The notes under the pieces were generated by a model. That model was not told the DNA's origin. It worked only from the letters and a program-made list of their open reading frames with translations, and did not search any database. 64,000 bases of DNA from Candidatus Melainabacteria bacterium. GTDB taxonomy: Bacteria; Cyanobacteriota; Vampirovibrionia; 2-02-FULL-35-15. Shown here piece by piece: positions 1-64,000 of the stretch. The first letter of the stretch is position 1. Each line of letters starts with the position of its first letter. Location of the stretch: the NCBI GenBank assembly GCA_023250195.1, contig JAHFBF010000001.1, forward strand, positions 1 through 64,000, in the 5' to 3' direction. The position numbers were made by a program, and so were the translations under genes.

Positions 1-486
1 CAGCACTTCTTCTGGCGGTTCCTCTGGCGCTGCCTGCAATGTTGCTCAAGTAGCTACCTGCTGTTCAACTAATCTTTGCGGAGTTAATCCTCTTGACCCT
101 TGTCGATGTACCAGCGGGGGTAATTGTTCTACTACTATTACTCAACAATGTACTTCCGGTGGCAGCACTTCTTCTGGCGGTTCCTCTGGCGCTGCCTGCA
201 ATGTTGCTCAAGTAGCTACCTGCTGTTCAACTAATCTTTGCGGAGTTAATCCTCTTGACCCTTGTCGATGTACCAGCGGGGGTAATTGTTCTACTACTAT
301 TACTCAACAATGTACTTCCGGTGGCAGCACTTCTTCTGGCGGTTCCTCTGGCGCTGCCTGCAATGTTGCTCAAGTAGCTACCTGCTGTTCAACTAATCTT
401 TGCGGAGTTAATCCTCTTGACCCTTGTCGATGTACCAGCGGGGGCAATTGTTCTACTACTATTACTCAACAATGCACTTCCGGTGG
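1..486 (+). repeat. Three near-identical 162 bp tandem repeats (array 1)
   Basis: Units start at 1, 163 and 325, an exact 162 bp period (54 codons), in the coding frame of the giant surface protein. The three units differ at only one or two positions (for example GGGGGTAAT versus GGGGGCAAT in the third). More copies probably lie left of the window edge. The near identity implies recent expansion or gene conversion, and the array may be collapsed in a short-read assembly. Confidence 0.97.
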
Positions 487-3400
487 CGGCACTTCAAGCT
501 CAAGTGGTAGTTCAATATTCTGCTCAAGTGGATCTCTCTGCACATCAGGACTTGTCCCAAATTGTCCAAGTGATACTACTCTATTCTTCTGTAACATGGA
601 TGAACCATGCTGTCTAAACAGTCAATCAATCTGTAACCCACCAGATACACCTGCTTGTATAGCTCCATCAGGCAGCTCATCATCAAGTGGCTCAGTCCGT
701 GCTCCATCATGTCCAACACTTGAAAATCTCTTTACTGCACCAGGTGGAGAATCCTGCAATATTACTCAAGACGGAACAGTAAAAGTACCAATACTTGAAT
801 CCAAAGAAATTAATTCTGGAATAGCACCACTTGAATCCCATCTGGCATTACTTGCAATTAAACGAAATCAACAAACTGGATTTATTGAGGATGTTATCCT
901 GCTTGAAGATATTCCAACAGACTATGCAGATCAGGATTGTCCTTCTTCTTTATACGCAAGCTCAGGTAGTAATTCCTCTGTAAAAATCAGAGCCCCTCTT
1001 GCCGGTTCTATTGCTATTACCGCATGCGGCACAACGATAGCAGTTGCCGATAAGTTATATAAGAAAAATATCAGAACCTATGGCATTGACTTTGGTCTTG
1101 CCAAGAACAAAGCTACTAAACTAGCAGATCTAGCAAATCGTGATGGGTTATTAATAGGATCTAACTCAGTCGTAAAACACAAGCTAAAAGGCTCTGACAC
1201 TGATACATTTGCACTAAATAATCTAAATATTTTAAACTTAAATTTAGCTGCAGAACATGACCCAATAATGTTAACGACCTCGGATGAAGGTAATTACTTT
1301 GAATCATTTATATCAGGTCTTGGCATAAGCAGAAATAATGTTGTAATAGCTGGTATTGCAAAGAGATTAAGCAGCAGTCAAAGAAACCTACTAAATGAAA
1401 ACACTACAGCCCTCTCAGGGAAGATAGTTACATTTGGCTTAACTAGCGAAGTACCACCAATAGCATGTTGTAACTTGAGAGAGTGTTATATTTCAAGTCT
1501 TACACCTGCAATATCCGGTAACTCAGGATTTATAAATATTTCAGGTGGTGGAAATATTACAAATGGTCTGGGCGGATTTGTAAAACAAAATAGATACGGA
1601 GAAATTGCAGTTCAAAAATCTGCAACCAGTAATCAAGGAGCTGGAGTTGTTACAATCCACGGCTCAGATACTATATTCGGTTTTGGATTTACTGAAACCT
1701 CTGCTGGAATGATAAGTATAAACTCAGATGTCACCACTTCTTCAGTAAGTGCAGGATCAAGTGTCCAGGCAGTGTTGCAAGGACCAATCGCTGAGGTTAG
1801 TTACAATAACGGATCTTCTGACACTTTATATTTTGCATCTGTAAGCAATTTAAGTGTAAATAATGATAGTAACAGACCTGCCGTAAAAACATTTACCATA
1901 CAAAATATTCCAAGCACAAATAGCCTCGGACAAATTCAGGAAGTACCAGACAGCACTCTTCAGTTAAAGAAATCTGACTTGCCAAGTGCAAATCAAACTG
2001 CAAGTAATATAATACTTCCAACCAACTACAGTGATCTTAATTTTGGACCTGATGCACAATACTTTGGTGCTGCAATTAATAACAATCAATCTACACAAAG
2101 AGCAAATCCAGTTATTTACTCTGAATTCTTCAATGGACAAATACAAAAGAATGTATCCCCTTCGGGCGGTTTAATCCCTGGTTTAATTTCTCCAAATACA
2201 CCATACACCTACGAAAGTGATAATGAAAATTATTCATTATTTAAGTTTGATAATTCTCCTCCTGAAGGAACATTCTATTATGCTATAGCTGCAAATATTT
2301 CGAAGAGTAAGCCACCATCCGATGATACTTCGACAAACTCACTTACTATATTCATATTCAATAAGAAGCCAGACATAAATAATACGAGCCCAAGAACTGT
2401 TGCAAAACTAACACAAAGCGGTACCAGTGGAACGTTGGATCTTGGCACAGTACTTGCCGGGGATGCAAATAAAAACATAACAATTGCTGATGCAGCAATT
2501 TCAAGAGGCATCTTATTTATCTCTTACTTAACACCTGATACAAATAATCAGGTCCAGGGTTTTGTAAGAGCATTTGATCTAACCAGAAGAAGCTCTGAAT
2601 CTGAACCATTTACCGATCATATAATAGCAAAAGGACCTCCAGCTCAAGCCACAATTACAGCTACAGATGGTTCAGGAAGTATAATTAGAAAAGTTGCAGG
2701 ACAAATTGTAATTAACCCATTAACAAAGACATTGTTCTTAGTCGACAAATACGGTACAAATACAATTCAATCATTTGCAATTGATGAATTTGCAAACAGA
2801 GTTGATTCAAAAATATGTCCACTAATCAAGAACGGTCCTACCGTACAATTTGGTTTACCTTTAAATCCAAATGAAGGTTATTTTGCAGTTACTTCAGCAA
2901 AATTAACAAATGACGGTAAGTATTTATTTGTGGTTAGCACAAACTGTTCCCCAGGTGGAAATCAGGCAAAAGTTTATGCCTTTGCAACAAATCAAGTTGC
3001 CAGAGACTGCTCAACATTACCAGTAGTCACTGAACAGGAGACTGTTTCAAATGTAAGTGAGATAGATCTTGCAAAAACCTGCATTGTAAGTGGAACATCT
3101 ACGACTACATCATCTTCCAGCAGTTCCTCCGGTGGTGGTTCCTCTGGTACTGCCTGTGATATCCCTGCAATAGCTACTTGCTGTTCAAATAATCTCTGTG
3201 GAGTTAATCCTCTTGACCCTTGTAGATGTACCAGCGGTGGCAATTGTTCTACTACTATTACTCAACAATGTACTTCCGGCAGCACTTCCTCTGGCGGCGG
3301 TTCTTCTGGCGCTTCATGCAATGTTGCTAACGTAGCTACTTGCTGTTCAAATAATCTCTGTGGAGTTAATCCTCTTGACCCTTGTAGATGTACCAGCGGT

Positions 3401-6400
3401 GGTAATTGTTCTACTACTATTACTCAACAATGTACTTCCGGCAGCACTTCCTCCGGCGGCGGTTCTTCTGGCGCTTCATGCAATGTTGCTAGTGTAGCTA
3501 CTTGCTGCTCAAACAATCTCTGTGGAGTTAATCCTCTTGACCCTTGTAGATGTACCAGCGGCGGTAATTGTTCTACTACTATTACTCAACAATGTACTTC
3601 CGGCAGCACTTCCTCCGGCAGCGGTTCTTCTGGCACTTCATGCAATGTTGCTAACGTAGCTACTTGCTGTTCAACTAATCTCTGTGGAGTTAATCCTCTT
3701 GACCCTTGTAGATGTACCAGCGGCGGTAATTGTTCTACTACTATTACTCAACAATGTACTTCCGGCAGCACTTCCTCCGGCGGCGGTTCTTCTGGCACTT
3801 CATGCAATGTTGCTAACGTAGCTATCTGCTGTGCAAATAATATTCCTACTTGCGGAGTTAATCCTGCTGACCCTTGTAGATGTACTGGTCCTGGCAACTG
3901 TAGTAGTGTCTGCATTTCCAGTGGTTCTATTTCGAGTACTTCTAGTTCAGGCAGTTCAACTTCCAGCTCTTCTGGCATAGCAACCACATTCTGCGTTGGA
4001 GGTATTCCAAATTGCGGAGCAGGGAGAATTTATGTCTGTGCTAATGCTCAACCATGTTGTGCCGGTCCTACTCCTGGTGAAGCTGGCTGTATATTGGGCA
4101 GTGGATGTAATGGTAATGGCGGCAATTGTCAACAAATTCCTTCATCCTGTCGTCAAAATTCTGACTGCGCTGCTCTGACAGATATCACAAGATGTCTTGA
4201 TGCCCGTTGTGATAATGGAGTATGCGGACAAAGATCAACCTGTCCAGCACCAAATTCATGTGTCAACGGGAATTGTGTAGGAGGAGCATCCGGTGGTGGC
4301 TCATCTTTCTCTGGCTCTTCCAGTTCTTCCTCTAGTGGTACATCTAAATCCTCCAGTTCTTCCAGCGGCTTACCAGTCCTGAATATTGACATCCTTGCAA
4401 CAGCTGCTGTTACAACTCTGCCAACAGTATTTAACATAGTTAAATTACTTGAAGATCTAAATCTAAAAGATACGGGCACAGTATTTAAAATCTTAGGAGA
4501 CAGAGTTCCTCTGTTTAATAAATGGCTAAACCAATCTATTGGCAAAGAGACCTTTATTGGAAGTTTAATTGCTGGCGGAAAAAGCTATATAGGATTAAAA
4601 CTTAGTCAGAATGTAAATCTTGCTCAGGATGAAATTTCTCTGCTCACCTTCCCTGTTAAGTCAAATGCAGACAACAAGACATATAACACCTCAACAGAAG
4701 TCATTTCATATGATCCCGCTACAAAAGATTTACTCTTAAAGATTCAACTTCCTGACGAAATACCGCCAGGTAATGCATCTTTAGTTATAACCAGCAATAA
4801 GGATGGAAATGCAAGATTTGTTTCTAAAGCAGACATCTCTATACAACCAAGGGTTCTTGCATCAATAAACAAGCAAGCTGTTGACAAGCCAATTATTAGA
4901 AAAGTAAAACTAACTGAGATTCTCAACAAACAAAATATTAATCCAAACAAGAAACAATACTTACTCACAATAAGAGGAAGTAATTTCATGAAGAGCATGA
5001 TTACCATTAATAATCAGATAGTTAGATCCCCTGTTCCAAATCAGCCATTCACCTTACTTACCTTTGCAAACAAAAACAAAATTATCTTCAGAAAGATTAA
5101 AGTTCTACAAAACCCATCTAACCTAACAAAGACTAAACTGAAGGTTAGACTTGAATATGACATTTCCAGTTCAGCAACTCCTAACGATGTCAGATTCTTT
5201 ACCATAAGCACTCTCAGTGGTCAGATCACAGGCAAAACTACTTTTAACAGTACAGCTAAACCTAATAAAAACACAAGTAACAATACAAAGACAAATCCCC
5301 CAAATAATCCTGGAAGTAAAACGCTATCGACAGACCAAACTACTACTAATAACAGTACAGATAGCAGCACACAGACAAACCCTGTGAACAAACCACCGGA
5401 TAATCCTGGAAGCAAAACACTATCAACTGACCAGACTATAACTACTACTTCTCCAAACAATGGATCAGCTGCAATTGTTTTAGCACCTGTTACATCTTCA
5501 AATTCAGGCAATCAGTTTATCGGTAGACCAGCTGAATTTGGCAGCATAGCCGGCAAAACATCAAGCACTTCTTCATCAATCAATTCATTAAGTGGCTCTA
5601 TACAAATAAATGCTAATAAATTTAACCCGCAAAATACACAAACAAACAAACAACTTAAATTACCTTTAGATTCCATCCCCCCCCCAATTAATAACACTGA
5701 TCGCCTACAAGCAAATCCTATTTCACGAAAACAAGACACTCCGGAAATAAAACCGGCTCCTGCAGAAACCCTGCCGCCTAAAGCGGATGCCTCGTCAGAT
5801 ATAAACATTCAAGCTCTTAATTTAAATGGACCAAATCTAGCAATTGAAACCCCAACAATATCTCTTATTTCATTCAGTAAACAAACACCTGAAACTACAG
5901 ATATGGGGGCTTCTAAACAAAAAGTTATACCCGCAAACCAATCACCAACACAGACTTCTGAAACACATGGAATTATAAAATCAGGTTTCAGTGGTTACGC
6001 TATAAAACTAAAAGATGGGGTCAAACTTAAAGAAAAAGATTTCAACAATATTATTTACCTGGTTATAGACTCCAAAAAGAAAGTCACTGTAATACCAGGC
6101 AGTACCCTGGAAATAAAATCCAACCAGTTAATTGCAAAGCTTTCATTCCCTGAAACTATAAGTAATGGAGTTGCAACTCTGATAACAGTACTAAATAGAG
6201 GTGAAGACAAAAAAGAAGTTTTATCAAAAGGAACAGTAAGACTTTTTAACTCTTATGACTTTGAAAATGTTGGTGAAGATGGGAATAAAATGGGGTTACC
6301 AAAGGTCAGGCAGATTGAGGGAGAAATAATCAGCCCTTCTAAAAAAGGAGAAAAAATAATAAACCTGACTATATTTGGAGAAAATTTTGCTTCAAGATTA

Positions 6401-6715
6401 ATAAAAATAAATGGAAAAGAATTTATTGCAGAATCATCCAAATCACATACTTTTGTTTCATTTACTGATGAACATAATATTGAAATTTTAAGAACAAGTG
6501 TTTCAAATAAAGGAAAGCAGATTTTACTTACCTTAAAATTTACAGGTGATGATATATCAAAAGAATCATTTACAATAAGCACTCCAAAGGGACAATGCTT
6601 TACAAACAAAATGGAAATTAAATTATTATCTAAGCCCCCGGGTAAAAACGTTATCTTAGATCTTGACAATACTGAAACAGATAAAGCAGAAACAAAAAAG
6701 GATTCTACACATTAA
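2..6715 (+). CDS. Giant Cys-rich, Ser/Gly-linked surface protein (5' end missing)
   Basis: The reading frame is open from the left edge, so the first ATG at 596 is internal; 2237 residues are visible and the true start lies outside the window. Order seen: three 54-residue Cys repeats (1-486), a long region resembling a beta-propeller (best seen at about 2700-3000, with strand-like FVVS/YAFA patterns), five more Cys repeats (3155-3915), another Cys-rich stretch with many CxxxxC spacings (3990-4290), Ser/Gly linkers, then two copies of a beta-rich module (about 4570-5250 and 5985-6640) joined by an Asn/Thr/Pro-rich linker. Each Cys repeat has eight cysteines, which suggests disulfide-stabilised units outside the cytoplasm. 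No C-terminal membrane anchor or LPXTG is visible. I do not recognise a family; an adhesin or stalk-like surface role is inference. Confidence 0.85.
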   Translation, partial: STSSGGSSGAACNVAQVATCCSTNLCGVNPLDPCRCTSGGNCSTTITQQCTSGGSTSSGGSSGAACNVAQVATCCSTNLCGVNPLDPCRCTSGGNCSTTITQQCTSGGSTSSGGSSGAACNVAQVATCCSTNLCGVNPLDPCRCTSGGNCSTTITQQCTSGGGTSSSSGSSIFCSSGSLCTSGLVPNCPSDTTLFFCNMDEPCCLNSQSICNPPDTPACIAPSGSSSSSGSVRAPSCPTLENLFTAPGGESCNITQDGTVKVPILESKEINSGIAPLESHLALLAIKRNQQTGFIEDVILLEDIPTDYADQDCPSSLYASSGSNSSVKIRAPLAGSIAITACGTTIAVADKLYKKNIRTYGIDFGLAKNKATKLADLANRDGLLIGSNSVVKHKLKGSDTDTFALNNLNILNLNLAAEHDPIMLTTSDEGNYFESFISGLGISRNNVVIAGIAKRLSSSQRNLLNENTTALSGKIVTFGLTSEVPPIACCNLRECYISSLTPAISGNSGFINISGGGNITNGLGGFVKQNRYGEIAVQKSATSNQGAGVVTIHGSDTIFGFGFTETSAGMISINSDVTTSSVSAGSSVQAVLQGPIAEVSYNNGSSDTLYFASVSNLSVNNDSNRPAVKTFTIQNIPSTNSLGQIQEVPDSTLQLKKSDLPSANQTASNIILPTNYSDLNFGPDAQYFGAAINNNQSTQRANPVIYSEFFNGQIQKNVSPSGGLIPGLISPNTPYTYESDNENYSLFKFDNSPPEGTFYYAIAANISKSKPPSDDTSTNSLTIFIFNKKPDINNTSPRTVAKLTQSGTSGTLDLGTVLAGDANKNITIADAAISRGILFISYLTPDTNNQVQGFVRAFDLTRRSSESEPFTDHIIAKGPPAQATITATDGSGSIIRKVAGQIVINPLTKTLFLVDKYGTNTIQSFAIDEFANRVDSKICPLIKNGPTVQFGLPLNPNEGYFAVTSAKLTNDGKYLFVVSTNCSPGGNQAKVYAFATNQVARDCSTLPVVTEQETVSNVSEIDLAKTCIVSGTSTTTSSSSSSSGGGSSGTACDIPAIATCCSNNLCGVNPLDPCRCTSGGNCSTTITQQCTSGSTSSGGGSSGASCNVANVATCCSNNLCGVNPLDPCRCTSGGNCSTTITQQCTSGSTSSGGGSSGASCNVASVATCCSNNLCGVNPLDPCRCTSGGNCSTTITQQCTSGSTSSGSGSSGTSCNVANVATCCSTNLCGVNPLDPCRCTSGGNCSTTITQQCTSGSTSSGGGSSGTSCNVANVAICCANNIPTCGVNPADPCRCTGPGNCSSVCISSGSISSTSSSGSSTSSSSGIATTFCVGGIPNCGAGRIYVCANAQPCCAGPTPGEAGCILGSGCNGNGGNCQQIPSSCRQNSDCAALTDITRCLDARCDNGVCGQRSTCPAPNSCVNGNCVGGASGGGSSFSGSSSSSSSGTSKSSSSSSGLPVLNIDILATAAVTTLPTVFNIVKLLEDLNLKDTGTVFKILGDRVPLFNKWLNQSIGKETFIGSLIAGGKSYIGLKLSQNVNLAQDEISLLTFPVKSNADNKTYNTSTEVISYDPATKDLLLKIQLPDEIPPGNASLVITSNKDGNARFVSKADISIQPRVLASINKQAVDKPIIRKVKLTEILNKQNINPNKKQYLLTIRGSNFMKSMITINNQIVRSPVPNQPFTLLTFANKNKIIFRKIKVLQNPSNLTKTKLKVRLEYDISSSATPNDVRFFTISTLSGQITGKTTFNSTAKPNKNTSNNTKTNPPNNPGSKTLSTDQTTTNNSTDSSTQTNPVNKPPDNPGSKTLSTDQTITTTSPNNGSAAIVLAPVTSSNSGNQFIGRPAEFGSIAGKTSSTSSSINSLSGSIQINANKFNPQNTQTNKQLKLPLDSIPPPINNTDRLQANPISRKQDTPEIKPAPAETLPPKADASSDINIQALNLNGPNLAIETPTISLISFSKQTPETTDMGASKQKVIPANQSPTQTSETHGIIKSGFSGYAIKLKDGVKLKEKDFNNIIYLVIDSKKKVTVIPGSTLEIKSNQLIAKLSFPETISNGVATLITVLNRGEDKKEVLSKGTVRLFNSYDFENVGEDGNKMGLPKVRQIEGEIISPSKKGEKIINLTIFGENFASRLIKINGKEFIAESSKSHTFVSFTDEHNIEILRTSVSNKGKQILLTLKFTGDDISKESFTISTPKGQCFTNKMEIKLLSKPPGKNVILDLDNTETDKAETKKDSTH
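3155..3915 (+). repeat. Five 162 bp tandem repeats (array 2), last one diverged
   Basis: Conserved Cys codons open units at 3155, 3317, 3479, 3641 and 3803, again a 162 bp period. Units 2-4 are nearly identical. Unit 1 differs at its start (CDIPAIATCC) and unit 5 is diverged with a small insertion (ANNIPTCGVNPADPC). Array 2 encodes the same 54-residue motif as array 1 but has its own shared variants (TGTAGATGT for TGTCGATGT), so each array has homogenised locally. Confidence 0.97.
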
Positions 6716-6751
6716 CAACTATAGGATTTGTATCCAAGTTATATAAAGACC

Positions 6752-6782
6752 AGGCAAATCTGAGCCAGCGCAAGATTTGCCT
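6752..6782 (+). terminator. Hairpin after the giant surface gene
   Basis: AGGCAAATCT (6752-6761) pairs perfectly with AGATTTGCCT (6773-6782) around an 11-nt loop, 37 bp after the stop codon. There is no U-run after it, so a simple intrinsic terminator is uncertain. It could also protect the mRNA 3' end. Confidence 0.45.
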
Positions 6783-6815
6783 AAAGGTTAAATCCGTAAC
6801 TCTCAATTGTAATGT

Positions 6816-6844
6816 TTGTATTTAACCGATTCATTTAGTATAGA
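6816..6844 (+). promoter_or_regulatory. Putative sigma70 promoter of the amino-acid permease
   Basis: TTGTAT at 6816-6821 and TATAGA at 6839-6844 are separated by 17 bp, about 75 bp before the permease start. Confidence 0.45.
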
Positions 6845-6917
6845 ATGTTTTAAATGTCATTTCTAACTTAACTGGTAATTTAATCAGTACAAAAACAAAA
6901 TATTACTGGAGAAACAA

Positions 6918-8540
6918 TTGTCAAAGAAAGATTTTGGAAATACCGCTGTTCTAGAAAAAAAAGAGAGTAGAAATTTGGCTAAAAAAAATTCAATGTTACG
7001 AGTTAAAGCAATGGAGTCTGTAACTGTTGATGAACACTCTGCACATGGAGCTCATGGACTGATAAGAACATTAGGCGCATGGGATCTGATTAATCTTGGA
7101 ATTGGATGTATTATCGGTACAGGAATTTTTGTTTTAACCGGAATAGCTGCAAGCAATTATGCAGGACCAGGTGTTTTCTTTTCCTTTATATTTGCGGGGA
7201 CTGCATGTGCACTGGCAGCACTTGTTTACAGCGAGTTTGCATCTCTTGTCCCACTTTCAGGAAGCGCATACACTTATGTCTATGTCACTCTGGGAGAACT
7301 GGCTGCCTGGTTAATTGGCTGGAATTTATTGCTTGAATATCTAGTTTCAGTTTCTGTAGTAGCTATCGGGTGGAGTGCTTACTTCTGTAATATCATGAAA
7401 AACTTTGGAGTAACTCTTCCTGCAGTTTTAACCGCTTCTCCGGGAACATCTGATGTCCCTGGAGCTATTATGAATCTGCCTGCTCTTGCCATAACAATCG
7501 CTCTTACCTTTCTTGCAATTGCAGGAATAAAAAACTCAACTGTTTTTAATAATATTATTGTCACTATAAAAGTTTCAGTCGTTTTGTTTTTTATTGCATT
7601 TGGGGCTTTTCACTTACATCCTGAATACTGGCATCCTTTTATCCCGCCAAGAATAGCCATACCCACAGGACATACAATGGATATTTTACATTTACCCTTC
7701 AATGAATTCCTGGTAAAGCTGGTTCATGGAACACTTGGGGTTCATAACGATCTTGTCTACCATTACGGCTGGGAAGGAGTTTTAACTGCAGCAGGAATTG
7801 TGTTTTTTGCATACATTGGTTTTGATGCAGTTACTACAGTAGCTGAAGAATCTAAAAACCCACAAAGAGATTTACCCATAGGAATTCTTGGAAGTCTGGT
7901 AATTTGCACTGTTTTATATTTAGTAGTTTCTCTCATTTTAACAGGACTTATACCTGTTACCATTGACGGCAAACCAAACCCTGCACTTACAGGACATGAA
8001 GCCGGAGCAGCTCTGTCGGTAGCCTTTACTGCACTTGGACATAAATGGGCAGCACTTATAATAGGTTTCGGTGCCCTTTGCGGAATGACAAGTATTATTC
8101 TAGTTATGATTGTAGGTCAGTCAAGAATTTTATTTTCAATGTCACGCGATGGGCTTCTGCCAAAATTCTTCAGTGCAATTCATCCAAAATATAGAACTCC
8201 ATATGTCTCTTCTTTAATTACAGGGTTACTTTCAGGAATAATTGCAGCATTTATTCCGATACTTACAGTAGCCGAGCTTACGAGCATCGGCACACTGGCT
8301 GCATTTGTTTTTGTATGCATTGCAGTTTTGATTTTAAGATCTACAAGACCTGACTTAAAAGCAAAATTCAGGTGCCCATGGATGCCGCTTACAGGAATTC
8401 TTGGAGTTATAGTAAATGTTCTTTTAATGACAGGCTTACCGACAGCTACATGGTTACGTTTTGTAGTATGGATGGTAATTGGACTTGCAATATATTACCT
8501 ATATGGTTTCTGGTTCAGCAAGATGAGGGTGGAAAAATAG
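6918..8540 (+). CDS. APC-superfamily amino acid permease (cationic amino acid transporter type)
   Basis: 540 residues. Probable inner-membrane transporter of amino acids by proton symport or exchange. The N-terminal 50 residues are soluble and charged. They are followed by about 12 hydrophobic segments, starting with a first helix carrying the unwound GIGCIIGTGIF motif that in APC transporters contacts the substrate amino and carboxyl groups. FVFVCIAVLILRSTRPD near the C-terminus is typical of the CAT/YfnA subgroup. The start is TTG at 6918, chosen because GGAG (6908-6911) sits six bases upstream; no ATG fits better. It is monocistronic and convergent with the next gene. Substrate cannot be read from the sequence; a cationic or branched amino acid is a family-level guess. 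Confidence 0.88.
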   Translation: MSKKDFGNTAVLEKKESRNLAKKNSMLRVKAMESVTVDEHSAHGAHGLIRTLGAWDLINLGIGCIIGTGIFVLTGIAASNYAGPGVFFSFIFAGTACALAALVYSEFASLVPLSGSAYTYVYVTLGELAAWLIGWNLLLEYLVSVSVVAIGWSAYFCNIMKNFGVTLPAVLTASPGTSDVPGAIMNLPALAITIALTFLAIAGIKNSTVFNNIIVTIKVSVVLFFIAFGAFHLHPEYWHPFIPPRIAIPTGHTMDILHLPFNEFLVKLVHGTLGVHNDLVYHYGWEGVLTAAGIVFFAYIGFDAVTTVAEESKNPQRDLPIGILGSLVICTVLYLVVSLILTGLIPVTIDGKPNPALTGHEAGAALSVAFTALGHKWAALIIGFGALCGMTSIILVMIVGQSRILFSMSRDGLLPKFFSAIHPKYRTPYVSSLITGLLSGIIAAFIPILTVAELTSIGTLAAFVFVCIAVLILRSTRPDLKAKFRCPWMPLTGILGVIVNVLLMTGLPTATWLRFVVWMVIGLAIYYLYGFWFSKMRVEK

Positions 8541-8565
8541 AAAATTAGGCAGCTGCTTACCTTTA

Positions 8566-9600
8566 CTATGCCCTGTCCCCAACTGCACTTGTAGAAGGAA
8601 TTATTGTAGTTGCATTTCCATTTCTCCCATCTCTATTATCCATTGCATTTCCTAAAGCCATTAGAAAAGCACCTAATCTATCAGCACCAATTGCAAAAAG
8701 ATTTAAGTTTGTTTGTTCAGTGCATCTATACACAAAATCTAGAACAGTACCAACAGTATACAAAACTCCACTTGAGTTATAAGCAAGTTTACTATTCCTT
8801 GTTTTTCCTTGTGCATCTTTTGCATCACCTTTTTGATATACAGCAATATCAGCATGTAAACCAAATACATCTCTAACTATCGCTCCTACTTTATTAAGCC
8901 TTGGTATAAAAGAAGTAAGCACCCCTGCTAAAATCCCGGTAGAAGATATAGCTAAATTCTTTGATACATTACTAAATGGACTAATTAAAGCTTTAAAAAG
9001 CCCACTTTTACTATACTTATTTCTAAAATCACTAGCAATATCAGAATAAACAATTTTTACTCCTGTAAGTGTTTTTTCAGCACTGTCTAAGAATGTTGGA
9101 TAAGTATTAAACTTATAATCATTTTCATTTTTTGGATTATATTTTTTCTTAATTTCAGGATGCGATTCAAGAACTTCTAGAAATCCTGGTATTTGATCTA
9201 ATGCACTTCCAAAACCTCGCAGAGTATACATATTATGATTATCTGCAACAAAAGAAACAATAAAATCTGACAAATAACCGAGTGTCCCAGGAGTATTCTT
9301 ACTACAGCCATTATCATATGCACCAAAAATTGCATTCACTAGAATTGCCCCTTTAGCAGACCACATAGCTGAAGAGCTGAGCAATTCACTTTCTGTATCA
9401 AAATAGTTCGGTAAAAGATAGCTCAAAGTACCTGACAAAGCAGAATAAGCACAAACAGGTGCTGCAACAAAATTTTGTACAAATTCTGAAGTCTTTTCAA
9501 TATTGATTTTATTTTGAGCCCTATGACTTACACCAGTTGTATTTCCAGTAGAAATTGTTGGATTTGATACTGCTGTAGCCATAAAATTCCTACTCGTCAA
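8566..9600 (-). CDS. Uncharacterised helical protein
   Basis: 344 residues, not recognised. It has a Ser/Thr/Asn-rich N-terminus without a clear signal peptide, followed by mostly helical sequence with moderately hydrophobic Ala/Gly/Leu stretches (for example around residues 40-90, 210-235 and 275-325). These may be amphipathic rather than true membrane spans. General style (Asn/Lys-rich, helical, a late motif of short hydrophobic helices before a basic stretch) resembles the 590-residue protein at 44955-46727, so the two may belong to one expanded lineage-specific family; I could not align them convincingly. Codon use looks like the neighbours. Confidence 0.7.
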   Translation of the reverse strand: MTSRNFMATAVSNPTISTGNTTGVSHRAQNKINIEKTSEFVQNFVAAPVCAYSALSGTLSYLLPNYFDTESELLSSSAMWSAKGAILVNAIFGAYDNGCSKNTPGTLGYLSDFIVSFVADNHNMYTLRGFGSALDQIPGFLEVLESHPEIKKKYNPKNENDYKFNTYPTFLDSAEKTLTGVKIVYSDIASDFRNKYSKSGLFKALISPFSNVSKNLAISSTGILAGVLTSFIPRLNKVGAIVRDVFGLHADIAVYQKGDAKDAQGKTRNSKLAYNSSGVLYTVGTVLDFVYRCTEQTNLNLFAIGADRLGAFLMALGNAMDNRDGRNGNATTIIPSTSAVGDRA

Positions 9601-9886
9601 AAACCGACATTAAATAAACAGTAATCAGTTTTTTGTTATCTACTGATTCACAATGATGTTTAAATTTAAATTTCAATTTAGCCATTGCAAAAAAATCTAC
9701 CCACTTATAAAGTTCTAAAATATACTCAAAAATAATAACAGAATATGTCTTACCAGTAAACAATATAAATGAAAAAAGTTCCTTACATAGATAATTATTT
9801 ATGGATCTTTAGCTTTTATTAATATTTTCCTGTTACTGCCTTAATCTGGTTAAGAAGGGGCCCTAGAGATAGCCGATAATTATAAA

Positions 9887-11386
9887 ATGGACAAAAATAA
9901 AAAATATATTTTAAGTCTGGACCAAGGGACTACAAGCTCACGTGCACTACTTATAGATGAATCTGGAAAAGTAGTTGGAAAATCACAAAAAGAGTTCAAA
10001 CAAATTTTCCCAAAGCCGTCGTGGGTAGAACATGATCCGCTTGAAATCTGGAACAGCCAGCTCGAAACCGCAAAAGATGCAATATTAAAATCAAACATTA
10101 ATGCAAAGGATATTCATGCAATTGGAATTACAAATCAAAGGGAAACAATTGTTGCATTTGACAGCAAGACAGGAAAGCCTGTTTACAACGCAATAGTCTG
10201 GCAGTGCAGGCGTACAGCAGCTTACTGCGATGAACTGAAACCCAGATACAAAACAAAAATAAAAGAAAAGACCGGGCTTGAAATAGATGCTTACTTTAGT
10301 GCATCTAAAATGAAATGGATATTAGAAAACATACCTGCTGCCGTAGAGACTTGTCGCAGCAAGTCTCTACGATTTGGAACCATTGATTCCTGGTTAATAT
10401 ACAATCTAACTGGTGGAAAATCTTTTTACACAGATCCATCAAATGCATCCCGTACAATGCTTTATAACATAAAAGAAAACAAGTATGATAAAGAACTTTT
10501 AGAAATTTTTGGGATAGAAGAATGGATGCTGCCGGAAGTCATGCATTCAAATAGAGATTTTGGTTTAACTGATAAAAAACATTTTGGTGTAGAGGTTCCT
10601 ATTCATGCTGTTCTCGGAGATCAGCAGGCAGCACTGTTTGGTCAGTGCTGTTTTAAAGAAGGTGATTTAAAAGTTACTTACGGAACCGGGGGATTTTTAC
10701 TTATAAACATTGGCAGTCAGTTTAAATTGAATGAAAATTTTTTAACTACGATTGCCTGGAGTATTAATGATAAGGACATGCCATGGCATGCCCCAACATA
10801 TGCTTTTGAAGGTTCTACATTTATCTCAGGCGCTATTATTCAATGGCTTCGCGATGGACTTGGAATTATCAAAGATTCTTCTGAATGTGAAAAGATGGCA
10901 ATTGGTCTAAATAACAATGAGGGAGTTTATCTGGTCCCTGCTCTTGTGGGACTTGGTGCACCGCACTGGGATCAAGGCGCAAGGGGAACAATTTTAGGAC
11001 TTACAAGAGGTTCAACAAAAGCTCATATAGTTCGCGCAGCAATAGAATCTATGGCATATCAGATAGCTGATTTAATCCTCCCTGTTAAAAAAGAGCTGCC
11101 AAAAGATACATTTATAAAAGCTGACGGCGGGGCTGCAAAAAATAATTTTCTTTTACAGTTTCAGGCAGATCTTTTACAAATGCCACTTACAAGATCATCT
11201 CAGGCTGAAGCAACTGCACTTGGCATAGCCTATCTGGCAGGATTAAAACTTGGATTTTGGAAGTCATTTGAAGATATACAAAAGACCTGGCATCCTGATG
11301 AACTCTTTATTCCAAGAACCAATAGGGATAAAGAATATTCACTTTGGAAAGAGGCTGTTAAAAGAGCATTAAAGTGGGAACAATAA
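9887..11386 (+). CDS. glpK: Glycerol kinase
   Basis: 499 residues, full family length. Phosphorylates glycerol to sn-glycerol 3-phosphate with ATP in the cytoplasm. FGGY-kinase signatures are clear: DQGTTSSRA near the N-terminus (phosphate-binding loop), GITNQRET, GDQQAALFGQ, and GGAAKNNFLLQFQAD in the C-terminal ATP-binding half. A 28 bp GTAG palindrome lies in frame inside the gene and encodes residues 153-162 (VETCRSKSLR), just before the conserved FGTIDSWL. From memory the E. coli protein has about the same number of residues here, so the element seems to have replaced rather than lengthened this surface segment. No glpF or glpD is adjacent, and the upstream 286 bp (9601-9886) are AT-rich with no other gene seen. 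Confidence 0.97.
   Translation: MDKNKKYILSLDQGTTSSRALLIDESGKVVGKSQKEFKQIFPKPSWVEHDPLEIWNSQLETAKDAILKSNINAKDIHAIGITNQRETIVAFDSKTGKPVYNAIVWQCRRTAAYCDELKPRYKTKIKEKTGLEIDAYFSASKMKWILENIPAAVETCRSKSLRFGTIDSWLIYNLTGGKSFYTDPSNASRTMLYNIKENKYDKELLEIFGIEEWMLPEVMHSNRDFGLTDKKHFGVEVPIHAVLGDQQAALFGQCCFKEGDLKVTYGTGGFLLINIGSQFKLNENFLTTIAWSINDKDMPWHAPTYAFEGSTFISGAIIQWLRDGLGIIKDSSECEKMAIGLNNNEGVYLVPALVGLGAPHWDQGARGTILGLTRGSTKAHIVRAAIESMAYQIADLILPVKKELPKDTFIKADGGAAKNNFLLQFQADLLQMPLTRSSQAEATALGIAYLAGLKLGFWKSFEDIQKTWHPDELFIPRTNRDKEYSLWKEAVKRALKWEQ
10343..10370 (+). repeat. GTAG palindrome inside glpK
   Basis: 28 bp: GTAGAGACTTG, six-base centre, CAAGTCTCTAC (11 bp perfect arms). Nearly the same sequence as the holB element at 59712-59739. 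Read in the GTA-GAG frame, which has no stop. Confidence 0.93.
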
Positions 11387-11407
11387 TATAATCTTAGTGA
11401 CCTAGTC

Positions 11408-11436
11408 GTAAAGGCAGGTTTGAAACCTGCCTCAAC
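11408..11436 (+). repeat. GTAG-family palindrome between glpK and metH
   Basis: 29 bp, ends GTAAAG and CTCAAC, inner arms AGGCAGGTTT and AAACCTGCCT around a single G. Same internal sequence as the sucC-sucD element at 48173-48201. Confidence 0.9.
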
Positions 11437-11453
11437 ATTAATAAACCGTAAAT

Positions 11454-14400
11454 ATGAGCAAAAGTTTTTTAGATCTCTGCAAAGAAAAAATTGTATTCTT
11501 TGATGGTGCAATGGGGACCTCTATTCAGACTTACCCACTTACTTTAGATGATTTTGAAGGTCTGGAAGGATGCAATGAAATCTTAGTAAAAACAAAACCT
11601 GAAATTATAAAAGAAATTCATTCGTCTTTTTTAAAAGTTGGCTGTGACGTGATTGAAACAAACAGTTTTGGTTCAAGCAGTATTGTACTTGCTGAATATG
11701 ATATAAAAGACAGAGCATATGAATTAAATTTTCAATCAGCAAAACTTGCAAAAGAAGTCGCAGATGATTTTAATGCTTTAAGCCCTAGATTTGTAGCAGG
11801 TTCCATTGGTCCTACTACAAAACTCCCTACCCTTGGACATATAAATTATGAAGACATGAAAAAATCGTTTTATACACAGGCCAGCGGTCTACTGGATGGC
11901 GGAGTTGATTTGTTTCTGCTTGAGACCTGCCAGGATATCCTGCAGATTAAAGCCGGTCTTAGTGGAATCTTTAAGGTAATGGAAGAAAAGAAAAAAAGAA
12001 TTCCTATTATGGTTCAAATAACTATTGAAAGAACAGGAACAATGCTTGTAGGCTCAGACATTGCATCTGCATTCTGTGCAATTGAACCATATGAAATAGA
12101 TATGATAGGAATGAACTGTGCTACCGGACCGCTTGAGATGTCAGATCACATAAGATATTTATGTGAAGTAAGCAGGTTACCGATTTCCTGTATCCCAAAT
12201 GCAGGAATTCCTGAAAATATAGGCGGCAAAAGTCATTATCATTTATCACCTGAAGAATTTGCCAAAACACTTTTTCACTTTACAAACGATTTAGGAGTAA
12301 GTATCGTCGGAGGATGCTGTGGTACGACTCCGGAGCATTTAAAAGCACTTATTAACTTAACAGGAAACAAAGAACCAAAAAAAAGAAATCCAAAGTATAT
12401 AAACTCTGCAAGCAGCCTCTATAATTCTGTTCCACTGAGCATTGATCCTCCTCCTGTCTTTGTAGGAGAAAGAACCAATGCAAATGGCAGTAAGCTTTTT
12501 CGTGACCTTTTAGCTAAAGAAGATTTTGATGGAATGATAAATTTGGCAAAAGGGCAGCTTGAAGAAGGAGCACACCTTCTTGATGTTTGTACAGCCTATG
12601 TAGGCAGAGATGAAACAAAAGATATGACTGAGTACATAAAAAGATTAAATACTCAGGTAAATATTCCTTTGATGATTGACTCTACTGAAGCTCCTGTAAT
12701 TCAAAAATCACTTGAGCTGATTGGAGGAAAAGCGCTAATAAACTCCATAAACCTTGAAGACGGTGAAGAAAGAATAAAAAAAGTCTGCCCAATGGCAAAA
12801 GAATTTGGCTCAGCTTTGGTTGCGCTGACAATAGACGAAGAGGGCATGGCTAAAACAGCTGAAAAGAAATTTGAAATTGCAAAGAGGATTTATAACCTTG
12901 CTGTTGAAAAATATAAGATTCCCGGGAAAGATCTGATTTTTGACACGCTTACCTTTACTCTTGGAAGCGGCGATGAAGAGTTCAGAAAAGCAGGGATTGA
13001 AACAATTGAAGGAATTAAATTAATAAAAAAATCTATTCCTGAAGTAAAAACTGTGCTTGGAATAAGCAACATTTCATTTGGGCTTTCTCCTGAATCAAGG
13101 CATGTTTTAAACTCCATGTTTATGAATGAAGCTGTAGCAGGCGGGCTGGACATGGCTATTGTAAATGCAAAAACAATCCTTCCTTTGTATAAAATTCCTG
13201 AAGAGCAGAGACAAACAGCCCTGGATTTAATTTATGACAGAAGAAAAGAAAATTACGATCCTCTTCATAAATTTATGTCCCTTTTTGAAAATACAAAAAA
13301 AGATACGAGCCGAAAAATTAAAGAAGAAAAACAATTATCTATTGAAGAAACACTAAAGAAAAGAATTGTAGACGGGAATAAAGCCGGAGTAACAAAAGAC
13401 TTAGAAGAAGCGCTTAAAAAATATTCACCACTTGACATCATAAATAATATTTTGCTTGATGGAATGAAAACAGTGGGTGATCTATTTGCCTCTGGTGAAA
13501 TGCAGTTACCGTTTGTTTTACAGTCAGCAGAAACAATGAAAGCTTCTGTAGCATATTTAGAGCCCTTTATGGAGAAAAAAGATATTAAAAAAAGAGGGAA
13601 AATTGTTTTAGCTACTGTAAAGGGGGATGTTCACGACATTGGTAAAAATCTTGTTGATATTATTCTTACAAACAATGGCTATGAAGTTTTTAATCTTGGC
13701 ATTAAGCAGCCAATTGAAAGTATTATAAATAAAGCTCTTGAGACAGATACAGATGTTATCGGAATGAGCGGACTGTTAGTAAAATCTACTCAAATTATGA
13801 AAGAAAATCTGGAAATCCTCAATGAAAGAAATATTACAATTCCTGTAATTCTCGGTGGTGCAGCACTAACCCGAAAATTTGTAGAAGAAGACTGCCAGAA
13901 CACTTACAATGGTAAAGTTTTTTACGGTTCAGATGCATTTAGTGATCTTAGATTTATGGGAGAAATCTTTAATAACAAAGAAGCAGTAAGCCCTAAAAAA
14001 TCTCCAAAACGTGAAAGAGTCAGTGAGATTATTTCGGGCTCAAGCCTGCAGAATGACATTGAAACACAACACTCAACTATCAGCACTATTATTAGAAGTC
14101 CAATTATAGAACCATGTCTTCAAATACCAAAAATCCCTTTTTACGGTTCCAAAGTACTTGACCAGATTTCTCTTGATGCAATTAATCCTTATATTAACGA
14201 AACTGCTCTTATAGTAGGTCAATGGCAGGTTAAAAAAGGAAAGCTGCCAAAAGAAGAATATGAAAAGATTTTAAAAGAAAGGATTTATCCTGTTCTTGAA
14301 AACCTTAAAAAATTATCCAAGGAGCAAAATTTATTAATTCCAAAAACTGTATATGGCTATTATTACTGTGTATCTGAAGGAAATGATTTGATTATTCTGG

Positions 14401-14927
14401 ATGAAGACAAAAAAACAGAAGTAAAGAGATTTACTTTCCCAAGACAAAAAGACAGAGACAGGCTTTGCCTTTCTGATTATTTTATAAGTAGGGATGAAAT
14501 GAGTAAGAGGGGGGTGGATGTAGTAGCTTTTCATGCAGTAACTGTAGGTGAACAGGCAAGTGAATATTCAAAGAATTTATTTAACGAAAATAAGTACACT
14601 GATTACCTTTATTTCCATGGGTTAAGTGTAGAAACTACAGAAGCATTAGCTGAATGGTCACATAAAAAGATCAGAACAGAACTGGATATTCACCACGATG
14701 ACGAAAAAGAAATGAAAAAACTTCTCGGGCAGGGATATCACGGAGCACGTTATAGCTTTGGATATCCTGCATGTCCCTATTTGGAAGATCAAGACAAAAT
14801 GTTTGAATTAATAAGACCTGAAAGAATAGGAATTTCTTTGTCGGAAAGCTTTCAACTCCACCCAGAACAAAGCACATCAGCAATCATCGTTCATCACCCA
14901 CAAGCTAAATATTTTAATGTTAGCTAG
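11454..14927 (+). CDS. metH: Cobalamin-dependent methionine synthase
   Basis: 1157 residues, slightly shorter than the roughly 1230 of E. coli MetH but with all four modules. Residues 1-310 are the homocysteine domain with zinc ligands in GMNCATG and GGCCGTTPEH. About 330-600 is the pterin (methyl-THF) domain starting VGERTNANGS. About 640-870 is the cobalamin domain with cap and DVHDIGKN, the DxHxxG motif that gives the axial His. About 910-1157 is the activation domain with the SAM-binding RYSFGYPACPYLED motif. It transfers methyl from 5-methyl-THF to homocysteine. It starts 67 bp after glpK; no cobalamin riboswitch fits in that gap. The stop overlaps that of the convergent downstream gene by a few bases. 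Confidence 0.97.
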   Translation: MSKSFLDLCKEKIVFFDGAMGTSIQTYPLTLDDFEGLEGCNEILVKTKPEIIKEIHSSFLKVGCDVIETNSFGSSSIVLAEYDIKDRAYELNFQSAKLAKEVADDFNALSPRFVAGSIGPTTKLPTLGHINYEDMKKSFYTQASGLLDGGVDLFLLETCQDILQIKAGLSGIFKVMEEKKKRIPIMVQITIERTGTMLVGSDIASAFCAIEPYEIDMIGMNCATGPLEMSDHIRYLCEVSRLPISCIPNAGIPENIGGKSHYHLSPEEFAKTLFHFTNDLGVSIVGGCCGTTPEHLKALINLTGNKEPKKRNPKYINSASSLYNSVPLSIDPPPVFVGERTNANGSKLFRDLLAKEDFDGMINLAKGQLEEGAHLLDVCTAYVGRDETKDMTEYIKRLNTQVNIPLMIDSTEAPVIQKSLELIGGKALINSINLEDGEERIKKVCPMAKEFGSALVALTIDEEGMAKTAEKKFEIAKRIYNLAVEKYKIPGKDLIFDTLTFTLGSGDEEFRKAGIETIEGIKLIKKSIPEVKTVLGISNISFGLSPESRHVLNSMFMNEAVAGGLDMAIVNAKTILPLYKIPEEQRQTALDLIYDRRKENYDPLHKFMSLFENTKKDTSRKIKEEKQLSIEETLKKRIVDGNKAGVTKDLEEALKKYSPLDIINNILLDGMKTVGDLFASGEMQLPFVLQSAETMKASVAYLEPFMEKKDIKKRGKIVLATVKGDVHDIGKNLVDIILTNNGYEVFNLGIKQPIESIINKALETDTDVIGMSGLLVKSTQIMKENLEILNERNITIPVILGGAALTRKFVEEDCQNTYNGKVFYGSDAFSDLRFMGEIFNNKEAVSPKKSPKRERVSEIISGSSLQNDIETQHSTISTIIRSPIIEPCLQIPKIPFYGSKVLDQISLDAINPYINETALIVGQWQVKKGKLPKEEYEKILKERIYPVLENLKKLSKEQNLLIPKTVYGYYYCVSEGNDLIILDEDKKTEVKRFTFPRQKDRDRLCLSDYFISRDEMSKRGVDVVAFHAVTVGEQASEYSKNLFNENKYTDYLYFHGLSVETTEALAEWSHKKIRTELDIHHDDEKEMKKLLGQGYHGARYSFGYPACPYLEDQDKMFELIRPERIGISLSESFQLHPEQSTSAIIVHHPQAKYFNVS

Positions 14928-16258
14928 CAATGAACATTAAAATCAAATACTGGAGAAGTTGAAAAATCACAAACTGATTCCGGTGGCATTGAATCTTCTA
15001 CCCTATTCTCTTCCTGAATTAAAGCATTTTCGCTATTTGAAGCAATTCTAGACATAACTCCAGCAAGATTAAATCTGTGTTGTGCAATCATAAGATTGCA
15101 CAAATCAAAACTTGGATTTTTCTTATTTACTATGCTTCTTCTGATATCAGTCATTGCAAAAAGCATTTCCATTTCTGCTCTTTTCATAAGAGCACGATAC
15201 ATTAATTTCTTACTTTCTTCTCTCTTATACATAGCATGTAAATACTGTCTTTTAGCTTCCAAGCGATGTCTTTCTTCACATTCTTCTCTTCTTGCCTCTT
15301 CCTGTCTTTCCTTTTCTTCTTTCTCAAGTTGCTGCCAAAACTCTTTCAGAAAATCATAAACACAACTTGTCCAGTTACACAGTTCATTAAACACTGAGTA
15401 ACACAGACCATAAAACACACCATTACAAATCCCTCTTTCAAGATAATTACAACTTTCCTGTAACTGTTCAGCAATAAATCTTCTATCTTCAATTGTTAAC
15501 TTAGTACATTCTCTTTGAGAAGCTTCATGAGCTCTTTCTACACCACATACAAGCGGCTCTGCTGTATCATGAAGATATAACAATGCATGATATTCTCCTC
15601 TTTCTTCTGCATCCCTTATAGCCGCAGCAAGAGCTCTAAGCCCTCTTATAAACGATTCTCTTAACTCCATAAGCTCACTTTCATTCAAAGACACACATTC
15701 TCCACATTCAATACAATGAGCCATATGAAGCAAGCATTGTGCATCTCTTGTATCTCTCCACTGAACAATAATAATTGTAAGGTTAACATTATTATTGTTT
15801 TGGGGTAATTGGGAAACTGAAGCTGGCTCATCAAGGGCTTCCTGGGATTCTCTTGAAACAAGGTGTTTCCCTGCCACATTCACTCCTGTACTTTGTAATA
15901 AGCTACCAAAGTTTCCAATCAACTGCCCATTATCCTGAGGCTGAGAAGAATCATTGTTGGCTGCTAAATTTTTTGCAAACAATAAAAGAGGAGAAAAGGC
16001 ACCAGCAATACCAGAAAGCCTCTCACAAAAATTATCAAATAACTCAACAGCATGATTAACACAGCTCCCTGCAGATTTATTTTGAGTACAAATACTATCC
16101 GGATTATTATTCGTAGAGCTTATAAACTTATCTTCTTCAGAGTCAGTATTTTTAAAGTTATTCGGGTTCTTATTTTCAATATTTGCAAAAGAAATGACGG
16201 AAGGATGACTATCCTCACTCAAAACTCCAATCTTGTTTTCTGAAATCCCACCCACCAT
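14924..16258 (-). CDS. Uncharacterised Cys-rich coiled-coil protein
   Basis: 444 residues, not recognised. No signal peptide is evident. Residues about 1-190 are polar and Asn-rich; the centre has unusually many cysteines, including HCIECGECVS, GICNGVFYGLC and CNWTSCVY. About 310-400 is a strongly charged Glu/Arg/Lys helix that should form a coiled coil. The Cys content in an apparently cytoplasmic protein could mean metal or Fe-S binding, but spacing matches no motif I know. Convergent with metH, overlapping it by about 4 bp at the stops. Probably lineage-specific. Confidence 0.7.
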   Translation of the reverse strand: MVGGISENKIGVLSEDSHPSVISFANIENKNPNNFKNTDSEEDKFISSTNNNPDSICTQNKSAGSCVNHAVELFDNFCERLSGIAGAFSPLLLFAKNLAANNDSSQPQDNGQLIGNFGSLLQSTGVNVAGKHLVSRESQEALDEPASVSQLPQNNNNVNLTIIIVQWRDTRDAQCLLHMAHCIECGECVSLNESELMELRESFIRGLRALAAAIRDAEERGEYHALLYLHDTAEPLVCGVERAHEASQRECTKLTIEDRRFIAEQLQESCNYLERGICNGVFYGLCYSVFNELCNWTSCVYDFLKEFWQQLEKEEKERQEEARREECEERHRLEAKRQYLHAMYKREESKKLMYRALMKRAEMEMLFAMTDIRRSIVNKKNPSFDLCNLMIAQHRFNLAGVMSRIASNSENALIQEENRVEDSMPPESVCDFSTSPVFDFNVHC

Positions 16259-16368
16259 ACAAGCTCTCAGAATAATTCAGTACTTAACTATATAAAGCAG
16301 CTTAAAAGAATAATTGACTTTAATTTAGGGCTATCCAATATTGAGTATAAAAATCCTGATTAAAAAGC

Positions 16369-16498
16369 TGTTAAAACATGCTTCCTATAAGGGTTTTGCA
16401 ATGAGATTCTTACAAACAAAGATTACATTTTGGTTAAAAGCTGCTTGCTACAAGCGTTTTGCAATGAGATTCTTACAAACAAAGATTACACTTCGATT
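16369..16498 (+). repeat. 63 bp direct tandem duplication at the 3' end of the FAD oxidase gene
   Basis: A 34 bp segment (TTTTGCAATGAGATTC...) is identical at 16394-16427 and 16457-16490, period 63 bp, with similar flanks. Lies just beyond the stop codon (16497-16499) of the minus-strand oxidase gene; the third partial copy merges with that stop. Confidence 0.85.
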
Positions 16499-17885
16499 AA
16501 AACATATTACCTGGAGCCATTATTCCATTTGGATCAAGAGAATACTTCAACGATTTCATAGCATTGATAACCGTTTGCGGATATTGATATTTCACAAAAT
16601 CCTTCTTGATTTTCCCAATTCCATGCTCAGCAGCAATTGTTCCCCCCAGCAAAACCACTTGCTGACAAGTTCGATGCACCACTTCTAATATTTGTTTTTT
16701 TTCTGCAGAATCTTTTGCAATGAAATTGTAATGAGGATGTCCATTTCCAATGTGTCCATAAATAACAGGCTCGTTTATTCTTGCATCTTTTGTAAGTTTT
16801 TGAGCGTAGTCTATAATTTCATGAATCCTCTTTATAGGAACAGACCAATCAGTAGAAACCTTTCCGCCACCGTCTCTTGTAAATTTTCCACCCTCTTCAA
16901 ATAAATGACTTGGGACTTTATGTCTAAGTTCTCTCAATTCTTCCTGTTGTTTTGGCACATCAGCGATAATCGTATCATCTACAATTGCTTTATTTTTTTC
17001 TAAGAATGAAACCCAGTTGTTTAATATAGATTCAAATTCTTCAGCCTTATATTCCTGTTCAAAAAAAATAGCAGCCTGCGCAGGCTCAGGAATTTTAAAT
17101 GTAGAATCCGGTTTGATAATATTAAGTCCATGACAATCAAAAAGTTCAATTGCGCGCGGCGTTATCGCAGAAATTTTATGGGTCAACTCACTGCGAACAT
17201 TAATAACAAAATCTAATGCTTCATTTAATGTTTTAAAAAAAGCCATGCCGCCAAAAAAGTTTTCCGGCTTTTCAAGTAATTCAACCTCAATTTTTGTAAT
17301 AATCCCTAGGGTACCTTCAGATCCTACAAAAATATCCACCATATTTTGAAACGGCAGATAACCAAATGTATTTTTTTCAATTTCAGGTTTTCTGAGATTC
17401 AGAACTTCTCCTGAAGCTAAAACCACTTCAAGAGCCCGGACATATTTTCTTGTAGAGCCATATTTAAAAGTTCTTGAGCCTGATGCATTTGTAGCAATAG
17501 ACCCACCAAAAAAGCATTCTTTTTCGCTCGTAGGATCTGGAGCATAAAATACACCCTGTTCTAAAATTGTTTTTTTTAAATCAGAAAGCATCATCCCTGG
17601 TTCAGCAATTGCAAATTTTTCTTTCGTGTTTATTTCAAGAATCTTTGTCATTTGACTGGTATCTAAAATCCAGCCTCCAAGAGCTGCTGCAGAACCAGTT
17701 AGACTACTGCGGTTTCCTATAGTTGTAATTGGTATTTTTTTAGAATTTGCTTCTTTTACAATTTCAATTACTTCACTTACAGATTTTGGTCTAACTAATG
17801 CTTCAGCATAACCGGGATAATTTGAAGAATCAGTACAAAAGCCTTTAATGATATCTTGATCGGTTATTAGATTAAAACTAGCCAT
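16497..17885 (-). CDS. FAD-linked 2-hydroxyacid dehydrogenase (GlcD/D-2-hydroxyglutarate dehydrogenase type)
   Basis: 462 residues. FAD-binding type 4 domain (about 35-215) with the PP-loop GNRSSLTGSAAALGG, a block with PDPTSEKECFFGGSIATNASG and GSEGTLGIITK. The FAD_oxidase_C domain follows (about 215-460) with GHIGNGHPHYNF (metal and substrate His) and AAEHGIGKIKKDF near the end. Such enzymes oxidise D-lactate, glycolate or D-2-hydroxyglutarate and pass electrons to quinone or ETF. No GlcE/GlcF partners are adjacent. The neighbouring DUF1338-like dioxygenase, whose studied relative makes D-2-hydroxyglutarate, makes that acid the most attractive substrate here; this is inference. Confidence 0.9.
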   Translation of the reverse strand: MASFNLITDQDIIKGFCTDSSNYPGYAEALVRPKSVSEVIEIVKEANSKKIPITTIGNRSSLTGSAAALGGWILDTSQMTKILEINTKEKFAIAEPGMMLSDLKKTILEQGVFYAPDPTSEKECFFGGSIATNASGSRTFKYGSTRKYVRALEVVLASGEVLNLRKPEIEKNTFGYLPFQNMVDIFVGSEGTLGIITKIEVELLEKPENFFGGMAFFKTLNEALDFVINVRSELTHKISAITPRAIELFDCHGLNIIKPDSTFKIPEPAQAAIFFEQEYKAEEFESILNNWVSFLEKNKAIVDDTIIADVPKQQEELRELRHKVPSHLFEEGGKFTRDGGGKVSTDWSVPIKRIHEIIDYAQKLTKDARINEPVIYGHIGNGHPHYNFIAKDSAEKKQILEVVHRTCQQVVLLGGTIAAEHGIGKIKKDFVKYQYPQTVINAMKSLKYSLDPNGIMAPGNMF

Positions 17886-17965
17886 ATGATTAATTATAAA
17901 CGGTGACTGGGTGTGAGCAAAGCAGTATAGAACTAATCACGTCATTGCTTCTGCTAATAAAATCC

Positions 17966-18613
17966 CTACAACACACTGTCTTTCATTAGGCTGTCAGCCT
18001 GTTCTGATATAAAGCCAGTGTATATTTTTCCGGTTTTTGGATCTGGATTTCTCTGAGCCAGTTCCAATACAGAATATGGCTGCCCATCAATTACTTCTGC
18101 CTGAGTAAAAATTTGTCTTAGTCTTGTTCCCTGCGGGCCTGTAACTTTGCCAGGGAAGTTAACTCCTGTTTGTTTCAAAAGATTAATTACCTCTTCAATT
18201 TCAATCCCTCTTTGCACAAGAACTGCAATATGGTGATAATCTTTGTCTCCAAACTTATCAACCCATTTTTTTATAATCTGAAGTGATTCCGGAGCATCAT
18301 TATATGTTTGATCTATAAACATAACCGGATATTTTGTATGTCTATAAACCTTTGCATACCAGCCTTCATTTTTATAATCAATAGTTTCAGAATACTTATA
18401 GCCAAGTCCAATAAAATGTTCTGCAGCCTTATCAATGTCATATGTTCTCACTGTAAGATGGTCAATTACACAATCCCATCCTTTTTGCTCACAGACTTCT
18501 GCATACTTTCTAGCAGCAAGGTTTTTTTCAAAGTAAATCACTAACCTGTCATAAATAGATTCCTCACTTTTGTATTTTTCAAGGACATTTTCAATATAAT
18601 GATTTAAACTCAT
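17966..18613 (-). CDS. DUF1338/HglS-like VOC metalloenzyme (2-oxoadipate dioxygenase/decarboxylase family, divergent)
   Basis: 215 residues, shorter than HglS (about 460) but like short DUF1338 proteins. Recognisable positions: VIDHLTVRT with His52, a GYKYSETIDYKNEGWYAKVY block, DYHHIA with His127/His128, YSVLELAQR with Glu184, and the C-terminal KIYTGFISEQADSL. These match in order the DUF1338 pattern DH-RTF...YAKHY...NH...EFAKR...YQGF-ADK, giving a plausible His-His-Glu metal site. Characterised relatives convert 2-oxoadipate to D-2-hydroxyglutarate in lysine breakdown. Divergent from the aminotransferase gene with only 44 bp between starts, so the two probably share a control region. The family call is by eye. 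Confidence 0.65.
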   Translation of the reverse strand: MSLNHYIENVLEKYKSEESIYDRLVIYFEKNLAARKYAEVCEQKGWDCVIDHLTVRTYDIDKAAEHFIGLGYKYSETIDYKNEGWYAKVYRHTKYPVMFIDQTYNDAPESLQIIKKWVDKFGDKDYHHIAVLVQRGIEIEEVINLLKQTGVNFPGKVTGPQGTRLRQIFTQAEVIDGQPYSVLELAQRNPDPKTGKIYTGFISEQADSLMKDSVL

Positions 18614-18657
18614 ATGATGTACTCCTTACAAAATTATATTCTCTTGAGATAACAACT

Positions 18658-19932
18658 ATGATAACAAACAGTGCTACAAATTTAAAAGATTTACTGGCCA
18701 AAGATGAACAATTTTTATCTAATGCTCTTTACAGGGTATTTCATATTGTAGCTGAGCGAGGAGAGGGAGTATATCTTTACTCCTCTGATGGAACAAAATA
18801 CTTAGACTTAACTTGTGGTATTGGCGTTACACAGCTTGGGCACTGTCACCCGGAAGTAGTACAAGCAGCAAAAGATCAGTTGGATAAACTGGTACATATA
18901 AGCTGCGTAACTCATCATACATTAAATATTGCACTTGCTGAAAAATTAGCTAAGTTCCTGCCTGGAAAAATAAATAATACTTTCTTTTGTAATAGTGGAG
19001 CTGAAGCTGTAGATGGAGCTATTAAGTTTTCAAGGAGACTAAACAAAGGAAGACCAAATATTATTTCATTCAGAGGTGCATTTCACGGACGAACTATTGG
19101 CGGTACTTCTGTTTCTTCATCAAAGGAACTGCACAGAAAATATTACGACCCACTTTTACCTGGAATAAACATAGTGGATTACCCAAACTGCTATATGGGC
19201 AAAGAGCCTGAGAAAGAAGCAGAAAGAGTATTAGAATCAATTGAAAAATTATTCAAATCAAATCTTCCTGCTGAGTCAGTTTCAGCGATGATCATTGAAC
19301 CTGTTCTTGGTGAGGGTGGTTACCTACCAGCTCCTTTAAAACCAGTTAATTTTTTAAAAGAGCTAAGAAAGATTTGTAATAAACATGGCATTATACTTAT
19401 TTGCGATGAGGTCCAGTCAGGAATAGGCAGAACAGGAAAGTGGTTTGCTGTAGAACATTATGACATTGAACCAGATATAATCACCATGGCAAAAGGACTT
19501 GGAAATGGGCTACCGATAGGAGCATTTTCAGCTCAAAAAGAGAAAATGTCTGAAATGCCTCCTGGTTCTCATGGCAGTACTTTTGGAGGAAATCCTGTTT
19601 CATGTGCTGCTGCTGTTAAAACACTTGAAATAATTGAAAGAGACAAGATCCTTGACTATGTTTCAAGCACTGGAAACGAACTAATGAAACATCTTGAAGC
19701 TGAATTAAAATCAAAAGCAAACATAAGAGGTCTTGGGTTTATGATCGGTATTGAACTTAGTTCAAAAGATATTGCTGACAAGGTAATCCAGGAATGTTTT
19801 AAAGAAAAAATGCTTATTTTAAGCGCTGGTATGGAACAAAACATAATAAGATTTATTCCACCGTTAAATATTGAGAAAAATTTATTGTTCAGTGCTGTCG
19901 ATAAAATTATTGGTTTTATAAAGAAGACATAA
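18658..19932 (+). CDS. Class III PLP aminotransferase (4-aminobutyrate/omega-amino acid type)
   Basis: 424 residues, normal length. Class III fold markers: DGTKYLDLTCGIGVTQLGHCHP near residue 45, NSGAEAVDGAIKFSRR for phosphate binding, FHGRTIGGTSVS, IIEPVLGEGG, ICDEVQSGIGRTG and TMAKGLGNGLPIGAF carrying the PLP lysine. It moves an amino group from an amino acid (4-aminobutyrate, ornithine, lysine epsilon-amino or 2-aminoadipate in relatives) to 2-oxoglutarate or pyruvate. It is followed after 54 bp by an aldehyde dehydrogenase, the usual partner when the transamination leaves a semialdehyde. Specificity cannot be set from sequence alone; lysine 6-aminotransferase or GABA aminotransferase are the main options. 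Confidence 0.9.
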   Translation: MITNSATNLKDLLAKDEQFLSNALYRVFHIVAERGEGVYLYSSDGTKYLDLTCGIGVTQLGHCHPEVVQAAKDQLDKLVHISCVTHHTLNIALAEKLAKFLPGKINNTFFCNSGAEAVDGAIKFSRRLNKGRPNIISFRGAFHGRTIGGTSVSSSKELHRKYYDPLLPGINIVDYPNCYMGKEPEKEAERVLESIEKLFKSNLPAESVSAMIIEPVLGEGGYLPAPLKPVNFLKELRKICNKHGIILICDEVQSGIGRTGKWFAVEHYDIEPDIITMAKGLGNGLPIGAFSAQKEKMSEMPPGSHGSTFGGNPVSCAAAVKTLEIIERDKILDYVSSTGNELMKHLEAELKSKANIRGLGFMIGIELSSKDIADKVIQECFKEKMLILSAGMEQNIIRFIPPLNIEKNLLFSAVDKIIGFIKKT

Positions 19933-19942
19933 TACAAATTCC

Positions 19943-19971
19943 GTAAAGGTGGGTTTAAAACCCACCTCCCC
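19943..19971 (+). repeat. GTAG-family palindrome before the aldehyde dehydrogenase gene
   Basis: 29 bp, GTAAAGGTGGGTTT followed by its near complement AAAACCCACCTCCCC. Sits between the aminotransferase stop and the strong AAGGAGGG ribosome-binding site of the next gene. Confidence 0.85.
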
Positions 19972-19986
19972 AATTAAGGAGGGTAT

Positions 19987-21483
19987 ATGCAAACCACAGT
20001 CACAACCTATAAAAACATCCTAGGTGGGACTCAAAAAGAAAGCGCATCAAAAGATTTTTTTGAAAAATATAATCCTGCAGACAAAACTGAGCTTTTAGGA
20101 AAATTTCCAAAATCAAATCAAAAGGATCTGGACGAAGCTGTAGGCGAAGCAAAAAAAGCATTTGAAGTATGGAGATATACACCGGCTCCAAAGAGAGCAG
20201 AGGTTTTATATAGGGCTGCTCAGATTACATTAGATGAAAAAGAAGAACTTGCACAAATCCTAACAAAAGAAGCCGGAAAACCAATAGCAGAAGCACGGGG
20301 TGAAATCCAGGAAGTAATAGACACTTATTTATTTTTTGCAGGCGAAGGCAGAAGGATTTATGGACTTACCGGTCAAAGCGAACTTCAGAATAAATCTATT
20401 ATAACTATCAGGCAGCCCATTGGAATCTGCGGATTAATTTCAGCATGGAACTTTCCCTCTGCCGTACCTAGCTGGAAAATAGCACCGGCACTCATTTCTG
20501 GAAATGTCGTAATTTTAAAACCTTCAAAAGATGCCCCAATGTCCGGATATAAATTAGTTGAAAACTTATATAAAGCCGGTCTACCAAAAGGCTGTGCCAG
20601 CGTTTTATTCGGAAGCGGTGAATTTGGAGACTTAATAGTCAGACATCCAGACATAAAAGTTATAAGCATTACAGGCTCCACAGAAGTTGGGAAAATGGTT
20701 TATGAAACCTGCGGCAGAATGTTAAAAAAATGTGCTCTTGAGCTTGGCGGAAAAAATGCAATAATAGCACTTGAAGATGCAAATCAGGACTTACTTTTAG
20801 AAGGAGTTTTGTGGGGAGCTTTTGGTACTGCAGGACAGAGATGTACTTCTACAAGCAGACTTATCATTCAAAGATCTTCCTGGACAGATTCGTTTTTAGA
20901 AAAGCTTGTAAGTACTGCTGAAAAATTAATCGTAGGAAATGGTTTAAATGAGAAAACCCAGGTTGGTCCATTAATTACAGCATCACATAGAGATACTGTT
21001 CATGGATTTACTGAAAGAGCTAAAAAAGAGGGTGGAAAAGTTTTATGTGGTGGAAGAGTTTTAACCGGCAGCGAACATGATAAAGGAAATTTCTATGAAC
21101 CGACGATAATTACAGATATAAAGCCAAACATGGAACTAGCCTGTAGTGAGGTTTTTGGACCAGTGCTTGCAGTTATTCCAGTAAATAATTTTGAAGAAGC
21201 CATTAACGTAGCCAATAACGTAGAGTATGGTTTATCACTCTCTATCTACACAAAAGATATAAACCTCGCTATGCAGGCTGCAGACAAATTTGAGTCTGGA
21301 ATTGTTTATATAAATGCTCCTACTATTGGTGCTGAATGCGGTGGTGCAGCAGCATTCGGCGGTTGGAAGAATACAGGAAACGGCACTCGTGAAGGCGGAG
21401 TAATGGCACTGGATACCTACACACAGTATAAAACCATTTATATTGATTATTCAAATAAGTTGCAGAGAGCACAGATTGATTAA
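19987..21483 (+). CDS. NAD(P)-dependent aldehyde dehydrogenase (semialdehyde type)
   Basis: 498 residues, full ALDH length. Rossmann motif GSTEVGK, general base Glu in LELGGKNAI, catalytic Cys in GTAGQRCTSTSRL, and EVFGPVLAV. The C-terminal segment NAPTIGAECGGAAAFGG with KNTGNG and the ending LQRAQID resembles a bacterial ALDH group near the ALDH7 (aminoadipate semialdehyde dehydrogenase) class. It oxidises an aldehyde to the acid. An excellent AAGGAGGG site precedes the ATG. Probably co-transcribed with the upstream aminotransferase; together they could convert a diamine or lysine-type substrate to a dicarboxylic acid (inference). Confidence 0.93.
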   Translation: MQTTVTTYKNILGGTQKESASKDFFEKYNPADKTELLGKFPKSNQKDLDEAVGEAKKAFEVWRYTPAPKRAEVLYRAAQITLDEKEELAQILTKEAGKPIAEARGEIQEVIDTYLFFAGEGRRIYGLTGQSELQNKSIITIRQPIGICGLISAWNFPSAVPSWKIAPALISGNVVILKPSKDAPMSGYKLVENLYKAGLPKGCASVLFGSGEFGDLIVRHPDIKVISITGSTEVGKMVYETCGRMLKKCALELGGKNAIIALEDANQDLLLEGVLWGAFGTAGQRCTSTSRLIIQRSSWTDSFLEKLVSTAEKLIVGNGLNEKTQVGPLITASHRDTVHGFTERAKKEGGKVLCGGRVLTGSEHDKGNFYEPTIITDIKPNMELACSEVFGPVLAVIPVNNFEEAINVANNVEYGLSLSIYTKDINLAMQAADKFESGIVYINAPTIGAECGGAAAFGGWKNTGNGTREGGVMALDTYTQYKTIYIDYSNKLQRAQID

Positions 21484-21514
21484 TCCCTAAGAAACAGTTA
21501 ACTGTCAAGAGCTT
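21484..21514 (+). repeat. 31 bp interspersed repeat, copy A
   Basis: TCCCTAAGAAACAGTTAACT... starting directly after the aldehyde dehydrogenase stop. Consensus of the four copies: TYCCTAAGAAACRRTTAAC followed by TGTCAAGRGCTT. Confidence 0.9.
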
Positions 21515-21534
21515 AAAAAAAGCCAATTATTATA

Positions 21535-21560
21535 TTTTTGAGTATACACATACTCAAAAA
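21535..21560 (+). promoter_or_regulatory. Inverted-repeat operator candidate of the toxin-antitoxin pair
   Basis: TTTTTGAGTAT (21535-21545) and ATACTCAAAAA (21550-21560) are perfect 11 bp arms around ACAC. It sits just upstream of a -10 box, where a ribbon-helix-helix antitoxin would autorepress. It could also act as a terminator for the preceding gene. Confidence 0.5.
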
Positions 21561-21565
21561 ATGTG

Positions 21566-21571
21566 TATAAT
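21566..21571 (+). promoter_or_regulatory. -10 box of the toxin-antitoxin pair
   Basis: TATAAT preceded by TGTG (near-extended -10), 11 bp upstream of the antitoxin ATG. No good -35 at 17 bp; the inverted repeat occupies that region. Confidence 0.45.
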
Positions 21572-21582
21572 ATTACTAAGCC

Positions 21583-21858
21583 ATGAAAAGTAAAGATAAA
21601 ATAAAAAGAATAAATATAAATATTCCTGTCTATATTCTGGATGAGATTGATACTTTTGTTGGAAATGAGGCTAAAACCAGGACAGAGATTTTTGTAATGG
21701 GTGCAAGACTGGAACTTCAAAGAAGAAAAAAACAAAAAAAACTAAATGATTTTTTATCCAGAGATGAAGCTGTTTTTAATAAAACTGATAATAGAGAGAT
21801 TTTCAGGCTTGGTACAAATGAATGGGTAAAGAAGTTAAGACAAGAGGGTGCAGAGTAA
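21583..21858 (+). CDS. Ribbon-helix-helix antitoxin-like protein (VapB type)
   Basis: 91 residues. The N-terminal half, KRININIPVYILDEIDTF then TRTEIFVMGARLELQRR, has the short beta strand plus two helices of RHH (CopG/Arc) DNA-binding domains. The charged C-terminal half would wrap the toxin. Start ATG 21583 shortly after a -10 box and inverted repeat. It ends exactly where the PIN-domain gene begins, so the pair is translationally coupled. By family logic it neutralises the toxin and represses its own promoter. Confidence 0.75.
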   Translation: MKSKDKIKRININIPVYILDEIDTFVGNEAKTRTEIFVMGARLELQRRKKQKKLNDFLSRDEAVFNKTDNREIFRLGTNEWVKKLRQEGAE

Positions 21859-22242
21859 TTGTATTTGCTGGATACTACATTTTTAATTGATTCTTTAGCT
21901 TTAAAACCTTTATTCATTGAAAAATTAAAAGAAATTTCTAATAAAGAATTATTTATCTCTGTAATAAGTTCAGCAGAACTTTTATCAGGAGCAAAAGAAA
22001 ATCAAATTAAACAGGTCAATAACTTTCTTGATTCTTTTATTTCATTGCATATAACAGATTCATTAGCCAGAAAAGCTGGAATAACAAGAATGCTATTGAA
22101 AGAAAAAGGATTCAAAAAATCCATAGCAGATATATTAATTGGGCAAACAGCTCTTGAAAATAATTTAATTTTAATCACAGGAAATCCAAAAGATTTCCCT
22201 CAACTTGCCAACAAAAAGCTCCTGTTGCCTTTCCCTGAATAA
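21859..22242 (+). CDS. PIN-domain ribonuclease toxin (VapC type)
   Basis: 127 residues, normal VapC length. Acidic PIN residues are visible: Asp5 in YLLDTTFLID, Glu40 in SSAELLSG, Asp91 in SIADILIG, and Asp112 in TGNPKDF. VapC toxins cleave tRNA or rRNA with Mg2+. The start is a TTG immediately following the antitoxin TAA (0 bp gap), which fits stop-start coupling. Ribbon-helix-helix plus PIN is a standard VapBC arrangement. The gene is followed by copy B of the 31 bp repeat. Confidence 0.85.
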   Translation: MYLLDTTFLIDSLALKPLFIEKLKEISNKELFISVISSAELLSGAKENQIKQVNNFLDSFISLHITDSLARKAGITRMLLKEKGFKKSIADILIGQTALENNLILITGNPKDFPQLANKKLLLPFPE

Positions 22243-22249
22243 AACTCAA

Positions 22250-22280
22250 TCCCTAAGAAACGATTAACTGTCAAGGGCTT
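22250..22280 (+). repeat. 31 bp interspersed repeat, copy B
   Basis: TCCCTAAGAAACGATTAACT... seven bases after the PIN toxin stop; the tail TTCAAAAGATTAA is shared with copy C. Confidence 0.92.
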
Positions 22281-22433
22281 TTCAAAAGATTAACAAAAAA
22301 TAATTTTTTAAATCTAAATCAAGGGGGATTAATTAAAAAAAATCCATGCTCTATCAAGAAATTCCGCATTTATCTTTTTATGATCAAAAGCATTACTTTA
22401 ATATAATAGAAATAACCAGTTAGGGAGACGAAA

Positions 22434-23183
22434 ATGACAGACGGTCCAAGTTTCAATCCAGGTACAGGGAAAATACCAGGTTTTGCTCCAGTAGAAAATA
22501 ATGGATTCACATTACCTATAATCATAGATCCCAGGAAAACTGTTAAAGGACAAGAGGATTTTTTTGTAGCATTCATAGCTGAAGAAAATCAATTAGATAC
22601 TGAACAAGTTATTAAATACGCTCTAAAATTACCAGAAGAACGCAAAAGGGAATGGCTGAATAAGTGTCATGAGAAAATATCAGATCTTCGATTTAGATTA
22701 GTAAATAATCCTATAAGAGATTTACAAGCTGAAAGAGAACTGGAGCATTGGGTAAAGCTTGCAACTGCACTACAGGTCTCTTTAGGAATTATAAAGGAGG
22801 GAGAAGCATATAAACCTCCTACAGAGCATAATGGTAATTATGCAGATTGGTTTAATGACAATACAAACAATGTGCTTCAGTCAGAAAGAAAATTCCTTGA
22901 GGCCATTCTAAATAACAATAATGTCGAAGAGGGAAAAGCTCGCCAAAATATTGAACACTATTTAAGAAGTGCAGTCCTTTCAAGACAATTCCATGGAGGT
23001 CCCTTACAAACTACAAATGAAACCCAAAAAGAATTCAATAAATTCCTTACAGAGTTAAATCAAATCATAGATTCACCGCAGACTCAAGAAGAAACCCGTA
23101 TAAGACTAATAGCACTTCGAAAAGATTTCACAAATATAATGTGTACATTATCTATAGGTTCAACCCAAATTAATCCTGAATAA
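22434..23183 (+). CDS. ORFan protein in repeat-delimited islet
   Basis: 249 residues, not recognised. Soluble and mostly helical; the N-terminus is Gly/Pro-rich, residues about 55-130 are charged helix (KLPEERKREWLNKCHEKI) and about 150-250 another helical section. No signal peptide or transmembrane segment. It has its own signals: TATAAT at 22402-22407 and AGGGAG at 22422-22427 six bases before the ATG. It is followed by copy C of the repeat. The own promoter and trailing repeat make it look like a one-gene module. Confidence 0.7.
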   Translation: MTDGPSFNPGTGKIPGFAPVENNGFTLPIIIDPRKTVKGQEDFFVAFIAEENQLDTEQVIKYALKLPEERKREWLNKCHEKISDLRFRLVNNPIRDLQAERELEHWVKLATALQVSLGIIKEGEAYKPPTEHNGNYADWFNDNTNNVLQSERKFLEAILNNNNVEEGKARQNIEHYLRSAVLSRQFHGGPLQTTNETQKEFNKFLTELNQIIDSPQTQEETRIRLIALRKDFTNIMCTLSIGSTQINPE

Positions 23184-23190
23184 TTTTCAT

Positions 23191-23221
23191 TTCCTAAGAA
23201 ACGATTAACTGTCAAGGGCTT
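23191..23221 (+). repeat. 31 bp interspersed repeat, copy C
   Basis: TTCCTAAGAAACGATTAACT... eight bases after the preceding ORFan stop; nearly identical to copy B including its tail. Confidence 0.92.
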
Positions 23222-23414
23222 TTCAAAAAATTAATGTAAATCAAAAGGATTGCCATTGGCTTTAGAGCAATTTTATTAAGTGGCAGACATTAATTATTTC
23301 ATAAGAGTGTCAAAATAGCCTTGCTAATTGCTTTTTATAATTATTAGTTATGGGGTAAGGGTATGGTTTATAAACTCTATCTTATAAATTTTACCTGACA
23401 GGGATCATGATCTT

Positions 23415-24185
23415 ATGTTCTTATTTGTAAATATTACTAAAGCATTACTTCAACTTCTTTCAGAACGCATAGACTTTATAAATGAAAAAAAATTAAAAGC
23501 CAGCATTAGCCGACTATATACTAATTTGAATATAGAGGATGATGAATTATCTACTCTTCTTTCAAAAAGGACTATTATAAGTCCAACCTCTGCTCTTTAT
23601 CCTTTAATTAATAGTTTTAATCAAAGCATTGATCCTCAAAAATCACCTAATAATCAAATCACTTTATATGCTGACGATCTTATTAAGCTTTCAGATGGCT
23701 TAAAAAATGAATCTGAAGCAAGGAAAATTATTGAATTAAGTAAAACAATACAAGGGCTGCTGGAGCAGGAATTTTTAATTAATTACTCATCAGGTTTATC
23801 AAACTCTGAAGTTGTTCAACAATCATATGAGAATGCTTATAACTGTGCATTGATCTTTAACTTAGTTGGCGATAGGACAGGACTTGAAACATTTTTTGTT
23901 TGTGGAAATATAATAAGAGCAATGACTAATTCTGATGGGAAATTATATCCAATGGAATATCTTCATGCATGGGATCTTGTTTTAACATCAAATAATAATA
24001 CTGCTGCAGAATTGAATAGAATAATTCATGAATTTTCTAATACATTAACTCCACTTCCATTTAAAAATGCTAAAGGGAAAATATTGCTTGTAGATATCGT
24101 TAAAAACAGGATAATCAGCACAAACCACCCTCTGGCAAAACTATATTTAGGAAATGACGGGAAACCGTTATATCATCTGAAATAG
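23415..24185 (+). CDS. ORFan protein in repeat-delimited islet
   Basis: 256 residues, not recognised. Leu/Ile/Ser-rich helical protein with no signal peptide or membrane span. The ATG at 23415 has only a weak upstream GGGA, so the start is moderately sure. The 230 bp before it hold repeat copy C and AT-rich sequence. It is followed 30 bp later by copy D. No similarity in length or motif to the other islet ORFans was apparent by eye. Confidence 0.65.
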   Translation: MFLFVNITKALLQLLSERIDFINEKKLKASISRLYTNLNIEDDELSTLLSKRTIISPTSALYPLINSFNQSIDPQKSPNNQITLYADDLIKLSDGLKNESEARKIIELSKTIQGLLEQEFLINYSSGLSNSEVVQQSYENAYNCALIFNLVGDRTGLETFFVCGNIIRAMTNSDGKLYPMEYLHAWDLVLTSNNNTAAELNRIIHEFSNTLTPLPFKNAKGKILLVDIVKNRIISTNHPLAKLYLGNDGKPLYHLK

Positions 24186-24214
24186 TCTCAATCTCATTTC
24201 ACAAAATAAATCAT

Positions 24215-24246
24215 TTCCTAAGAAACGGTTAACTGTCAAGGGGCTT
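24215..24246 (+). repeat. 31 bp interspersed repeat, copy D
   Basis: TTCCTAAGAAACGGTTAACT... with one extra G (AAGGGGCTT). The tail TTAAAAAAG resembles copy A rather than B and C. Confidence 0.9.
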
Positions 24247-24359
24247 AAAAAAGTCAACTGCTAAGACAATAATCCTATAAACTATCAAAAAAACATTCTC
24301 TTTTGCTTTATATAAATATTAGCAATGGGAATTATTTTACGCTCAAAAGGGGAGATGCT

Positions 24360-24929
24360 ATGAACCAGTCTGTATCTACTGAAAAAAGTAAAAAATATAA
24401 AAATATAGAGATTCCAGTTAAAACAAATACATTAAATACAAACAATGAATTTCTCATTGCTAGTTCTCTAAAAAGAATCTCAACTAAAGCAAATGAAATA
24501 ACTAAAATATTTGATGAAAACTCTAAAGCTACCACTTCTGAAATTCATGAACAGATAGCTCTGGCAACTGATGAAATAATAAATATTTTTTATGATATGG
24601 AACTAGCGATTTTATCTGAAGGAGCTATTCCGTTAGTTATGGGAGAAAAGTTTTATGCTCTAAAAGCAGTTATTTCTTTATGCAAGATCCACATCTGTCA
24701 GCCTGGATTAAATGAAATTCCTTTCCCCCAGTCATTTATAGAAGAGTATTCTCGATTGCTTGAAAGAACAGATAAAGCAATTATAGCTATAAAAACAAGA
24801 ATGGCAAAGTTAAAAGCAATTGAAGGAACTGTTTTGCTGGAAAAGGTGCTTGAAAAAAATCTGTTTACTTTAACTATGCTGCACATGCACTACATAAATG
24901 CACTTGGATTGCCAGAAACTAATTTATAA
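24360..24929 (+). CDS. ORFan helical protein
   Basis: 189 residues from the ATG at 24360, chosen over an upstream ATG at 24303 because AGGGGAG lies at the right distance (about 24348-24354). Not recognised. Lys/Glu/Ile-rich, soluble, helical; contains LVMGEKFYALKAVISLC and ends HMHYINALGLPETNL. It follows repeat copy D and precedes a GTCATTCC-type repeat. Probably the last gene of the accessory islet. Confidence 0.6.
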   Translation: MNQSVSTEKSKKYKNIEIPVKTNTLNTNNEFLIASSLKRISTKANEITKIFDENSKATTSEIHEQIALATDEIINIFYDMELAILSEGAIPLVMGEKFYALKAVISLCKIHICQPGLNEIPFPQSFIEEYSRLLERTDKAIIAIKTRMAKLKAIEGTVLLEKVLEKNLFTLTMLHMHYINALGLPETNL

Positions 24930-24937
24930 CTTTTAAA

Positions 24938-25018
24938 ATGTCATTCCGGGCTTGACCCGGAATCCAGAAGATTACAATTAACATTTTTACTGGATCCCCG
25001 CTTTTGCGGGAATGACAT
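24938..25018 (+). repeat. GTCATTCC-type composite inverted repeat
   Basis: 81 bp element whose ends ATGTCATTCC and GGAATGACAT are inverted, with internal GGGCTTGACCCGG and CCCCGCTTTTGCGGG hairpins. This repeat type is scattered in many unrelated bacteria; a second copy is at 28341-28419. Confidence 0.85.
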
Positions 25019-25060
25019 ATAGTCCTTGATCATATAAGTTATAAGTTGTAAGATTTCTAT

Positions 25061-25780
25061 ATGGTTAATGCAAAAGCAGTTTTAATAACTGGCAGTGCAA
25101 AACGCATTGGAAAAGCTATTGCAGTGCATCTGGCTGAAAATGGCTTTGACATTGCACTTCATTACAACACTTCAAAAGCTGATGCAGAAGCCCTTGAAAA
25201 AGAAATCAAAAGTAAAGGACAAAACTGTATTTTGTTCCAGTGCAATCTTTCAGACATAAAAGACATCTCTATATTGATTAATAAAGTAAAGCAATCTTTT
25301 CCATCTCTGTCACTTTTAATTAATAATGCTTCAATTTTTGAAAGAAAATCTTTTCTTGAGACTGATATCGATTTTTTTGAAAGTCATTTTAATATAAATT
25401 TGAAAGCCCCTTTTTTTCTTTCTCAGAGTTTTGCAAAAAGCACTAAAGAGGGACATATAATAAACTTACTTGACACAAACATTACACGTGATCGTACAAA
25501 ATATTTTATTTATAATTTAACAAAAAAAATGCTCTCTGAGTTCACTAAGATGGCTGCAGCAGAGCTCGCTCCAAACATCAGGGTTAATGCAATAGCACCT
25601 GGTCCTATTCTTCCACCATCAAACAAAGAAAAAGAATACCTTGAGCGGGAGATAGAAAGTATCCCATTAAAAAGATGGGGCAGCGAACTGGAGATATTGC
25701 AAAGTATAGATTTTTTACTTAAAAATAAGTATTTAACCGGACAATGTCTTTTTGTAGATGGCGGAGATCATCTAAGATAA
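25061..25780 (+). CDS. Short-chain dehydrogenase, pteridine reductase/FolM-like
   Basis: 239 residues, classical SDR length. NADP-binding TGSAKRIGKAIA and LINNASIFERK. In the active-site region the usual Ser is replaced around LLDTNITRDRTKYFIYNLTKK, keeping YxxxK (YNLTK); Asp in that place is a feature of pteridine reductases and FolM. C-terminal RVNAIAPGPILPP and GQCLFVDGGDHL. FolM/PTR1 enzymes reduce dihydromonapterin or dihydrofolate/biopterin with NADPH. Adjacent riboflavin genes and a 5-formyl-THF ligase nearby give a pterin/folate context, though the strand is opposite. Confidence 0.72.
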   Translation: MVNAKAVLITGSAKRIGKAIAVHLAENGFDIALHYNTSKADAEALEKEIKSKGQNCILFQCNLSDIKDISILINKVKQSFPSLSLLINNASIFERKSFLETDIDFFESHFNINLKAPFFLSQSFAKSTKEGHIINLLDTNITRDRTKYFIYNLTKKMLSEFTKMAAAELAPNIRVNAIAPGPILPPSNKEKEYLEREIESIPLKRWGSELEILQSIDFLLKNKYLTGQCLFVDGGDHLR

Positions 25781-25818
25781 ATAAAGAATAATGGTAAATT
25801 TTAATAAGCCTTATTCAC

Positions 25819-26295
25819 TCAGACATACTGATTCGGCTTCTCTGAAATGTGAAGCTGAGCAAAAACATTAACCATCTCAAGAGCTGCCAGCGCGGATTCA
25901 GAGCCTTTATTTCCCCTACTGCCACCAGTTCTATCCATTGCCTGACCAACATTTTCACAGGTTAAAATTCCGAAAATCACCGGCACTCCACTTTCTGTAC
26001 CAAGCCTGCAAAGCTCATTGCTTACTGCAGTACAGAGATGATCATAGTGAGAGGTTTCTCCACGAATCACACAACCAAGACAAATTATTGCACTATACTT
26101 TTCCAGATTAATCAAACTTCCTGCTATTGTCGGGATTTCAAAAGTCCCTGGAGCTTTTACAATATCTATTCTTTCCTTTTTAATCCCATTATTAATTAGT
26201 GTTTGAAGGCACCCATCTAAGAGTTTTTCAGTAATAAACTCATTAAACGTACTTACAACAATTGCAAATTTTTCAGTCTTACCTGTCATCTCCAA
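25819..26295 (-). CDS. ribH: 6,7-dimethyl-8-ribityllumazine synthase
   Basis: 158 residues, normal length. Condenses the ribityl-aminouracil with 3,4-dihydroxybutanone phosphate to lumazine. Motifs: [13 protein letters not shown] (ribityl site), APGTFEIP, and [14 protein letters not shown] with the catalytic His, then [14 protein letters not shown]. Overlaps the end of ribBA by 17 bp, so it is translated from the same mRNA (order ribE, ribBA, ribH on the minus strand). Confidence 0.97.
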
Positions 26296-27565
26296 CCTCC
26301 CGACTTCTTTGTTTTAAATCAATTACATGTCCCAGCTTCTCATTTTTTGTTTTTAAATATTCATGGTTGTGTTCAGTACATATTTCGATTGGTTCTCTGC
26401 CGGTAACTTTTAGTCCATAGCCTTCAATTCCTACAATTTTTCTCGGATTGTTTGTCATTAGCTTTATGGTAGTTAATCCAAGATCAGTAAGTATCTGCGC
26501 ACCTACACCATATTCCCTCAGGTCTGCTTTAAAGCCAAGCATTTCATTTGCTTCAACAGTATCAAATCCCTGATCCTGAAGTTCATAGGCTTTAATTTTA
26601 TTCGCCAAACCAATCCCTCTGCCTTCCTGCTTTAAATAAACAACTACCCCTGAACCTTCTTTTGCAATTTTTTCTAAAGCCCAATGCAATTGTGAATTAC
26701 AATCACACCGCAGGCTTTGAAATACATCCCCGGTCAAACACTCACTGTGAACACGAACAAGCACATCTTCCTTACCAGCCACATCACCACAGACAATTGC
26801 TATATGTTCTTTACTGTTTAAGGTGTCTTTGTATGCATAAACTTGAAATTCTCTATTATATCTTTTTGCAATTTCACTTGGCAGTTTTGCTTTTGCTTCT
26901 CTGTCTACAAATCTTTCTTTTTTTAATCTGTAGGAAATCAACTGAGCTACTGAAATAAATTTTAAATTGTGTTTTTTTGCAAAGCGTACAAGATCCGGTC
27001 TTCTAGCCATTGTGCCATCATCATTTAATATCTCGCAGATTACCCCTGCACTTTTAAAACCTGCAAGTCTGGCTAAATCTACAGAAGCTTCAGTCTGACC
27101 AACTCTCTTTAAAACACCACCTCGCTTCGAACGAAGAGGGAAAATATGCCCGGGTCTTACTAAATCAGCTGGTTTTGCATTATCACTTAATGCCACCTGA
27201 ATTGTTTTTGCTCTTTCATATGCTGAAATCCCTGTAGTAATTCCAAATTTTTTATCTGCATCAATACTTACCGTAAATGCAGTTCCAAAATTACTTGAAT
27301 TATTCTGAACCATATCAAAAAGCTCAAGCTTATCCGCGATATCATCTTCCAGAGCAAGACAAATAAGACCTCTCCCTTCTTTTGCCATAAAGTTTATAAT
27401 TTCAGGAGTAGTTTTTTGTGCAGCACAAACCAGATCACCTTCATTTTCTCTATCTTCATCATCAGCTACAATTATCACTTCACCGTTACAGATAGCTTCA
27501 ATAGCTTCTTCTACAGTATTAAATATTTGTTCTTTTAGATTTCTTTTTATATTTTCTGTTTGCAT
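26279..27565 (-). CDS. ribBA: Bifunctional 3,4-dihydroxy-2-butanone-4-phosphate synthase / GTP cyclohydrolase II
   Basis: 428 residues. Residues about 10-210 form the RibB half with [12 protein letters not shown] (acidic metal site) and the block ending [14 protein letters not shown]. About 215-415 form the RibA half with zinc ligands in [16 protein letters not shown], then [14 protein letters not shown] and TNNPRK. Together they supply both riboflavin precursors, from ribulose 5-phosphate and GTP. Middle gene of the rib operon; no ribD deaminase/reductase is in this window, so it must be elsewhere. Confidence 0.97.
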
Positions 27566-27601
27566 TGTTAATATCCCTTATATTAAACCAATTAGCCCTG
27601 A

Positions 27602-27627
27602 GTGGACGGGATAAATCCCGCCCCTAC
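27602..27627 (-). repeat. GTAG palindrome supplying the ribE stop codon
   Basis: 26 bp, on the minus strand GTAGGGGCGGGATTTATCCC... The TAG of its GTAG end (27624-27626) is the ribE stop. Confidence 0.85.
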
Positions 27628-28247
27628 AATTTAACTGCATTTACGGTCTTATTTTCAATATAATTCACTACATAGCGACTTATCAAATCTATTTCTAAGT
27701 TTACAAGATCCCCTGCTTTTAGCAATCCAAGATTTGTATTGTCTCTGGTAAAAGGAATTAAAGTAAATGTAAAGGCGGGTTTAAAACCCGCCTCTTTTGA
27801 CTCAATTATCGTTAAGCTTACCCCATTTACTGCTATTGAACCTTTTGGTGCAATATATTTCCCATATTCATCTGAAAAGGAAATTTCTATTATTGTATTT
27901 TCCTCTGATGAAAATACAGAAGAAATTTTTCCAACCGTATCAATATGGCCTGAAACCAAATGTCCATCAATTGTTTCACCAAGCTTTAATGATGATTCAA
28001 GATTAACTCTGGAACCTGTTTTTAAATTTAAAAAGTTGGTTTTTTTTAGTGTTTCTTCTGTTGCTTGAACCCTGAAAAAGTTTTTACTTTTTTCAATAAC
28101 AGTCTGACAACATCCATTAATTGATACACTGCTTCCGAGGTTTAGATCATTTATTAAACGTTCTGAAGAAACCGTAAGCTCAAGAAGTCCATTTTTAGAC
28201 TCAAGACTTTTTACCGTGCCTACCTCTTCTACGATGCCTGAAAACAT
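27624..28247 (-). CDS. ribE: Riboflavin synthase alpha subunit, with palindrome insertion
   Basis: 207 residues; two lumazine-binding repeats. N-terminal MFSGIVEEVG is the family hallmark; each half has the SINGCCQTV / AVNGVSLTI strand and GHLVSGHIDTVG separates them. Makes riboflavin by dismutation of lumazine. In the second repeat, ESKEAGFKPAFTFTLIP is longer than the usual short turn; the extra residues are encoded by an in-frame palindrome at 27769-27797. The TAG stop is itself the end of a second palindrome (27602-27627). No FMN riboswitch was recognised upstream; only AT-rich sequence and a dispersed repeat. Confidence 0.95.
   Translation of the reverse strand: MFSGIVEEVGTVKSLESKNGLLELTVSSERLINDLNLGSSVSINGCCQTVIEKSKNFFRVQATEETLKKTNFLNLKTGSRVNLESSLKLGETIDGHLVSGHIDTVGKISSVFSSEENTIIEISFSDEYGKYIAPKGSIAVNGVSLTIIESKEAGFKPAFTFTLIPFTRDNTNLGLLKAGDLVNLEIDLISRYVVNYIENKTVNAVKL
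27769..27797 (-). repeat. GTAG-family palindrome in frame inside ribE
   Basis: 29 bp with arms AGGCGGGTTT and AAACCCGCCT, the same subfamily as 11408-11436, 19943-19971 and 48173-48201. Encodes KEAGFKPAFT within riboflavin synthase. Confidence 0.9.
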
Positions 28248-28340
28248 ATATTAATTATATCAATAGAGAAAATATGTCATTCGAGGCTATCTCAAAACTC
28301 CCACTATAAAAATGCAACATTTTTCTAATCTAAAGTCAAA

Positions 28341-28419
28341 ATGTCATTCCCTGGCTCGACCAGGGAATCCAGACAAGATAGCTACCAATACTAGATACCC
28401 GCTTTCGCGGGTATGACAG
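28341..28419 (+). repeat. GTCATTCC-type composite inverted repeat
   Basis: Starts ATGTCATTCCCTGG and ends CGGGTATGACAG, with internal hairpins CTGGCTCGACCAG and CCCGCTTTCGCGGG. Second copy of the element at 24938-25018; fills most of the gap upstream of ribE. Confidence 0.82.
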
Positions 28420-28440
28420 AAACTAATACACTTAAAAGCA

Positions 28441-28749
28441 TTATGGATTCAAAGGATTAAACCCTCTATAAATAGAATCTAAAACACCTCTTGTATAAAG
28501 TCCACCACCAGTATAAAAATTGCAGACAACTACTCGTTCAAATTTTTTATATGTACTCATGTATTCTATTGCCTGTTCTTCCTGGCTTAACTCCCTTTGA
28601 ATAAACAATTTGCTGCTGTCAGAAAATTCCAGATTAGCTAAAGGTGGTTTAGTCCTTTCACTAACTGGTTCAGGAAAAGGAATTATTTCCCTGCTATAAG
28701 CATATGAGCTTGATTGATTTTTAATTTTGTTTCTTGATTTCGTCAGCAT
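28441..28749 (-). CDS. Small uncharacterised protein
   Basis: 102 residues, not recognised. Basic, Ser/Pro-rich N-terminus (PFPEPVSERTKPPLANLEF), then a mixed C-terminus with VVVCNFYTGGGLYTRG. No signal peptide. A GTAG palindrome lies nine bases before its start codon, and its region is dense in dispersed repeats. The reading frame could be real or a remnant; no strong ribosome-binding site was found. Confidence 0.45.
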   Translation of the reverse strand: MLTKSRNKIKNQSSSYAYSREIIPFPEPVSERTKPPLANLEFSDSSKLFIQRELSQEEQAIEYMSTYKKFERVVVCNFYTGGGLYTRGVLDSIYRGFNPLNP

Positions 28750-28757
28750 ATTTTTCT

Positions 28758-28786
28758 GTAGAGGCGCCCCGGCTGGGTGCCTCTAC
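28758..28786 (+). repeat. GTAG palindrome, intergenic
   Basis: 29 bp: GTAGAGGCGCCC, five-base centre, GGGTGCCTCTAC; one mismatch in the arms. Confidence 0.88.
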
Positions 28787-28862
28787 AAGGGGTAATATTA
28801 CAGGTAAAGGTTAAAATAAAGTTAACTTTATATGAGATAGCCCTTAAATATCAAATTGCCCA

Positions 28863-28890
28863 GTAGAGGCGGGATTAATCGCACCTCTAC
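28863..28890 (-). repeat. GTAG palindrome supplying the stop codon of the formyl-THF ligase gene
   Basis: 28 bp with ends GTAGAGG and CCTCTAC and a partly mismatched centre. On the minus strand its GTAG carries the TAG (28887-28889) that ends the upstream gene. Confidence 0.85.
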
Positions 28891-29447
28891 TCAGTTATTA
28901 CCAAATCCATCTTTATATCCCATGAATCAACTGGTACCTCATTTAACATACATTTTTTCGGACAACACCCTATCTTATAACTGCCGGGATTTAGTTTCAA
29001 AAGCTGATCATAAAATCCTTTTCCAAAACCAAGCCTGTTTCCTTTTTTATCAAAACAAAGACCAGGCACAAAAATCACATCCAGTTTTATTTTTTTTTTA
29101 ACTTGATCATAATACTCATCATTTCGAATCTCAGGTTCCAAAATATCAAACTTACCTCTAAATAATTTTGTTCTGCCATGAACATATGGAACAACTTTTA
29201 AACTCAGACCATAATATGTTTGTGCAACAACAGGCAAAAACCATCTCTTTCTGCTGCCCATAAAAAGACCATCTAAAGAAACTTCTATATCCTTTGAAAG
29301 ATATGACATAACATTATTAGAAGATTTGTAAATATCAAGATTAATAATCTTATTTCTAATTTCCTTGCTTATTTTTTTTAAATCCACTATCCGTCTTGTA
29401 TCTTTTGACCACTTGCGCAGTTTTTCTTTTTCATTTTTAATATCCAT
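28887..29447 (-). CDS. 5-formyltetrahydrofolate cyclo-ligase
   Basis: 186 residues, family length. ATP-dependent return of 5-formyl-THF to 5,10-methenyl-THF. Basic N-terminus KEKLRKWSKDTRR and RNKIINL, then DVIFVPGLCFDKKGNRLGFG followed by GFYDQLL, the phosphate/ATP-binding signature of the MTHFS/YgfA family. The C-terminal stop comes from a GTAG palindrome, so the last residues (VITE) abut the element. Alone on its strand segment, between repeats and a divergent large gene. Confidence 0.92.
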   Translation of the reverse strand: MDIKNEKEKLRKWSKDTRRIVDLKKISKEIRNKIINLDIYKSSNNVMSYLSKDIEVSLDGLFMGSRKRWFLPVVAQTYYGLSLKVVPYVHGRTKLFRGKFDILEPEIRNDEYYDQVKKKIKLDVIFVPGLCFDKKGNRLGFGKGFYDQLLKLNPGSYKIGCCPKKCMLNEVPVDSWDIKMDLVITE

Positions 29448-29554
29448 TTTTTACCTGCCGCGACATTATTGTACTTGTCCTTCACAAGATTGTACCCTTT
29501 CCCTTATACTATCGTAGAGATATATTAAAAGTTCTTTTTATAAGGAGATTTAAA

Positions 29555-32500
29555 ATGGCAAATGTTTCCGCTCCAACTTTAGAAAAACCTTCAAACCAAA
29601 AAAAAGCAGATCCAGGTTCGTATAATTTTATTTATTCAATTGTATTCGGCTGCTTTTTACTTTCAGGAGTAAGCGGGTTGATTTATGAAGTAGTCTGGAC
29701 AAGAATGCTAACCTATGTTTTTGGAGGGACTACTCTTGCAGTCAGTACTGTTCTAACTGCATTCCTTGGTGGTCTGGCTCTTGGAAGTTATCTTGGCGGA
29801 AAATTTATAGATCGTGTCAAAAAACCATTATTAGCATATGGAATATTAGAGCTTGCGATCGGGATCTATGGATTGCTTGTACCAGTTATTTTTAGTGAAC
29901 ATTTTCTATCTCCAATATGGCAGACAGTTGTTCAAATGTTTGAAAGTGTCCAATTTGTTTCATATCTCGTTAGATTTTTAATTTCAGTTGCCTTACTTGG
30001 CATTCCTACTGTTCTAATGGGTGCAACACTTCCTGTATTAAGCCGTTATCTCACAAACGTTAGATCAGATATTACCTCATTTAACGTAGGAGCTCTTTAC
30101 ACAATAAACACTGTTGGTGCAATTATTGGAACATTTCTTTCTGGTTTTATATTTTTACCAACCGTTGGTGTAAACAGTACTGTTTATATTGCAGCTGCTT
30201 TAAATTTGATTCTTGCTCTTGCAGTACTTCTCCTCTCCAGTGTAAATAAAAGAGTTCAGGCAGATACTCCAAATTATGATTCTTCTGAAAGCAGCGGTGA
30301 TCTTGAAACCCTAATCAGCAACTCCCAGGAAAATATCCCATCTAAATTAATTAAGCTTTCAATGTTAGCTTTTGCAGTAAGCGGCTTTGTAGCACTTACT
30401 TTTGAAGTGCTCTGGACAAGAACTCTTACCCTTGTTTTTGGATCATCTACCTATGCATTTTCCACAATGCTTGTAACTTTTTTAGCCGGGCTTGCTATCG
30501 GTACTGCAATAATGACAAAGTTACAGGAAAAAATTGAAAGACCTGTATTCTGGGTTGGCAGTATTTTATGCGCTATTGCAGTAAGCGGCTTTTTAACTGC
30601 ATGCATGTTTAACGAATTACCCTGGATGTTTTTAGCACAGGCACAAAAATTGCCTGACGACGCAAGCACAAGCTGGTTTTTACTTACAATGAATAGATTT
30701 ATAATTTCAAGTGCTGTAATGTTCCCCCCTACTATTCTTTCTGGAATGATATTTCCCCTTGTAATCAGAATCTACGCTTCAAGACCAGATCACATTGGAG
30801 AATCAGTAGGAAAACTTTATTCACTAAACACTCTTGGATGTATACTCGGTTCATTTACATGCGGATTTATTTTTGTACCATTTTTTGGAATCTTTGGAAG
30901 CGGCATTCAAACTACTACAAAGTTAACTATCTTAATAGCCCTTGCTATGGGACTTTATCTGATTTACAACGATGTAATTAACAACGATTCCCTCTCAGAA
31001 AAACAGGTAAAAATTTCTACCTCCTGGATTTATATTGGAATTGCAGCAGGTTTAATTGGTAATTTGCTGCTTATGCCAGCCTGGGACAAATCAATTATGA
31101 CTACTGGAGTAGCTATTTACCACTCGCTTTCCTATAAAACTCTTAAAAAAGAACAATTTTTTAATACCTTTAAACTTGACAATTCAAAGGAAAAAATTAA
31201 ATTTTACAAAGAAGGATTAACTACAGTTGTAACTATTACTGCAGATGAGAACGGAAATACCACATTACTGAAAAATAATGGAAAAGTTGATGCCGGTGTT
31301 CCTACTGATGGAGACGGTCCTTCACAGGCAGATATGGTTACCCAGGTTTTACTTGGACAGTTACCTCTGCTTTTACACAATGGCGAACCTGAAACAGCAC
31401 TTGTTGTGGGGCTTGGAAGTGGCTGCACCACAGGGTCTGTAGTACGCTACCCTACCATTAAAAGTGTAAAAGTATGTGAGTTGGAAAAAGCTGTTATTGA
31501 TGGAGATAAATTCTTTGAACCACCGCCAGATAAAAGTCCATTAGGTGGTAACGGCTCACCGCTAAATAAAACAAGAAACCCTCTTGCAGAAAGAATCCAA
31601 GCAATTCACACCGATGGAAGAAACTATCTACTCACTACTAAAGAAAAGTTTGACATCATTATTTCCCAACCTGCAGATCCATGGGTTAATGGTGCATCAC
31701 AGCTCTTTACAAAAGAATTCTGGGAGCTCGGGGCAAAACACTTAAATGAAAATGGCTTATTCTGTGAATGGATACAACTTTATTCAATTACTCCTGAATA
31801 CCTTGGAGTACTTGTAAACAGTTTTAAAGAAGCCTTTGGAAAATATGAAAATGGAAAGAAAGTCAGCGATGGCTACGTCTATCTTTTCCGTCCTGGACTT
31901 GCCGGTGAAATTTTATTAATTGGTTCAAACGAACCTCTTGATATTAATGTTAAGCAGATTGAAGACAGAATTAAAACAAATTTCACTGCAGAAAGTAAAA
32001 CTGCATCTCCTTTAGTTGTAAGAACTCTGGACGATCTTGCAAGAATTTCAATTCACACTTCTGTAGATATTGTTTCTCAACTCCTTTTAGGAACCGAACA
32101 AGTAACTAAGTTTGCAGAAACTCAGACTGAACAGGTCCCAAGATTAAAATCACTTCCTTTAAATAAAAAGGTTAACACTGATGACAATGTAATTATTGAA
32201 TTTGAAGCACCTAAAAAACTTCACTTATTCTATGCTCCAATTGGTGACAATTTAAATTCTATTGCAGGCAGTACTGATGGAAATGTTGAACAGTATCTTA
32301 AAAACTTTGGAGAAACAAAGCAGCAACAAGGAAGCTTTTTAGCCAGATTGGCAATTGCTCACGTAAAAAAAGCCAGTAATTTTGATCCTTCCAAATCATT
32401 GCAGGATCCAAATTTAAAAATTGCTGAGCACCTCTCAAAGAAAGCAATTGAGCTTAATCCATCTGTAGAAACCTACGTAGCAAATTATTTACTTAGCTTG

Positions 32501-33457
32501 AAAAAAGGGAATGATACAGAAGCAGAACATTATCTACAAAAGGCAAAAGGGGCTCCAGCAAGTTCAGTTTATGACTATCTTGCATTAGGTCAGCTAAGAG
32601 CAACTAATGATGATATAGATGGTGCAATCAGTGCATTTAGAATAGGAACACAGGTTAGTTCGAGCAACGATACAGCCTGGTCAAAACTAGGTGAAGCTGT
32701 TTTCTCAAAAGCTCAAAAAACAAATAACAAAGCTACCTTTAATGAAGCTGCTTCATACTTCAAAAAAGCAAGAGAACTGTCTCCTTACAATGTAGAAGCC
32801 TGGGCTGGAGAAGGGAATGTTTACTTCAGCTTTGCCAGCCGCTTTAAAGATTTTGAATATATTCCTCTCGCAGAAGAAGCTTATTTAAATGCTTTCGGGG
32901 CTGATCTAAACTATTGGCCTGCTAGATTGAATTATGCAAAAATTCTTTATGGACAGGGACCCACTCGTTACGCAGAAGCCTTAAAACACTTTTATCACAT
33001 AATCGGAAGACTAAATCCACAAAACTCAGAAGCAAGATTTTTAGCTGCTAAGATTCTTCAAAGTCAGGGGAATCTAATTCCTGCATACCAACAGTATCAG
33101 GGAGCACTGCAACTCGGACTTGAAGAAGGTCAAGTTGAAGATGCAAAACAACAGCTTCAAATAATTCAGGAAGAAGTTCAAAGACAACAACAACCTCAAC
33201 CTCAAATGGTACAGCCACCACCACAGCCACAACAGCAGCAACAGCAGCAGCCACCACCACAGCCACAACAGCAGCAGCAACAGCAGCAGCCACCACCACA
33301 AGCTCAGTCACAAACCGGACAACAACAGCAAAACCCTGAGCAGGAGCAAAATGAGGAAGAAAAATTAAAAAGGCTTCTTCAAATTCAGGGAGATATAAAA
33401 GAAGAGCCAAAAAATAACAATCCGGCTCTTGATGTTACTCCAAAGAAAACCCAGTAG
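29555..33457 (+). CDS. Membrane-embedded spermidine synthase-like fusion with TPR and Gln/Pro-rich tail
   Basis: 1300 residues; good AGGAG site before the ATG. Residues about 25-230 and 265-500 are two related blocks of membrane helices: SGVSGLIYEVVWTRMLTYVF in the first parallels SGFVALTFEVLWTRTLTLVF in the second. About 560-790 is a PABS (polyamine synthase) fold with VVGLGSGCTTGSVV for decarboxylated SAM, DGRNYL and IISQPADPWVNG. About 920-1190 is helical TPR-like repeat sequence (AISAFRIGTQVS, SEARFLAAKILQSQG). The end is a Gln/Pro run. Fused multi-pass spermidine synthases are known but their function is mostly unproven. An odd Pro/Gly-rich insertion (EPPPDKSPLGGNGSP) interrupts the PABS fold. 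Confidence 0.82.
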   Translation: MANVSAPTLEKPSNQKKADPGSYNFIYSIVFGCFLLSGVSGLIYEVVWTRMLTYVFGGTTLAVSTVLTAFLGGLALGSYLGGKFIDRVKKPLLAYGILELAIGIYGLLVPVIFSEHFLSPIWQTVVQMFESVQFVSYLVRFLISVALLGIPTVLMGATLPVLSRYLTNVRSDITSFNVGALYTINTVGAIIGTFLSGFIFLPTVGVNSTVYIAAALNLILALAVLLLSSVNKRVQADTPNYDSSESSGDLETLISNSQENIPSKLIKLSMLAFAVSGFVALTFEVLWTRTLTLVFGSSTYAFSTMLVTFLAGLAIGTAIMTKLQEKIERPVFWVGSILCAIAVSGFLTACMFNELPWMFLAQAQKLPDDASTSWFLLTMNRFIISSAVMFPPTILSGMIFPLVIRIYASRPDHIGESVGKLYSLNTLGCILGSFTCGFIFVPFFGIFGSGIQTTTKLTILIALAMGLYLIYNDVINNDSLSEKQVKISTSWIYIGIAAGLIGNLLLMPAWDKSIMTTGVAIYHSLSYKTLKKEQFFNTFKLDNSKEKIKFYKEGLTTVVTITADENGNTTLLKNNGKVDAGVPTDGDGPSQADMVTQVLLGQLPLLLHNGEPETALVVGLGSGCTTGSVVRYPTIKSVKVCELEKAVIDGDKFFEPPPDKSPLGGNGSPLNKTRNPLAERIQAIHTDGRNYLLTTKEKFDIIISQPADPWVNGASQLFTKEFWELGAKHLNENGLFCEWIQLYSITPEYLGVLVNSFKEAFGKYENGKKVSDGYVYLFRPGLAGEILLIGSNEPLDINVKQIEDRIKTNFTAESKTASPLVVRTLDDLARISIHTSVDIVSQLLLGTEQVTKFAETQTEQVPRLKSLPLNKKVNTDDNVIIEFEAPKKLHLFYAPIGDNLNSIAGSTDGNVEQYLKNFGETKQQQGSFLARLAIAHVKKASNFDPSKSLQDPNLKIAEHLSKKAIELNPSVETYVANYLLSLKKGNDTEAEHYLQKAKGAPASSVYDYLALGQLRATNDDIDGAISAFRIGTQVSSSNDTAWSKLGEAVFSKAQKTNNKATFNEAASYFKKARELSPYNVEAWAGEGNVYFSFASRFKDFEYIPLAEEAYLNAFGADLNYWPARLNYAKILYGQGPTRYAEALKHFYHIIGRLNPQNSEARFLAAKILQSQGNLIPAYQQYQGALQLGLEEGQVEDAKQQLQIIQEEVQRQQQPQPQMVQPPPQPQQQQQQQPPPQPQQQQQQQQPPPQAQSQTGQQQQNPEQEQNEEEKLKRLLQIQGDIKEEPKNNNPALDVTPKKTQ
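33185..33305 (+). repeat. CAG/CCA trinucleotide-rich tandem repeat
   Basis: Two imperfect copies of a 36-39 bp unit of CCA and CAG/CAA codons, coding alternating PPPQPQ and QQQQQQQ stretches. Likely to vary in length by slippage. Confidence 0.85.
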
Positions 33458-33463
33458 GAATTT

Positions 33464-34561
33464 ATGTATAGAGCAGGAATCGTCGGACTTCCAAACGTTG
33501 GTAAGTCAACCTTATTTAATGCACTGATTAGAAACCATCAGGCAGAAGCCAGTAATTATCCCTTTTGTACAATTGAACCAAATTCAGGAATAGTAAATCT
33601 TCCTGACGAAAGGCTTGATAAATTAGCCAAAGTAGTTAAAACAAATAAAATCGTGCCGGCTGCATTTGAATTTGTAGATATTGCCGGCTTGGTAAAGGGT
33701 GCAAGCAAAGGTGAAGGGCTTGGAAATCAGTTCTTAAGCCATATCCGTGAAGTTGATGCTATTGTACATGTAGTTAGATGTTTCGAAGATTCAAATATAA
33801 TACATGTGGAGGGAACTGTCGATCCGATTCGTGATATTGAGACTATAAATATTGAACTTGCTTTAACTGATCTTCAGTCCGTTGAAAAGAAAATCGATAC
33901 TGTATCCCGAAAAGCAAAAACAAATGATAAAGAAAGTAAACAAGAATTAGCCACACTTGAAAAACTAAAAACTGCTTTAAATGAAAACAAACCATTAAAA
34001 TCGGTTCACCTTGACGAAGAAGAAATCCCATTTTACAAATCTCTTTTTCTGCTTTCAAACAAACCTGTAATTTTTGCCTGCAACGTTTCTGAAAATGATT
34101 TTAAAACCATAAAAGAAAATAAATATGTTCAGATGGTTGAAAGACATGCCAAAGAATCAAATTCAAAATGCGTCCCTATCTGCGCTACACTGGAATCAGA
34201 ATTAATCAGCTTTAATAAAGAAGAAAGAGATGCAATCATAGGAACAGACAAACCCTACACCGGTGTTAATGATTTAATAAAGGCTACATTTGATCTTTTA
34301 GGTCTCTCTACTTATTTCACTGCAGGAGAAAAAGAAGCAAGAGCATGGACTATTTTAAAAAACACAAAAGCACCTCAAGCCGCAGGAGTCATTCATACTG
34401 ATTTTGAAAAAGGTTTTATAAAAGCTGAAGTAGTTAAGTACGATGACTTAATCAGACTTGGCACAAAAATTGCTGTAAGAGAAGCCGGTTTAGCAAGATT
34501 AGAAGGAAAAGAATACACTGTTCAAGATAGTGATGTAATTGAATTTAAGTTTAATGTTTGA
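33464..34561 (+). CDS. ychF: Ribosome-associated ATPase/GTPase YchF (OLA1 family)
   Basis: 365 residues, exact family length. Obg-type nucleotide-binding domain: GLPNVGKST (P-loop), DIAGLVKGASKGEGLGNQFL, VVRCFED, then a coiled-coil insertion (about 125-200) and a C-terminal TGS domain with RAWTILKNTKAPQAAGVIH and DFEKGFIKAEV. YchF binds ribosomes and prefers ATP. It starts 6 bp after the preceding gene, with AGGA overlapping that junction. Universally conserved housekeeping gene. Confidence 0.98.
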   Translation: MYRAGIVGLPNVGKSTLFNALIRNHQAEASNYPFCTIEPNSGIVNLPDERLDKLAKVVKTNKIVPAAFEFVDIAGLVKGASKGEGLGNQFLSHIREVDAIVHVVRCFEDSNIIHVEGTVDPIRDIETINIELALTDLQSVEKKIDTVSRKAKTNDKESKQELATLEKLKTALNENKPLKSVHLDEEEIPFYKSLFLLSNKPVIFACNVSENDFKTIKENKYVQMVERHAKESNSKCVPICATLESELISFNKEERDAIIGTDKPYTGVNDLIKATFDLLGLSTYFTAGEKEARAWTILKNTKAPQAAGVIHTDFEKGFIKAEVVKYDDLIRLGTKIAVREAGLARLEGKEYTVQDSDVIEFKFNV

Positions 34562-34562
34562 C

Positions 34563-34632
34563 CTGTCATTGCGAGCCGAACAAAGTGAGGCGTGGCAATC
34601 CCAATCGAATTCACGCAAAGTAGATGGAATTG
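34563..34632 (+). repeat. GTCATTGCGAG-type dispersed repeat
   Basis: TGTCATTGCGAGCCGAACAA... running to GGAATTGC, with GGCAATCCC inside. Fills the whole gap between convergent ychF and ssb. A related element is at 53972-54048. Such repeats are common across many bacterial phyla. Confidence 0.8.
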
Positions 34633-35097
34633 CTAAAACGGGATTTCTTCAGTATTAGTTATTTCATCAAAGTTTGATATTTGTTCTACATTAGAACTGG
34701 TTTGTTTAAATGTTTCTTTTTCCTGTTCATTTGAATCTTTTTTTAGTGGTGCTTGTAAGCTAAGAACATCTTTGACGGGGATAATAGAGCTAGCATCTAT
34801 TTCAAGCGTTTTTTTCTTTTTCCCATCATTTGTAGTGAAAGCGTTAATCATTGCTCTTCCAGTAACAAGTACCTTGTCACCTGTTTTTAATTTTTGTTCA
34901 CAATATTCAGCCAAATCTCTCCATGCATTAACTCTGACTGTCTGGCTGGAGATAGTACCCGGCTGAACACCTGCACCACCTCTGGGAAAATAGCAAATTT
35001 CAAGTTTAAGGTTAGCAACCGAAATGTTACTTGGAGTAAGTTTCTTTTCCGGATCTTCTTTTAACGTTCCGGAAATAGTAATGCTTGATAAGCTCAC
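34633..35097 (-). CDS. ssb: Single-stranded DNA-binding protein
   Basis: 154 residues. OB-fold in residues 1-110 (TISGTLKEDPE, QTVRVNAWRDLAEYCEQKLK, GDKVLVTGRA), then a flexible Gln/Ser/Glu tail ending NTEEIPF, the acidic tip that binds SSB partner proteins. The 5' end overlaps rpsF by 4 bp (ATGA), the common rpsF-ssb order; rpsR is not present after it. Protects and organises ssDNA in replication and repair. Confidence 0.95.
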   Translation of the reverse strand: MSLSSITISGTLKEDPEKKLTPSNISVANLKLEICYFPRGGAGVQPGTISSQTVRVNAWRDLAEYCEQKLKTGDKVLVTGRAMINAFTTNDGKKKKTLEIDASSIIPVKDVLSLQAPLKKDSNEQEKETFKQTSSNVEQISNFDEITNTEEIPF

Positions 35098-35405
35098 TTT
35101 TTATTTTCCTTTTTAACAATTGAATGTCGTATAACATCATCAGAAATTGATAAAGTTCTTTTTAACATGTTTGGTGCTTCTGAAGGTGAATTAAATAACA
35201 TTGAAACATAATAACCTTCTTTAAACCCTTTTATTTTATGAGTAAATCTTTTTCTTGAAGGCTCATCAGTTTTTACTATACTTCCACCATAATTTTTTAT
35301 GGCAGACTCAATCTGACTAATACTTTTATCCAAATCATTATCATTTATATTAGGCTTTATTATTACTAACACTTCATATAAATTTTTTACTTGTGTCTTT
35401 AACAT
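35094..35405 (-). CDS. rpsF: 30S ribosomal protein S6
   Basis: 103 residues. LYEVLVIIKPN start, KSISQIESAIKNYGGSIVKTDE, KRFTHKIKGFKEGYYVSMLF and a basic C-terminus are typical of bS6. First gene of an rpsF-ssb operon on the minus strand, with a 4 bp overlap to ssb. Confidence 0.96.
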   Translation of the reverse strand: MLKTQVKNLYEVLVIIKPNINDNDLDKSISQIESAIKNYGGSIVKTDEPSRKRFTHKIKGFKEGYYVSMLFNSPSEAPNMLKRTLSISDDVIRHSIVKKENKK

Positions 35406-35496
35406 TCCTACTCCTTTGAATATTTAGAGTAGTTATTATAACATTTAGGTTACAACATCCATAAATAAACCAGTGCAAGGCAGTGTTATTCCGTCT

Positions 35497-35943
35497 CTAC
35501 AGAGAATTTTCAATAATTATCTCTCTTTTATTCTCCAATATTAAACCCTCTTTATCTTTTAAATATTGAATTAATACATTTATCTCCAGATTAAGTTTTT
35601 CTTTAAAGACAGCTTCAAAATTATCAACCCATTCAATTAACACAATACTTTTGTTCTTTTGAAAATGTTCTATAAGGTTTCTAAGCACAACTTTTTTATA
35701 AAAATCCATATGAATAAAAGGGAATCTACCGGAGTAACTCTCACTTATCCCCAAAAATGTAGGACTTGTAATTAGTTCTTTTACACCAAGTCCTTCTGCA
35801 AAACCTTTTGCAAAACAAGTTTTACCAGTACCCATTTCACCTGTCAGCCCAATCAAACAGGGATTATTTATTCTTGATGCTAATTCAAATGCAATATCAA
35901 ATGTTTCTTCAGGAGAATTAGAGACTTTTTTTATAATTTTCAA
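35497..35943 (-). CDS. tsaE: tRNA threonylcarbamoyladenosine biosynthesis ATPase
   Basis: 148 residues. Walker A GEMGTGKT, ITSPTFLGISES, the Walker-like FIHMDFYK and IVLIEWVDNF. TsaE drives turnover of the TsaBD complex that makes t6A37 in ANN-decoding tRNAs. The stop TAG (35497-35499) lies inside GTAGAGAC on the minus strand, which looks like one end of a GTAG palindrome whose other half is not recognisable. Upstream is the GerMN lipoprotein gene, same strand, separated by a short AT minisatellite. Confidence 0.93.
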   Translation of the reverse strand: MKIIKKVSNSPEETFDIAFELASRINNPCLIGLTGEMGTGKTCFAKGFAEGLGVKELITSPTFLGISESYSGRFPFIHMDFYKKVVLRNLIEHFQKNKSIVLIEWVDNFEAVFKEKLNLEINVLIQYLKDKEGLILENKREIIIENSL

Positions 35944-35967
35944 TTTTCAATTCTCAATTTTCAATTC
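35936..35967 (-). repeat. AATTGAAAATTGAGAATTG minisatellite
   Basis: About three imperfect copies of a 9-10 bp unit between the GerMN gene and tsaE; it overlaps the tsaE start codon region (KII). Confidence 0.7.
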
Positions 35968-35969
35968 TT

Positions 35970-36578
35970 TTATGGCTGGACATCTTCTGTCTTTTCTTGT
36001 TTTTTGGTGTAATCATTAATCTTTGTTAGTGGTTGTGTAACTTCCAACCCTTCACCACCAATGGTTTTGAGACTTTTACCCTCTACATTTAAATAAATAT
36101 TTTTATACGGACAAATTTTCTTCAATGTTTTATATATCTGAAGATATCTTAGCTGCATTGCAGCAGAACCACCGCCTGTTAAATACTGTGATGATAAATC
36201 AACCAAGACCTCATCTCCGCTTTCCTCTACTTTAATTAATCTTGTGCCAATAGGAATTTCAGTCATAATCCCTCTAAGTTCTTCGGTTTTTGTAGGACCA
36301 AAAAATAACTCTTTTAATGCAGAGCCTACAACACTGTCATCTTTTGAAATTTTTCTTAAAACCGGTACCAGAGAGAGTTCTTCAGGAGCTTTTGATTTTG
36401 TAAAATAAACTTTTACTTCCTTTGAATTTCCGCCAAATGGTAGTCCTATGCCTCCAGAATTATCCTCAGACTTCTGAAGGCTTGAACATCCTGATAAAAA
36501 TAAAATCAACAATAAAACAATATTAAGCAAAATAAAATTTATATTGGTTTTTATAATTTTACTTTCAATTTTTACCAT
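35970..36578 (-). CDS. GerMN-domain lipoprotein
   Basis: 202 residues. N-terminal basic stretch, hydrophobic helix and lipobox LSGC (Cys about residue 31) give a lipoprotein signal. Residues about 55-185 match the GerMN domain: VKVYFTKSKAPEELSLVPV, ALKELFFGPTKTEE, GTRLIKVEESGDEVLVDLSS and a repeat of LQIYKTL. GerMN proteins are envelope proteins of unclear function, known from spore germination and from lipoproteins such as LpqB. The 5' end overlaps the DUF2993-like gene by 14 bp, suggesting coupled translation and a shared envelope role. Confidence 0.82.
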   Translation of the reverse strand: MVKIESKIIKTNINFILLNIVLLLILFLSGCSSLQKSEDNSGGIGLPFGGNSKEVKVYFTKSKAPEELSLVPVLRKISKDDSVVGSALKELFFGPTKTEELRGIMTEIPIGTRLIKVEESGDEVLVDLSSQYLTGGGSAAMQLRYLQIYKTLKKICPYKNIYLNVEGKSLKTIGGEGLEVTQPLTKINDYTKKQEKTEDVQP

Positions 36579-37488
36579 TGGTTCCTTCCGATGATAACAT
36601 TAAATTTATTTCCAGGACTAATTTACTCTCCGGGAATGTCAGATTAACTTTATCTATTATAATGCCTCTTTTTTCATATTTGTGAAAGTTGACAACAGGG
36701 TTTATTAGATCTCCGACAGCATCACAAAATGACATACTAACATCAGAATTTTTTGTAAATATATCTTCAATCTCACATTCTAAATTATTAACAAGCAACT
36801 TTTTATCACTAACTACAATATTTCCTGAAAACATGGCTTTAAGAGGCTCTGATTCCGGATTAATAACGCTTACGGCATCCAGCGTAGACTGAACAAATCC
36901 ATTTTCATTTAACTGAATCATAAAGTTCTTTAACAAAACTTGTGTACTTCCAAAAGGAGGAAGCGGAAGCTCAACTTCATGTCCATTTAAACCACTATTT
37001 GATTTTGCCATACTATCCAATATTTCAATTACAGAGACCGGGTTAATTATTACCCTGCTGTTTATACTTACCGGAAAGACTATTTTATTTTTTTTCTTTT
37101 GATTTTTTCTAAAATAAATCGGGTCAAGTGTATTAACTTCAAGATATTCAACAGGTACATTTTTTATATGAAAATCTTTTACATCCAGATGAAAAGATTT
37201 TGCTTTTTTCTTTATTAAATCCCAGCCACTATATATTTCCAGATTACAATCAACATCCATGGCATGTGTTTTAAGTTTTACTATAGTTTTTACAGTTGTT
37301 TCAGCTAAAAAATCAACAAGAAAATTAAATCCGGAATATTTTTGTAATCCATATAGAAAGCTGTTTACAACAGGAATATTTTGTTCTTGGGTATTCATTT
37401 CTTTATTTAACTCCTGAGCATTAAAAGGTAAAAGACAGATGGAAAGCATGAGAAGTAATCCAATAATAATTAACTCTTTTCTCTTCAT
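36565..37488 (-). CDS. DUF2993 (LmeA-like) exported protein
   Basis: 307 residues. Signal peptide KRKELIIIGLLLMLSICLLPFNAQ. The rest has the alternating beta-strand pattern of DUF2993: AMDVDCNLEIYSGWDLIKKKAKSF is split by VKDFHIKNVPVEYLEVNTLD, followed by SINSRVIINPVSVIEIL and FPESKLVLEINLML at the end. DUF2993 proteins are frequent in cyanobacteria and actinobacteria; LmeA acts on periplasmic mannolipids. It follows the ABC permease gene by 23 bp. Family call by pattern, function unknown. Confidence 0.65.
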   Translation of the reverse strand: MKRKELIIIGLLLMLSICLLPFNAQELNKEMNTQEQNIPVVNSFLYGLQKYSGFNFLVDFLAETTVKTIVKLKTHAMDVDCNLEIYSGWDLIKKKAKSFHLDVKDFHIKNVPVEYLEVNTLDPIYFRKNQKKKNKIVFPVSINSRVIINPVSVIEILDSMAKSNSGLNGHEVELPLPPFGSTQVLLKNFMIQLNENGFVQSTLDAVSVINPESEPLKAMFSGNIVVSDKKLLVNNLECEIEDIFTKNSDVSMSFCDAVGDLINPVVNFHKYEKRGIIIDKVNLTFPESKLVLEINLMLSSEGTNGKN

Positions 37489-37511
37489 TTACTTTCTCAA
37501 ATTCTCAATTA

Positions 37512-38414
37512 CTACTTCCCCTGATAGTAAACTTTATCTGCAAATCCCTTAAATGCAAAAAATGTAAGCACTATAATAATTAAAAACAAAATCCAAGCCA
37601 TGCTGCTGGCATAACCAAATTTAAAATCTTCAAAAGCATTCTGATAAGTATAAAGCGAATAAAAAGTAGTTGCATACTCAGGTCCCCCGGATGTCATCAC
37701 ATAAGCAGGAATGAAATATTGAAAAGTTGAAATTATTCCAATAATTAAATTAAAAAAGATTGTCGGGGTAAGCATTGGAATCGTAATTAAAAAAAGCTTG
37801 TTCCAGAAACCGGCACCATCAATATCAGCCGCTTCATAAAGAGACTTTGGGATATCCTGAAGCCCTGCAAGATAAATAAGCACTGAATTCCCCAATGACC
37901 ATAAATTCATAATAATAAGTGCTATAAGAGCCCGTTTAGGGTCATTAAGCCACAATGGTCCTGTAATATTAAGTTTACTTAAAAACCCATTAAGTAACCC
38001 ACCATCATCTCCACGAAAAATCCATATCCATATAATAGAGCTTGCAACAAGAGGGACAATACTGGGTAAATAAAAACAGGTCCTGTAAATTGAAATCCCT
38101 GTAATTTTTTGATTTAAGAGCATTGCAAAAATAATCCCGGCAACTACAGATAATGGAAGTGTAATAAGTGCATATGTAACTGTTATATATAATGATTTCC
38201 AAAAAATGGGATCAGAAAACAGGAGAGTATAATTGTCAAATCCAACCCAGAGCGGTTTTCTTAAAACATCATACTCGGTAAAACTAAAATAAAACGATGC
38301 CATTATAGGAAGAAACAAAAATATTGAAAGACCAATCAGCCATGGGAAAAGAAAAGTAAGCACTAATGAGTAAGCAACAAAATCTTTTTTTAAGAACATT
38401 TTCATATTCATCAT
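37512..38414 (-). CDS. ABC sugar transporter permease (MalF/UgpA type)
   Basis: 300 residues, six hydrophobic segments. The conserved cytoplasmic loop EAADIDGAGFWNKLFLITIP contacts the ATPase; LFPWLIGLSIFLFLPIMASFYFSF is the first span. Family transports sugars or glycerol phosphate. The second permease, binding protein and ATPase are not in the window, so it is either the last or only transporter gene here. Its start region overlaps the divergent cyclase start by up to 49 bp; an internal Met at 38399 would shorten the overlap to 34 bp. Followed by two envelope-protein genes in likely operon. Confidence 0.88.
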   Translation of the reverse strand: MMNMKMFLKKDFVAYSLVLTFLFPWLIGLSIFLFLPIMASFYFSFTEYDVLRKPLWVGFDNYTLLFSDPIFWKSLYITVTYALITLPLSVVAGIIFAMLLNQKITGISIYRTCFYLPSIVPLVASSIIWIWIFRGDDGGLLNGFLSKLNITGPLWLNDPKRALIALIIMNLWSLGNSVLIYLAGLQDIPKSLYEAADIDGAGFWNKLFLITIPMLTPTIFFNLIIGIISTFQYFIPAYVMTSGGPEYATTFYSLYTYQNAFEDFKFGYASSMAWILFLIIIVLTFFAFKGFADKVYYQGK

Positions 38415-40546
38415 TAATTATATTAATTTCTTTGCTGTGGTACTTTGCAAATATACCTTTAATAAGTAACTATTTACATGACATTGAACTTAAAACATAT
38501 GACCTGTTGTTTATAAGCAGACACGATCTGAATTTAGATCCAAATCCACCTAAAAATGTCCTAATTGTTGGAATTGATGCCGGTTCAATAAATAAAGTTG
38601 GGGTTCCATGGCCATGGCCAAGACAGTTTCATGCATCACTTGTAGAAGCTCTCACTCAGGCAAAAGTCAAATTAATTTTATTTGATATTATTTTTGATAC
38701 CATTTCACCTTTAAGTGCACAGACTGAAGACATCTCCGGTACTGAAACTATTGCTAAAACTTCTTTTGATGCCGGTAAAGAGGATGATAACATCTTTGCA
38801 CAATCAATTAAAAGTGCAATGAATGTTATTTTAGCCTGTGAAGCTGAGCCTCTTTCAAAGAGCAAATATCAGGCTATACTTCCGATTAATACTTATATAA
38901 AAGCATTAAATAATGACATCAGATTTTTAGGAAATTCAAGTGTTACTTATGACAACGATAACTTTGTCAGAAGAGCAAAGTTAATTTATCCGGAGTTTTA
39001 TAAAGACCAGGCAATTGCAGGCTCTATAGCATTTCGTGCAGCGCAACAATATTCAAATGTCAAGGTAAAGGTTTTAAATGATAACTCTATAGAATTCGGA
39101 GAAAGAAAAATACCAAAAGAATTGTTAATTAACTTTTATGGACCATCTGAAACAATAACTACAATTCCTTACTGGAAAGCACTTGAATTAATATCCAAAG
39201 GTGAAACATCTATTTTTAAAAACAAAATGATTTTAATAGGAAGAACAAAACTAAGAGCTTCTATTGATCCATTTAAGAGCGTAAGATCCCCGGATTCATT
39301 TCCTACTCCCTATGCTGCACTTACACCAAATTTTTCAGGAGTCGAATTACAGGCAACAATTTTAAGTAATCTGATTGATAATTCATTTATAATCAAGACA
39401 AACAATTTTTTAGTCTGTTTAATATTTTTAATTGTTGGGTTGATTTCCAGCTTTTTTATCTCTAAATTCAGGCAGAGATTAGTCTTATGTTTTTATATAT
39501 GTTTATTGCTTTCTCTGCTTTATGTATGTATAGCCTTTTTACTTTTCCTGTTCTTCAGAATCTTAATTCCACCAACTTATACTACCTATGGAGTAATTCT
39601 TCCGGTTTACTTTATAAATCTTCTGGATCAGTATTTTATTGTTGATAAAGCAAGACGCAGGCAGGCAAAAATATTCAGACAACTTGTTCCATCTCAGGTT
39701 GCCGATGAAATTGAAAGAATGGATCAGGATCAATTAGCCCTGGGAGGAAGTAAAAAAGAAATTACAGTTTTATTTACTGATATTAAAAACTTTACAGGCT
39801 TATGTGAAAGAAACACACCGGAAACAATTGTAAATATTTTAAATGAATTTTTTACAGAAATGGTCAAAGTCATTCATAAACATAACGGGCTTGTAGATAA
39901 GTTTATTGGGGATGCAATTATGGCAATCTGGGGTTCTCCCAAAGTCCTTGAAAAAGAGATTCAAGCAAATCTTGCTACAACCTGTGCACTGTCAATGATA
40001 CGGGAACTAAACGGACTTAACCAAATGTGGGAAAGAATGAATTTAAACGAAGCTCTAAATATAAGGATTGGAATAAACACTGATTATGCCATCACTGGGA
40101 ATATAGGTTCTATTCAAAGAATGCAATTTAGCGCAGTAGGTGATGGAGTAAATGTAGCCAGCAGACTTGAAGCAGTAAATAAAGTTTATGGTACAAGTAT
40201 TTTACTATCAGGCAATACCGCAAATCTATTAAATAAAGACCAGATGTTAAGAGCAATTGATACTGTTCTAGTCCCTGGCAAGGATACACCATTGGAAATT
40301 TTCGAATTATTGGATCCAAAGGATTATACTCCTGAACTAATTGCAAACTATTCGCTGGCACTAAACTGTTACAGGAATAAAAACTTTGAAGAAGCAATAA
40401 AATACTGGCAGACTTGTATAAAGATCGACAAAAAAGATAAAGCATCTCAGGTAATGCTTGAAAGAACACTTAGATTCAAGCAACAGCAACTTAACTCAAA
40501 GCTGCAGGACGACTGGCAGCCAATCTGGATTGTTGAAAACAAGTAG
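38366..40546 (+). CDS. CHASE2-domain adenylate/guanylate cyclase
   Basis: 726 residues. One N-terminal membrane helix (about 10-30), periplasmic CHASE2 sensor (about 35-330, DPNPPKNVLIVGIDAGSIN, PWPRQFHASLV), three helices (about 345-430), then a class III cyclase domain (about 455-640). That domain has metal Asp residues in FTDIKNFTG and FIGDAIMAIWG and the SAVGDGVNVASRLE segment. The C-terminal 60 residues are TPR-like. It makes cAMP (or cGMP) in response to an external signal. Start overlaps the divergent ABC permease. The TAG stop (40544-40546) is the GTAG end of a palindrome. Confidence 0.92.
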   Translation: MSKQQNLFLRTFSYSSLIILISLLWYFANIPLISNYLHDIELKTYDLLFISRHDLNLDPNPPKNVLIVGIDAGSINKVGVPWPWPRQFHASLVEALTQAKVKLILFDIIFDTISPLSAQTEDISGTETIAKTSFDAGKEDDNIFAQSIKSAMNVILACEAEPLSKSKYQAILPINTYIKALNNDIRFLGNSSVTYDNDNFVRRAKLIYPEFYKDQAIAGSIAFRAAQQYSNVKVKVLNDNSIEFGERKIPKELLINFYGPSETITTIPYWKALELISKGETSIFKNKMILIGRTKLRASIDPFKSVRSPDSFPTPYAALTPNFSGVELQATILSNLIDNSFIIKTNNFLVCLIFLIVGLISSFFISKFRQRLVLCFYICLLLSLLYVCIAFLLFLFFRILIPPTYTTYGVILPVYFINLLDQYFIVDKARRRQAKIFRQLVPSQVADEIERMDQDQLALGGSKKEITVLFTDIKNFTGLCERNTPETIVNILNEFFTEMVKVIHKHNGLVDKFIGDAIMAIWGSPKVLEKEIQANLATTCALSMIRELNGLNQMWERMNLNEALNIRIGINTDYAITGNIGSIQRMQFSAVGDGVNVASRLEAVNKVYGTSILLSGNTANLLNKDQMLRAIDTVLVPGKDTPLEIFELLDPKDYTPELIANYSLALNCYRNKNFEEAIKYWQTCIKIDKKDKASQVMLERTLRFKQQQLNSKLQDDWQPIWIVENK

Positions 40547-40570
40547 AGGCTTGCCGCAGCAAGCTTCTAC
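40543..40570 (+). repeat. GTAG palindrome supplying the cyclase stop codon
   Basis: 28 bp: GTAGAGGCTTG, six-base centre, CAAGCTTCTAC; same subfamily as the glpK and holB elements. Followed at 40575-40587 by a degenerate GGCAAGTCTCTA half copy that includes the stop of the small ORF at 40585-40683. Confidence 0.9.
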
Positions 40571-40584
40571 ACCATGGCAAGTCT

Positions 40585-40683
40585 CTATTCTTCATGATGG
40601 GAAAATCTTCCAATTAAAAAAACAGTAGTAAACACGCAAAGAATTACTAACAGTGTAAGTGAAACTGCAATTGCAACATCCAT
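40585..40683 (-). CDS. 32-residue single-span membrane protein
   Basis: Short ORF: MDVAIAVSLTLLVILCVF, a hydrophobic helix, then IGRFSHHEE. AAGAGG lies nine bases upstream of the ATG on the minus strand, a good ribosome-binding site, and a hydrophobic span with a charged His/Glu tail is unlikely by chance. Size and shape recall small accessory subunits of respiratory or cytochrome complexes, but no family is recognised. Confidence 0.5.
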   Translation of the reverse strand: MDVAIAVSLTLLVILCVFTTVFLIGRFSHHEE

Positions 40684-40746
40684 TTTTATTTTTCCTCTTA
40701 AGATCTACAAAATATAACAAAACTAGTATAAATTATATTACTAACG

Positions 40747-40944
40747 ATGAAACGAGTTTTATCAAAAACCTTTATAAAACTGTGGGATTCAATCTTCAGA
40801 AAACACCCTTGGGCTGAAGCTTTTTTACTTTCTATAATCATCCACATGTTTTTACTATGTTTTTTGTGGTTTTGCTGTGAAGTTCATGTAATGTTATTTC
40901 CACAAAAACCACAAGAGAGGATAATAAATATAGAATTTCTATGA
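40747..40944 (+). CDS. Short membrane-anchor protein, TonB N-terminus-like
   Basis: 65 residues: basic start, hydrophobic span LLSIIIHMFLLCFLWFCC, and a tail PQKPQERIINIEFL. The SxxxH within the helix and the tail resemble the N-terminal anchor of TonB-family proteins, but the Pro-rich spacer and C-terminal domain are absent. Its TGA overlaps the cinA ATG (ATGA), so it is probably translated and couples to cinA. A -10-like TATAAATTATATT precedes it. Could be a truncated TonB or a genuine small protein. Confidence 0.5.
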   Translation: MKRVLSKTFIKLWDSIFRKHPWAEAFLLSIIIHMFLLCFLWFCCEVHVMLFPQKPQERIINIEFL

Positions 40945-42236
40945 AAGCAGAAATCATATCAATTGGGACAGAACTTTTGCTTGGTCAAACAATTAATACC
41001 AATGCATCTTTTCTTGCAAATGAACTGCAAAGTTTAGGAATTGACTCATACTTTCAGACAACAGTAGGAGACAATACTGAACGCATTCATGAAGTACTTG
41101 AATTAGCTCTACAAAGAGCAGACATAATTATTACTACAGGCGGTTTAGGACCGACACCAGACGACTTAACCCATGAAGCTGTTTATAGTTTTTTTAATAC
41201 AAAACCATCTCTGGATAAAAAGATTTTAAAGCAAATTGAAAACAAATTTCACTTGAGGGGTTACAAAAAAATGCCAAAAATGAATAAAAAGCAGGCATAC
41301 AAATCAAAAAATGCGCAATGGATTTCAAATAAACTCGGCACTGCAAATGGCATTATCTGGAAAATCAGAGGTCAGAGGTCAGAGATCAGAGATCAGAAAA
41401 AAAAAATCTCACCTCTCACCTCTCATCTCTCGCCTCTCATTCTGACTTTCCCCGGTGTACCAAAAGAGATGTACCAGATGTGGAATGATACTGCTAAACC
41501 ATACCTTAAGAAGATCTCTACAAAAAATGTAATCTTTTCAACTACCCTGAAATTCACCGGGATCGGAGAGTCAGCTCTTGCTGAGAAAATAAACAAATTT
41601 TTCAACCTAAAAAATCCTACAGTAGCACCATATGCAAGTCTCGGAGAAGTAAAAATAAGAATAACTGCAAAAGCTAAGACAAATAAAATTGCAAATAAAT
41701 TAGTTGCCCCTGTTGTAAAATCTATTTTGAAAAAGACAAAAAAATATTTTTTCGGCATCAATGATGAGACTTTGGAAGAATTATTAGCTAAAGCGTTAAT
41801 AAGAAAAAAGAAAACTATTTCAATTGCAGAATCATGTACCGGTGGATTTTTATCTAAACGATTAACTGATATCCCTGGAAGTTCTAAGTATATAAAATCA
41901 AATGTTATAACTTACTCAAATGAAGCTAAGAATAGATTACTTTGCATACCAAATGAAATATTAAATAAATACGGTGCGGTAAGTCCAGAAATTGCAACAT
42001 TAATGGCAAAAGGAATTAAAAAATTAAGTGGTTGTGACGTTGGAATTTCAATTACTGGTATAGCTGGACCAAGCGGTGGTTCAAAAGAAAAACCTATTGG
42101 GCTTGTTTATTTTGGACTTGCAAAAGGTAATAAAATTAAAACACAAAAAATGTTATTTGGTTCAAATTCAAGCCGGGATGAGGTTCGTTTTCTTGCTACG
42201 CAGTTTGCTTTAAATTGGCTGAGGAAAGAGATTTAG
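40941..42236 (+). CDS. cinA: CinA: damage-inducible protein / NMN amidohydrolase, with in-frame insertion
   Basis: 431 residues. Residues 1-200 are the MoCF-like (COG1058) domain: ISIGTELLLGQTINTNA, TTGGLGPTPDDLT and FPGVPKEM. About 270-430 are the PncC domain with SIAESCTGGFLSKRLTDIPGS and GISITGIAGPSGG. CinA acts in pyridine nucleotide salvage (NMN to NaMN) and is linked to competence. Between GIIWK and LTFPGVP lie about 25 extra residues (IRGQRSEIRDQKKKISPL then TSHLSPLI) encoded by an inverted repeat, where relatives have a short turn. The 3' end overlaps convergent lpxC by 41 bp. Confidence 0.95.
   Translation: MKAEIISIGTELLLGQTINTNASFLANELQSLGIDSYFQTTVGDNTERIHEVLELALQRADIIITTGGLGPTPDDLTHEAVYSFFNTKPSLDKKILKQIENKFHLRGYKKMPKMNKKQAYKSKNAQWISNKLGTANGIIWKIRGQRSEIRDQKKKISPLTSHLSPLILTFPGVPKEMYQMWNDTAKPYLKKISTKNVIFSTTLKFTGIGESALAEKINKFFNLKNPTVAPYASLGEVKIRITAKAKTNKIANKLVAPVVKSILKKTKKYFFGINDETLEELLAKALIRKKKTISIAESCTGGFLSKRLTDIPGSSKYIKSNVITYSNEAKNRLLCIPNEILNKYGAVSPEIATLMAKGIKKLSGCDVGISITGIAGPSGGSKEKPIGLVYFGLAKGNKIKTQKMLFGSNSSRDEVRFLATQFALNWLRKEI
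41365..41446 (+). repeat. Inverted-repeat insertion inside cinA
   Basis: Left arm is repeats of CAGAGGT/CAGAGAT; right arm is the complementary CTCACCTCTCACCTCTCATC type; an A9-10 run lies between. The frame is kept through the element. Confidence 0.85.
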
Positions 42237-43023
42237 CCATCTCCACGTTTAACTCATGTCCACTTTTAAATCCAATCACATGCATATTTATTTCCAGTGG
42301 ATTTATTCCTGACAGTCTTAAATCCCCAATAATATCTAAAATCTTGTGATAAAGGGGCTCAAGTGGCTCATGTAGCTTTTTATTAAAATCATTTTCATCT
42401 AGTGTTAATAGACGATCAGTAACTTCAAAATAATCATTTTCTTCTTTTGTTCCAAAAGTTCTCGCTCTAAGGATTTTATCTTTTCCATCTCTTGGCTCCC
42501 ATGACACAAATAACTTTCCTAATGCAGGATGCTCCCAATCCATATAGTAACTAACTTTAAAACCATCATGAGGAATAGCTGCAATTTGTTTTTTATCTCT
42601 TTTTATAAAAATTGTTTCATTTAAATCATATTTTTCTTTTACATCTGAACAAAGCCCCGTCTCTAATAAGGCATCCTGCCAGTGCACGGCACTGCCATCT
42701 CCAATAATTAGCTCGTTTTGATCTGTAATAACTTCAACATCATCTACACCTAAAAGTGAACAAGCTGCTAAAAAATGCTCAATTAAACATATTGATTCTG
42801 TATCATTAGTTAAAACAGTATTTCTTGTAGCATTAGAAACATTTTCAACTCTTGCAGATATAAATTCTTTTTTCCCCTTATTTACTGCAAAAACGATGCC
42901 ACTGTTTACTTTAGCCTTACTAATCGAAACAGTTACTTCCTCTTTTGAAAATAATCCTTTACCGTTTATTTTTATACCGCCCTCCTCGCTCATTCTTCGC
43001 TTGTCGGGCTTTGCATAGTGCAT
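42196..43023 (-). CDS. lpxC: UDP-3-O-acyl-N-acetylglucosamine deacetylase
   Basis: 275 residues, near family length. Catalyses the committed step of lipid A synthesis; Zn2+-dependent. GIKINGKGLFSKEEV and CLIEHFLAACSLLGVDDV (zinc His) in the first half, ARTFGTKEE, and LYHKILDIIGDLRL (HKxxDxxGD, remaining zinc ligands) plus SGHEL in the second. The first ATG (43023) has GAAGGAAG upstream; a later Met at 42993 matches the family N-terminus better, so either is possible. Shows the cell is Gram-negative and makes lipid A. Overlaps cinA by 41 bp at the 3' ends. Confidence 0.95.
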   Translation of the reverse strand: MHYAKPDKRRMSEEGGIKINGKGLFSKEEVTVSISKAKVNSGIVFAVNKGKKEFISARVENVSNATRNTVLTNDTESICLIEHFLAACSLLGVDDVEVITDQNELIIGDGSAVHWQDALLETGLCSDVKEKYDLNETIFIKRDKKQIAAIPHDGFKVSYYMDWEHPALGKLFVSWEPRDGKDKILRARTFGTKEENDYFEVTDRLLTLDENDFNKKLHEPLEPLYHKILDIIGDLRLSGINPLEINMHVIGFKSGHELNVEMAKSLSSANLKQTA

Positions 43024-43140
43024 CTAATCAATCTTCCTTCACGTTATTCAGATTTTACCGAATCAATCGGATAAAATCTTACTGTTAAATAGTTTATTAT
43101 GCTATCTTACCTTAGCTAGACAACAATAATAATTTCATTC

Positions 43141-43941
43141 ATGTCATCAAAACCTTCTTCTACCAGCATATCTATATTACCGCCTAATATACCGGCAATA
43201 AAAGATCAGTTCAATATAATTGGACTAAGTTTTATTCTGCTTGTAAAAAGTTATCTGTCAATATTTTCTTTTAAGGTACCAAAAAGACAAATTGTAGAAC
43301 AAATTGTTGCAATTGGATTTAACACATTACCAATGATTATTTTAATTTCAGTCTTTTCAGGAATGATAATTTCACTTGAAACATCAAGTTGGCTTGAGAC
43401 ATACGGAGCCAGAGAAACAGTAGGATACCTGATCGCTGCAACATCAGTAATAGAAATTGCCCCTGTTTTTGTAAGCTTTGCAATTGGAGCTCAGGCAGGA
43501 ACAGCCATCACAGCTGAACTTGCACATATGCAAATCACTGAACAAATTTCAGCAATGAGACTATTCAAGGTAAATCCTATTAATTATCTTGTAGCCAGCA
43601 GACTCTGTGCAATGATTTATTCTCTTCCAATTGCAATAATAATTGGTGCATTGTGCTCTATAATTGGGGGGATATTTATAGCAAATTTCAATTCCCACAT
43701 AGAATATAATGTTCTGATTGATTCAGTATGGAGAGCATTAAAGCTAAAAGATATTTGGAACTCGCTGATTAAAGGGTTTGTTCTGGGGAATTATTTAATT
43801 GCTATCCATACTTCATTTGGACTGGGGACCAGAGGAGGAGCAAAAGAAGTTGGACTAATGACTTCATCAAGCACTATCTGGGTAGCAGTAGGATTGATTT
43901 GCATTGATGCAATCCTGGACTATTTTATGTATGGTAATTAA
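43141..43941 (+). CDS. mlaE: MlaE/TGD1-family lipid ABC transporter permease
   Basis: 266 residues, usual length. SGMIISLETSSWLETYGA, APVFVSFAIGAQAGTAITAEL, ITEQISAMRLFKVNPI and TRGGAKEVGLMTSSSTIW are the conserved MlaE blocks; five hydrophobic segments. In E. coli MlaFEDB moves phospholipids between the two membranes; in cyanobacteria and plastids TGD1 plays the same part. MlaF (ATPase) and MlaD (MCE protein) are not adjacent. Convergent with the next gene with a 4 bp overlap at the stops. Confidence 0.92.
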   Translation: MSSKPSSTSISILPPNIPAIKDQFNIIGLSFILLVKSYLSIFSFKVPKRQIVEQIVAIGFNTLPMIILISVFSGMIISLETSSWLETYGARETVGYLIAATSVIEIAPVFVSFAIGAQAGTAITAELAHMQITEQISAMRLFKVNPINYLVASRLCAMIYSLPIAIIIGALCSIIGGIFIANFNSHIEYNVLIDSVWRALKLKDIWNSLIKGFVLGNYLIAIHTSFGLGTRGGAKEVGLMTSSSTIWVAVGLICIDAILDYFMYGN

Positions 43942-44660
43942 TTGCGCATAAAATCAGCAAGTCTGCTAAACGGTTTAACTACATGGAGATTTAAATCTAT
44001 ACCTAACTGTTCAAGAATTCTCATGCCAATACCACTGATTGGATTATCAAAATTAACAGGAATTATTCTAAACAAAGATCTACTTGCAAATTCATCCAGA
44101 ACATTCTTTTCAAAAAGAGATTCCCGAGAAGTAGGATTTACTTCCGAGAGACCAACTCTACTGGCAAATCTCATAGTCATGTTTCCAAGACCAGCTAAAA
44201 TTCTCGGGATACTTCCTTCGTAAAAACTTGGTTCTATAATTGCAGTAGCAGGAACATGTTCAAGAGCTCTCATTGAACCATTTTTAAGATCATTTAAAGA
44301 TAAAACAGGTTTCTTATCAAGTACATTAAGAAAAGCTATTTCTGAAGTTTTTCTTGCTGATTCAGTCCCTAATCTATATAAAACTCTTAGTGGCTGATTA
44401 GCAATAGAACTTTCAAAATATCTTACTACTCCTCTAAAAGTAGAATCAAAGATAGATCTGGCAACTCCTTTTTCAATATCACTTATCTGTTTAACAGGTT
44501 TTAAAAGCTTAGGTTCGCTTTCTTTTTTTGTTTCTATTGATTTTTCTTCTGTCTCAGGAGGTCTTACAGAAGACTCTTCTTCTTCAACAACTTGTGACTT
44601 AGTTTCCATAACTATGCCTGGTTGAGTTTTTACTATGGATACTTTTGGAATAGAAGGCAT
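43938..44660 (-). CDS. Uncharacterised protein
   Basis: 240 residues, not recognised. A Ser/Pro/Glu/Lys-rich disordered N-terminus (about 1-60, with EEESSVRPPETEEKSIETKK) precedes a helical part with SIFDSTFRGVVRYFESSIAN and LGNMTMRFASRVGLSEV. No signal peptide or clear membrane span. Next upstream on the same strand is another lineage-specific gene (590 residues), with 294 bp between them containing a hairpin. Confidence 0.65.
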   Translation of the reverse strand: MPSIPKVSIVKTQPGIVMETKSQVVEEEESSVRPPETEEKSIETKKESEPKLLKPVKQISDIEKGVARSIFDSTFRGVVRYFESSIANQPLRVLYRLGTESARKTSEIAFLNVLDKKPVLSLNDLKNGSMRALEHVPATAIIEPSFYEGSIPRILAGLGNMTMRFASRVGLSEVNPTSRESLFEKNVLDEFASRSLFRIIPVNFDNPISGIGMRILEQLGIDLNLHVVKPFSRLADFMRN

Positions 44661-44712
44661 AAGTTCTTTTATTTAATTTAGTGACACATAAATCAGATTT
44701 TCGTATTTAGTG

Positions 44713-44756
44713 TAAGGATTTATTTAATGCACTACCTCTAGTGCATCAAGTCCTTA
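44713..44756 (-). terminator. Two-level hairpin between two lineage-specific genes
   Basis: TGCACTA / TAGTGCA (44728-44734, 44739-44745) around CCTC, with an outer TAAGGA / TCCTTA pair. It lies 3' of the 590-residue gene and 5' of the 240-residue gene on the minus strand, so it may terminate the first or regulate the second. The rest of 44661-44954 is plain AT-rich sequence. Confidence 0.45.
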
Positions 44757-44954
44757 TTTAAACAAAATTAAGATCAATAAAATTAAAATATAACCATGAA
44801 GATTAAAAAATTTAAGAGTTAAGATAAATTATTAAATCCATCTTATTTTTGAAAGCGATATACATATATAATTTTAAAATTACATAATAAAAATTAAATA
44901 AGTTTAATATTTACAATGGTAATACACAATAATATTTTAGATAACATTCAAAAA

Positions 44955-46727
44955 TTATGCTGCTGCTTTTCTATCTACTGCTGCTTGCCTATATCCTGCT
45001 TCACCAGTATATGTTTCTTTTATACCTTTAAACTTCTCAGTGCATCCTCTAACAAATGAATCAACAACTCCTTGTTCCTGTTCAGGTAATTCTAGAGTTC
45101 TCCCTTCCATTATTTTATCAAAATCCTGATCACTTAATTTAGATAGAGCATCTACATACTCTGCATTCGTTGCAAATTCCTTACCAAGTTTTTCCTGAAC
45201 TCCTGCCCGTAGATATTCTAATCTACCTTGAGTTTCTCTTCTCTTTGAGAAGAACCTTAAGAAGGATGTGTCATTGAATTTTATAATTGTATCTACTAAG
45301 AAATTACCAAACTTGCTGTCACCAATTATTCCTCTCTTTAAATGAAGCAATGGTTCACATATATTGCCTGCAGCCATTGCCATTCCAATCATTGCATTGC
45401 CGTATCTGCTCTTCTTAGCATAATACAATTCAGCAATTGCTTTATTTGGACCTTCAGGACTATTCATATAGTCTTTTTCAAGTTGTTTATATTCCTCACC
45501 TGCACTAACTTCAGGAATAATAAATCTGAAGACATAATTAATCAGTGAGAATGATTTTCTTGAAGCACTTAAAGCATTAATTACATCTTTCCCTTTTTCA
45601 AAACCTGCAGCACCCCAAAGGATCTTTAAAGGATCAGCAACCACTGTCCCCAAAAGTCCAAGACCTGCACATACAGGCCCTGTGAAATCTGTTGCAGCAA
45701 GCCGTTTTTGTTCTCTTTGATCATCTACTGAATCTAAGACTACATATCCATTACTAAATGTTTTACTTGGATCTGTATCTCTTTCCTCTTTTGTAATTCG
45801 TTTTAAGAACCCTGTTTTAGGATCACTCTTTTTTTCAAGTGCTGCTCTTGGATCCCAGATATTCTGCCAGTGTTCTTTTAATCTATCAAATGGCATCTTT
45901 AGATATAAACCTAAACCTGGGTTGGCCTGTTCTTTATAAGCATCCCCATATTTATTTTTAAAATATTCATCCGATGCCGCGCCAAGCTCATTAGCCTTAG
46001 CCTTAAACTTACCAGTAGCTTCTTTATTACCAAACAAAGACAAGAACTTGAATTTTGTGAGATCCCAGACAGAAGTTACAAAATTACCATGAATTGATTT
46101 TCCAAACATTCTTGCTCTCCACCAGACACGAGCAGGTAAATCAAGCAATGTTTGCGTACCAGTCCTCCAACTATTCCCTAAAATTCCAGAAACAAAATAG
46201 GCAATTGGTTTTACTGTTGCTAGCTGTGTAGACCACTCACCAAACTTAGAAACAACTCTTTCCCCATATAATGCTTTCTGTCTTTCATTTTGGACAAGAT
46301 CATCTCCATACCTGTCTTCTGGTTTATCAAATCCATTTATAATTCCTTCTTCATGTTTTAGTTCTTCTGTACTACGGCTAGTTAATTCATCCACACCATG
46401 ACCATAAAGCTCACTATACATTTTCTGATCTCTTCTCCCTTCAAGGAAATCAGAACTTCCAGTAAGTGCTCTTACAACAAAGCCGAGGACAGGACTTTCT
46501 TCCAGATCAAAGAAAGAGGTAAAGTAATTTTTTACTGTTCCAAGTAGGAAATCCAACTCCATGCCAACTGAAGTTTCTCCACCAACCCTTGCATTTCTCT
46601 CTCCCCAGTTTTTCCCACGAAGAGAATCACTTCTTTCAACCCATTTGCTTCTATCAGCCGGCTCAACCCTATCGGCACTCCAGTGACAATTTTGATCAGC
46701 AGATACTATTGGGTTAGTACGAGTCAT
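44955..46727 (-). CDS. Uncharacterised helical protein
   Basis: 590 residues, not recognised. Polar N-terminus without signal peptide, then mostly helical sequence with some hydrophobic stretches (FTGPVCAGLGLLGTVVADPL, YGNAMIGMAMAAGNICEPLL) and many Lys/Arg/Glu. It has no catalytic motif I can name. The style resembles the 344-residue protein at 8566-9600; homology is possible but unproven. Ends in a short KAAA tail. The 322 bp upstream (46728-47049) are AT-rich with no gene seen. Confidence 0.7.
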   Translation of the reverse strand: MTRTNPIVSADQNCHWSADRVEPADRSKWVERSDSLRGKNWGERNARVGGETSVGMELDFLLGTVKNYFTSFFDLEESPVLGFVVRALTGSSDFLEGRRDQKMYSELYGHGVDELTSRSTEELKHEEGIINGFDKPEDRYGDDLVQNERQKALYGERVVSKFGEWSTQLATVKPIAYFVSGILGNSWRTGTQTLLDLPARVWWRARMFGKSIHGNFVTSVWDLTKFKFLSLFGNKEATGKFKAKANELGAASDEYFKNKYGDAYKEQANPGLGLYLKMPFDRLKEHWQNIWDPRAALEKKSDPKTGFLKRITKEERDTDPSKTFSNGYVVLDSVDDQREQKRLAATDFTGPVCAGLGLLGTVVADPLKILWGAAGFEKGKDVINALSASRKSFSLINYVFRFIIPEVSAGEEYKQLEKDYMNSPEGPNKAIAELYYAKKSRYGNAMIGMAMAAGNICEPLLHLKRGIIGDSKFGNFLVDTIIKFNDTSFLRFFSKRRETQGRLEYLRAGVQEKLGKEFATNAEYVDALSKLSDQDFDKIMEGRTLELPEQEQGVVDSFVRGCTEKFKGIKETYTGEAGYRQAAVDRKAAA

Positions 46728-47049
46728 ATTTTTTTAGAAAACCGAACTTATAATTTTTCTTGAATAAAACAGTCTATGCAATTTCTATTTTTTTACAAAC
46801 AGAAATAGCAAGACTATTTAATTTGATTATTAATGATTTATTAATTATAAGTCAATCTTTTCTTAACAATTTAACTAAAATTTGTTTCTCAATTTCTCCT
46901 TTCTTAACCTTCTCGGGAACTTAGTGACTGACAAGTTTATCATTTTCATCTTTAGAATTTTTTAAGAATTAAAATCAAGATGAAATAAGCCTATATTTAG
47001 TAATAAATTTTTCAAAATTTGAATTAAGCAGGTTAAAATAATTGTTCTT
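46728..47049. other. Gene-free AT-rich region between divergent genes
   Basis: Holds start regions for the 590-residue gene (minus) and sucC (plus). Contains a weak dyad around TTGATTATTAATGATTTATTAATTA style sequence (46820-46855) and A/T runs. No ORF, RNA motif or clear promoter could be assigned. Confidence 0.5.
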
Positions 47050-48162
47050 ATGAAATTATTTGAATTTGAAGCAAAAACAATTATGGGATCGGTAGGCATA
47101 CCGGTTCCCAAGGGTCAGATAGTAAAAGTTGCCGAAGAAGTCTTTAACCTTAAGCTTGAATACCCTGTAGTAATAAAATGTCAAGTCCAATCCGGCGGCC
47201 GAGGAAAGGCCGGTGGTGTTAAGTTTGCAAATAATTTAGATGAAACCTATGAACTGGCAAAAAAACTTTTAAGTCTGGAAATTAACGGAATTAAAACAAG
47301 TTCACTTTTAATTGAACCTAAAACTGATATTGAAAAAGAATTATATGTAGCTGTTACTTTAGACAGAGGGGGGAAATGTCACATACTACTTGGCTCATCT
47401 GAAGGTGGTGTAGAAATTGAATCTTCAGATTCAGTAAAAATTATTCCGGTTCAAAGTGAATATCAACCCTATTTAGGAAGAAAACTTGCGCAAAGTATGG
47501 GCTTATCTCAGAACAAATTAAACATGGTAAGTAACATTATAAACAAACTTTATTTCCTCTATGAGAGTTACGATCTGGAGCTGGCTGAAATTAATCCTCT
47601 TGTTTTTACAAAAGACGGAAGAATACTAGCCCTGGATGGAAAAATGACTATAAATGATGACGCAATAGACAGACAACCCTTTTTTCAGGGCTGGGAAATA
47701 AATCACCTTACAGATGTTAGTGAAAGAGAATTAAAAGCTAAAGTTGCAGGGTTAAATTTGGTGGAGTTAAAGGGAGAAATTGGAATCATCTGTAACGGTG
47801 CTGGTCTTACAATGGCAACAATGGATCTTGTAAAAAAATACGGCGGTGAACCTGCAAACTTTTTAGATGTAGGTGGCGGGGCAGATGAAAGTCGTGTAAA
47901 AAGAGCATTGAAATTAGTGGCTGATAATCCAAATGTAAAAATAATTCTTGTAAATATTTTAGGCGGAATTACTGCGTGCGATGAAGTAGCAAAAGCACTA
48001 AAAGTTTTTGCAGTTGAAAATCCTGACAAAAAAGTAGTCGTTAGACTATTAGGAAATAATCAGGAAAAAGCAGTTGAAATTATGAAAGGAACAGGAATCA
48101 AATCTATTGATGATTTAGATCAAGCTGTAAAAGAAGCCGTATCACTCTGCAGTAAAACCTAA
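47050..48162 (+). CDS. sucC: Succinyl-CoA synthetase beta subunit
   Basis: 370 residues, slightly short of the usual 390. ATP-grasp N-terminal half (LFEFEAKTIMGSVGIPVPKG, YPVVIKCQVQSGGRGKAGGV, ELYVAVTLDRG, LELAEINPLV) and C-terminal CoA-ligase half (EIGIICNGAGLTMATMDLV, ANFLDVGGGAD, LVNILGGITACDEVA). With SucD it interconverts succinyl-CoA and succinate with ADP or GDP, the substrate-level phosphorylation step of the TCA cycle. No strong ribosome-binding site before ATG 47050. Followed by sucD after a GTAG-type palindrome. Confidence 0.97.
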   Translation: MKLFEFEAKTIMGSVGIPVPKGQIVKVAEEVFNLKLEYPVVIKCQVQSGGRGKAGGVKFANNLDETYELAKKLLSLEINGIKTSSLLIEPKTDIEKELYVAVTLDRGGKCHILLGSSEGGVEIESSDSVKIIPVQSEYQPYLGRKLAQSMGLSQNKLNMVSNIINKLYFLYESYDLELAEINPLVFTKDGRILALDGKMTINDDAIDRQPFFQGWEINHLTDVSERELKAKVAGLNLVELKGEIGIICNGAGLTMATMDLVKKYGGEPANFLDVGGGADESRVKRALKLVADNPNVKIILVNILGGITACDEVAKALKVFAVENPDKKVVVRLLGNNQEKAVEIMKGTGIKSIDDLDQAVKEAVSLCSKT

Positions 48163-48172
48163 TGAAAAGGGA

Positions 48173-48201
48173 GTTGAGGCAGGTTTGAAACCTGCCTCAA
48201 C
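48173..48201 (+). repeat. GTAG-family palindrome between sucC and sucD
   Basis: 29 bp perfect palindrome around one G: GTTGAGGCAGGTTT / AAACCTGCCTCAAC. It lies just ahead of the sucD ribosome-binding site AAGGAT and could affect the sucC:sucD ratio. Confidence 0.93.
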
Positions 48202-48212
48202 AAGGATAAACA

Positions 48213-49097
48213 ATGGCAGTACTAATAAACAAAGAGACCAAAGTAATAATCCAAGGTATCACTGGGAATATGGGTAAGACACATACATCTCTAATGATAA
48301 AGTATGGTACAAAAATTATTGTTGGAGTTACACCAGGAAAAGGCGGACAGGAAGTTCATGGAGTAAAAGTTTACGATACTGTCAAAGAAGCAAAAGAAAA
48401 AACCGGCGCAACTGTAAGTTGTATTTTTGTCCCCGGCTATTTTGCAATGGATGCTGCTTATGAAGCATTTGATGCTGGAATGGAGCTTGTAGTAATAATT
48501 ACAGAAGGCATTCCTACACATGATGAAGTAAAAATTATTCGCAGAGCTGGTGAGCTTAAAATAAAAGTAATCGGACCAAACTGCCCCGGAATAATTACCC
48601 CTGGAGAATGTTTAATCGGAATTCATCCAGGAATTATTTACAAACCAGGGAAAGTAGGAATGATAAGTAGAAGTGGAACACTAACCTATGAAGTCGCTTT
48701 AGCATTATCAAATGCTGGAATTGGACAGTCTACATGTATTGGAATAGGCGGAGATCCAGTAATTGGACTTGGGTTTAAAGAATGTTTAAAGTTATTTAAT
48801 GACGATCCAAAAACAGAAGCAATCGTTTTAATGGGTGAAATTGGCGGAACTGCAGAAGAAGAAGCTGCAGAGCTTATTAAAAAAGAAATTAAAAAACCAG
48901 TAATAGCTTATATAGCAGGACGTACTGCACCACCTGGAAAACGCATGGGTCATGCTGGTGCAATCATTTCAGGAAATAAAGGCACTGCTGACAGTAAAGT
49001 CAAAGCATTTAAAGAAGCTGGTGTAGAAGTAGCTGACATTCCAAGCCAGGTAGTAGATCTAATTAAAAAAGTTATTAAAGAGCCTGCTAAGGTTTAA
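48213..49097 (+). CDS. sucD: Succinyl-CoA synthetase alpha subunit
   Basis: 294 residues. CoA-binding Rossmann domain (VIIQGITGNMGKTHTSLMIK, VGVTPGKGG) and ligase domain with the phospho-His in MGHAGAIISG. GPNCPGIITPG and GEIGGTAEEEAAE are conserved. Works with SucC; AAGGAT seven bases upstream of the ATG. Confidence 0.98.
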   Translation: MAVLINKETKVIIQGITGNMGKTHTSLMIKYGTKIIVGVTPGKGGQEVHGVKVYDTVKEAKEKTGATVSCIFVPGYFAMDAAYEAFDAGMELVVIITEGIPTHDEVKIIRRAGELKIKVIGPNCPGIITPGECLIGIHPGIIYKPGKVGMISRSGTLTYEVALALSNAGIGQSTCIGIGGDPVIGLGFKECLKLFNDDPKTEAIVLMGEIGGTAEEEAAELIKKEIKKPVIAYIAGRTAPPGKRMGHAGAIISGNKGTADSKVKAFKEAGVEVADIPSQVVDLIKKVIKEPAKV

Positions 49098-49201
49098 TCG
49101 TGTAACCCACCGTTACATAGAATAATTAAATTTTTTTCATATTCATCAAATGTAGCCAGAGGTTACATAAAATTCAGCCTCTTCATGTTAAAGTTTTTGC
49201 G

Positions 49202-49411
49202 ATGATTACAGAAGAAAGAAAATATATTTCTGTCATTTGGAGAAATTTAGGATTTGCTTTCTTATCTCCTTTTGGAGCGATAATATTTCAATATCTTGTC
49301 TCTGAAAAGACATTTAAATGGATAAACGTGTTTCTATGCTTGAGTATTTCAGCCATAAGTTGGCTATTATTTTATATTGGGTATAATAGTGTCAAAGAGA
49401 GAAAACAATGA
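49202..49411 (+). CDS. Small two-span membrane protein
   Basis: 69 residues: short polar start, hydrophobic helices LGFAFLSPFGAIIFQYLV and WINVFLCLSISAISWLLFYI, ending KERKQ. Not recognised. Its TGA overlaps the ATG of a second tiny gene (ATGA at 49408-49411), so the pair is translationally coupled. Positive tail suggests a cytoplasmic C-terminus. Confidence 0.5.
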   Translation: MITEERKYISVIWRNLGFAFLSPFGAIIFQYLVSEKTFKWINVFLCLSISAISWLLFYIGYNSVKERKQ

Positions 49412-49515
49412 TTGATCTCCAAGGAATAGTTCTAATCGCAGGAATTGTAATACCAACATTACTTTTTGTAGCTTATGTTTCATACGATCAAAATAAAAGA
49501 CATAAAAAAAGTTAG
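49408..49515 (+). CDS. 35-residue single-span membrane protein
   Basis: MIDLQGIVLIAGIVIPTL then LFVAYVSYDQNKRHKKS: one helix and a strongly basic tail. Starts within the stop of the upstream 69-residue gene. Its TAG stop lies in GTTAGAGG next to a degenerate palindrome. Together the two could be small subunits of a membrane complex; function unknown. Its 3' end overlaps the convergent cstA stop. Confidence 0.5.
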   Translation: MIDLQGIVLIAGIVIPTLLFVAYVSYDQNKRHKKS

Positions 49516-51518
49516 AGGAATACAGATACCTCATCCATAGGATTTGAGGCATTGCATGCAATGCCTCTACCAGGTGGCGATGTTTCATGAAGATTATAGG
49601 GTTCTTTTTTAATTAAAAACAAATACCACTTGTGAAGCGAATCTAACAGAACAATTACTGCCAGCCCTAAAATAGTAGACAATAAAATAATATTTACCAG
49701 AGACGAATAAATAACATCTGTAGAGGCGTATTGCAATACGCCTCTACTTGCATTTTCAATTTTTGCTACCATACCAAAATCTGAATTAAAAATCTGCTCA
49801 AGGGTACATGAAATAGTTACTGTAAACATAAAAACCATTGGAATAGCTGATATCCAGAGGTATTTAGCCTTTCCCATTTTTATTAAAATAGTTGAACCTA
49901 TTGCAAGTGCAATAGCTGACAATAACTGATTTGCTACCCCAAACATAGGCCATATAGTAGCCACATTTCCATAGTACATTAAATAACCCCAGGAACAAAC
50001 TACAATAATGCTTGCAAAGATATTCGAAAATTGATTCCTATAATCTCCAAACTTTGGATTAAAGACTTTCAAACAGTCTTGAATTAAAAATCTTGAGACC
50101 CTTGTACTTGCATCAATTGTAGTTAGAATAAATAGTGCTTCAAACATGATTGCAAAGTGGTACCAGATAGCTGCAATAGAACTCATAAAAGGCAAACTGC
50201 TAAACACTTTTGTCATACCAACTGCAAGGCTTACAGCTCCACCGGTTCTCCCTATTAAATTCTGCTCACCAACCAATTTTGTTAATTGTTCTAATTCAAT
50301 TGGTTTAACCCATGCCGGCAGAACACTTGCATTAATCGCATAGTAATCATTTGGATATAAAATACATGCAGCAATTAATGCCATAATTGCTACAAAACCT
50401 TCCATTAACATTCCACCATACCCTATGAACAGGCTCTCAGATTCTTTCATAACAAGCTTTGGCGTAGTCCCCGAACCAATTACAGAATGAAATCCGCTAA
50501 TTGCACCACAGGCAATTGTAATAAATAAAAATGGAAATAGCGCTCCTGGCAAAACAGGTCCACCACCATGAACAAACTGGGTAAACTTTGGCATTTCTAG
50601 ATTTGGTGCCACAAAAATCACTCCTGCTGCCAGCAAAAATACAACACCAATTTTTAAAAACGAACTTATATAACCTCTTGGTGTAAGTAAAAGCCAGACA
50701 GGAAGTGAAGCTGCAAAGAAACCATAAATTACAAGCATTATAGTTAATGTTTTTCCATCATAAATAAAATATTCTGCAATCGCTTGATTCTCCTGAACCC
50801 ACTGACCGCAAATTACAGCAAGAATCAAAAGCACAAATCCGATTATTGAAGCTTCAAAAGTTTTTTCCGGTCTTAAATACCTCATATATAAGCCAATAAA
50901 AATCGCAATTGGAATTGTGGCTGTGATGGTAAATAGTCCCCATGCACTGTTCTTTAGAGCATTTATTACTGCAAGTCCCAGACCAGCAGTTGCAACAACC
51001 ATGATAATTAATATTGCAACACCTGCAGCTATTCCGCATATTGGACCTATTTCTTCTTTTGCAAACTGAGAAATAGATTTCCCGTCTCTTCTTATAGACA
51101 TAACCAGAATAATAAAGTCATGAACACCACCGGCTAAAACAGCTCCAAGCAATATCCACAAGAAACCAGGAAGATATCCAAACTGTGCTGCCAGAACTGG
51201 TCCCATAAGAGGTCCAGCACCTGCAATTGCAGCAAAATGATGCCCAAAAACTACAAACTTATTTGTCGGGATATAATCATATCCATTCTCTAACCGGTTA
51301 CTTGGAGTAACTCTTGTATCATCAAGATTTACAATCTTACTCGCTAAAAATTTTCCATAAAACCTATACCCAAGGACAAAGAAACACAATGCACAAACAG
51401 TAAGCCAGAGAGCATTTATTTTTTCATGCGGATTAAAAATTTGTGTAACAACTACAAATGAACCTGCGCATATAACAATCAATATAATCCAAAAAAAAAT
51501 TATTAAAAGTCTTTTTAT
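49512..51518 (-). CDS. cstA: CstA-family carbon starvation / peptide-pyruvate transporter
   Basis: About 668 residues if started at 51518. Conserved blocks: INALWLTVCALCFFVLGYRF, TNKFVVFGHHFAAIAGAGPL, VHDFIILVMSIRRDGKSI and STRVSRFLIQD; about 15 membrane helices. CstA relatives import pyruvate or peptides. The first TTG (51482) begins inside the first helix. Twelve codons upstream an in-frame ATA follows GGAGGG at proper spacing and would give MKRLLIIFFWIILIVI, the basic-plus-hydrophobic start expected of the family, so I place the start there. Two GTAG palindromes are read in frame: residues ASRGVLQYAST in a late loop, and GRGIACNAS in the C-terminal tail. Confidence 0.9.
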   Translation of the reverse strand: MKRLLIIFFWIILIVICAGSFVVVTQIFNPHEKINALWLTVCALCFFVLGYRFYGKFLASKIVNLDDTRVTPSNRLENGYDYIPTNKFVVFGHHFAAIAGAGPLMGPVLAAQFGYLPGFLWILLGAVLAGGVHDFIILVMSIRRDGKSISQFAKEEIGPICGIAAGVAILIIMVVATAGLGLAVINALKNSAWGLFTITATIPIAIFIGLYMRYLRPEKTFEASIIGFVLLILAVICGQWVQENQAIAEYFIYDGKTLTIMLVIYGFFAASLPVWLLLTPRGYISSFLKIGVVFLLAAGVIFVAPNLEMPKFTQFVHGGGPVLPGALFPFLFITIACGAISGFHSVIGSGTTPKLVMKESESLFIGYGGMLMEGFVAIMALIAACILYPNDYYAINASVLPAWVKPIELEQLTKLVGEQNLIGRTGGAVSLAVGMTKVFSSLPFMSSIAAIWYHFAIMFEALFILTTIDASTRVSRFLIQDCLKVFNPKFGDYRNQFSNIFASIIVVCSWGYLMYYGNVATIWPMFGVANQLLSAIALAIGSTILIKMGKAKYLWISAIPMVFMFTVTISCTLEQIFNSDFGMVAKIENASRGVLQYASTDVIYSSLVNIILLSTILGLAVIVLLDSLHKWYLFLIKKEPYNLHETSPPGRGIACNASNPMDEVSVFL
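49543..49570 (-). repeat. GTAG palindrome in frame at the cstA C-terminus
   Basis: 28 bp: GTAGAGGCATTGCA and its mirror TGCAATGCCTCAAA (minus strand); the last three bases are degenerate. Confidence 0.9.
49720..49747 (-). repeat. GTAG palindrome in frame inside cstA
   Basis: 28 bp perfect palindrome with arms GTAGAGGCGTATTG and CAATACGCCTCTAC. Encodes SRGVLQYAST in a predicted loop between late helices. Confidence 0.95.
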
Positions 51519-51821
51519 ACTATGCCCTCCATACTCAATACGCCAGACTCCATACTTTTTCCTAGATTATCTATTCTTAACACTATTATCAGTATTTTTG
51601 AAACTTATATAAAGTAACTATATAGGTTATGTTCTTTTAATCGTTTTTTCTTCTAAAACAACAAGGAATTTACATGCTACCCCTGCTTTTAATTCAGCAG
51701 GGTATATTGCTTTATGCTAATATCTTTATTTACTAAAAATAGATTTGAATACCACTCCCAAAATTAGTTTTACAACCTTTAGAAATAATAGATTTTCTTC
51801 ACATGAGAGGTTTATTAAGCC
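51519..51821. promoter_or_regulatory. Divergent intergenic region with a hairpin
   Basis: Control region between cstA (minus) and the CBS protein gene (plus). Contains GGAGGG at about 51525-51530 (cstA ribosome-binding site, minus) and a hairpin TACCCCTGCT (51678-51687) / AGCAGGGTA (51696-51704) with one bulged C, about 120 bp before the CBS-protein start. No ORF seen; the remainder is AT-rich. Confidence 0.5.
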
Positions 51822-53210
51822 ATGGACTTAATAACAGGAATCTTAGTTGGATTTTTATTGGTTCTATTCAATGGCTTGTTCGTAGCCATTGAATTTGCCC
51901 TTGCAAGGGTCAATAGAACAAGGATTGAACAAAAAACTAAGGAAGGAGGCAAAACAGCTACCCTTATATTAAAAGCCCTGGAAAAGATTGACCGCTATAT
52001 TTCAGCTTCTCAGGTAGGAATTACAATTAGTAGTTTAGCCCTGGGTGCTATCGGAGAACTTACAATTGCAAAACTCCTTATCCCTTATGTAGAAGCCTTT
52101 ATTACCCCTCATCTTGTAGAGTTTACAGCTCACAGTATTGCATTACCGCTAGCTTTGTTAATAGTTACTTACTTCCATGTAGTAATTGGAGAAATAATTC
52201 CAAAAACCATTGCATTTATTGATCCTGAAAAGACGGCTTTTATTTTAATTTGGCCTCTTGAAATTTTTAAGCTTTTAACAAACCCTCTTGTTTCTTTATT
52301 AAACTTTAGTGCTTCAAGCATATTAAGAATTTTTGGGATCACTGATTTAAGAACCACTTTTGTATACACTGAAGATGAATTGAAAATGTTATTAAACGTC
52401 AGTCAGGAAGAAGGTGTCCTGGAACAATCAGAGAAAGAAATGATCTCAAACATATTTGATTTTCCTGACACTGTAGCTAGAGAGATTATGACCCCAAGAA
52501 CCGATATGGTTTGCATTGAAGCTAATAAAAAAGTAGAAGATGCACTTAAAACAATTATTGAGTCAAAACACTCACGAATACCCATTTATGAAGATTCCAT
52601 AGATAATATTACAGGAGTTATAACTACAAGAGATTTGCTCGAACAAATACACATAGGCAATAATAAACATTTAGTAAAAGAAATTGCAAAACCGGTACTT
52701 AAAGTGCCTGAAAGCAAACCAATTGATGATTTACTTACAGAATTAAAAAGAAAATCTCTTCAGCTTGCAATTGTAATTGGAGAATTTGGCGGCACTTCCG
52801 GAATAGTAACCATTGAAGACATTGTAGAAGAAATTGTTGGCGAAATCCCTGACGAGTTCGATAATGCTGAAGTAGAACCAATTCAGGTACTACCAAATAA
52901 TGACTTTCTTATAGATGGAAGATTAAATATTGATGAAATTAATGAAAAGCTGGGCGCAAATTTTTCAAATGAGCACTACGATACAATCGGGGGATTGGTA
53001 TTTGGTTTGATCGGTAAAGAACCAAATATAGGTGATGAAGTTGAAAGCAATGGTTATATACTTAAAGTAGAAGTAAAAGATAAGCAGAGAGTCAAGCTTA
53101 TAAGATTAACAAAAGCTCCTGTAAAAATAGAAGAAAACGGAAACAAATCCAAAGTCAAAAACGGTCCAAAAAACAAAAAAGAAAAGGTAGATTTGGGGAT
53201 AAATCAATGA
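51822..53210 (+). CDS. DUF21-CBS-CorC/HlyC family membrane protein (CNNM-like)
   Basis: 462 residues. DUF21 membrane part (about 1-180, GLFVAIEFALARVNRTRIEQ, SLALGAIGELTIA, VVIGEIIPKTIAF), two CBS motifs (about 215-330, DTVAREIMTPRTDMV, HSRIPIYEDSIDNITGVI), and a CorC_HlyC domain (about 345-435, FLIDGRLNIDEINEKLGANF). Relatives affect Mg2+/Co2+ export; the old hemolysin name is misleading. GAGAGG precedes the ATG. The stop overlaps the coaX start by 4 bp. Confidence 0.93.
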   Translation: MDLITGILVGFLLVLFNGLFVAIEFALARVNRTRIEQKTKEGGKTATLILKALEKIDRYISASQVGITISSLALGAIGELTIAKLLIPYVEAFITPHLVEFTAHSIALPLALLIVTYFHVVIGEIIPKTIAFIDPEKTAFILIWPLEIFKLLTNPLVSLLNFSASSILRIFGITDLRTTFVYTEDELKMLLNVSQEEGVLEQSEKEMISNIFDFPDTVAREIMTPRTDMVCIEANKKVEDALKTIIESKHSRIPIYEDSIDNITGVITTRDLLEQIHIGNNKHLVKEIAKPVLKVPESKPIDDLLTELKRKSLQLAIVIGEFGGTSGIVTIEDIVEEIVGEIPDEFDNAEVEPIQVLPNNDFLIDGRLNIDEINEKLGANFSNEHYDTIGGLVFGLIGKEPNIGDEVESNGYILKVEVKDKQRVKLIRLTKAPVKIEENGNKSKVKNGPKNKKEKVDLGINQ

Positions 53211-53968
53211 ATGAAACGATTTTAGCTATAGATGCAGGTAATACATCAATTCACTGGGCATATATGAAGGATGGGGATTTGATAGGTGACTACAATCGAA
53301 ATAGGCATACTGAGTTAAGTCTGCTTCCATGGGATGAAGTTAAAAAGAAAAATTATCCTGTCGTAATTGCAGGAGCTTTACTTCATATAAATGAAGCAAT
53401 TCAAACAATCACTAAAGAACACGAAATAAAGTTCATAGAGTTAGAAACTGCTAAGCAAAGAATAATTAAAAATGCTTATCCAACACTTGGTGTTGACAGG
53501 ATTTGTAATTTGATTGGAGCTATAAATTCTTTTAAAACATTAAATTCTACTCTTATTGTTTTTGATTTTGGAACAGCTACTACTATGACTACCTGCGATA
53601 AAGATCATAATTTTCTTGGCGGTATGATTCACACAGGCTGTGAAATAGAATTAAAAGCGCTTGCCAGTAAAACATTTTCACTTCCACATGTACCGCTCGC
53701 AAAAGAACAAAAAATTACAAAACTAAACCCACTGGCAAACAATACCGAGGATGCTCTTTTACATGGCGTACTTATAGGTCAGATAGCTCTTGTAGAGTCT
53801 TATTTAAAACTGTTTAAAGAAGAAACAAAATCAGAACCAAAAATAATTTTTACGGGTGGAAATGCAAATATTGTTTCCAGATTTTTAAAGAAACCCGATC
53901 TGTATGATCCTCATCTAACTATAAAAGGGATTTATCACTGCTATAAAGCAATTCATGTACATGCGTAA
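53207..53968 (+). CDS. coaX: Type III pantothenate kinase
   Basis: 253 residues. LAIDAGNTSIHWAYMKDG (phosphate loop), GVDRICNLIGA (substrate), VFDFGTATTMTTCD and GGMIHTG are the CoaX signatures. It phosphorylates pantothenate, the first step to CoA, and needs a monovalent cation. It overlaps the preceding CBS-protein gene by 4 bp (ATGA), so is co-translated with it. Confidence 0.96.
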   Translation: MNETILAIDAGNTSIHWAYMKDGDLIGDYNRNRHTELSLLPWDEVKKKNYPVVIAGALLHINEAIQTITKEHEIKFIELETAKQRIIKNAYPTLGVDRICNLIGAINSFKTLNSTLIVFDFGTATTMTTCDKDHNFLGGMIHTGCEIELKALASKTFSLPHVPLAKEQKITKLNPLANNTEDALLHGVLIGQIALVESYLKLFKEETKSEPKIIFTGGNANIVSRFLKKPDLYDPHLTIKGIYHCYKAIHVHA

Positions 53969-53971
53969 GAG

Positions 53972-54048
53972 TGTCATTGCGAGGAGGTTCAGTACAATGA
54001 ACCGACGAAGCAATCTCCTAACGTAAATCAGCCTGTGAATTGCTTCTT
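53972..54048 (+). repeat. GTCATTGCGAGGAG-type dispersed repeat
   Basis: GTGTCATTGCGAGGAGGTTC... with GAAGCAATCTCC and, after a short gap, GAATTGCTTC. Same broad type as 34563-34632; lies between coaX and the propeller remnant. Confidence 0.8.
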
Positions 54049-54064
54049 ATAGTAAAATAATCTT

Positions 54065-54316
54065 ATGAATTTCCCAAAAACAAAAAAAGCACTTATTTCT
54101 CTTTTAGCATTTCTTTTGCTCTGTAATTTTTTACTTTCAGATGCCAAATCAGATTTCAAACCACCAGTTTTAAATCCTACAGATCTTGCATTCAATGATG
54201 CTATAAATGCAATAGCCGTAGATGAAATGACAGGCATTGTTTATGTCGGAGGAAATTTTACAAAAATAGGTAACGAACCAAGATCAAACTTTGCATCTTT
54301 TAGTATTCCGGAGTGA
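54065..54316 (+). pseudogene. Truncated exported beta-propeller (delta-60 repeat) protein
   Basis: 83 residues: signal peptide (KKALISLLAFLLLCNFLLSDA), then one blade-like repeat FNDAINAIAVDEMTGIVYVG ending GNFTKIG. This blade matches the DUF5122 delta-60 repeats that normally occur many times in large secreted proteins. Here the frame ends after one repeat and the next gene begins 48 bp further on the other strand, so a large 3' deletion is likely. The stop is followed by a GCTTTTGGCTGTTGGC-type simple repeat (54320-54352). A short functional peptide cannot be excluded. Confidence 0.6.
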
Positions 54317-54363
54317 CCAGCTTTTGGCTGTTGGCTTTTAGTTGTTAGCCGGAAAATTCTGAA

Positions 54364-55395
54364 TCACTGTTTTAACTTATAATAAGTAGCTTTTCCTTTT
54401 CCAAATCTTTCAATCACTTTAAGATTAATTAATTTTTGAAAATCCAGACTGCGAGTGGCTTTTGCCCTGTCTGTTAATGCTGAATATAGCTTGTCATTAA
54501 TGTAACCGTGTTTTTTAATATACTCAAGTAATTTTTCATGGTAACTTTCAAGCTTTGTATCAGGTGTAATTGATAAAGTTTTAAGTTCAGTACCTACTCT
54601 TAATAACTCATCAATTATTCCATCAGTAAAGTATTCTAACCATTCAGTAAAATCAATTTTATTTTCTATGTCATAGCAATTCCCAAATACTCCAACTTTT
54701 TGAAAGTATTTAGTCACATTCTGGTTATAATAATTTTCAAAGCTAAAAAGATTAAATGTATTTAATCCCACGTTTGCAAGCAGAAGTTTAGTTAGCAATC
54801 TTGCAGTACGACCATTACCATCAATAAAAGGATGAATAATAACAAACTGCTTATGGAATATGCCAGCTAAAACTAATGAATCTATTTTAAATTTATTGTC
54901 TTTTGTATATTTAATAAGCTCAGCTAACAAACGTTTAACATCCTGATGATCAGGTGGCCAATAAACGGTTTTTTGTAATTTTGGATCATTTACAAATACT
55001 GGCTCTATACGTAATTTCCCATTATTATTTGATGTAATAAGTTTATTTGTGACAATTTTCTGGATTTCCAACACCAGTGCTATATCAAGATAACTTTTGC
55101 TGGATTTAGTAACCTTATTTAACTCTTCTAGAGCTCTGTTATAGTTTAATACTTCTTGTTCTGTATCTCTTATATTTTCAGGCTTATTTTTCAAAATCCT
55201 TTTTACTTCAGTAAGAGGTAAAGGATTACCTTCAATACTAGTAGATGAGTGTGATGAAATTGCACGAGCAGTTTTTTCCATTTCTAAGAAGGTTGTATTT
55301 GGAAAGCTTTTATTATTAAGCTCAGCTATTAAAACAGCAATCCGCTTGATGTTTCCAAGAAGCTTTTGAGTAATTATAAATTTAGGTTTAAACAT
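54364..55395 (-). CDS. Fic-family AMP transferase with winged-helix C-terminus
   Basis: 343 residues. N-terminal inhibitory helix motif SSTSIEGNPL (class II Fic: S/T-xxx-E-G/N), Fic core with IIHPFIDGNGRTARLL (catalytic His and ATP-anion loop) at about 195-215, and a C-terminal winged helix (about 275-343, LLEYIKKHGYINDKLYSALT). Such proteins transfer AMP to a target, sometimes DNA gyrase or elongation factors, and the winged helix often binds their own promoter. The -10 box TATAAT at 55413-55418 and 11 bp direct repeats at 55423-55460 upstream fit autoregulation. Confidence 0.9.
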   Translation of the reverse strand: MFKPKFIITQKLLGNIKRIAVLIAELNNKSFPNTTFLEMEKTARAISSHSSTSIEGNPLPLTEVKRILKNKPENIRDTEQEVLNYNRALEELNKVTKSSKSYLDIALVLEIQKIVTNKLITSNNNGKLRIEPVFVNDPKLQKTVYWPPDHQDVKRLLAELIKYTKDNKFKIDSLVLAGIFHKQFVIIHPFIDGNGRTARLLTKLLLANVGLNTFNLFSFENYYNQNVTKYFQKVGVFGNCYDIENKIDFTEWLEYFTDGIIDELLRVGTELKTLSITPDTKLESYHEKLLEYIKKHGYINDKLYSALTDRAKATRSLDFQKLINLKVIERFGKGKATYYKLKQ

Positions 55396-55412
55396 AATCG
55401 GAGACTATTTAT

Positions 55413-55418
55413 ATTATA
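55413..55418 (-). promoter_or_regulatory. -10 box of the fic gene
   Basis: TATAAT on the minus strand, 17 bases before the ATG. The matching -35 position (about 55436-55441) is inside the direct repeats, so their occupancy would block RNA polymerase. Confidence 0.5.
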
Positions 55419-55422
55419 CCCT

Positions 55423-55460
55423 GATTAGACGATTATTAGACGATTATTAGACGATTATTA
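55423..55460 (-). promoter_or_regulatory. 11 bp direct repeats over the fic promoter
   Basis: Plus-strand unit GATTATTAGAC occurs at 55431-55441 and 55442-55452, with partial units on both sides (GATTAGAC 55423-55430; GATTATTA 55453-55460). One unit per helical turn, covering the -35 region. Candidate operator for the Fic winged helix. Confidence 0.65.
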
Positions 55461-55474
55461 TGAAGAGAAAATCT

Positions 55475-56227
55475 CTACTTTTTAGCTGCTAGTTGATATT
55501 TCTTATACACATATCCGCTATAAGCTTTTACCATTTCAAATCCTAATTCACCTTCTAAAAATCCAAGTCTGAAAATATACCTAAAGACAAATGCCCATAA
55601 GGCTCTTAAAAAAGGTAATTTATATTTTTTATGCTTTAGCTCTACACTTGCAAGCTCAGCATATTTATCCAATGCTTTGCTGTAAGCTTTTAAATTTGGA
55701 TAAGCATAGTGTTCCAATGGATTTTGAAGCTCAGCTGTATTTCCATCTAAGCTAATACTCTCATGCACTTCACGGGGCTTGAAATGGGCTCCAGAAGTGC
55801 TTTTAAATAATCTGAGCTGATAATCCGGGTAATACCCGCCATACTTAACCCATCTTTTTCCAATAAGCAATTTTCTTTTAATTTTGAATCCAACATTTTC
55901 CTTAGGCTTTTTTATAGCATCAAGAATTTCTTTTTTTAAAAGATCATTTACTATCTCATCAGCATCAAGTACTAGAATCCAGCTTCCATTACATTTTGAA
56001 ATAGCAAGATTTTTTTGTTTTGAATAACCCTGCCATTTTTCTTTATAAAGACTTACATTAAAACACTCTAAGATATCAATGGTCTTATCAGTACTCAATG
56101 AATCAACAACAACAATTTCATCTACCCAATTATGAATGGCAGAAAGAGTTTTTTCAATAATTCTTTCTTCATTAAAAGTAATCATTGCAACAGAGAGAAG
56201 AGGTTTGTTTATTTGTGCGGTACTCAT
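55475..56227 (-). CDS. Family 2 glycosyltransferase (LPS core/WaaE-like)
   Basis: 250 residues. GT-A fold: SVAMITFNEERIIEKTLSAI, VDEIVVVDSLSTDKT, KWQGYSKQKNLAIS and the metal-binding WILVLDADE. The C-terminal part HYAYPNLKAYSKALDKYAEL is typical of the group that includes KdtX/WaaE, which adds sugars to lipid A core. Consistent with lpxC in the same window. The stop TAG (55475-55477) is inside GTAGAGA, again like a GTAG element end. The start is about 57 bp from the upstream histidine kinase gene's stop. Confidence 0.9.
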   Translation of the reverse strand: MSTAQINKPLLSVAMITFNEERIIEKTLSAIHNWVDEIVVVDSLSTDKTIDILECFNVSLYKEKWQGYSKQKNLAISKCNGSWILVLDADEIVNDLLKKEILDAIKKPKENVGFKIKRKLLIGKRWVKYGGYYPDYQLRLFKSTSGAHFKPREVHESISLDGNTAELQNPLEHYAYPNLKAYSKALDKYAELASVELKHKKYKLPFLRALWAFVFRYIFRLGFLEGELGFEMVKAYSGYVYKKYQLAAKK

Positions 56228-56244
56228 ATTTCTTCATAGTAGCA

Positions 56245-56271
56245 ATAGGGCGGGATAAATCCCGCCCCTAC
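56245..56271 (-). repeat. GTAG palindrome between glycosyltransferase and histidine kinase genes
   Basis: 27 bp, minus strand GTAGGGGCGGGATTTATCCC..., same subfamily as the element at the ribE stop (27602-27627). Confidence 0.87.
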
Positions 56272-56283
56272 AGACCTTTCCGT

Positions 56284-58020
56284 TTATCTTTTATTTTCCG
56301 CTTCAGCTTCTATTGCAGATACTTTACTATTTGGAATATTAATTTTTTGTTCAACTTTAACTTTATTTGGATTAACAGGCAATGTTACATAAAACACTGT
56401 TCCAAGATCTACTCCAGGCTCACACCATATTGAACCTTTATATATTTCTACAATTTTCCTGCATACTGCTAATCCCAGACCAATGCCAGGGAATTCCCTC
56501 GTAACTGAATTATCAGTTCTATAAAACGGATCAAATACAAGTTTTGCCTGATCTAACGTTAAGCCCACTCCCTGATCAGCAATTGACACAGTTACATTCT
56601 CTCCATCATTTAAAATCTTTACTGAAACCCTTCCACCATCAGGACTGTACTTAAGAGAATTATTTATAAGGTTAGAAAAAAGCTTCTGCATATTCTGCGC
56701 TTCAGTAATAATAACCGGCTCATATCCAATACAATTCATTTCAAGCTGGAACTGCTTTTCAATGAATTTAGAATTTTCTTCTTTATAACAGATTCTAATC
56801 ATGTCAACCAGATTAACCGGCATTGTTGGAAGCCTGTCTGTTGATATACCAAATTGATTTGCTGCAACTTCCAGGTAATCAGATATTAAAGTATCCAATT
56901 TTTTAGCAGCTTCTGTAATCTGTTCAGCAAAGTTTTTAATGGTATTTTCATCATATTCTCTATTTGAAATTAACTCGCTAAACCCAATAATAGATGACAC
57001 CGGCGTTTTCAATTCATGACTTACCACAGACAATAAATCACTCTTAATTCTGTCAGCCTCTAATAATCTTTCATTTACATCGGTTAACTGAACATTTTTT
57101 TCACGAAGTCTTGAAATTAATTGTTTATTTAACTGATCAAGTTTTTTAAGTTCAGTTATATTTTTAAATGTAAAAACAAACCCATTTGGTCTTTCCAGCT
57201 CATCTTTAAATAAACTACTGCTTACAAGCATGAGTTCAGATTTATTTTCAGCAATCGATAGACTTACTTCAGACTGCCATTTGCGATCTCTGCTTGTTTC
57301 TCTAAGCGCCGCTTCCAGTAAGTCTTTTGGCAGGATCTCAGATATAGAATATTTTTTAGTATATTTACAGAAACATTTTTCAAAGTTCTTATTTGTTTCT
57401 TTTATATCTCCCGCCAGATCAGTGATTACTATAGATTCATCGGTAAATGAAATCGCTTCAATGATTTTTGCCTGCTTATTTTTATTATTATCATTCAGAG
57501 CATTTATAAGCAGAGCTTCCTGAAATTTACTAATATAATAAGGCTCCAGTTGTCCTGTTCGAACACTTTTTAGCTTTATAAGTAACTTTTTTTCTTTAAT
57601 TGAAAGAGAACCACAATAGTTTCTATAAAAGTATTCAAAAATTGTATTAATTACAACCGGATCAAAAGTAAGAAAAAACCTGGATTGCTGATTACTTATG
57701 CTTTGTTCTCCAGGCTTTGGTTCATCAAACAATATTAAGAAACAAAGCAAATCCGATAATCCAATGTAAATTTGCTCATTGCTGTTATTTTGAATTGGAA
57801 GCTTAAGTAAATATGATTTTGAAATTTTCTTTAGCATTAAGTTAGGAATAGTACTATTTCCTTGAACTAGAAATGCAGGCTGCTCATAGTTCTTAAAAAA
57901 CTTCTTTAAAAGTCCATCCAATGTTTCAATAGGAAATCGGAAATTTAAAACCTCGAATTTAAATCCAAATCTGTCTTCAAAGAAGTTAAAAATTGATTTT
58001 TGTGCTTGTTGCTTTTTCAC
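56284..58020 (-). CDS. PAS-domain sensor histidine kinase
   Basis: 578 residues, no membrane span seen, so probably cytoplasmic. Residues 1-180 are unassigned; about 195-300 a PAS domain (FTDESIVITDLAGDIKETN); a coiled coil (QLISRLREKNVQLTDVNERL); HisKA (about 335-405) with phospho-His in SVVSHELKTPVSSI; and HATPase (about 440-560) with NLINNSLKYSP, DQGVGL and FPGIGLGLAVC. No response regulator is adjacent. The gene upstream on the same strand encodes a PP2C-like protein lacking catalytic acids, an intriguing candidate partner. Confidence 0.93.
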   Translation of the reverse strand: MKKQQAQKSIFNFFEDRFGFKFEVLNFRFPIETLDGLLKKFFKNYEQPAFLVQGNSTIPNLMLKKISKSYLLKLPIQNNSNEQIYIGLSDLLCFLILFDEPKPGEQSISNQQSRFFLTFDPVVINTIFEYFYRNYCGSLSIKEKKLLIKLKSVRTGQLEPYYISKFQEALLINALNDNNKNKQAKIIEAISFTDESIVITDLAGDIKETNKNFEKCFCKYTKKYSISEILPKDLLEAALRETSRDRKWQSEVSLSIAENKSELMLVSSSLFKDELERPNGFVFTFKNITELKKLDQLNKQLISRLREKNVQLTDVNERLLEADRIKSDLLSVVSHELKTPVSSIIGFSELISNREYDENTIKNFAEQITEAAKKLDTLISDYLEVAANQFGISTDRLPTMPVNLVDMIRICYKEENSKFIEKQFQLEMNCIGYEPVIITEAQNMQKLFSNLINNSLKYSPDGGRVSVKILNDGENVTVSIADQGVGLTLDQAKLVFDPFYRTDNSVTREFPGIGLGLAVCRKIVEIYKGSIWCEPGVDLGTVFYVTLPVNPNKVKVEQKINIPNSKVSAIEAEAENKR

Positions 58021-58209
58021 TGATTTTTTATTTTATAGCCTTATTAACTTGGTTAAGTTAAATCCTTACTTATCTTCTATGTACCTCAAAAATCCATCAA
58101 AAACTCAATTAATTAATTTATTGTTAACCAGGAAGATATTCTGAATTATCTAATCAACCATCTGGACTAGATCTAATTCCTGAGTTTAAACCCTTTAACT
58201 AAGATTCAA

Positions 58210-59460
58210 TTAAGACGGCATCTCAAGTAACAATGCAAGACGAGAGTTCTCAGAAGCCGTTCCTGATGGATTTTCTGATAATATGCTGTCCAAACTGTTT
58301 CGCATTTCATATAACGATAATGAACCCAGGGTTTCAAGAACCTGCGGTAACCAATTTGGATCATACCTGTTTCCAATTTTTGCAGCCTGTTCCAGAAGAG
58401 CATTTGTACAGATAATAAGTTTGGAACCACTTGCAATGTGTGACTCTGTTTCAATAAAATTTAAATTTAAATTTATCCCGAGTGATTTGCTTTTGTCTCT
58501 TGAAATAAGATTTGAAACCTGTTGTTCAGGGCCAATTAAAAACGGATCAGGGTGATTGGAATTTGCAAATCTTACTTTTCTGGCTCCAATATTAAATACA
58601 CCATACCAAACATTAAATGTAATTCCTGTACTTTTAAAAACAGGGTTAAACTGCTGATTTAAATACTTTAAAACTTCTTTTGGTTGAAGTGATATTTCTG
58701 CTTTTGCTTTTAAATTATTCATCTCTCCAAGCAAAAACCCGCCAAGCATTGCTGCCGGCGCACCTTTACAAAGCACCTGTGCAAATAAAACAAGACTTAT
58801 ATCAGATCCTAAATCACTGATCCACCATATGTTTCCATTAAAAGCAGAATACTCATCTTCCAATACGCTAAATAAAAGTTTTTTGCTGGATTCAAGACCA
58901 GACATTGATTTTTGCAATTTTGCAGTTAGTTCAAGTTCTGCTTTAATCTGCTCTTTGAGTCTTATGTATTTTTCAGAATCATCATTTCTTAAAAGCCTAG
59001 TCATTGATAAGCTTGCAGTTTTACAAATCACATTCACAAATATATTCAGCTCTTTACTCAAGACGAAATTAGAGTCCGTATGTAAAATAATCATTCCGTG
59101 AACATTTGATTTGTCTTTATTTTGATCAATTAAAGGTATAAAAATAAAATGTTGTTTACCGGCAAGAGTCAAAGAAGCCAATTGTTTCTGTCCAATTACC
59201 CAACTGAAGATTTGTTCACTCATCTCTTTATTAAAGAGATTTAAGACAGAGTTGCTGTCTCCTAATTGAGAAATAACTTTTAAAGAATCGGATGATTTTT
59301 CAACAAAAGATAAAAACTTTAACGAAAATAGTTTTTGTAATCTATTTAACAATAAAACTACAATGTCTTTTTTTAAATTTAATTTTTCCAATTCAGTACC
59401 AAGCGAAAGTATCTCAGAGAGTAGATTCAGATTAATTGGGGATTTTACTTCTGTTGACAT
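58210..59460 (-). CDS. Degenerate SpoIIE/RsbU-type PP2C domain protein (pseudophosphatase)
   Basis: 416 residues. N-terminal about 180 residues look GAF-like; a helix-rich linker (about 165-195, EQIKAELELTAKLQKSM) precedes the SpoIIE fold (about 200-410). The fold is clear from KGAPAAMLGGF, FNVWYGVFNI, VRFANSNHPDPFLIG and SGSKLIICTNALLEQ. Yet the metal Asp positions are changed: GGD is NGN, GDVSGKG is AQVLCKG, TDG is TNA, and the final DD-T is ENSR. It probably binds rather than cleaves phosphoprotein or senses a signal. Placed just upstream of a histidine kinase on the same strand (189 bp gap). Confidence 0.8.
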   Translation of the reverse strand: MSTEVKSPINLNLLSEILSLGTELEKLNLKKDIVVLLLNRLQKLFSLKFLSFVEKSSDSLKVISQLGDSNSVLNLFNKEMSEQIFSWVIGQKQLASLTLAGKQHFIFIPLIDQNKDKSNVHGMIILHTDSNFVLSKELNIFVNVICKTASLSMTRLLRNDDSEKYIRLKEQIKAELELTAKLQKSMSGLESSKKLLFSVLEDEYSAFNGNIWWISDLGSDISLVLFAQVLCKGAPAAMLGGFLLGEMNNLKAKAEISLQPKEVLKYLNQQFNPVFKSTGITFNVWYGVFNIGARKVRFANSNHPDPFLIGPEQQVSNLISRDKSKSLGINLNLNFIETESHIASGSKLIICTNALLEQAAKIGNRYDPNWLPQVLETLGSLSLYEMRNSLDSILSENPSGTASENSRLALLLEMPS

Positions 59461-59507
59461 ATTAGATATTCTAAAAGACTAACGTACAACAAAAAATGTT
59501 ACCACCT

Positions 59508-59525
59508 GTAGAGAGATCCCTCTAC
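59508..59525 (+). repeat. Short GTAG palindrome before holB
   Basis: 18 bp GTAGAGAGATCCCTCTAC: GTAGAG / CTCTAC ends with a shortened centre, so a likely internal deletion of the 28 bp form. Confidence 0.8.
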
Positions 59526-59539
59526 AGCATTAAAAACGC

Positions 59540-59545
59540 TATAAT
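59540..59545 (+). promoter_or_regulatory. -10 box of holB
   Basis: TATAAT ends six bases before the ATG at 59552, suggesting a leaderless or almost leaderless mRNA. No convincing -35 hexamer. Confidence 0.4.
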
Positions 59546-59551
59546 TTCTCT

Positions 59552-60415
59552 ATGTTTCCAAATGACCTACAAACAATCTATCCAGAAGCAACAAAGTTCT
59601 TAACCAATGCTGTTTTAAAGAACAGATTGGCCAATTCATATGTATTTATTGGAAAAGATTCAAATGATCTGTTAAAAATCACAAAGACTCTGGCAAAGAT
59701 ATTAAATTGCAGTAGAGACTTGCCGCGGCAAGTCTCTACTGCACCATGCGAAAAATGCACCAATTGCAAGTGGATTGAAAGAGATGAACACCCGCAGGCA
59801 CTTATAACTGTCAGTCCGGCTCCTGAAAGCAAAAAAGAACAAATCAAAATAGATAAGATTAGAGAGCTATTAAATACTTTAAACACTACTTCTGAATATT
59901 TTCGAGTTATCTATTTTCAGGCTTCAGGTCTACAGTCCTTACCACCTGACAGCTGTAACCTGCTCCTGAAAACAGTTGAAGAGACGCCTGGAAGAACAAT
60001 TTTTATATTTGCAAATCAATCCAGAAACGATATTTTAGGAACCATTTTAAGCAGATCACAGACCCTCTATGTAAGTAAAAAATCTGCTTCAATCTTAGAA
60101 TTAATTAAAACGAACATAACGAATTTGTCAGATTATGATTTTACGGAATGTTTTCCAAAAAATCTTTTAGACTCTCTGGAAAAATCAAGAAAGACACATG
60201 AACTGTTAGAAAAAAGTGAAACAGATATAAAAGATTATTTAACAAATCTGGGTACTGCAAATTATGACTTATTGAAATACAAAGATCAAAAGCAATATTG
60301 TTTTTTATATAAAAGATTGACCGGTTCTTATTTAAAATTAAAATCTTTTATACAGCCAAAAATCGTAATTGAAGACTTCTTTTTAAGTCTTTTAAACAAA
60401 CCGACTTCCTTTTAA
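59552..60415 (+). CDS. holB: DNA polymerase III delta' subunit, with palindrome insertion
   Basis: 287 residues. Clamp-loader AAA-type fold: NSYVFIGKDSNDLLK (altered P-loop, as in delta'), zinc module CEKCTNCKWIERDEHP, PPDSCNLLLKTVEETPGRTI and GTILSRSQTLYV. It helps load the beta sliding clamp. A 28 bp perfect GTAG palindrome is read in frame just before the zinc cysteines and encodes SRDLPRQVST (residues 54-63). Transcription likely starts at a -10 box six bases before the ATG. Confidence 0.9.
   Translation: MFPNDLQTIYPEATKFLTNAVLKNRLANSYVFIGKDSNDLLKITKTLAKILNCSRDLPRQVSTAPCEKCTNCKWIERDEHPQALITVSPAPESKKEQIKIDKIRELLNTLNTTSEYFRVIYFQASGLQSLPPDSCNLLLKTVEETPGRTIFIFANQSRNDILGTILSRSQTLYVSKKSASILELIKTNITNLSDYDFTECFPKNLLDSLEKSRKTHELLEKSETDIKDYLTNLGTANYDLLKYKDQKQYCFLYKRLTGSYLKLKSFIQPKIVIEDFFLSLLNKPTSF
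59712..59739 (+). repeat. GTAG palindrome in frame inside holB
   Basis: 28 bp perfect palindrome, arms GTAGAGACTTGCCG and CGGCAAGTCTCTAC. The glpK element is a close variant. Confidence 0.96.
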
Positions 60416-60562
60416 CTTCGCTATCACTGAAGCAAGCCCACAGAGTATTTCGCAAAGTTAATGACTTAGTAACCCGTCATTGGAGAAGTCAGTTTTTATT
60501 CGTCGCTTATATCCACGTAACAAGCCGCGGGGTATTACGCTCCTTCATAATAAATAATTATT

Positions 60563-61432
60563 TTACTTTACGCGCAGCAATTCTTCAGCATTATTCACAT
60601 TTTCATTAAACAATGACTTTCTAAAGTTTGTTCTTCTTTTAAATGTTTGCCTATTATGTAAATTTGAAACATTTTGTTTAATCTCATCAGGCAAATCTTT
60701 ATTTGCAAGAACATCCTGAGCCATAAACGGATTTTCTATAACAGTCCCGGAAGAAATTTGTTTATTCTCTTTAACACTCTTATTAATCCCATTTGAAAAT
60801 GCTGTCTCAGCAAGAGGTTTGGAAGGGATCTTATATTCTTCAATTTGTTTAAAGTCCAGCTGTTCATTTTTTGATGTGTTCTGGGCTAGATCAGTTAAAA
60901 ACTGTACCCCCCCCTGTTGTGTCCCACCAATTAAAAGTCTTTTACCCTCTATTTCAATTAAGTAAAGATTTTGACCTGGGGTTAAAATTAGTGTTTGTTT
61001 TAATTTTAGTCCCTGTGGGGAAGTGGAAAAACTCCCTGTAAATTTCTGAGCCAACTCATCTAAGAACCCTCCAGGTTTATCAAATTGATTCCTTGATAAG
61101 AACATTTTTAGAAAAACCAGAAATCCAAGAAGTGCAAATATAATTAAAGAAACTCTCATTACTAAATTATTGAAGGTTGCATTATTATTGCTTGGTGTAA
61201 AAACCCTGTCATGCAAAAATGGTTCTCTCTTTATTCTTGATTTTCTTTTTACAATTGTGCTCTTTTCAAATGCATTATCTTCACTAAAATCATTATTTAC
61301 TGTCTGCTCATCTTCAGGAAGTAAAATAAGTTCATCTTCAGCCATAACAGGCATAGTTAAAAACAAAAAAGTAATTATAAAAGAAAATAAAAAGGTTAAA
61401 TACCTTATTTTTCTTAATTCAACATAATACAT
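60563..61432 (-). CDS. FliO-like membrane protein
   Basis: 289 residues. Signal-like N-terminus (RYLTFLFSFIITFLFLTM), a polar stretch, a membrane span (about 90-110, VSLIIFALLGFLVFLKMFL), then LKLKQTLILTPGQNLYLIEI continuing EGKRLLIGGTQQGG, the strand pattern of FliO (a flagellar type III export factor). The C-terminal 120 residues are polar and Asn/Lys-rich. Other flagellar genes are not in the window, so the call rests on this one domain. Confidence 0.6.
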   Translation of the reverse strand: MYYVELRKIRYLTFLFSFIITFLFLTMPVMAEDELILLPEDEQTVNNDFSEDNAFEKSTIVKRKSRIKREPFLHDRVFTPSNNNATFNNLVMRVSLIIFALLGFLVFLKMFLSRNQFDKPGGFLDELAQKFTGSFSTSPQGLKLKQTLILTPGQNLYLIEIEGKRLLIGGTQQGGVQFLTDLAQNTSKNEQLDFKQIEEYKIPSKPLAETAFSNGINKSVKENKQISSGTVIENPFMAQDVLANKDLPDEIKQNVSNLHNRQTFKRRTNFRKSLFNENVNNAEELLRVK

Positions 61433-61471
61433 ACGTCAAAATAGAAGGATGTAATGCAAAGAAGTTCCCCT

Positions 61472-61500
61472 GTAGATACACCACACCAGCGTACATCTAC
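61472..61500 (+). repeat. GTAG palindrome (diverged)
   Basis: 29 bp, ends GTAGAT and ATCTAC, about 8 of 10 arm positions paired, centre mostly unpaired. Confidence 0.7.
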
Positions 61501-61513
61501 AGAACCACCTTTA

Positions 61514-61669
61514 TTATTCGTCCTGCTCTAAATATTTATGCTTAATCCTGTTAGGTACGCTTGATAACACTTCTTCTTCTATCTCTAGATCATGCTCCTG
61601 TCTTTCCATTAAATCATCTACCCAGTTATCTTCTCTTTTTGTTGTTCTAATTTCATTATTCTTAGACAT
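61514..61669 (-). CDS. 51-residue charged protein
   Basis: MSKNNEIRTTKREDNWVDDL then MERQEHDLEIEEEVLSSVPN and a basic RIKHKYLEQDE end. CGGAG sits eight bases before the ATG (minus strand), a good ribosome-binding site. Not recognised. Its 5' leader has an elaborate hairpin (61685-61787). Confidence 0.6.
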   Translation of the reverse strand: MSKNNEIRTTKREDNWVDDLMERQEHDLEIEEEVLSSVPNRIKHKYLEQDE

Positions 61670-61684
61670 GATTTTTCTCCGTTA

Positions 61685-61787
61685 TTTCAACCACTTCAAA
61701 AGCCAAAAAATAAAAAATCTCATCATCCGAACAAAATAATTGTTCTAAATAATGAGATTCATTTTAAGAAAGTTGAAATTTTTTGGC
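61685..61787 (-). promoter_or_regulatory. Nested hairpin in the leader of the 51-residue gene
   Basis: Three nested pairings: GCCAAAAAAT / ATTTTTTGGC (61702-61711, 61778-61787), AATCTCAT / ATGAGATT (61716-61723, 61752-61759), GAACAA / TTGTTC (61729-61734, 61740-61745). TTTCAAC (61685-61691) can also pair with GTTGAAA (61772-61778), which crosses the outer stem, so two folds could compete. The rest of 61670-62013 is AT-rich with no other gene; no glycine riboswitch motif before gcvH. Confidence 0.55.
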
Positions 61788-62013
61788 CGCTATCCACTTA
61801 TTTGTTTCTACATTGTCTTAACTGATTTACTTTGAACTCAGCTAACACTCTATATTTACCCAAACTGCTTAGAAAATTTAACTTTTCAAGCTTATAACGA
61901 GTGTGCCAAAAAAATATTATGAATAGGTTAAAATAAATGAGCAAGTAAAATATTGTAGTTTTTAAAGAATTTAGCAGGAAAAGCTTCAGCCTGTCTGGAG
62001 CATTATAAAAAAC

Positions 62014-62397
62014 ATGGATTTTCCTAAAGAATTTAAATACTCAAAGTCCCACGAATATTTAAACGTTCAGGGGAACCACGGTACTATAGGGATTACATCC
62101 TATGCTAGCAGTGAGCTTGGTGATGTGGTTTTTGTAGATCTGCCAGAAGCAGGAAAAACCTATAAAGCCGGTGATAAATTTGGAGTAATTGAGTCTGTAA
62201 AATCAGTTTCAGATTTATACATTCCATGTGACGGAAAGATTTTAGAAGTAAATAAAGATTTAAATGATCATCCAGAGTATGTAAATCAAGATCCTTATAA
62301 CAAGGGCTGGATGATTAAAGTAGAGCTTACCACAAGTTCAAAAGAATTAATTTCATCTGATGAGTATTCAAAGTTTGTACTTGCGGGCACACATTAA
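62014..62397 (+). CDS. gcvH: Glycine cleavage system H protein
   Basis: 127 residues, exact family length. GTIGITSYASSELGDVVFVD, then the lipoyl-lysine in FGVIESVKSVSDLY, and NKGWMIKVEL. It shuttles the methylamine group between the P, T and L proteins of glycine cleavage. GGAG precedes the ATG. No gcvT or gcvP is adjacent. Converges on nuoM with four bases between the stops. Confidence 0.96.
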   Translation: MDFPKEFKYSKSHEYLNVQGNHGTIGITSYASSELGDVVFVDLPEAGKTYKAGDKFGVIESVKSVSDLYIPCDGKILEVNKDLNDHPEYVNQDPYNKGWMIKVELTTSSKELISSDEYSKFVLAGTH

Positions 62398-62401
62398 AAA
62401 G

Positions 62402-63949
62402 TTACAGCCCACCAACCACTTTACTAACATAACTAACCAATGCAGTTGAACTAGGCTCATAAAGATTTGAAAGTGAGACCGGGTAAATCCCCCATATAAC
62501 CACAAGTGCTAACAGCAAAGCAAGCACGACTATTTCAGATGTTCTTAAATCGGTAAGCTTAGACCACTTTGTATTTTCCGGTCCCATAAAAACTCTCTGT
62601 ATAAGCCAGAGCATATATCCTGCTGTTAAAACTACGCTGATAGCTGAAAATAAGACACAAATTTGCCCAAAGTTAAAATGAATTGTTGTGGGAAAAGTAG
62701 TAAAAAATTTTGAAGTAAATGCTCCATAAAAAATAAGACTTTCACCTACAAAACCAGAAAGCACCGGCAGAGCCAAATTTGCCATACAAGCAAGGGTAAA
62801 GAAATAAAAACACTTTGGCATATACTTAGTCATCCCACCATAATCTGAAATCTGACGAGTATGTGTTCTTTCATATAAAGTTCCAACAAGCATAAAGAGT
62901 GCTGCACTGATTAATCCATGACTGAACATTTGAAATATCCCACCACTAAACCCGGCACTGGTTAACGAAGCTACACCAAGTAAGACAAAACCCATATGTG
63001 AAACAGAAGAATAAGCAATAATTCTTTTCATATCATCCTGGACAAGACATGCAATTGCAGCACCAACAATATTTACTGCTGCTAAAATTACAATCCATAA
63101 ACCAAGCTCCGCTAAAATATTTGGAAAGAAGCCTGCACAAATTCGATAAATACCATATCCACCCATTTTCAACAATATTCCTGCAAGTAGCATAGATACT
63201 GGTGTTGGGGCTTCTACGTGAGCATCAGGCAACCATGTATGAAACGGAAATGACGGGAGTTTGATAATAAAGCAAATAAAAAATAAAAGAAAACAAGCAA
63301 GTTGAAAATTATGAGGGATAGATCCTGCATATCTAGACAAAACTTCCATATCAAAAGTATTTGCCCCGGAACTAAAATATAAAAGCAAAACAGCAGCGAA
63401 CATACAAACACCAGCTACAAATGTATAAATTAAAAACTTCATTGCAGCATAGTTACGATTTGCCCCACCCCATATTGCTATTAAAAAATACATCGGGATA
63501 AGTTCTAATTCCCAGAATAAGAAAAAAAGAAATAAATCCTGCGCTAAAAACACTCCTAAAACACTTGTCGTAACCATCATTAGCATTGAGTAATAGAGCT
63601 TTGGTTTTTCTTTTGCAATTGGCTCACTGGCTATAATCACCACTGGAAGCAATATAGCCATAAGTAAAACCATTGAAATACTTAAACCATCAGTAGCTAA
63701 CTTAAACCGGATCGTATCTCCAAACCACTGATAATTCTCCACATATTGAAGCGCTGTTAAATTTGGATCAAATTTTGAAAATATTACTACTAAAACATTA
63801 AGTAAAATATCAAGTGAAAATATTAGTGAAAGTATTCTGCATAGGGGCTCTCTATTTGGAAGAAAAGCAATTATAACTGCAGCAATAATCGGAACCAGCA
63901 AAATCGTGCTTAGTGCATGTTGTAGAAAGAATTCTGTCAATTTATCCAT
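62402..63949 (-). CDS. nuoM: NADH-quinone oxidoreductase subunit M (NdhD-like)
   Basis: 515 residues, about 14 membrane helices. Antiporter-like subunit: ELELIPMYFLIAIWGG (Glu and Lys of the proton path), KLPSFPFHTWLPDAHVEAPT, LLKMGGYGIYR, and AYSSVSHMGFVLLG. It pumps protons in complex I. The ATG directly follows the stop of an upstream gene (TAAATG), consistent with a nuoL-nuoM operon. Shares NdhD-like features, but the NuoM/NdhD distinction cannot be made by eye. Confidence 0.96.
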   Translation of the reverse strand: MDKLTEFFLQHALSTILLVPIIAAVIIAFLPNREPLCRILSLIFSLDILLNVLVVIFSKFDPNLTALQYVENYQWFGDTIRFKLATDGLSISMVLLMAILLPVVIIASEPIAKEKPKLYYSMLMMVTTSVLGVFLAQDLFLFFLFWELELIPMYFLIAIWGGANRNYAAMKFLIYTFVAGVCMFAAVLLLYFSSGANTFDMEVLSRYAGSIPHNFQLACFLLFFICFIIKLPSFPFHTWLPDAHVEAPTPVSMLLAGILLKMGGYGIYRICAGFFPNILAELGLWIVILAAVNIVGAAIACLVQDDMKRIIAYSSVSHMGFVLLGVASLTSAGFSGGIFQMFSHGLISAALFMLVGTLYERTHTRQISDYGGMTKYMPKCFYFFTLACMANLALPVLSGFVGESLIFYGAFTSKFFTTFPTTIHFNFGQICVLFSAISVVLTAGYMLWLIQRVFMGPENTKWSKLTDLRTSEIVVLALLLALVVIWGIYPVSLSNLYEPSSTALVSYVSKVVGGL

Positions 63950-64000
63950 TTACTTCAACCTCGTCAATAAAAGCAAGAGTGCAAACAAAACAGATCCAAA
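63950..64000 (-). CDS. 3' end of a complex I gene, probably nuoL
   Basis: The last 16 residues (FGSVLFALLLLLTRLK) are a hydrophobic helix with a basic end; TAA at 63950-63952 abuts the nuoM ATG. nuoL precedes nuoM in most nuo operons, so NuoL/NdhF is likely, but this is too short to prove. Confidence 0.5.
   Translation of the reverse strand, partial: FGSVLFALLLLLTRLK

Follow-up and report, generated by a model that had tools for sequence, protein, structure and literature searches.

Two arrays of a 54-residue, eight-cysteine unit flank a conserved domain in a giant gene of a Candidatus Melainabacteria bacterium

Results and Discussion

Organization of the locus

The window analysed in this work comprises the first 64,000 nucleotides of contig C6 in the genome of a Candidatus Melainabacteria bacterium, an uncultured organism related to cyanobacteria (G000; seven contigs, 2.21 Mb, 98.9% complete). 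Its first feature is a single ORF (2-6715) that is open from the contig start and constitutes the C-terminal 2237 codons of a giant gene, here called gene B, which is 5'-truncated by the contig end; this ORF and all its parts lie on the + strand. Array 1, formed by at least three units of a 54-residue repeat with eight cysteines, occupies positions 1-490 and is followed by a different eight-cysteine module (IFCSSGSLC..., 506-667), by a conserved domain of about 790 residues (725-3082) that shows identity to the genomes G001 and G003, and by a Ser/Gly-rich linker (3083-3154). Array 2 comes next (3155-3913), and after it lie more Cys-rich modules (TFCVGGIPNC... and CRQNSDC..., 3977-4291) and two conserved C-terminal domains. 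The first of them (4364-5269) is 30-49% identical to the window row in a six-genome alignment, and the limits of the second (5627-6637) were set by a match in G008. The two C-terminal domains (window 4364-6637; L082, L083 and L084) are fused in G000, G001 and G007, whereas in G003, G008 and G010 each has a frame of its own, next to that of the other.

The whole ORF had no match at E 10 in either Pfam or NCBIfam, and a PHROGs search gave one weak match near the ORF end (E 0.0022); among the open-licence PMC papers listed by literature searches, none was recognized as a description of the giant protein. The orthologue of gene B in the congener G001 is a frame of 7102 codons with 342 cysteines, to which the ORF, queried with window 500-6712, is 63% identical over query residues 57-1200 and 55% identical over residues 1293-2067. 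Downstream of gene B in the window are frames (6918-8540, 9887-11386 and 11454-14927) that, judged by eye, we take to encode a permease, a glycerol kinase and a methionine synthase, and similar neighbour frames adjoin the giant gene in G001. Elsewhere in the window, an A run is flanked by two heptamer repeats in back-to-back arrangement (41364-41439), ATCAGAG with 4.9 copies and TCTCACC with 4.7, each being almost an inverted copy of the other, and a low-complexity CAG/CCACCA-rich repeat (33211-33300) lies within an ORF of 1300 codons.

The 54-residue unit and its two arrays

An earlier note on this DNA described two arrays that share a 162-bp unit at an identical period, and two measures agree on this point. 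Tandem Repeats Finder reported a period of 162 at 1-495 (3.1 copies, 99% matches) and at 3171-3885 (4.4 copies, 94% matches), and at an offset of 162 the self-match reached 0.99 for array 1 and 0.95 for array 2, compared with 0.29 in window 6801-64000. The first cysteines of the eight units are found at 35, 197 and 359 in array 1 and at 3155, 3317, 3479, 3641 and 3803 in array 2. Contig C6 starts inside array 1 (the window and the contig share their first base, and bases 1-34 repeat 163-196), so that the upstream edge of this array is not visible and its three units are a minimum imposed by the assembly; the five units counted earlier in array 2 are better described as four near-identical ones plus a divergent one (3803). 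Within the own genome, real units were found in eight places, all of them on contig C6, and one weak unit-like place on contig C1 (E 0.167) contains a stop.

The cysteine order that had been read from the sequence (C, CC, C, CxC, C, C) holds exactly in seven of the eight units, with the spacing C-x7-CC-x4-C-x7-C-x-C-x5-C-x7-C; the last unit (3803) has a two-residue insertion and a shortened end, and yet it carries eight cysteines. Very high identity within each array was also borne out, as units 1 and 2 of array 1 (A1u1 and A1u2) are identical across 162 bases and units 2 and 4 of array 2 (A2u2 and A2u4) differ at two core bases. When units of array 1 are compared with those of array 2, the core (123 bases) shows 7-15 differences and the linker (39 bases) 12-25, in line with the array-specific variants claimed previously. 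The most divergent units are those at the array edges (A2u1, A2u5 and also the linker of A1u3), and the G+C content of the arrays (0.495 and 0.461) is higher than that of the conserved domain (0.372) and of the window (0.347).

A recent expansion or conversion, as the earlier note proposed, agrees with the identical or near-identical units of each array, with the divergent units at the edges and with the fact that two relatives lack the arrays at the orthologous site. The high identity of the units and the array-specific linkers would fit slippage alone, and the repeats might then be inert and neutral, having arisen by slippage in the linker DNA without any function under selection. Nevertheless, all eight units retain their eight cysteines although the linkers vary, and the core differences between A1u1 and either A2u2 or A2u4 are mostly in synonymous codons (5/8 and 5/7 bases, respectively, which are tiny counts), both of which make us regard a purely neutral origin as unlikely. 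Between A1u1 and A2u1, eight of the 15 core differences are nonsynonymous.

The conserved domain and the modules at its sides

The domain enclosed by the arrays shares 77% identity with its counterpart in G001 and 57% with that in G003, and it matches no Pfam family. Over its 792 codons, differences numbered 322 at third positions versus 139 and 96 at the others, and 246 codons were changed synonymously and 185 nonsynonymously; it evolves like coding sequence, which points to a coding region under purifying selection.

What stands directly 3' of this domain differs from genome to genome: the 54-residue array in G000, a 64-residue module (AQAFCNTNNQ) in G001, and two CCSCSDGNLSC modules, with 125 of 144 bases identical, in G003. 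The presence of the same 54-residue unit on either side of the domain could suggest that arrays 1 and 2 are one array split by the insertion of the domain. This reading is already disfavoured and seems to us highly improbable, since in G001 and G003 the domain is found beside other modules, so that the domain would have been here before the unit, barring a loss of the unit in these genomes.

G001 carries the AQAFCNTNNQ module both before and after the conserved domain, with 170 of 192 bases identical (88% at the DNA level) and with 14 synonymous and five nonsynonymous codon changes between the two copies. Within the 21.3-kb gene B of G001, no other Cys-coding self-match between distant places reaches 90 nt and 80% identity; one further self-match is a local near-tandem pair. 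In G003, the modules before and after the domain match each other at 41% across 39 residues; a G001 module from another place does as well, and G003 thus lends no specific support to a copying of modules from one side to the other. Matched modules across the conserved domain in G000 and G001 are thus a lead, drawn from a comparison of three genomes in which the pattern was noticed after the fact. It is conceivable, albeit rather unlikely, that the two linker positions act as paired cassette sites, at which an acquired Cys module would be copied to the other side and unrelated modules would be kept matched in each genome; G000, with its 54-residue arrays, and G001, with its 64-residue module, fit such an arrangement, and G003 does not clearly fit it.

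Relation of the unit to other Cys modules

Another possibility is that the unit derived from other Cys modules of the gene family by losing and gaining one cysteine. The neighbouring module (here 515-667) aligns with it in register at C1, C2, C5, C7 and C8, although no significant similarity between the two was found in profile and shuffle tests: the profile comparison gave a probability of 0.46%, and against 37 modules nothing beat the shuffles (best z 1.4, with 31 of 300 shuffles as good). Such a descent therefore appears improbable. Apparent module matches obtained by blastp without composition correction were set aside, those among the matches listed being largely Ser/Gly linker.

Cys-rich tandem units are likewise found in gene A of the same genome, an upstream giant gene whose Disintegrin-like repeats (PF00200) lie within Ser/Gly/Thr-rich surroundings and are also cut by a contig end. 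Their cysteine spacing (6-5-6-11 in the array on contig C1) differs from that of the 54-residue unit, and the gene A array matches PF00200 with an E value of 2.9e-19, whereas none of the eight 54-residue units matches this family at E 10.

Searches for relatives and known folds

The unit was searched in several collections, from some of which records very close to the own genome may be absent. A tblastn search of GTDB contigs yielded 47 stretches with the pattern and viral contigs yielded 39, none of them confirmed in either case, and no relative was found in plasmids or phages. Using a profile, the 10 other genomes of the family gave a single match of 18 residues in G003 (E 0.68), all further matches being in the own genome, and 382 genomes of the class gave matches in three, the own genome included. 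The other two of these three, G108 with an E value of 1.4e-5 and G138 with one of 0.006, were rejected, as each match lies within a longer ORF in another frame (312 and 569 codons, respectively). Single-sequence matches among 60 relatives (10 genomes including the own, E of at least 0.048 elsewhere) were not accepted as relatives of the unit either; the loci L009, L017 and L018 were translated from them.

The earlier note had also proposed that the repeats may be a new disulfide-rich module and had suggested an HMM search of the 54-residue unit as a check. No significant match was obtained in the libraries searched, and there was no PDB sequence match at E 10, so that nothing in these libraries refutes the proposal; a sub-threshold match keeps a knottin-like fold possible. 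Four of the eight units match the Pfam family UPF0506 (PF11703), with best E values of 0.025-0.03 and 15.2 bits against a curated cut-off of 23.2; the similarity to this small Cys-rich unit is weak and spans unit residues 1-45. UPF0506 is described from flatworms and termed a knottin fold in PMC8400842, and the unit could be a known small disulfide fold of this kind that diverged past recognition, in which case only the host protein would be unusual. AlphaFold gave a mean pLDDT of 54 and a pTM of 0.29 for a single unit and a mean pLDDT of 33 for a context stretch of 1161 residues, and the secondary structure of the unit differs between these two low-confidence models. The score below the cut-off, the lack of a PDB sequence match and a predicted unit without confident structure all speak against a diverged knottin, which we see as possible and yet doubtful. 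Members of UPF0506 are single proteins, unlike the tandem arrays of this bacterium. With different Cys modules standing at the same sites in close relatives, the unit looks like a lineage-specific, recently made part rather than a known domain.

The gene family and the contig ends

When the rest of the ORF was used as query, eight of 60 genomes matched, the own genome included, all of the same family, and in GTDB contigs four related loci were found, all of Candidatus Melainabacteria and one of them RIFCSPLOWO2_02_FULL_35_15. In G001, the conserved middle domain and the C-terminal domains lie in the single 7102-codon frame, whose first 3888 codons encode three Vgb-lyase stretches (PF24684, E 1.3e-131) and He_PIG Ig-like repeats (PF05345). 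Gene B of G000 belongs to the same family of giant mosaic proteins, with which it shares its middle and C-terminal domains, and differs from them in the 54-residue unit, which G001 and the nine other family genomes lack apart from the 18-residue match in G003. The N-terminal 598 residues of the G001 protein have no match in the own genome (the query was the first 2999 residues). A frame of 2315 codons at G000:C5:60901-62073 is 62% identical to the Vgb-type propeller of G001 gene B.

In both G000 and G001, gene A is truncated at a contig end. A single gene spanning the left ends of contigs C1 and C6, arrived at by elimination of contig ends, was rejected because in G003 and G005 gene A precedes a separate gene B that has its own N-terminus. 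The two left ends probably belong to the same locus, and the sequence missing between them would hold the last part of gene A and the first part of gene B.

Other observations concern giant genes and contig ends. Giant proteins of several genomes (G001 gene B at residues 1106 and 5499, G001 gene A, G001 frame X, G002A, G003A, G005A and G007B) share a recurrent short motif, FLDG-x-x-F, which is often followed by I-I-x-V within about 20 residues and often stands shortly before a Cys-rich region. Another giant gene, with a repeat of 303-306 bp (DTTAPTLSTAAVNGTTLTLTYNE...), seems to be split between the right ends of G000 contigs C2 (L029) and C1 (L028), and the right ends of contigs C3 and C6 (L030 and L034) are identical over the last 40 bases, suggesting a shared repeat at the break.

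Possible export and a proposed origin of the arrays

Secretion of the protein, also claimed earlier, is plausible, given a hydrophobic N-terminal segment recognized by eye in the G001 orthologue, the Ser/Gly/Cys composition and a DsbA-like protein; the N-terminus of gene B itself is absent from the window. The own genome contains two PF13462 matches, one of which, with a CPFC motif and a hydrophobic N-terminus, was read as DsbA-like. No VKOR and no DsbB match was found in this genome, so the partner of the DsbA-like protein would be missing or diverged. Judging from the architecture, the most likely role would be surface display and adhesion.

On balance, we hypothesize that the arrays are lineage-specific, disulfide-rich modules, serving as spacers or in binding, within a giant mosaic exported protein, that slippage or conversion raised their number, and that copying carried them from one side of the conserved domain to the other, a reading we consider fairly probable. 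Following export, the cysteines are predicted to pair in the periplasm or outside the cell. Slippage in replication or unequal recombination between the 162-bp units would multiply and homogenize each array, and one array would have seeded the other through gene conversion or a duplication reaching over the conserved domain; multiplication within arrays together with copying across the domain would account for both the identity levels and the positions. The modules, as rigid spacers or binding elements, might be free to change fast, while the conserved and C-terminal domains keep their role.

Since assemblies break in such arrays, proteins of this type are likely undercounted. The unit itself would be an unclassified eight-cysteine scaffold. 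If this hypothesis is true, gene B would be a bacterial case of rapid turnover of small disulfide modules at fixed sites of a giant protein, and the same conserved domain accompanied by different modules in congeners would offer a natural comparison in which module birth and matched copying become testable.
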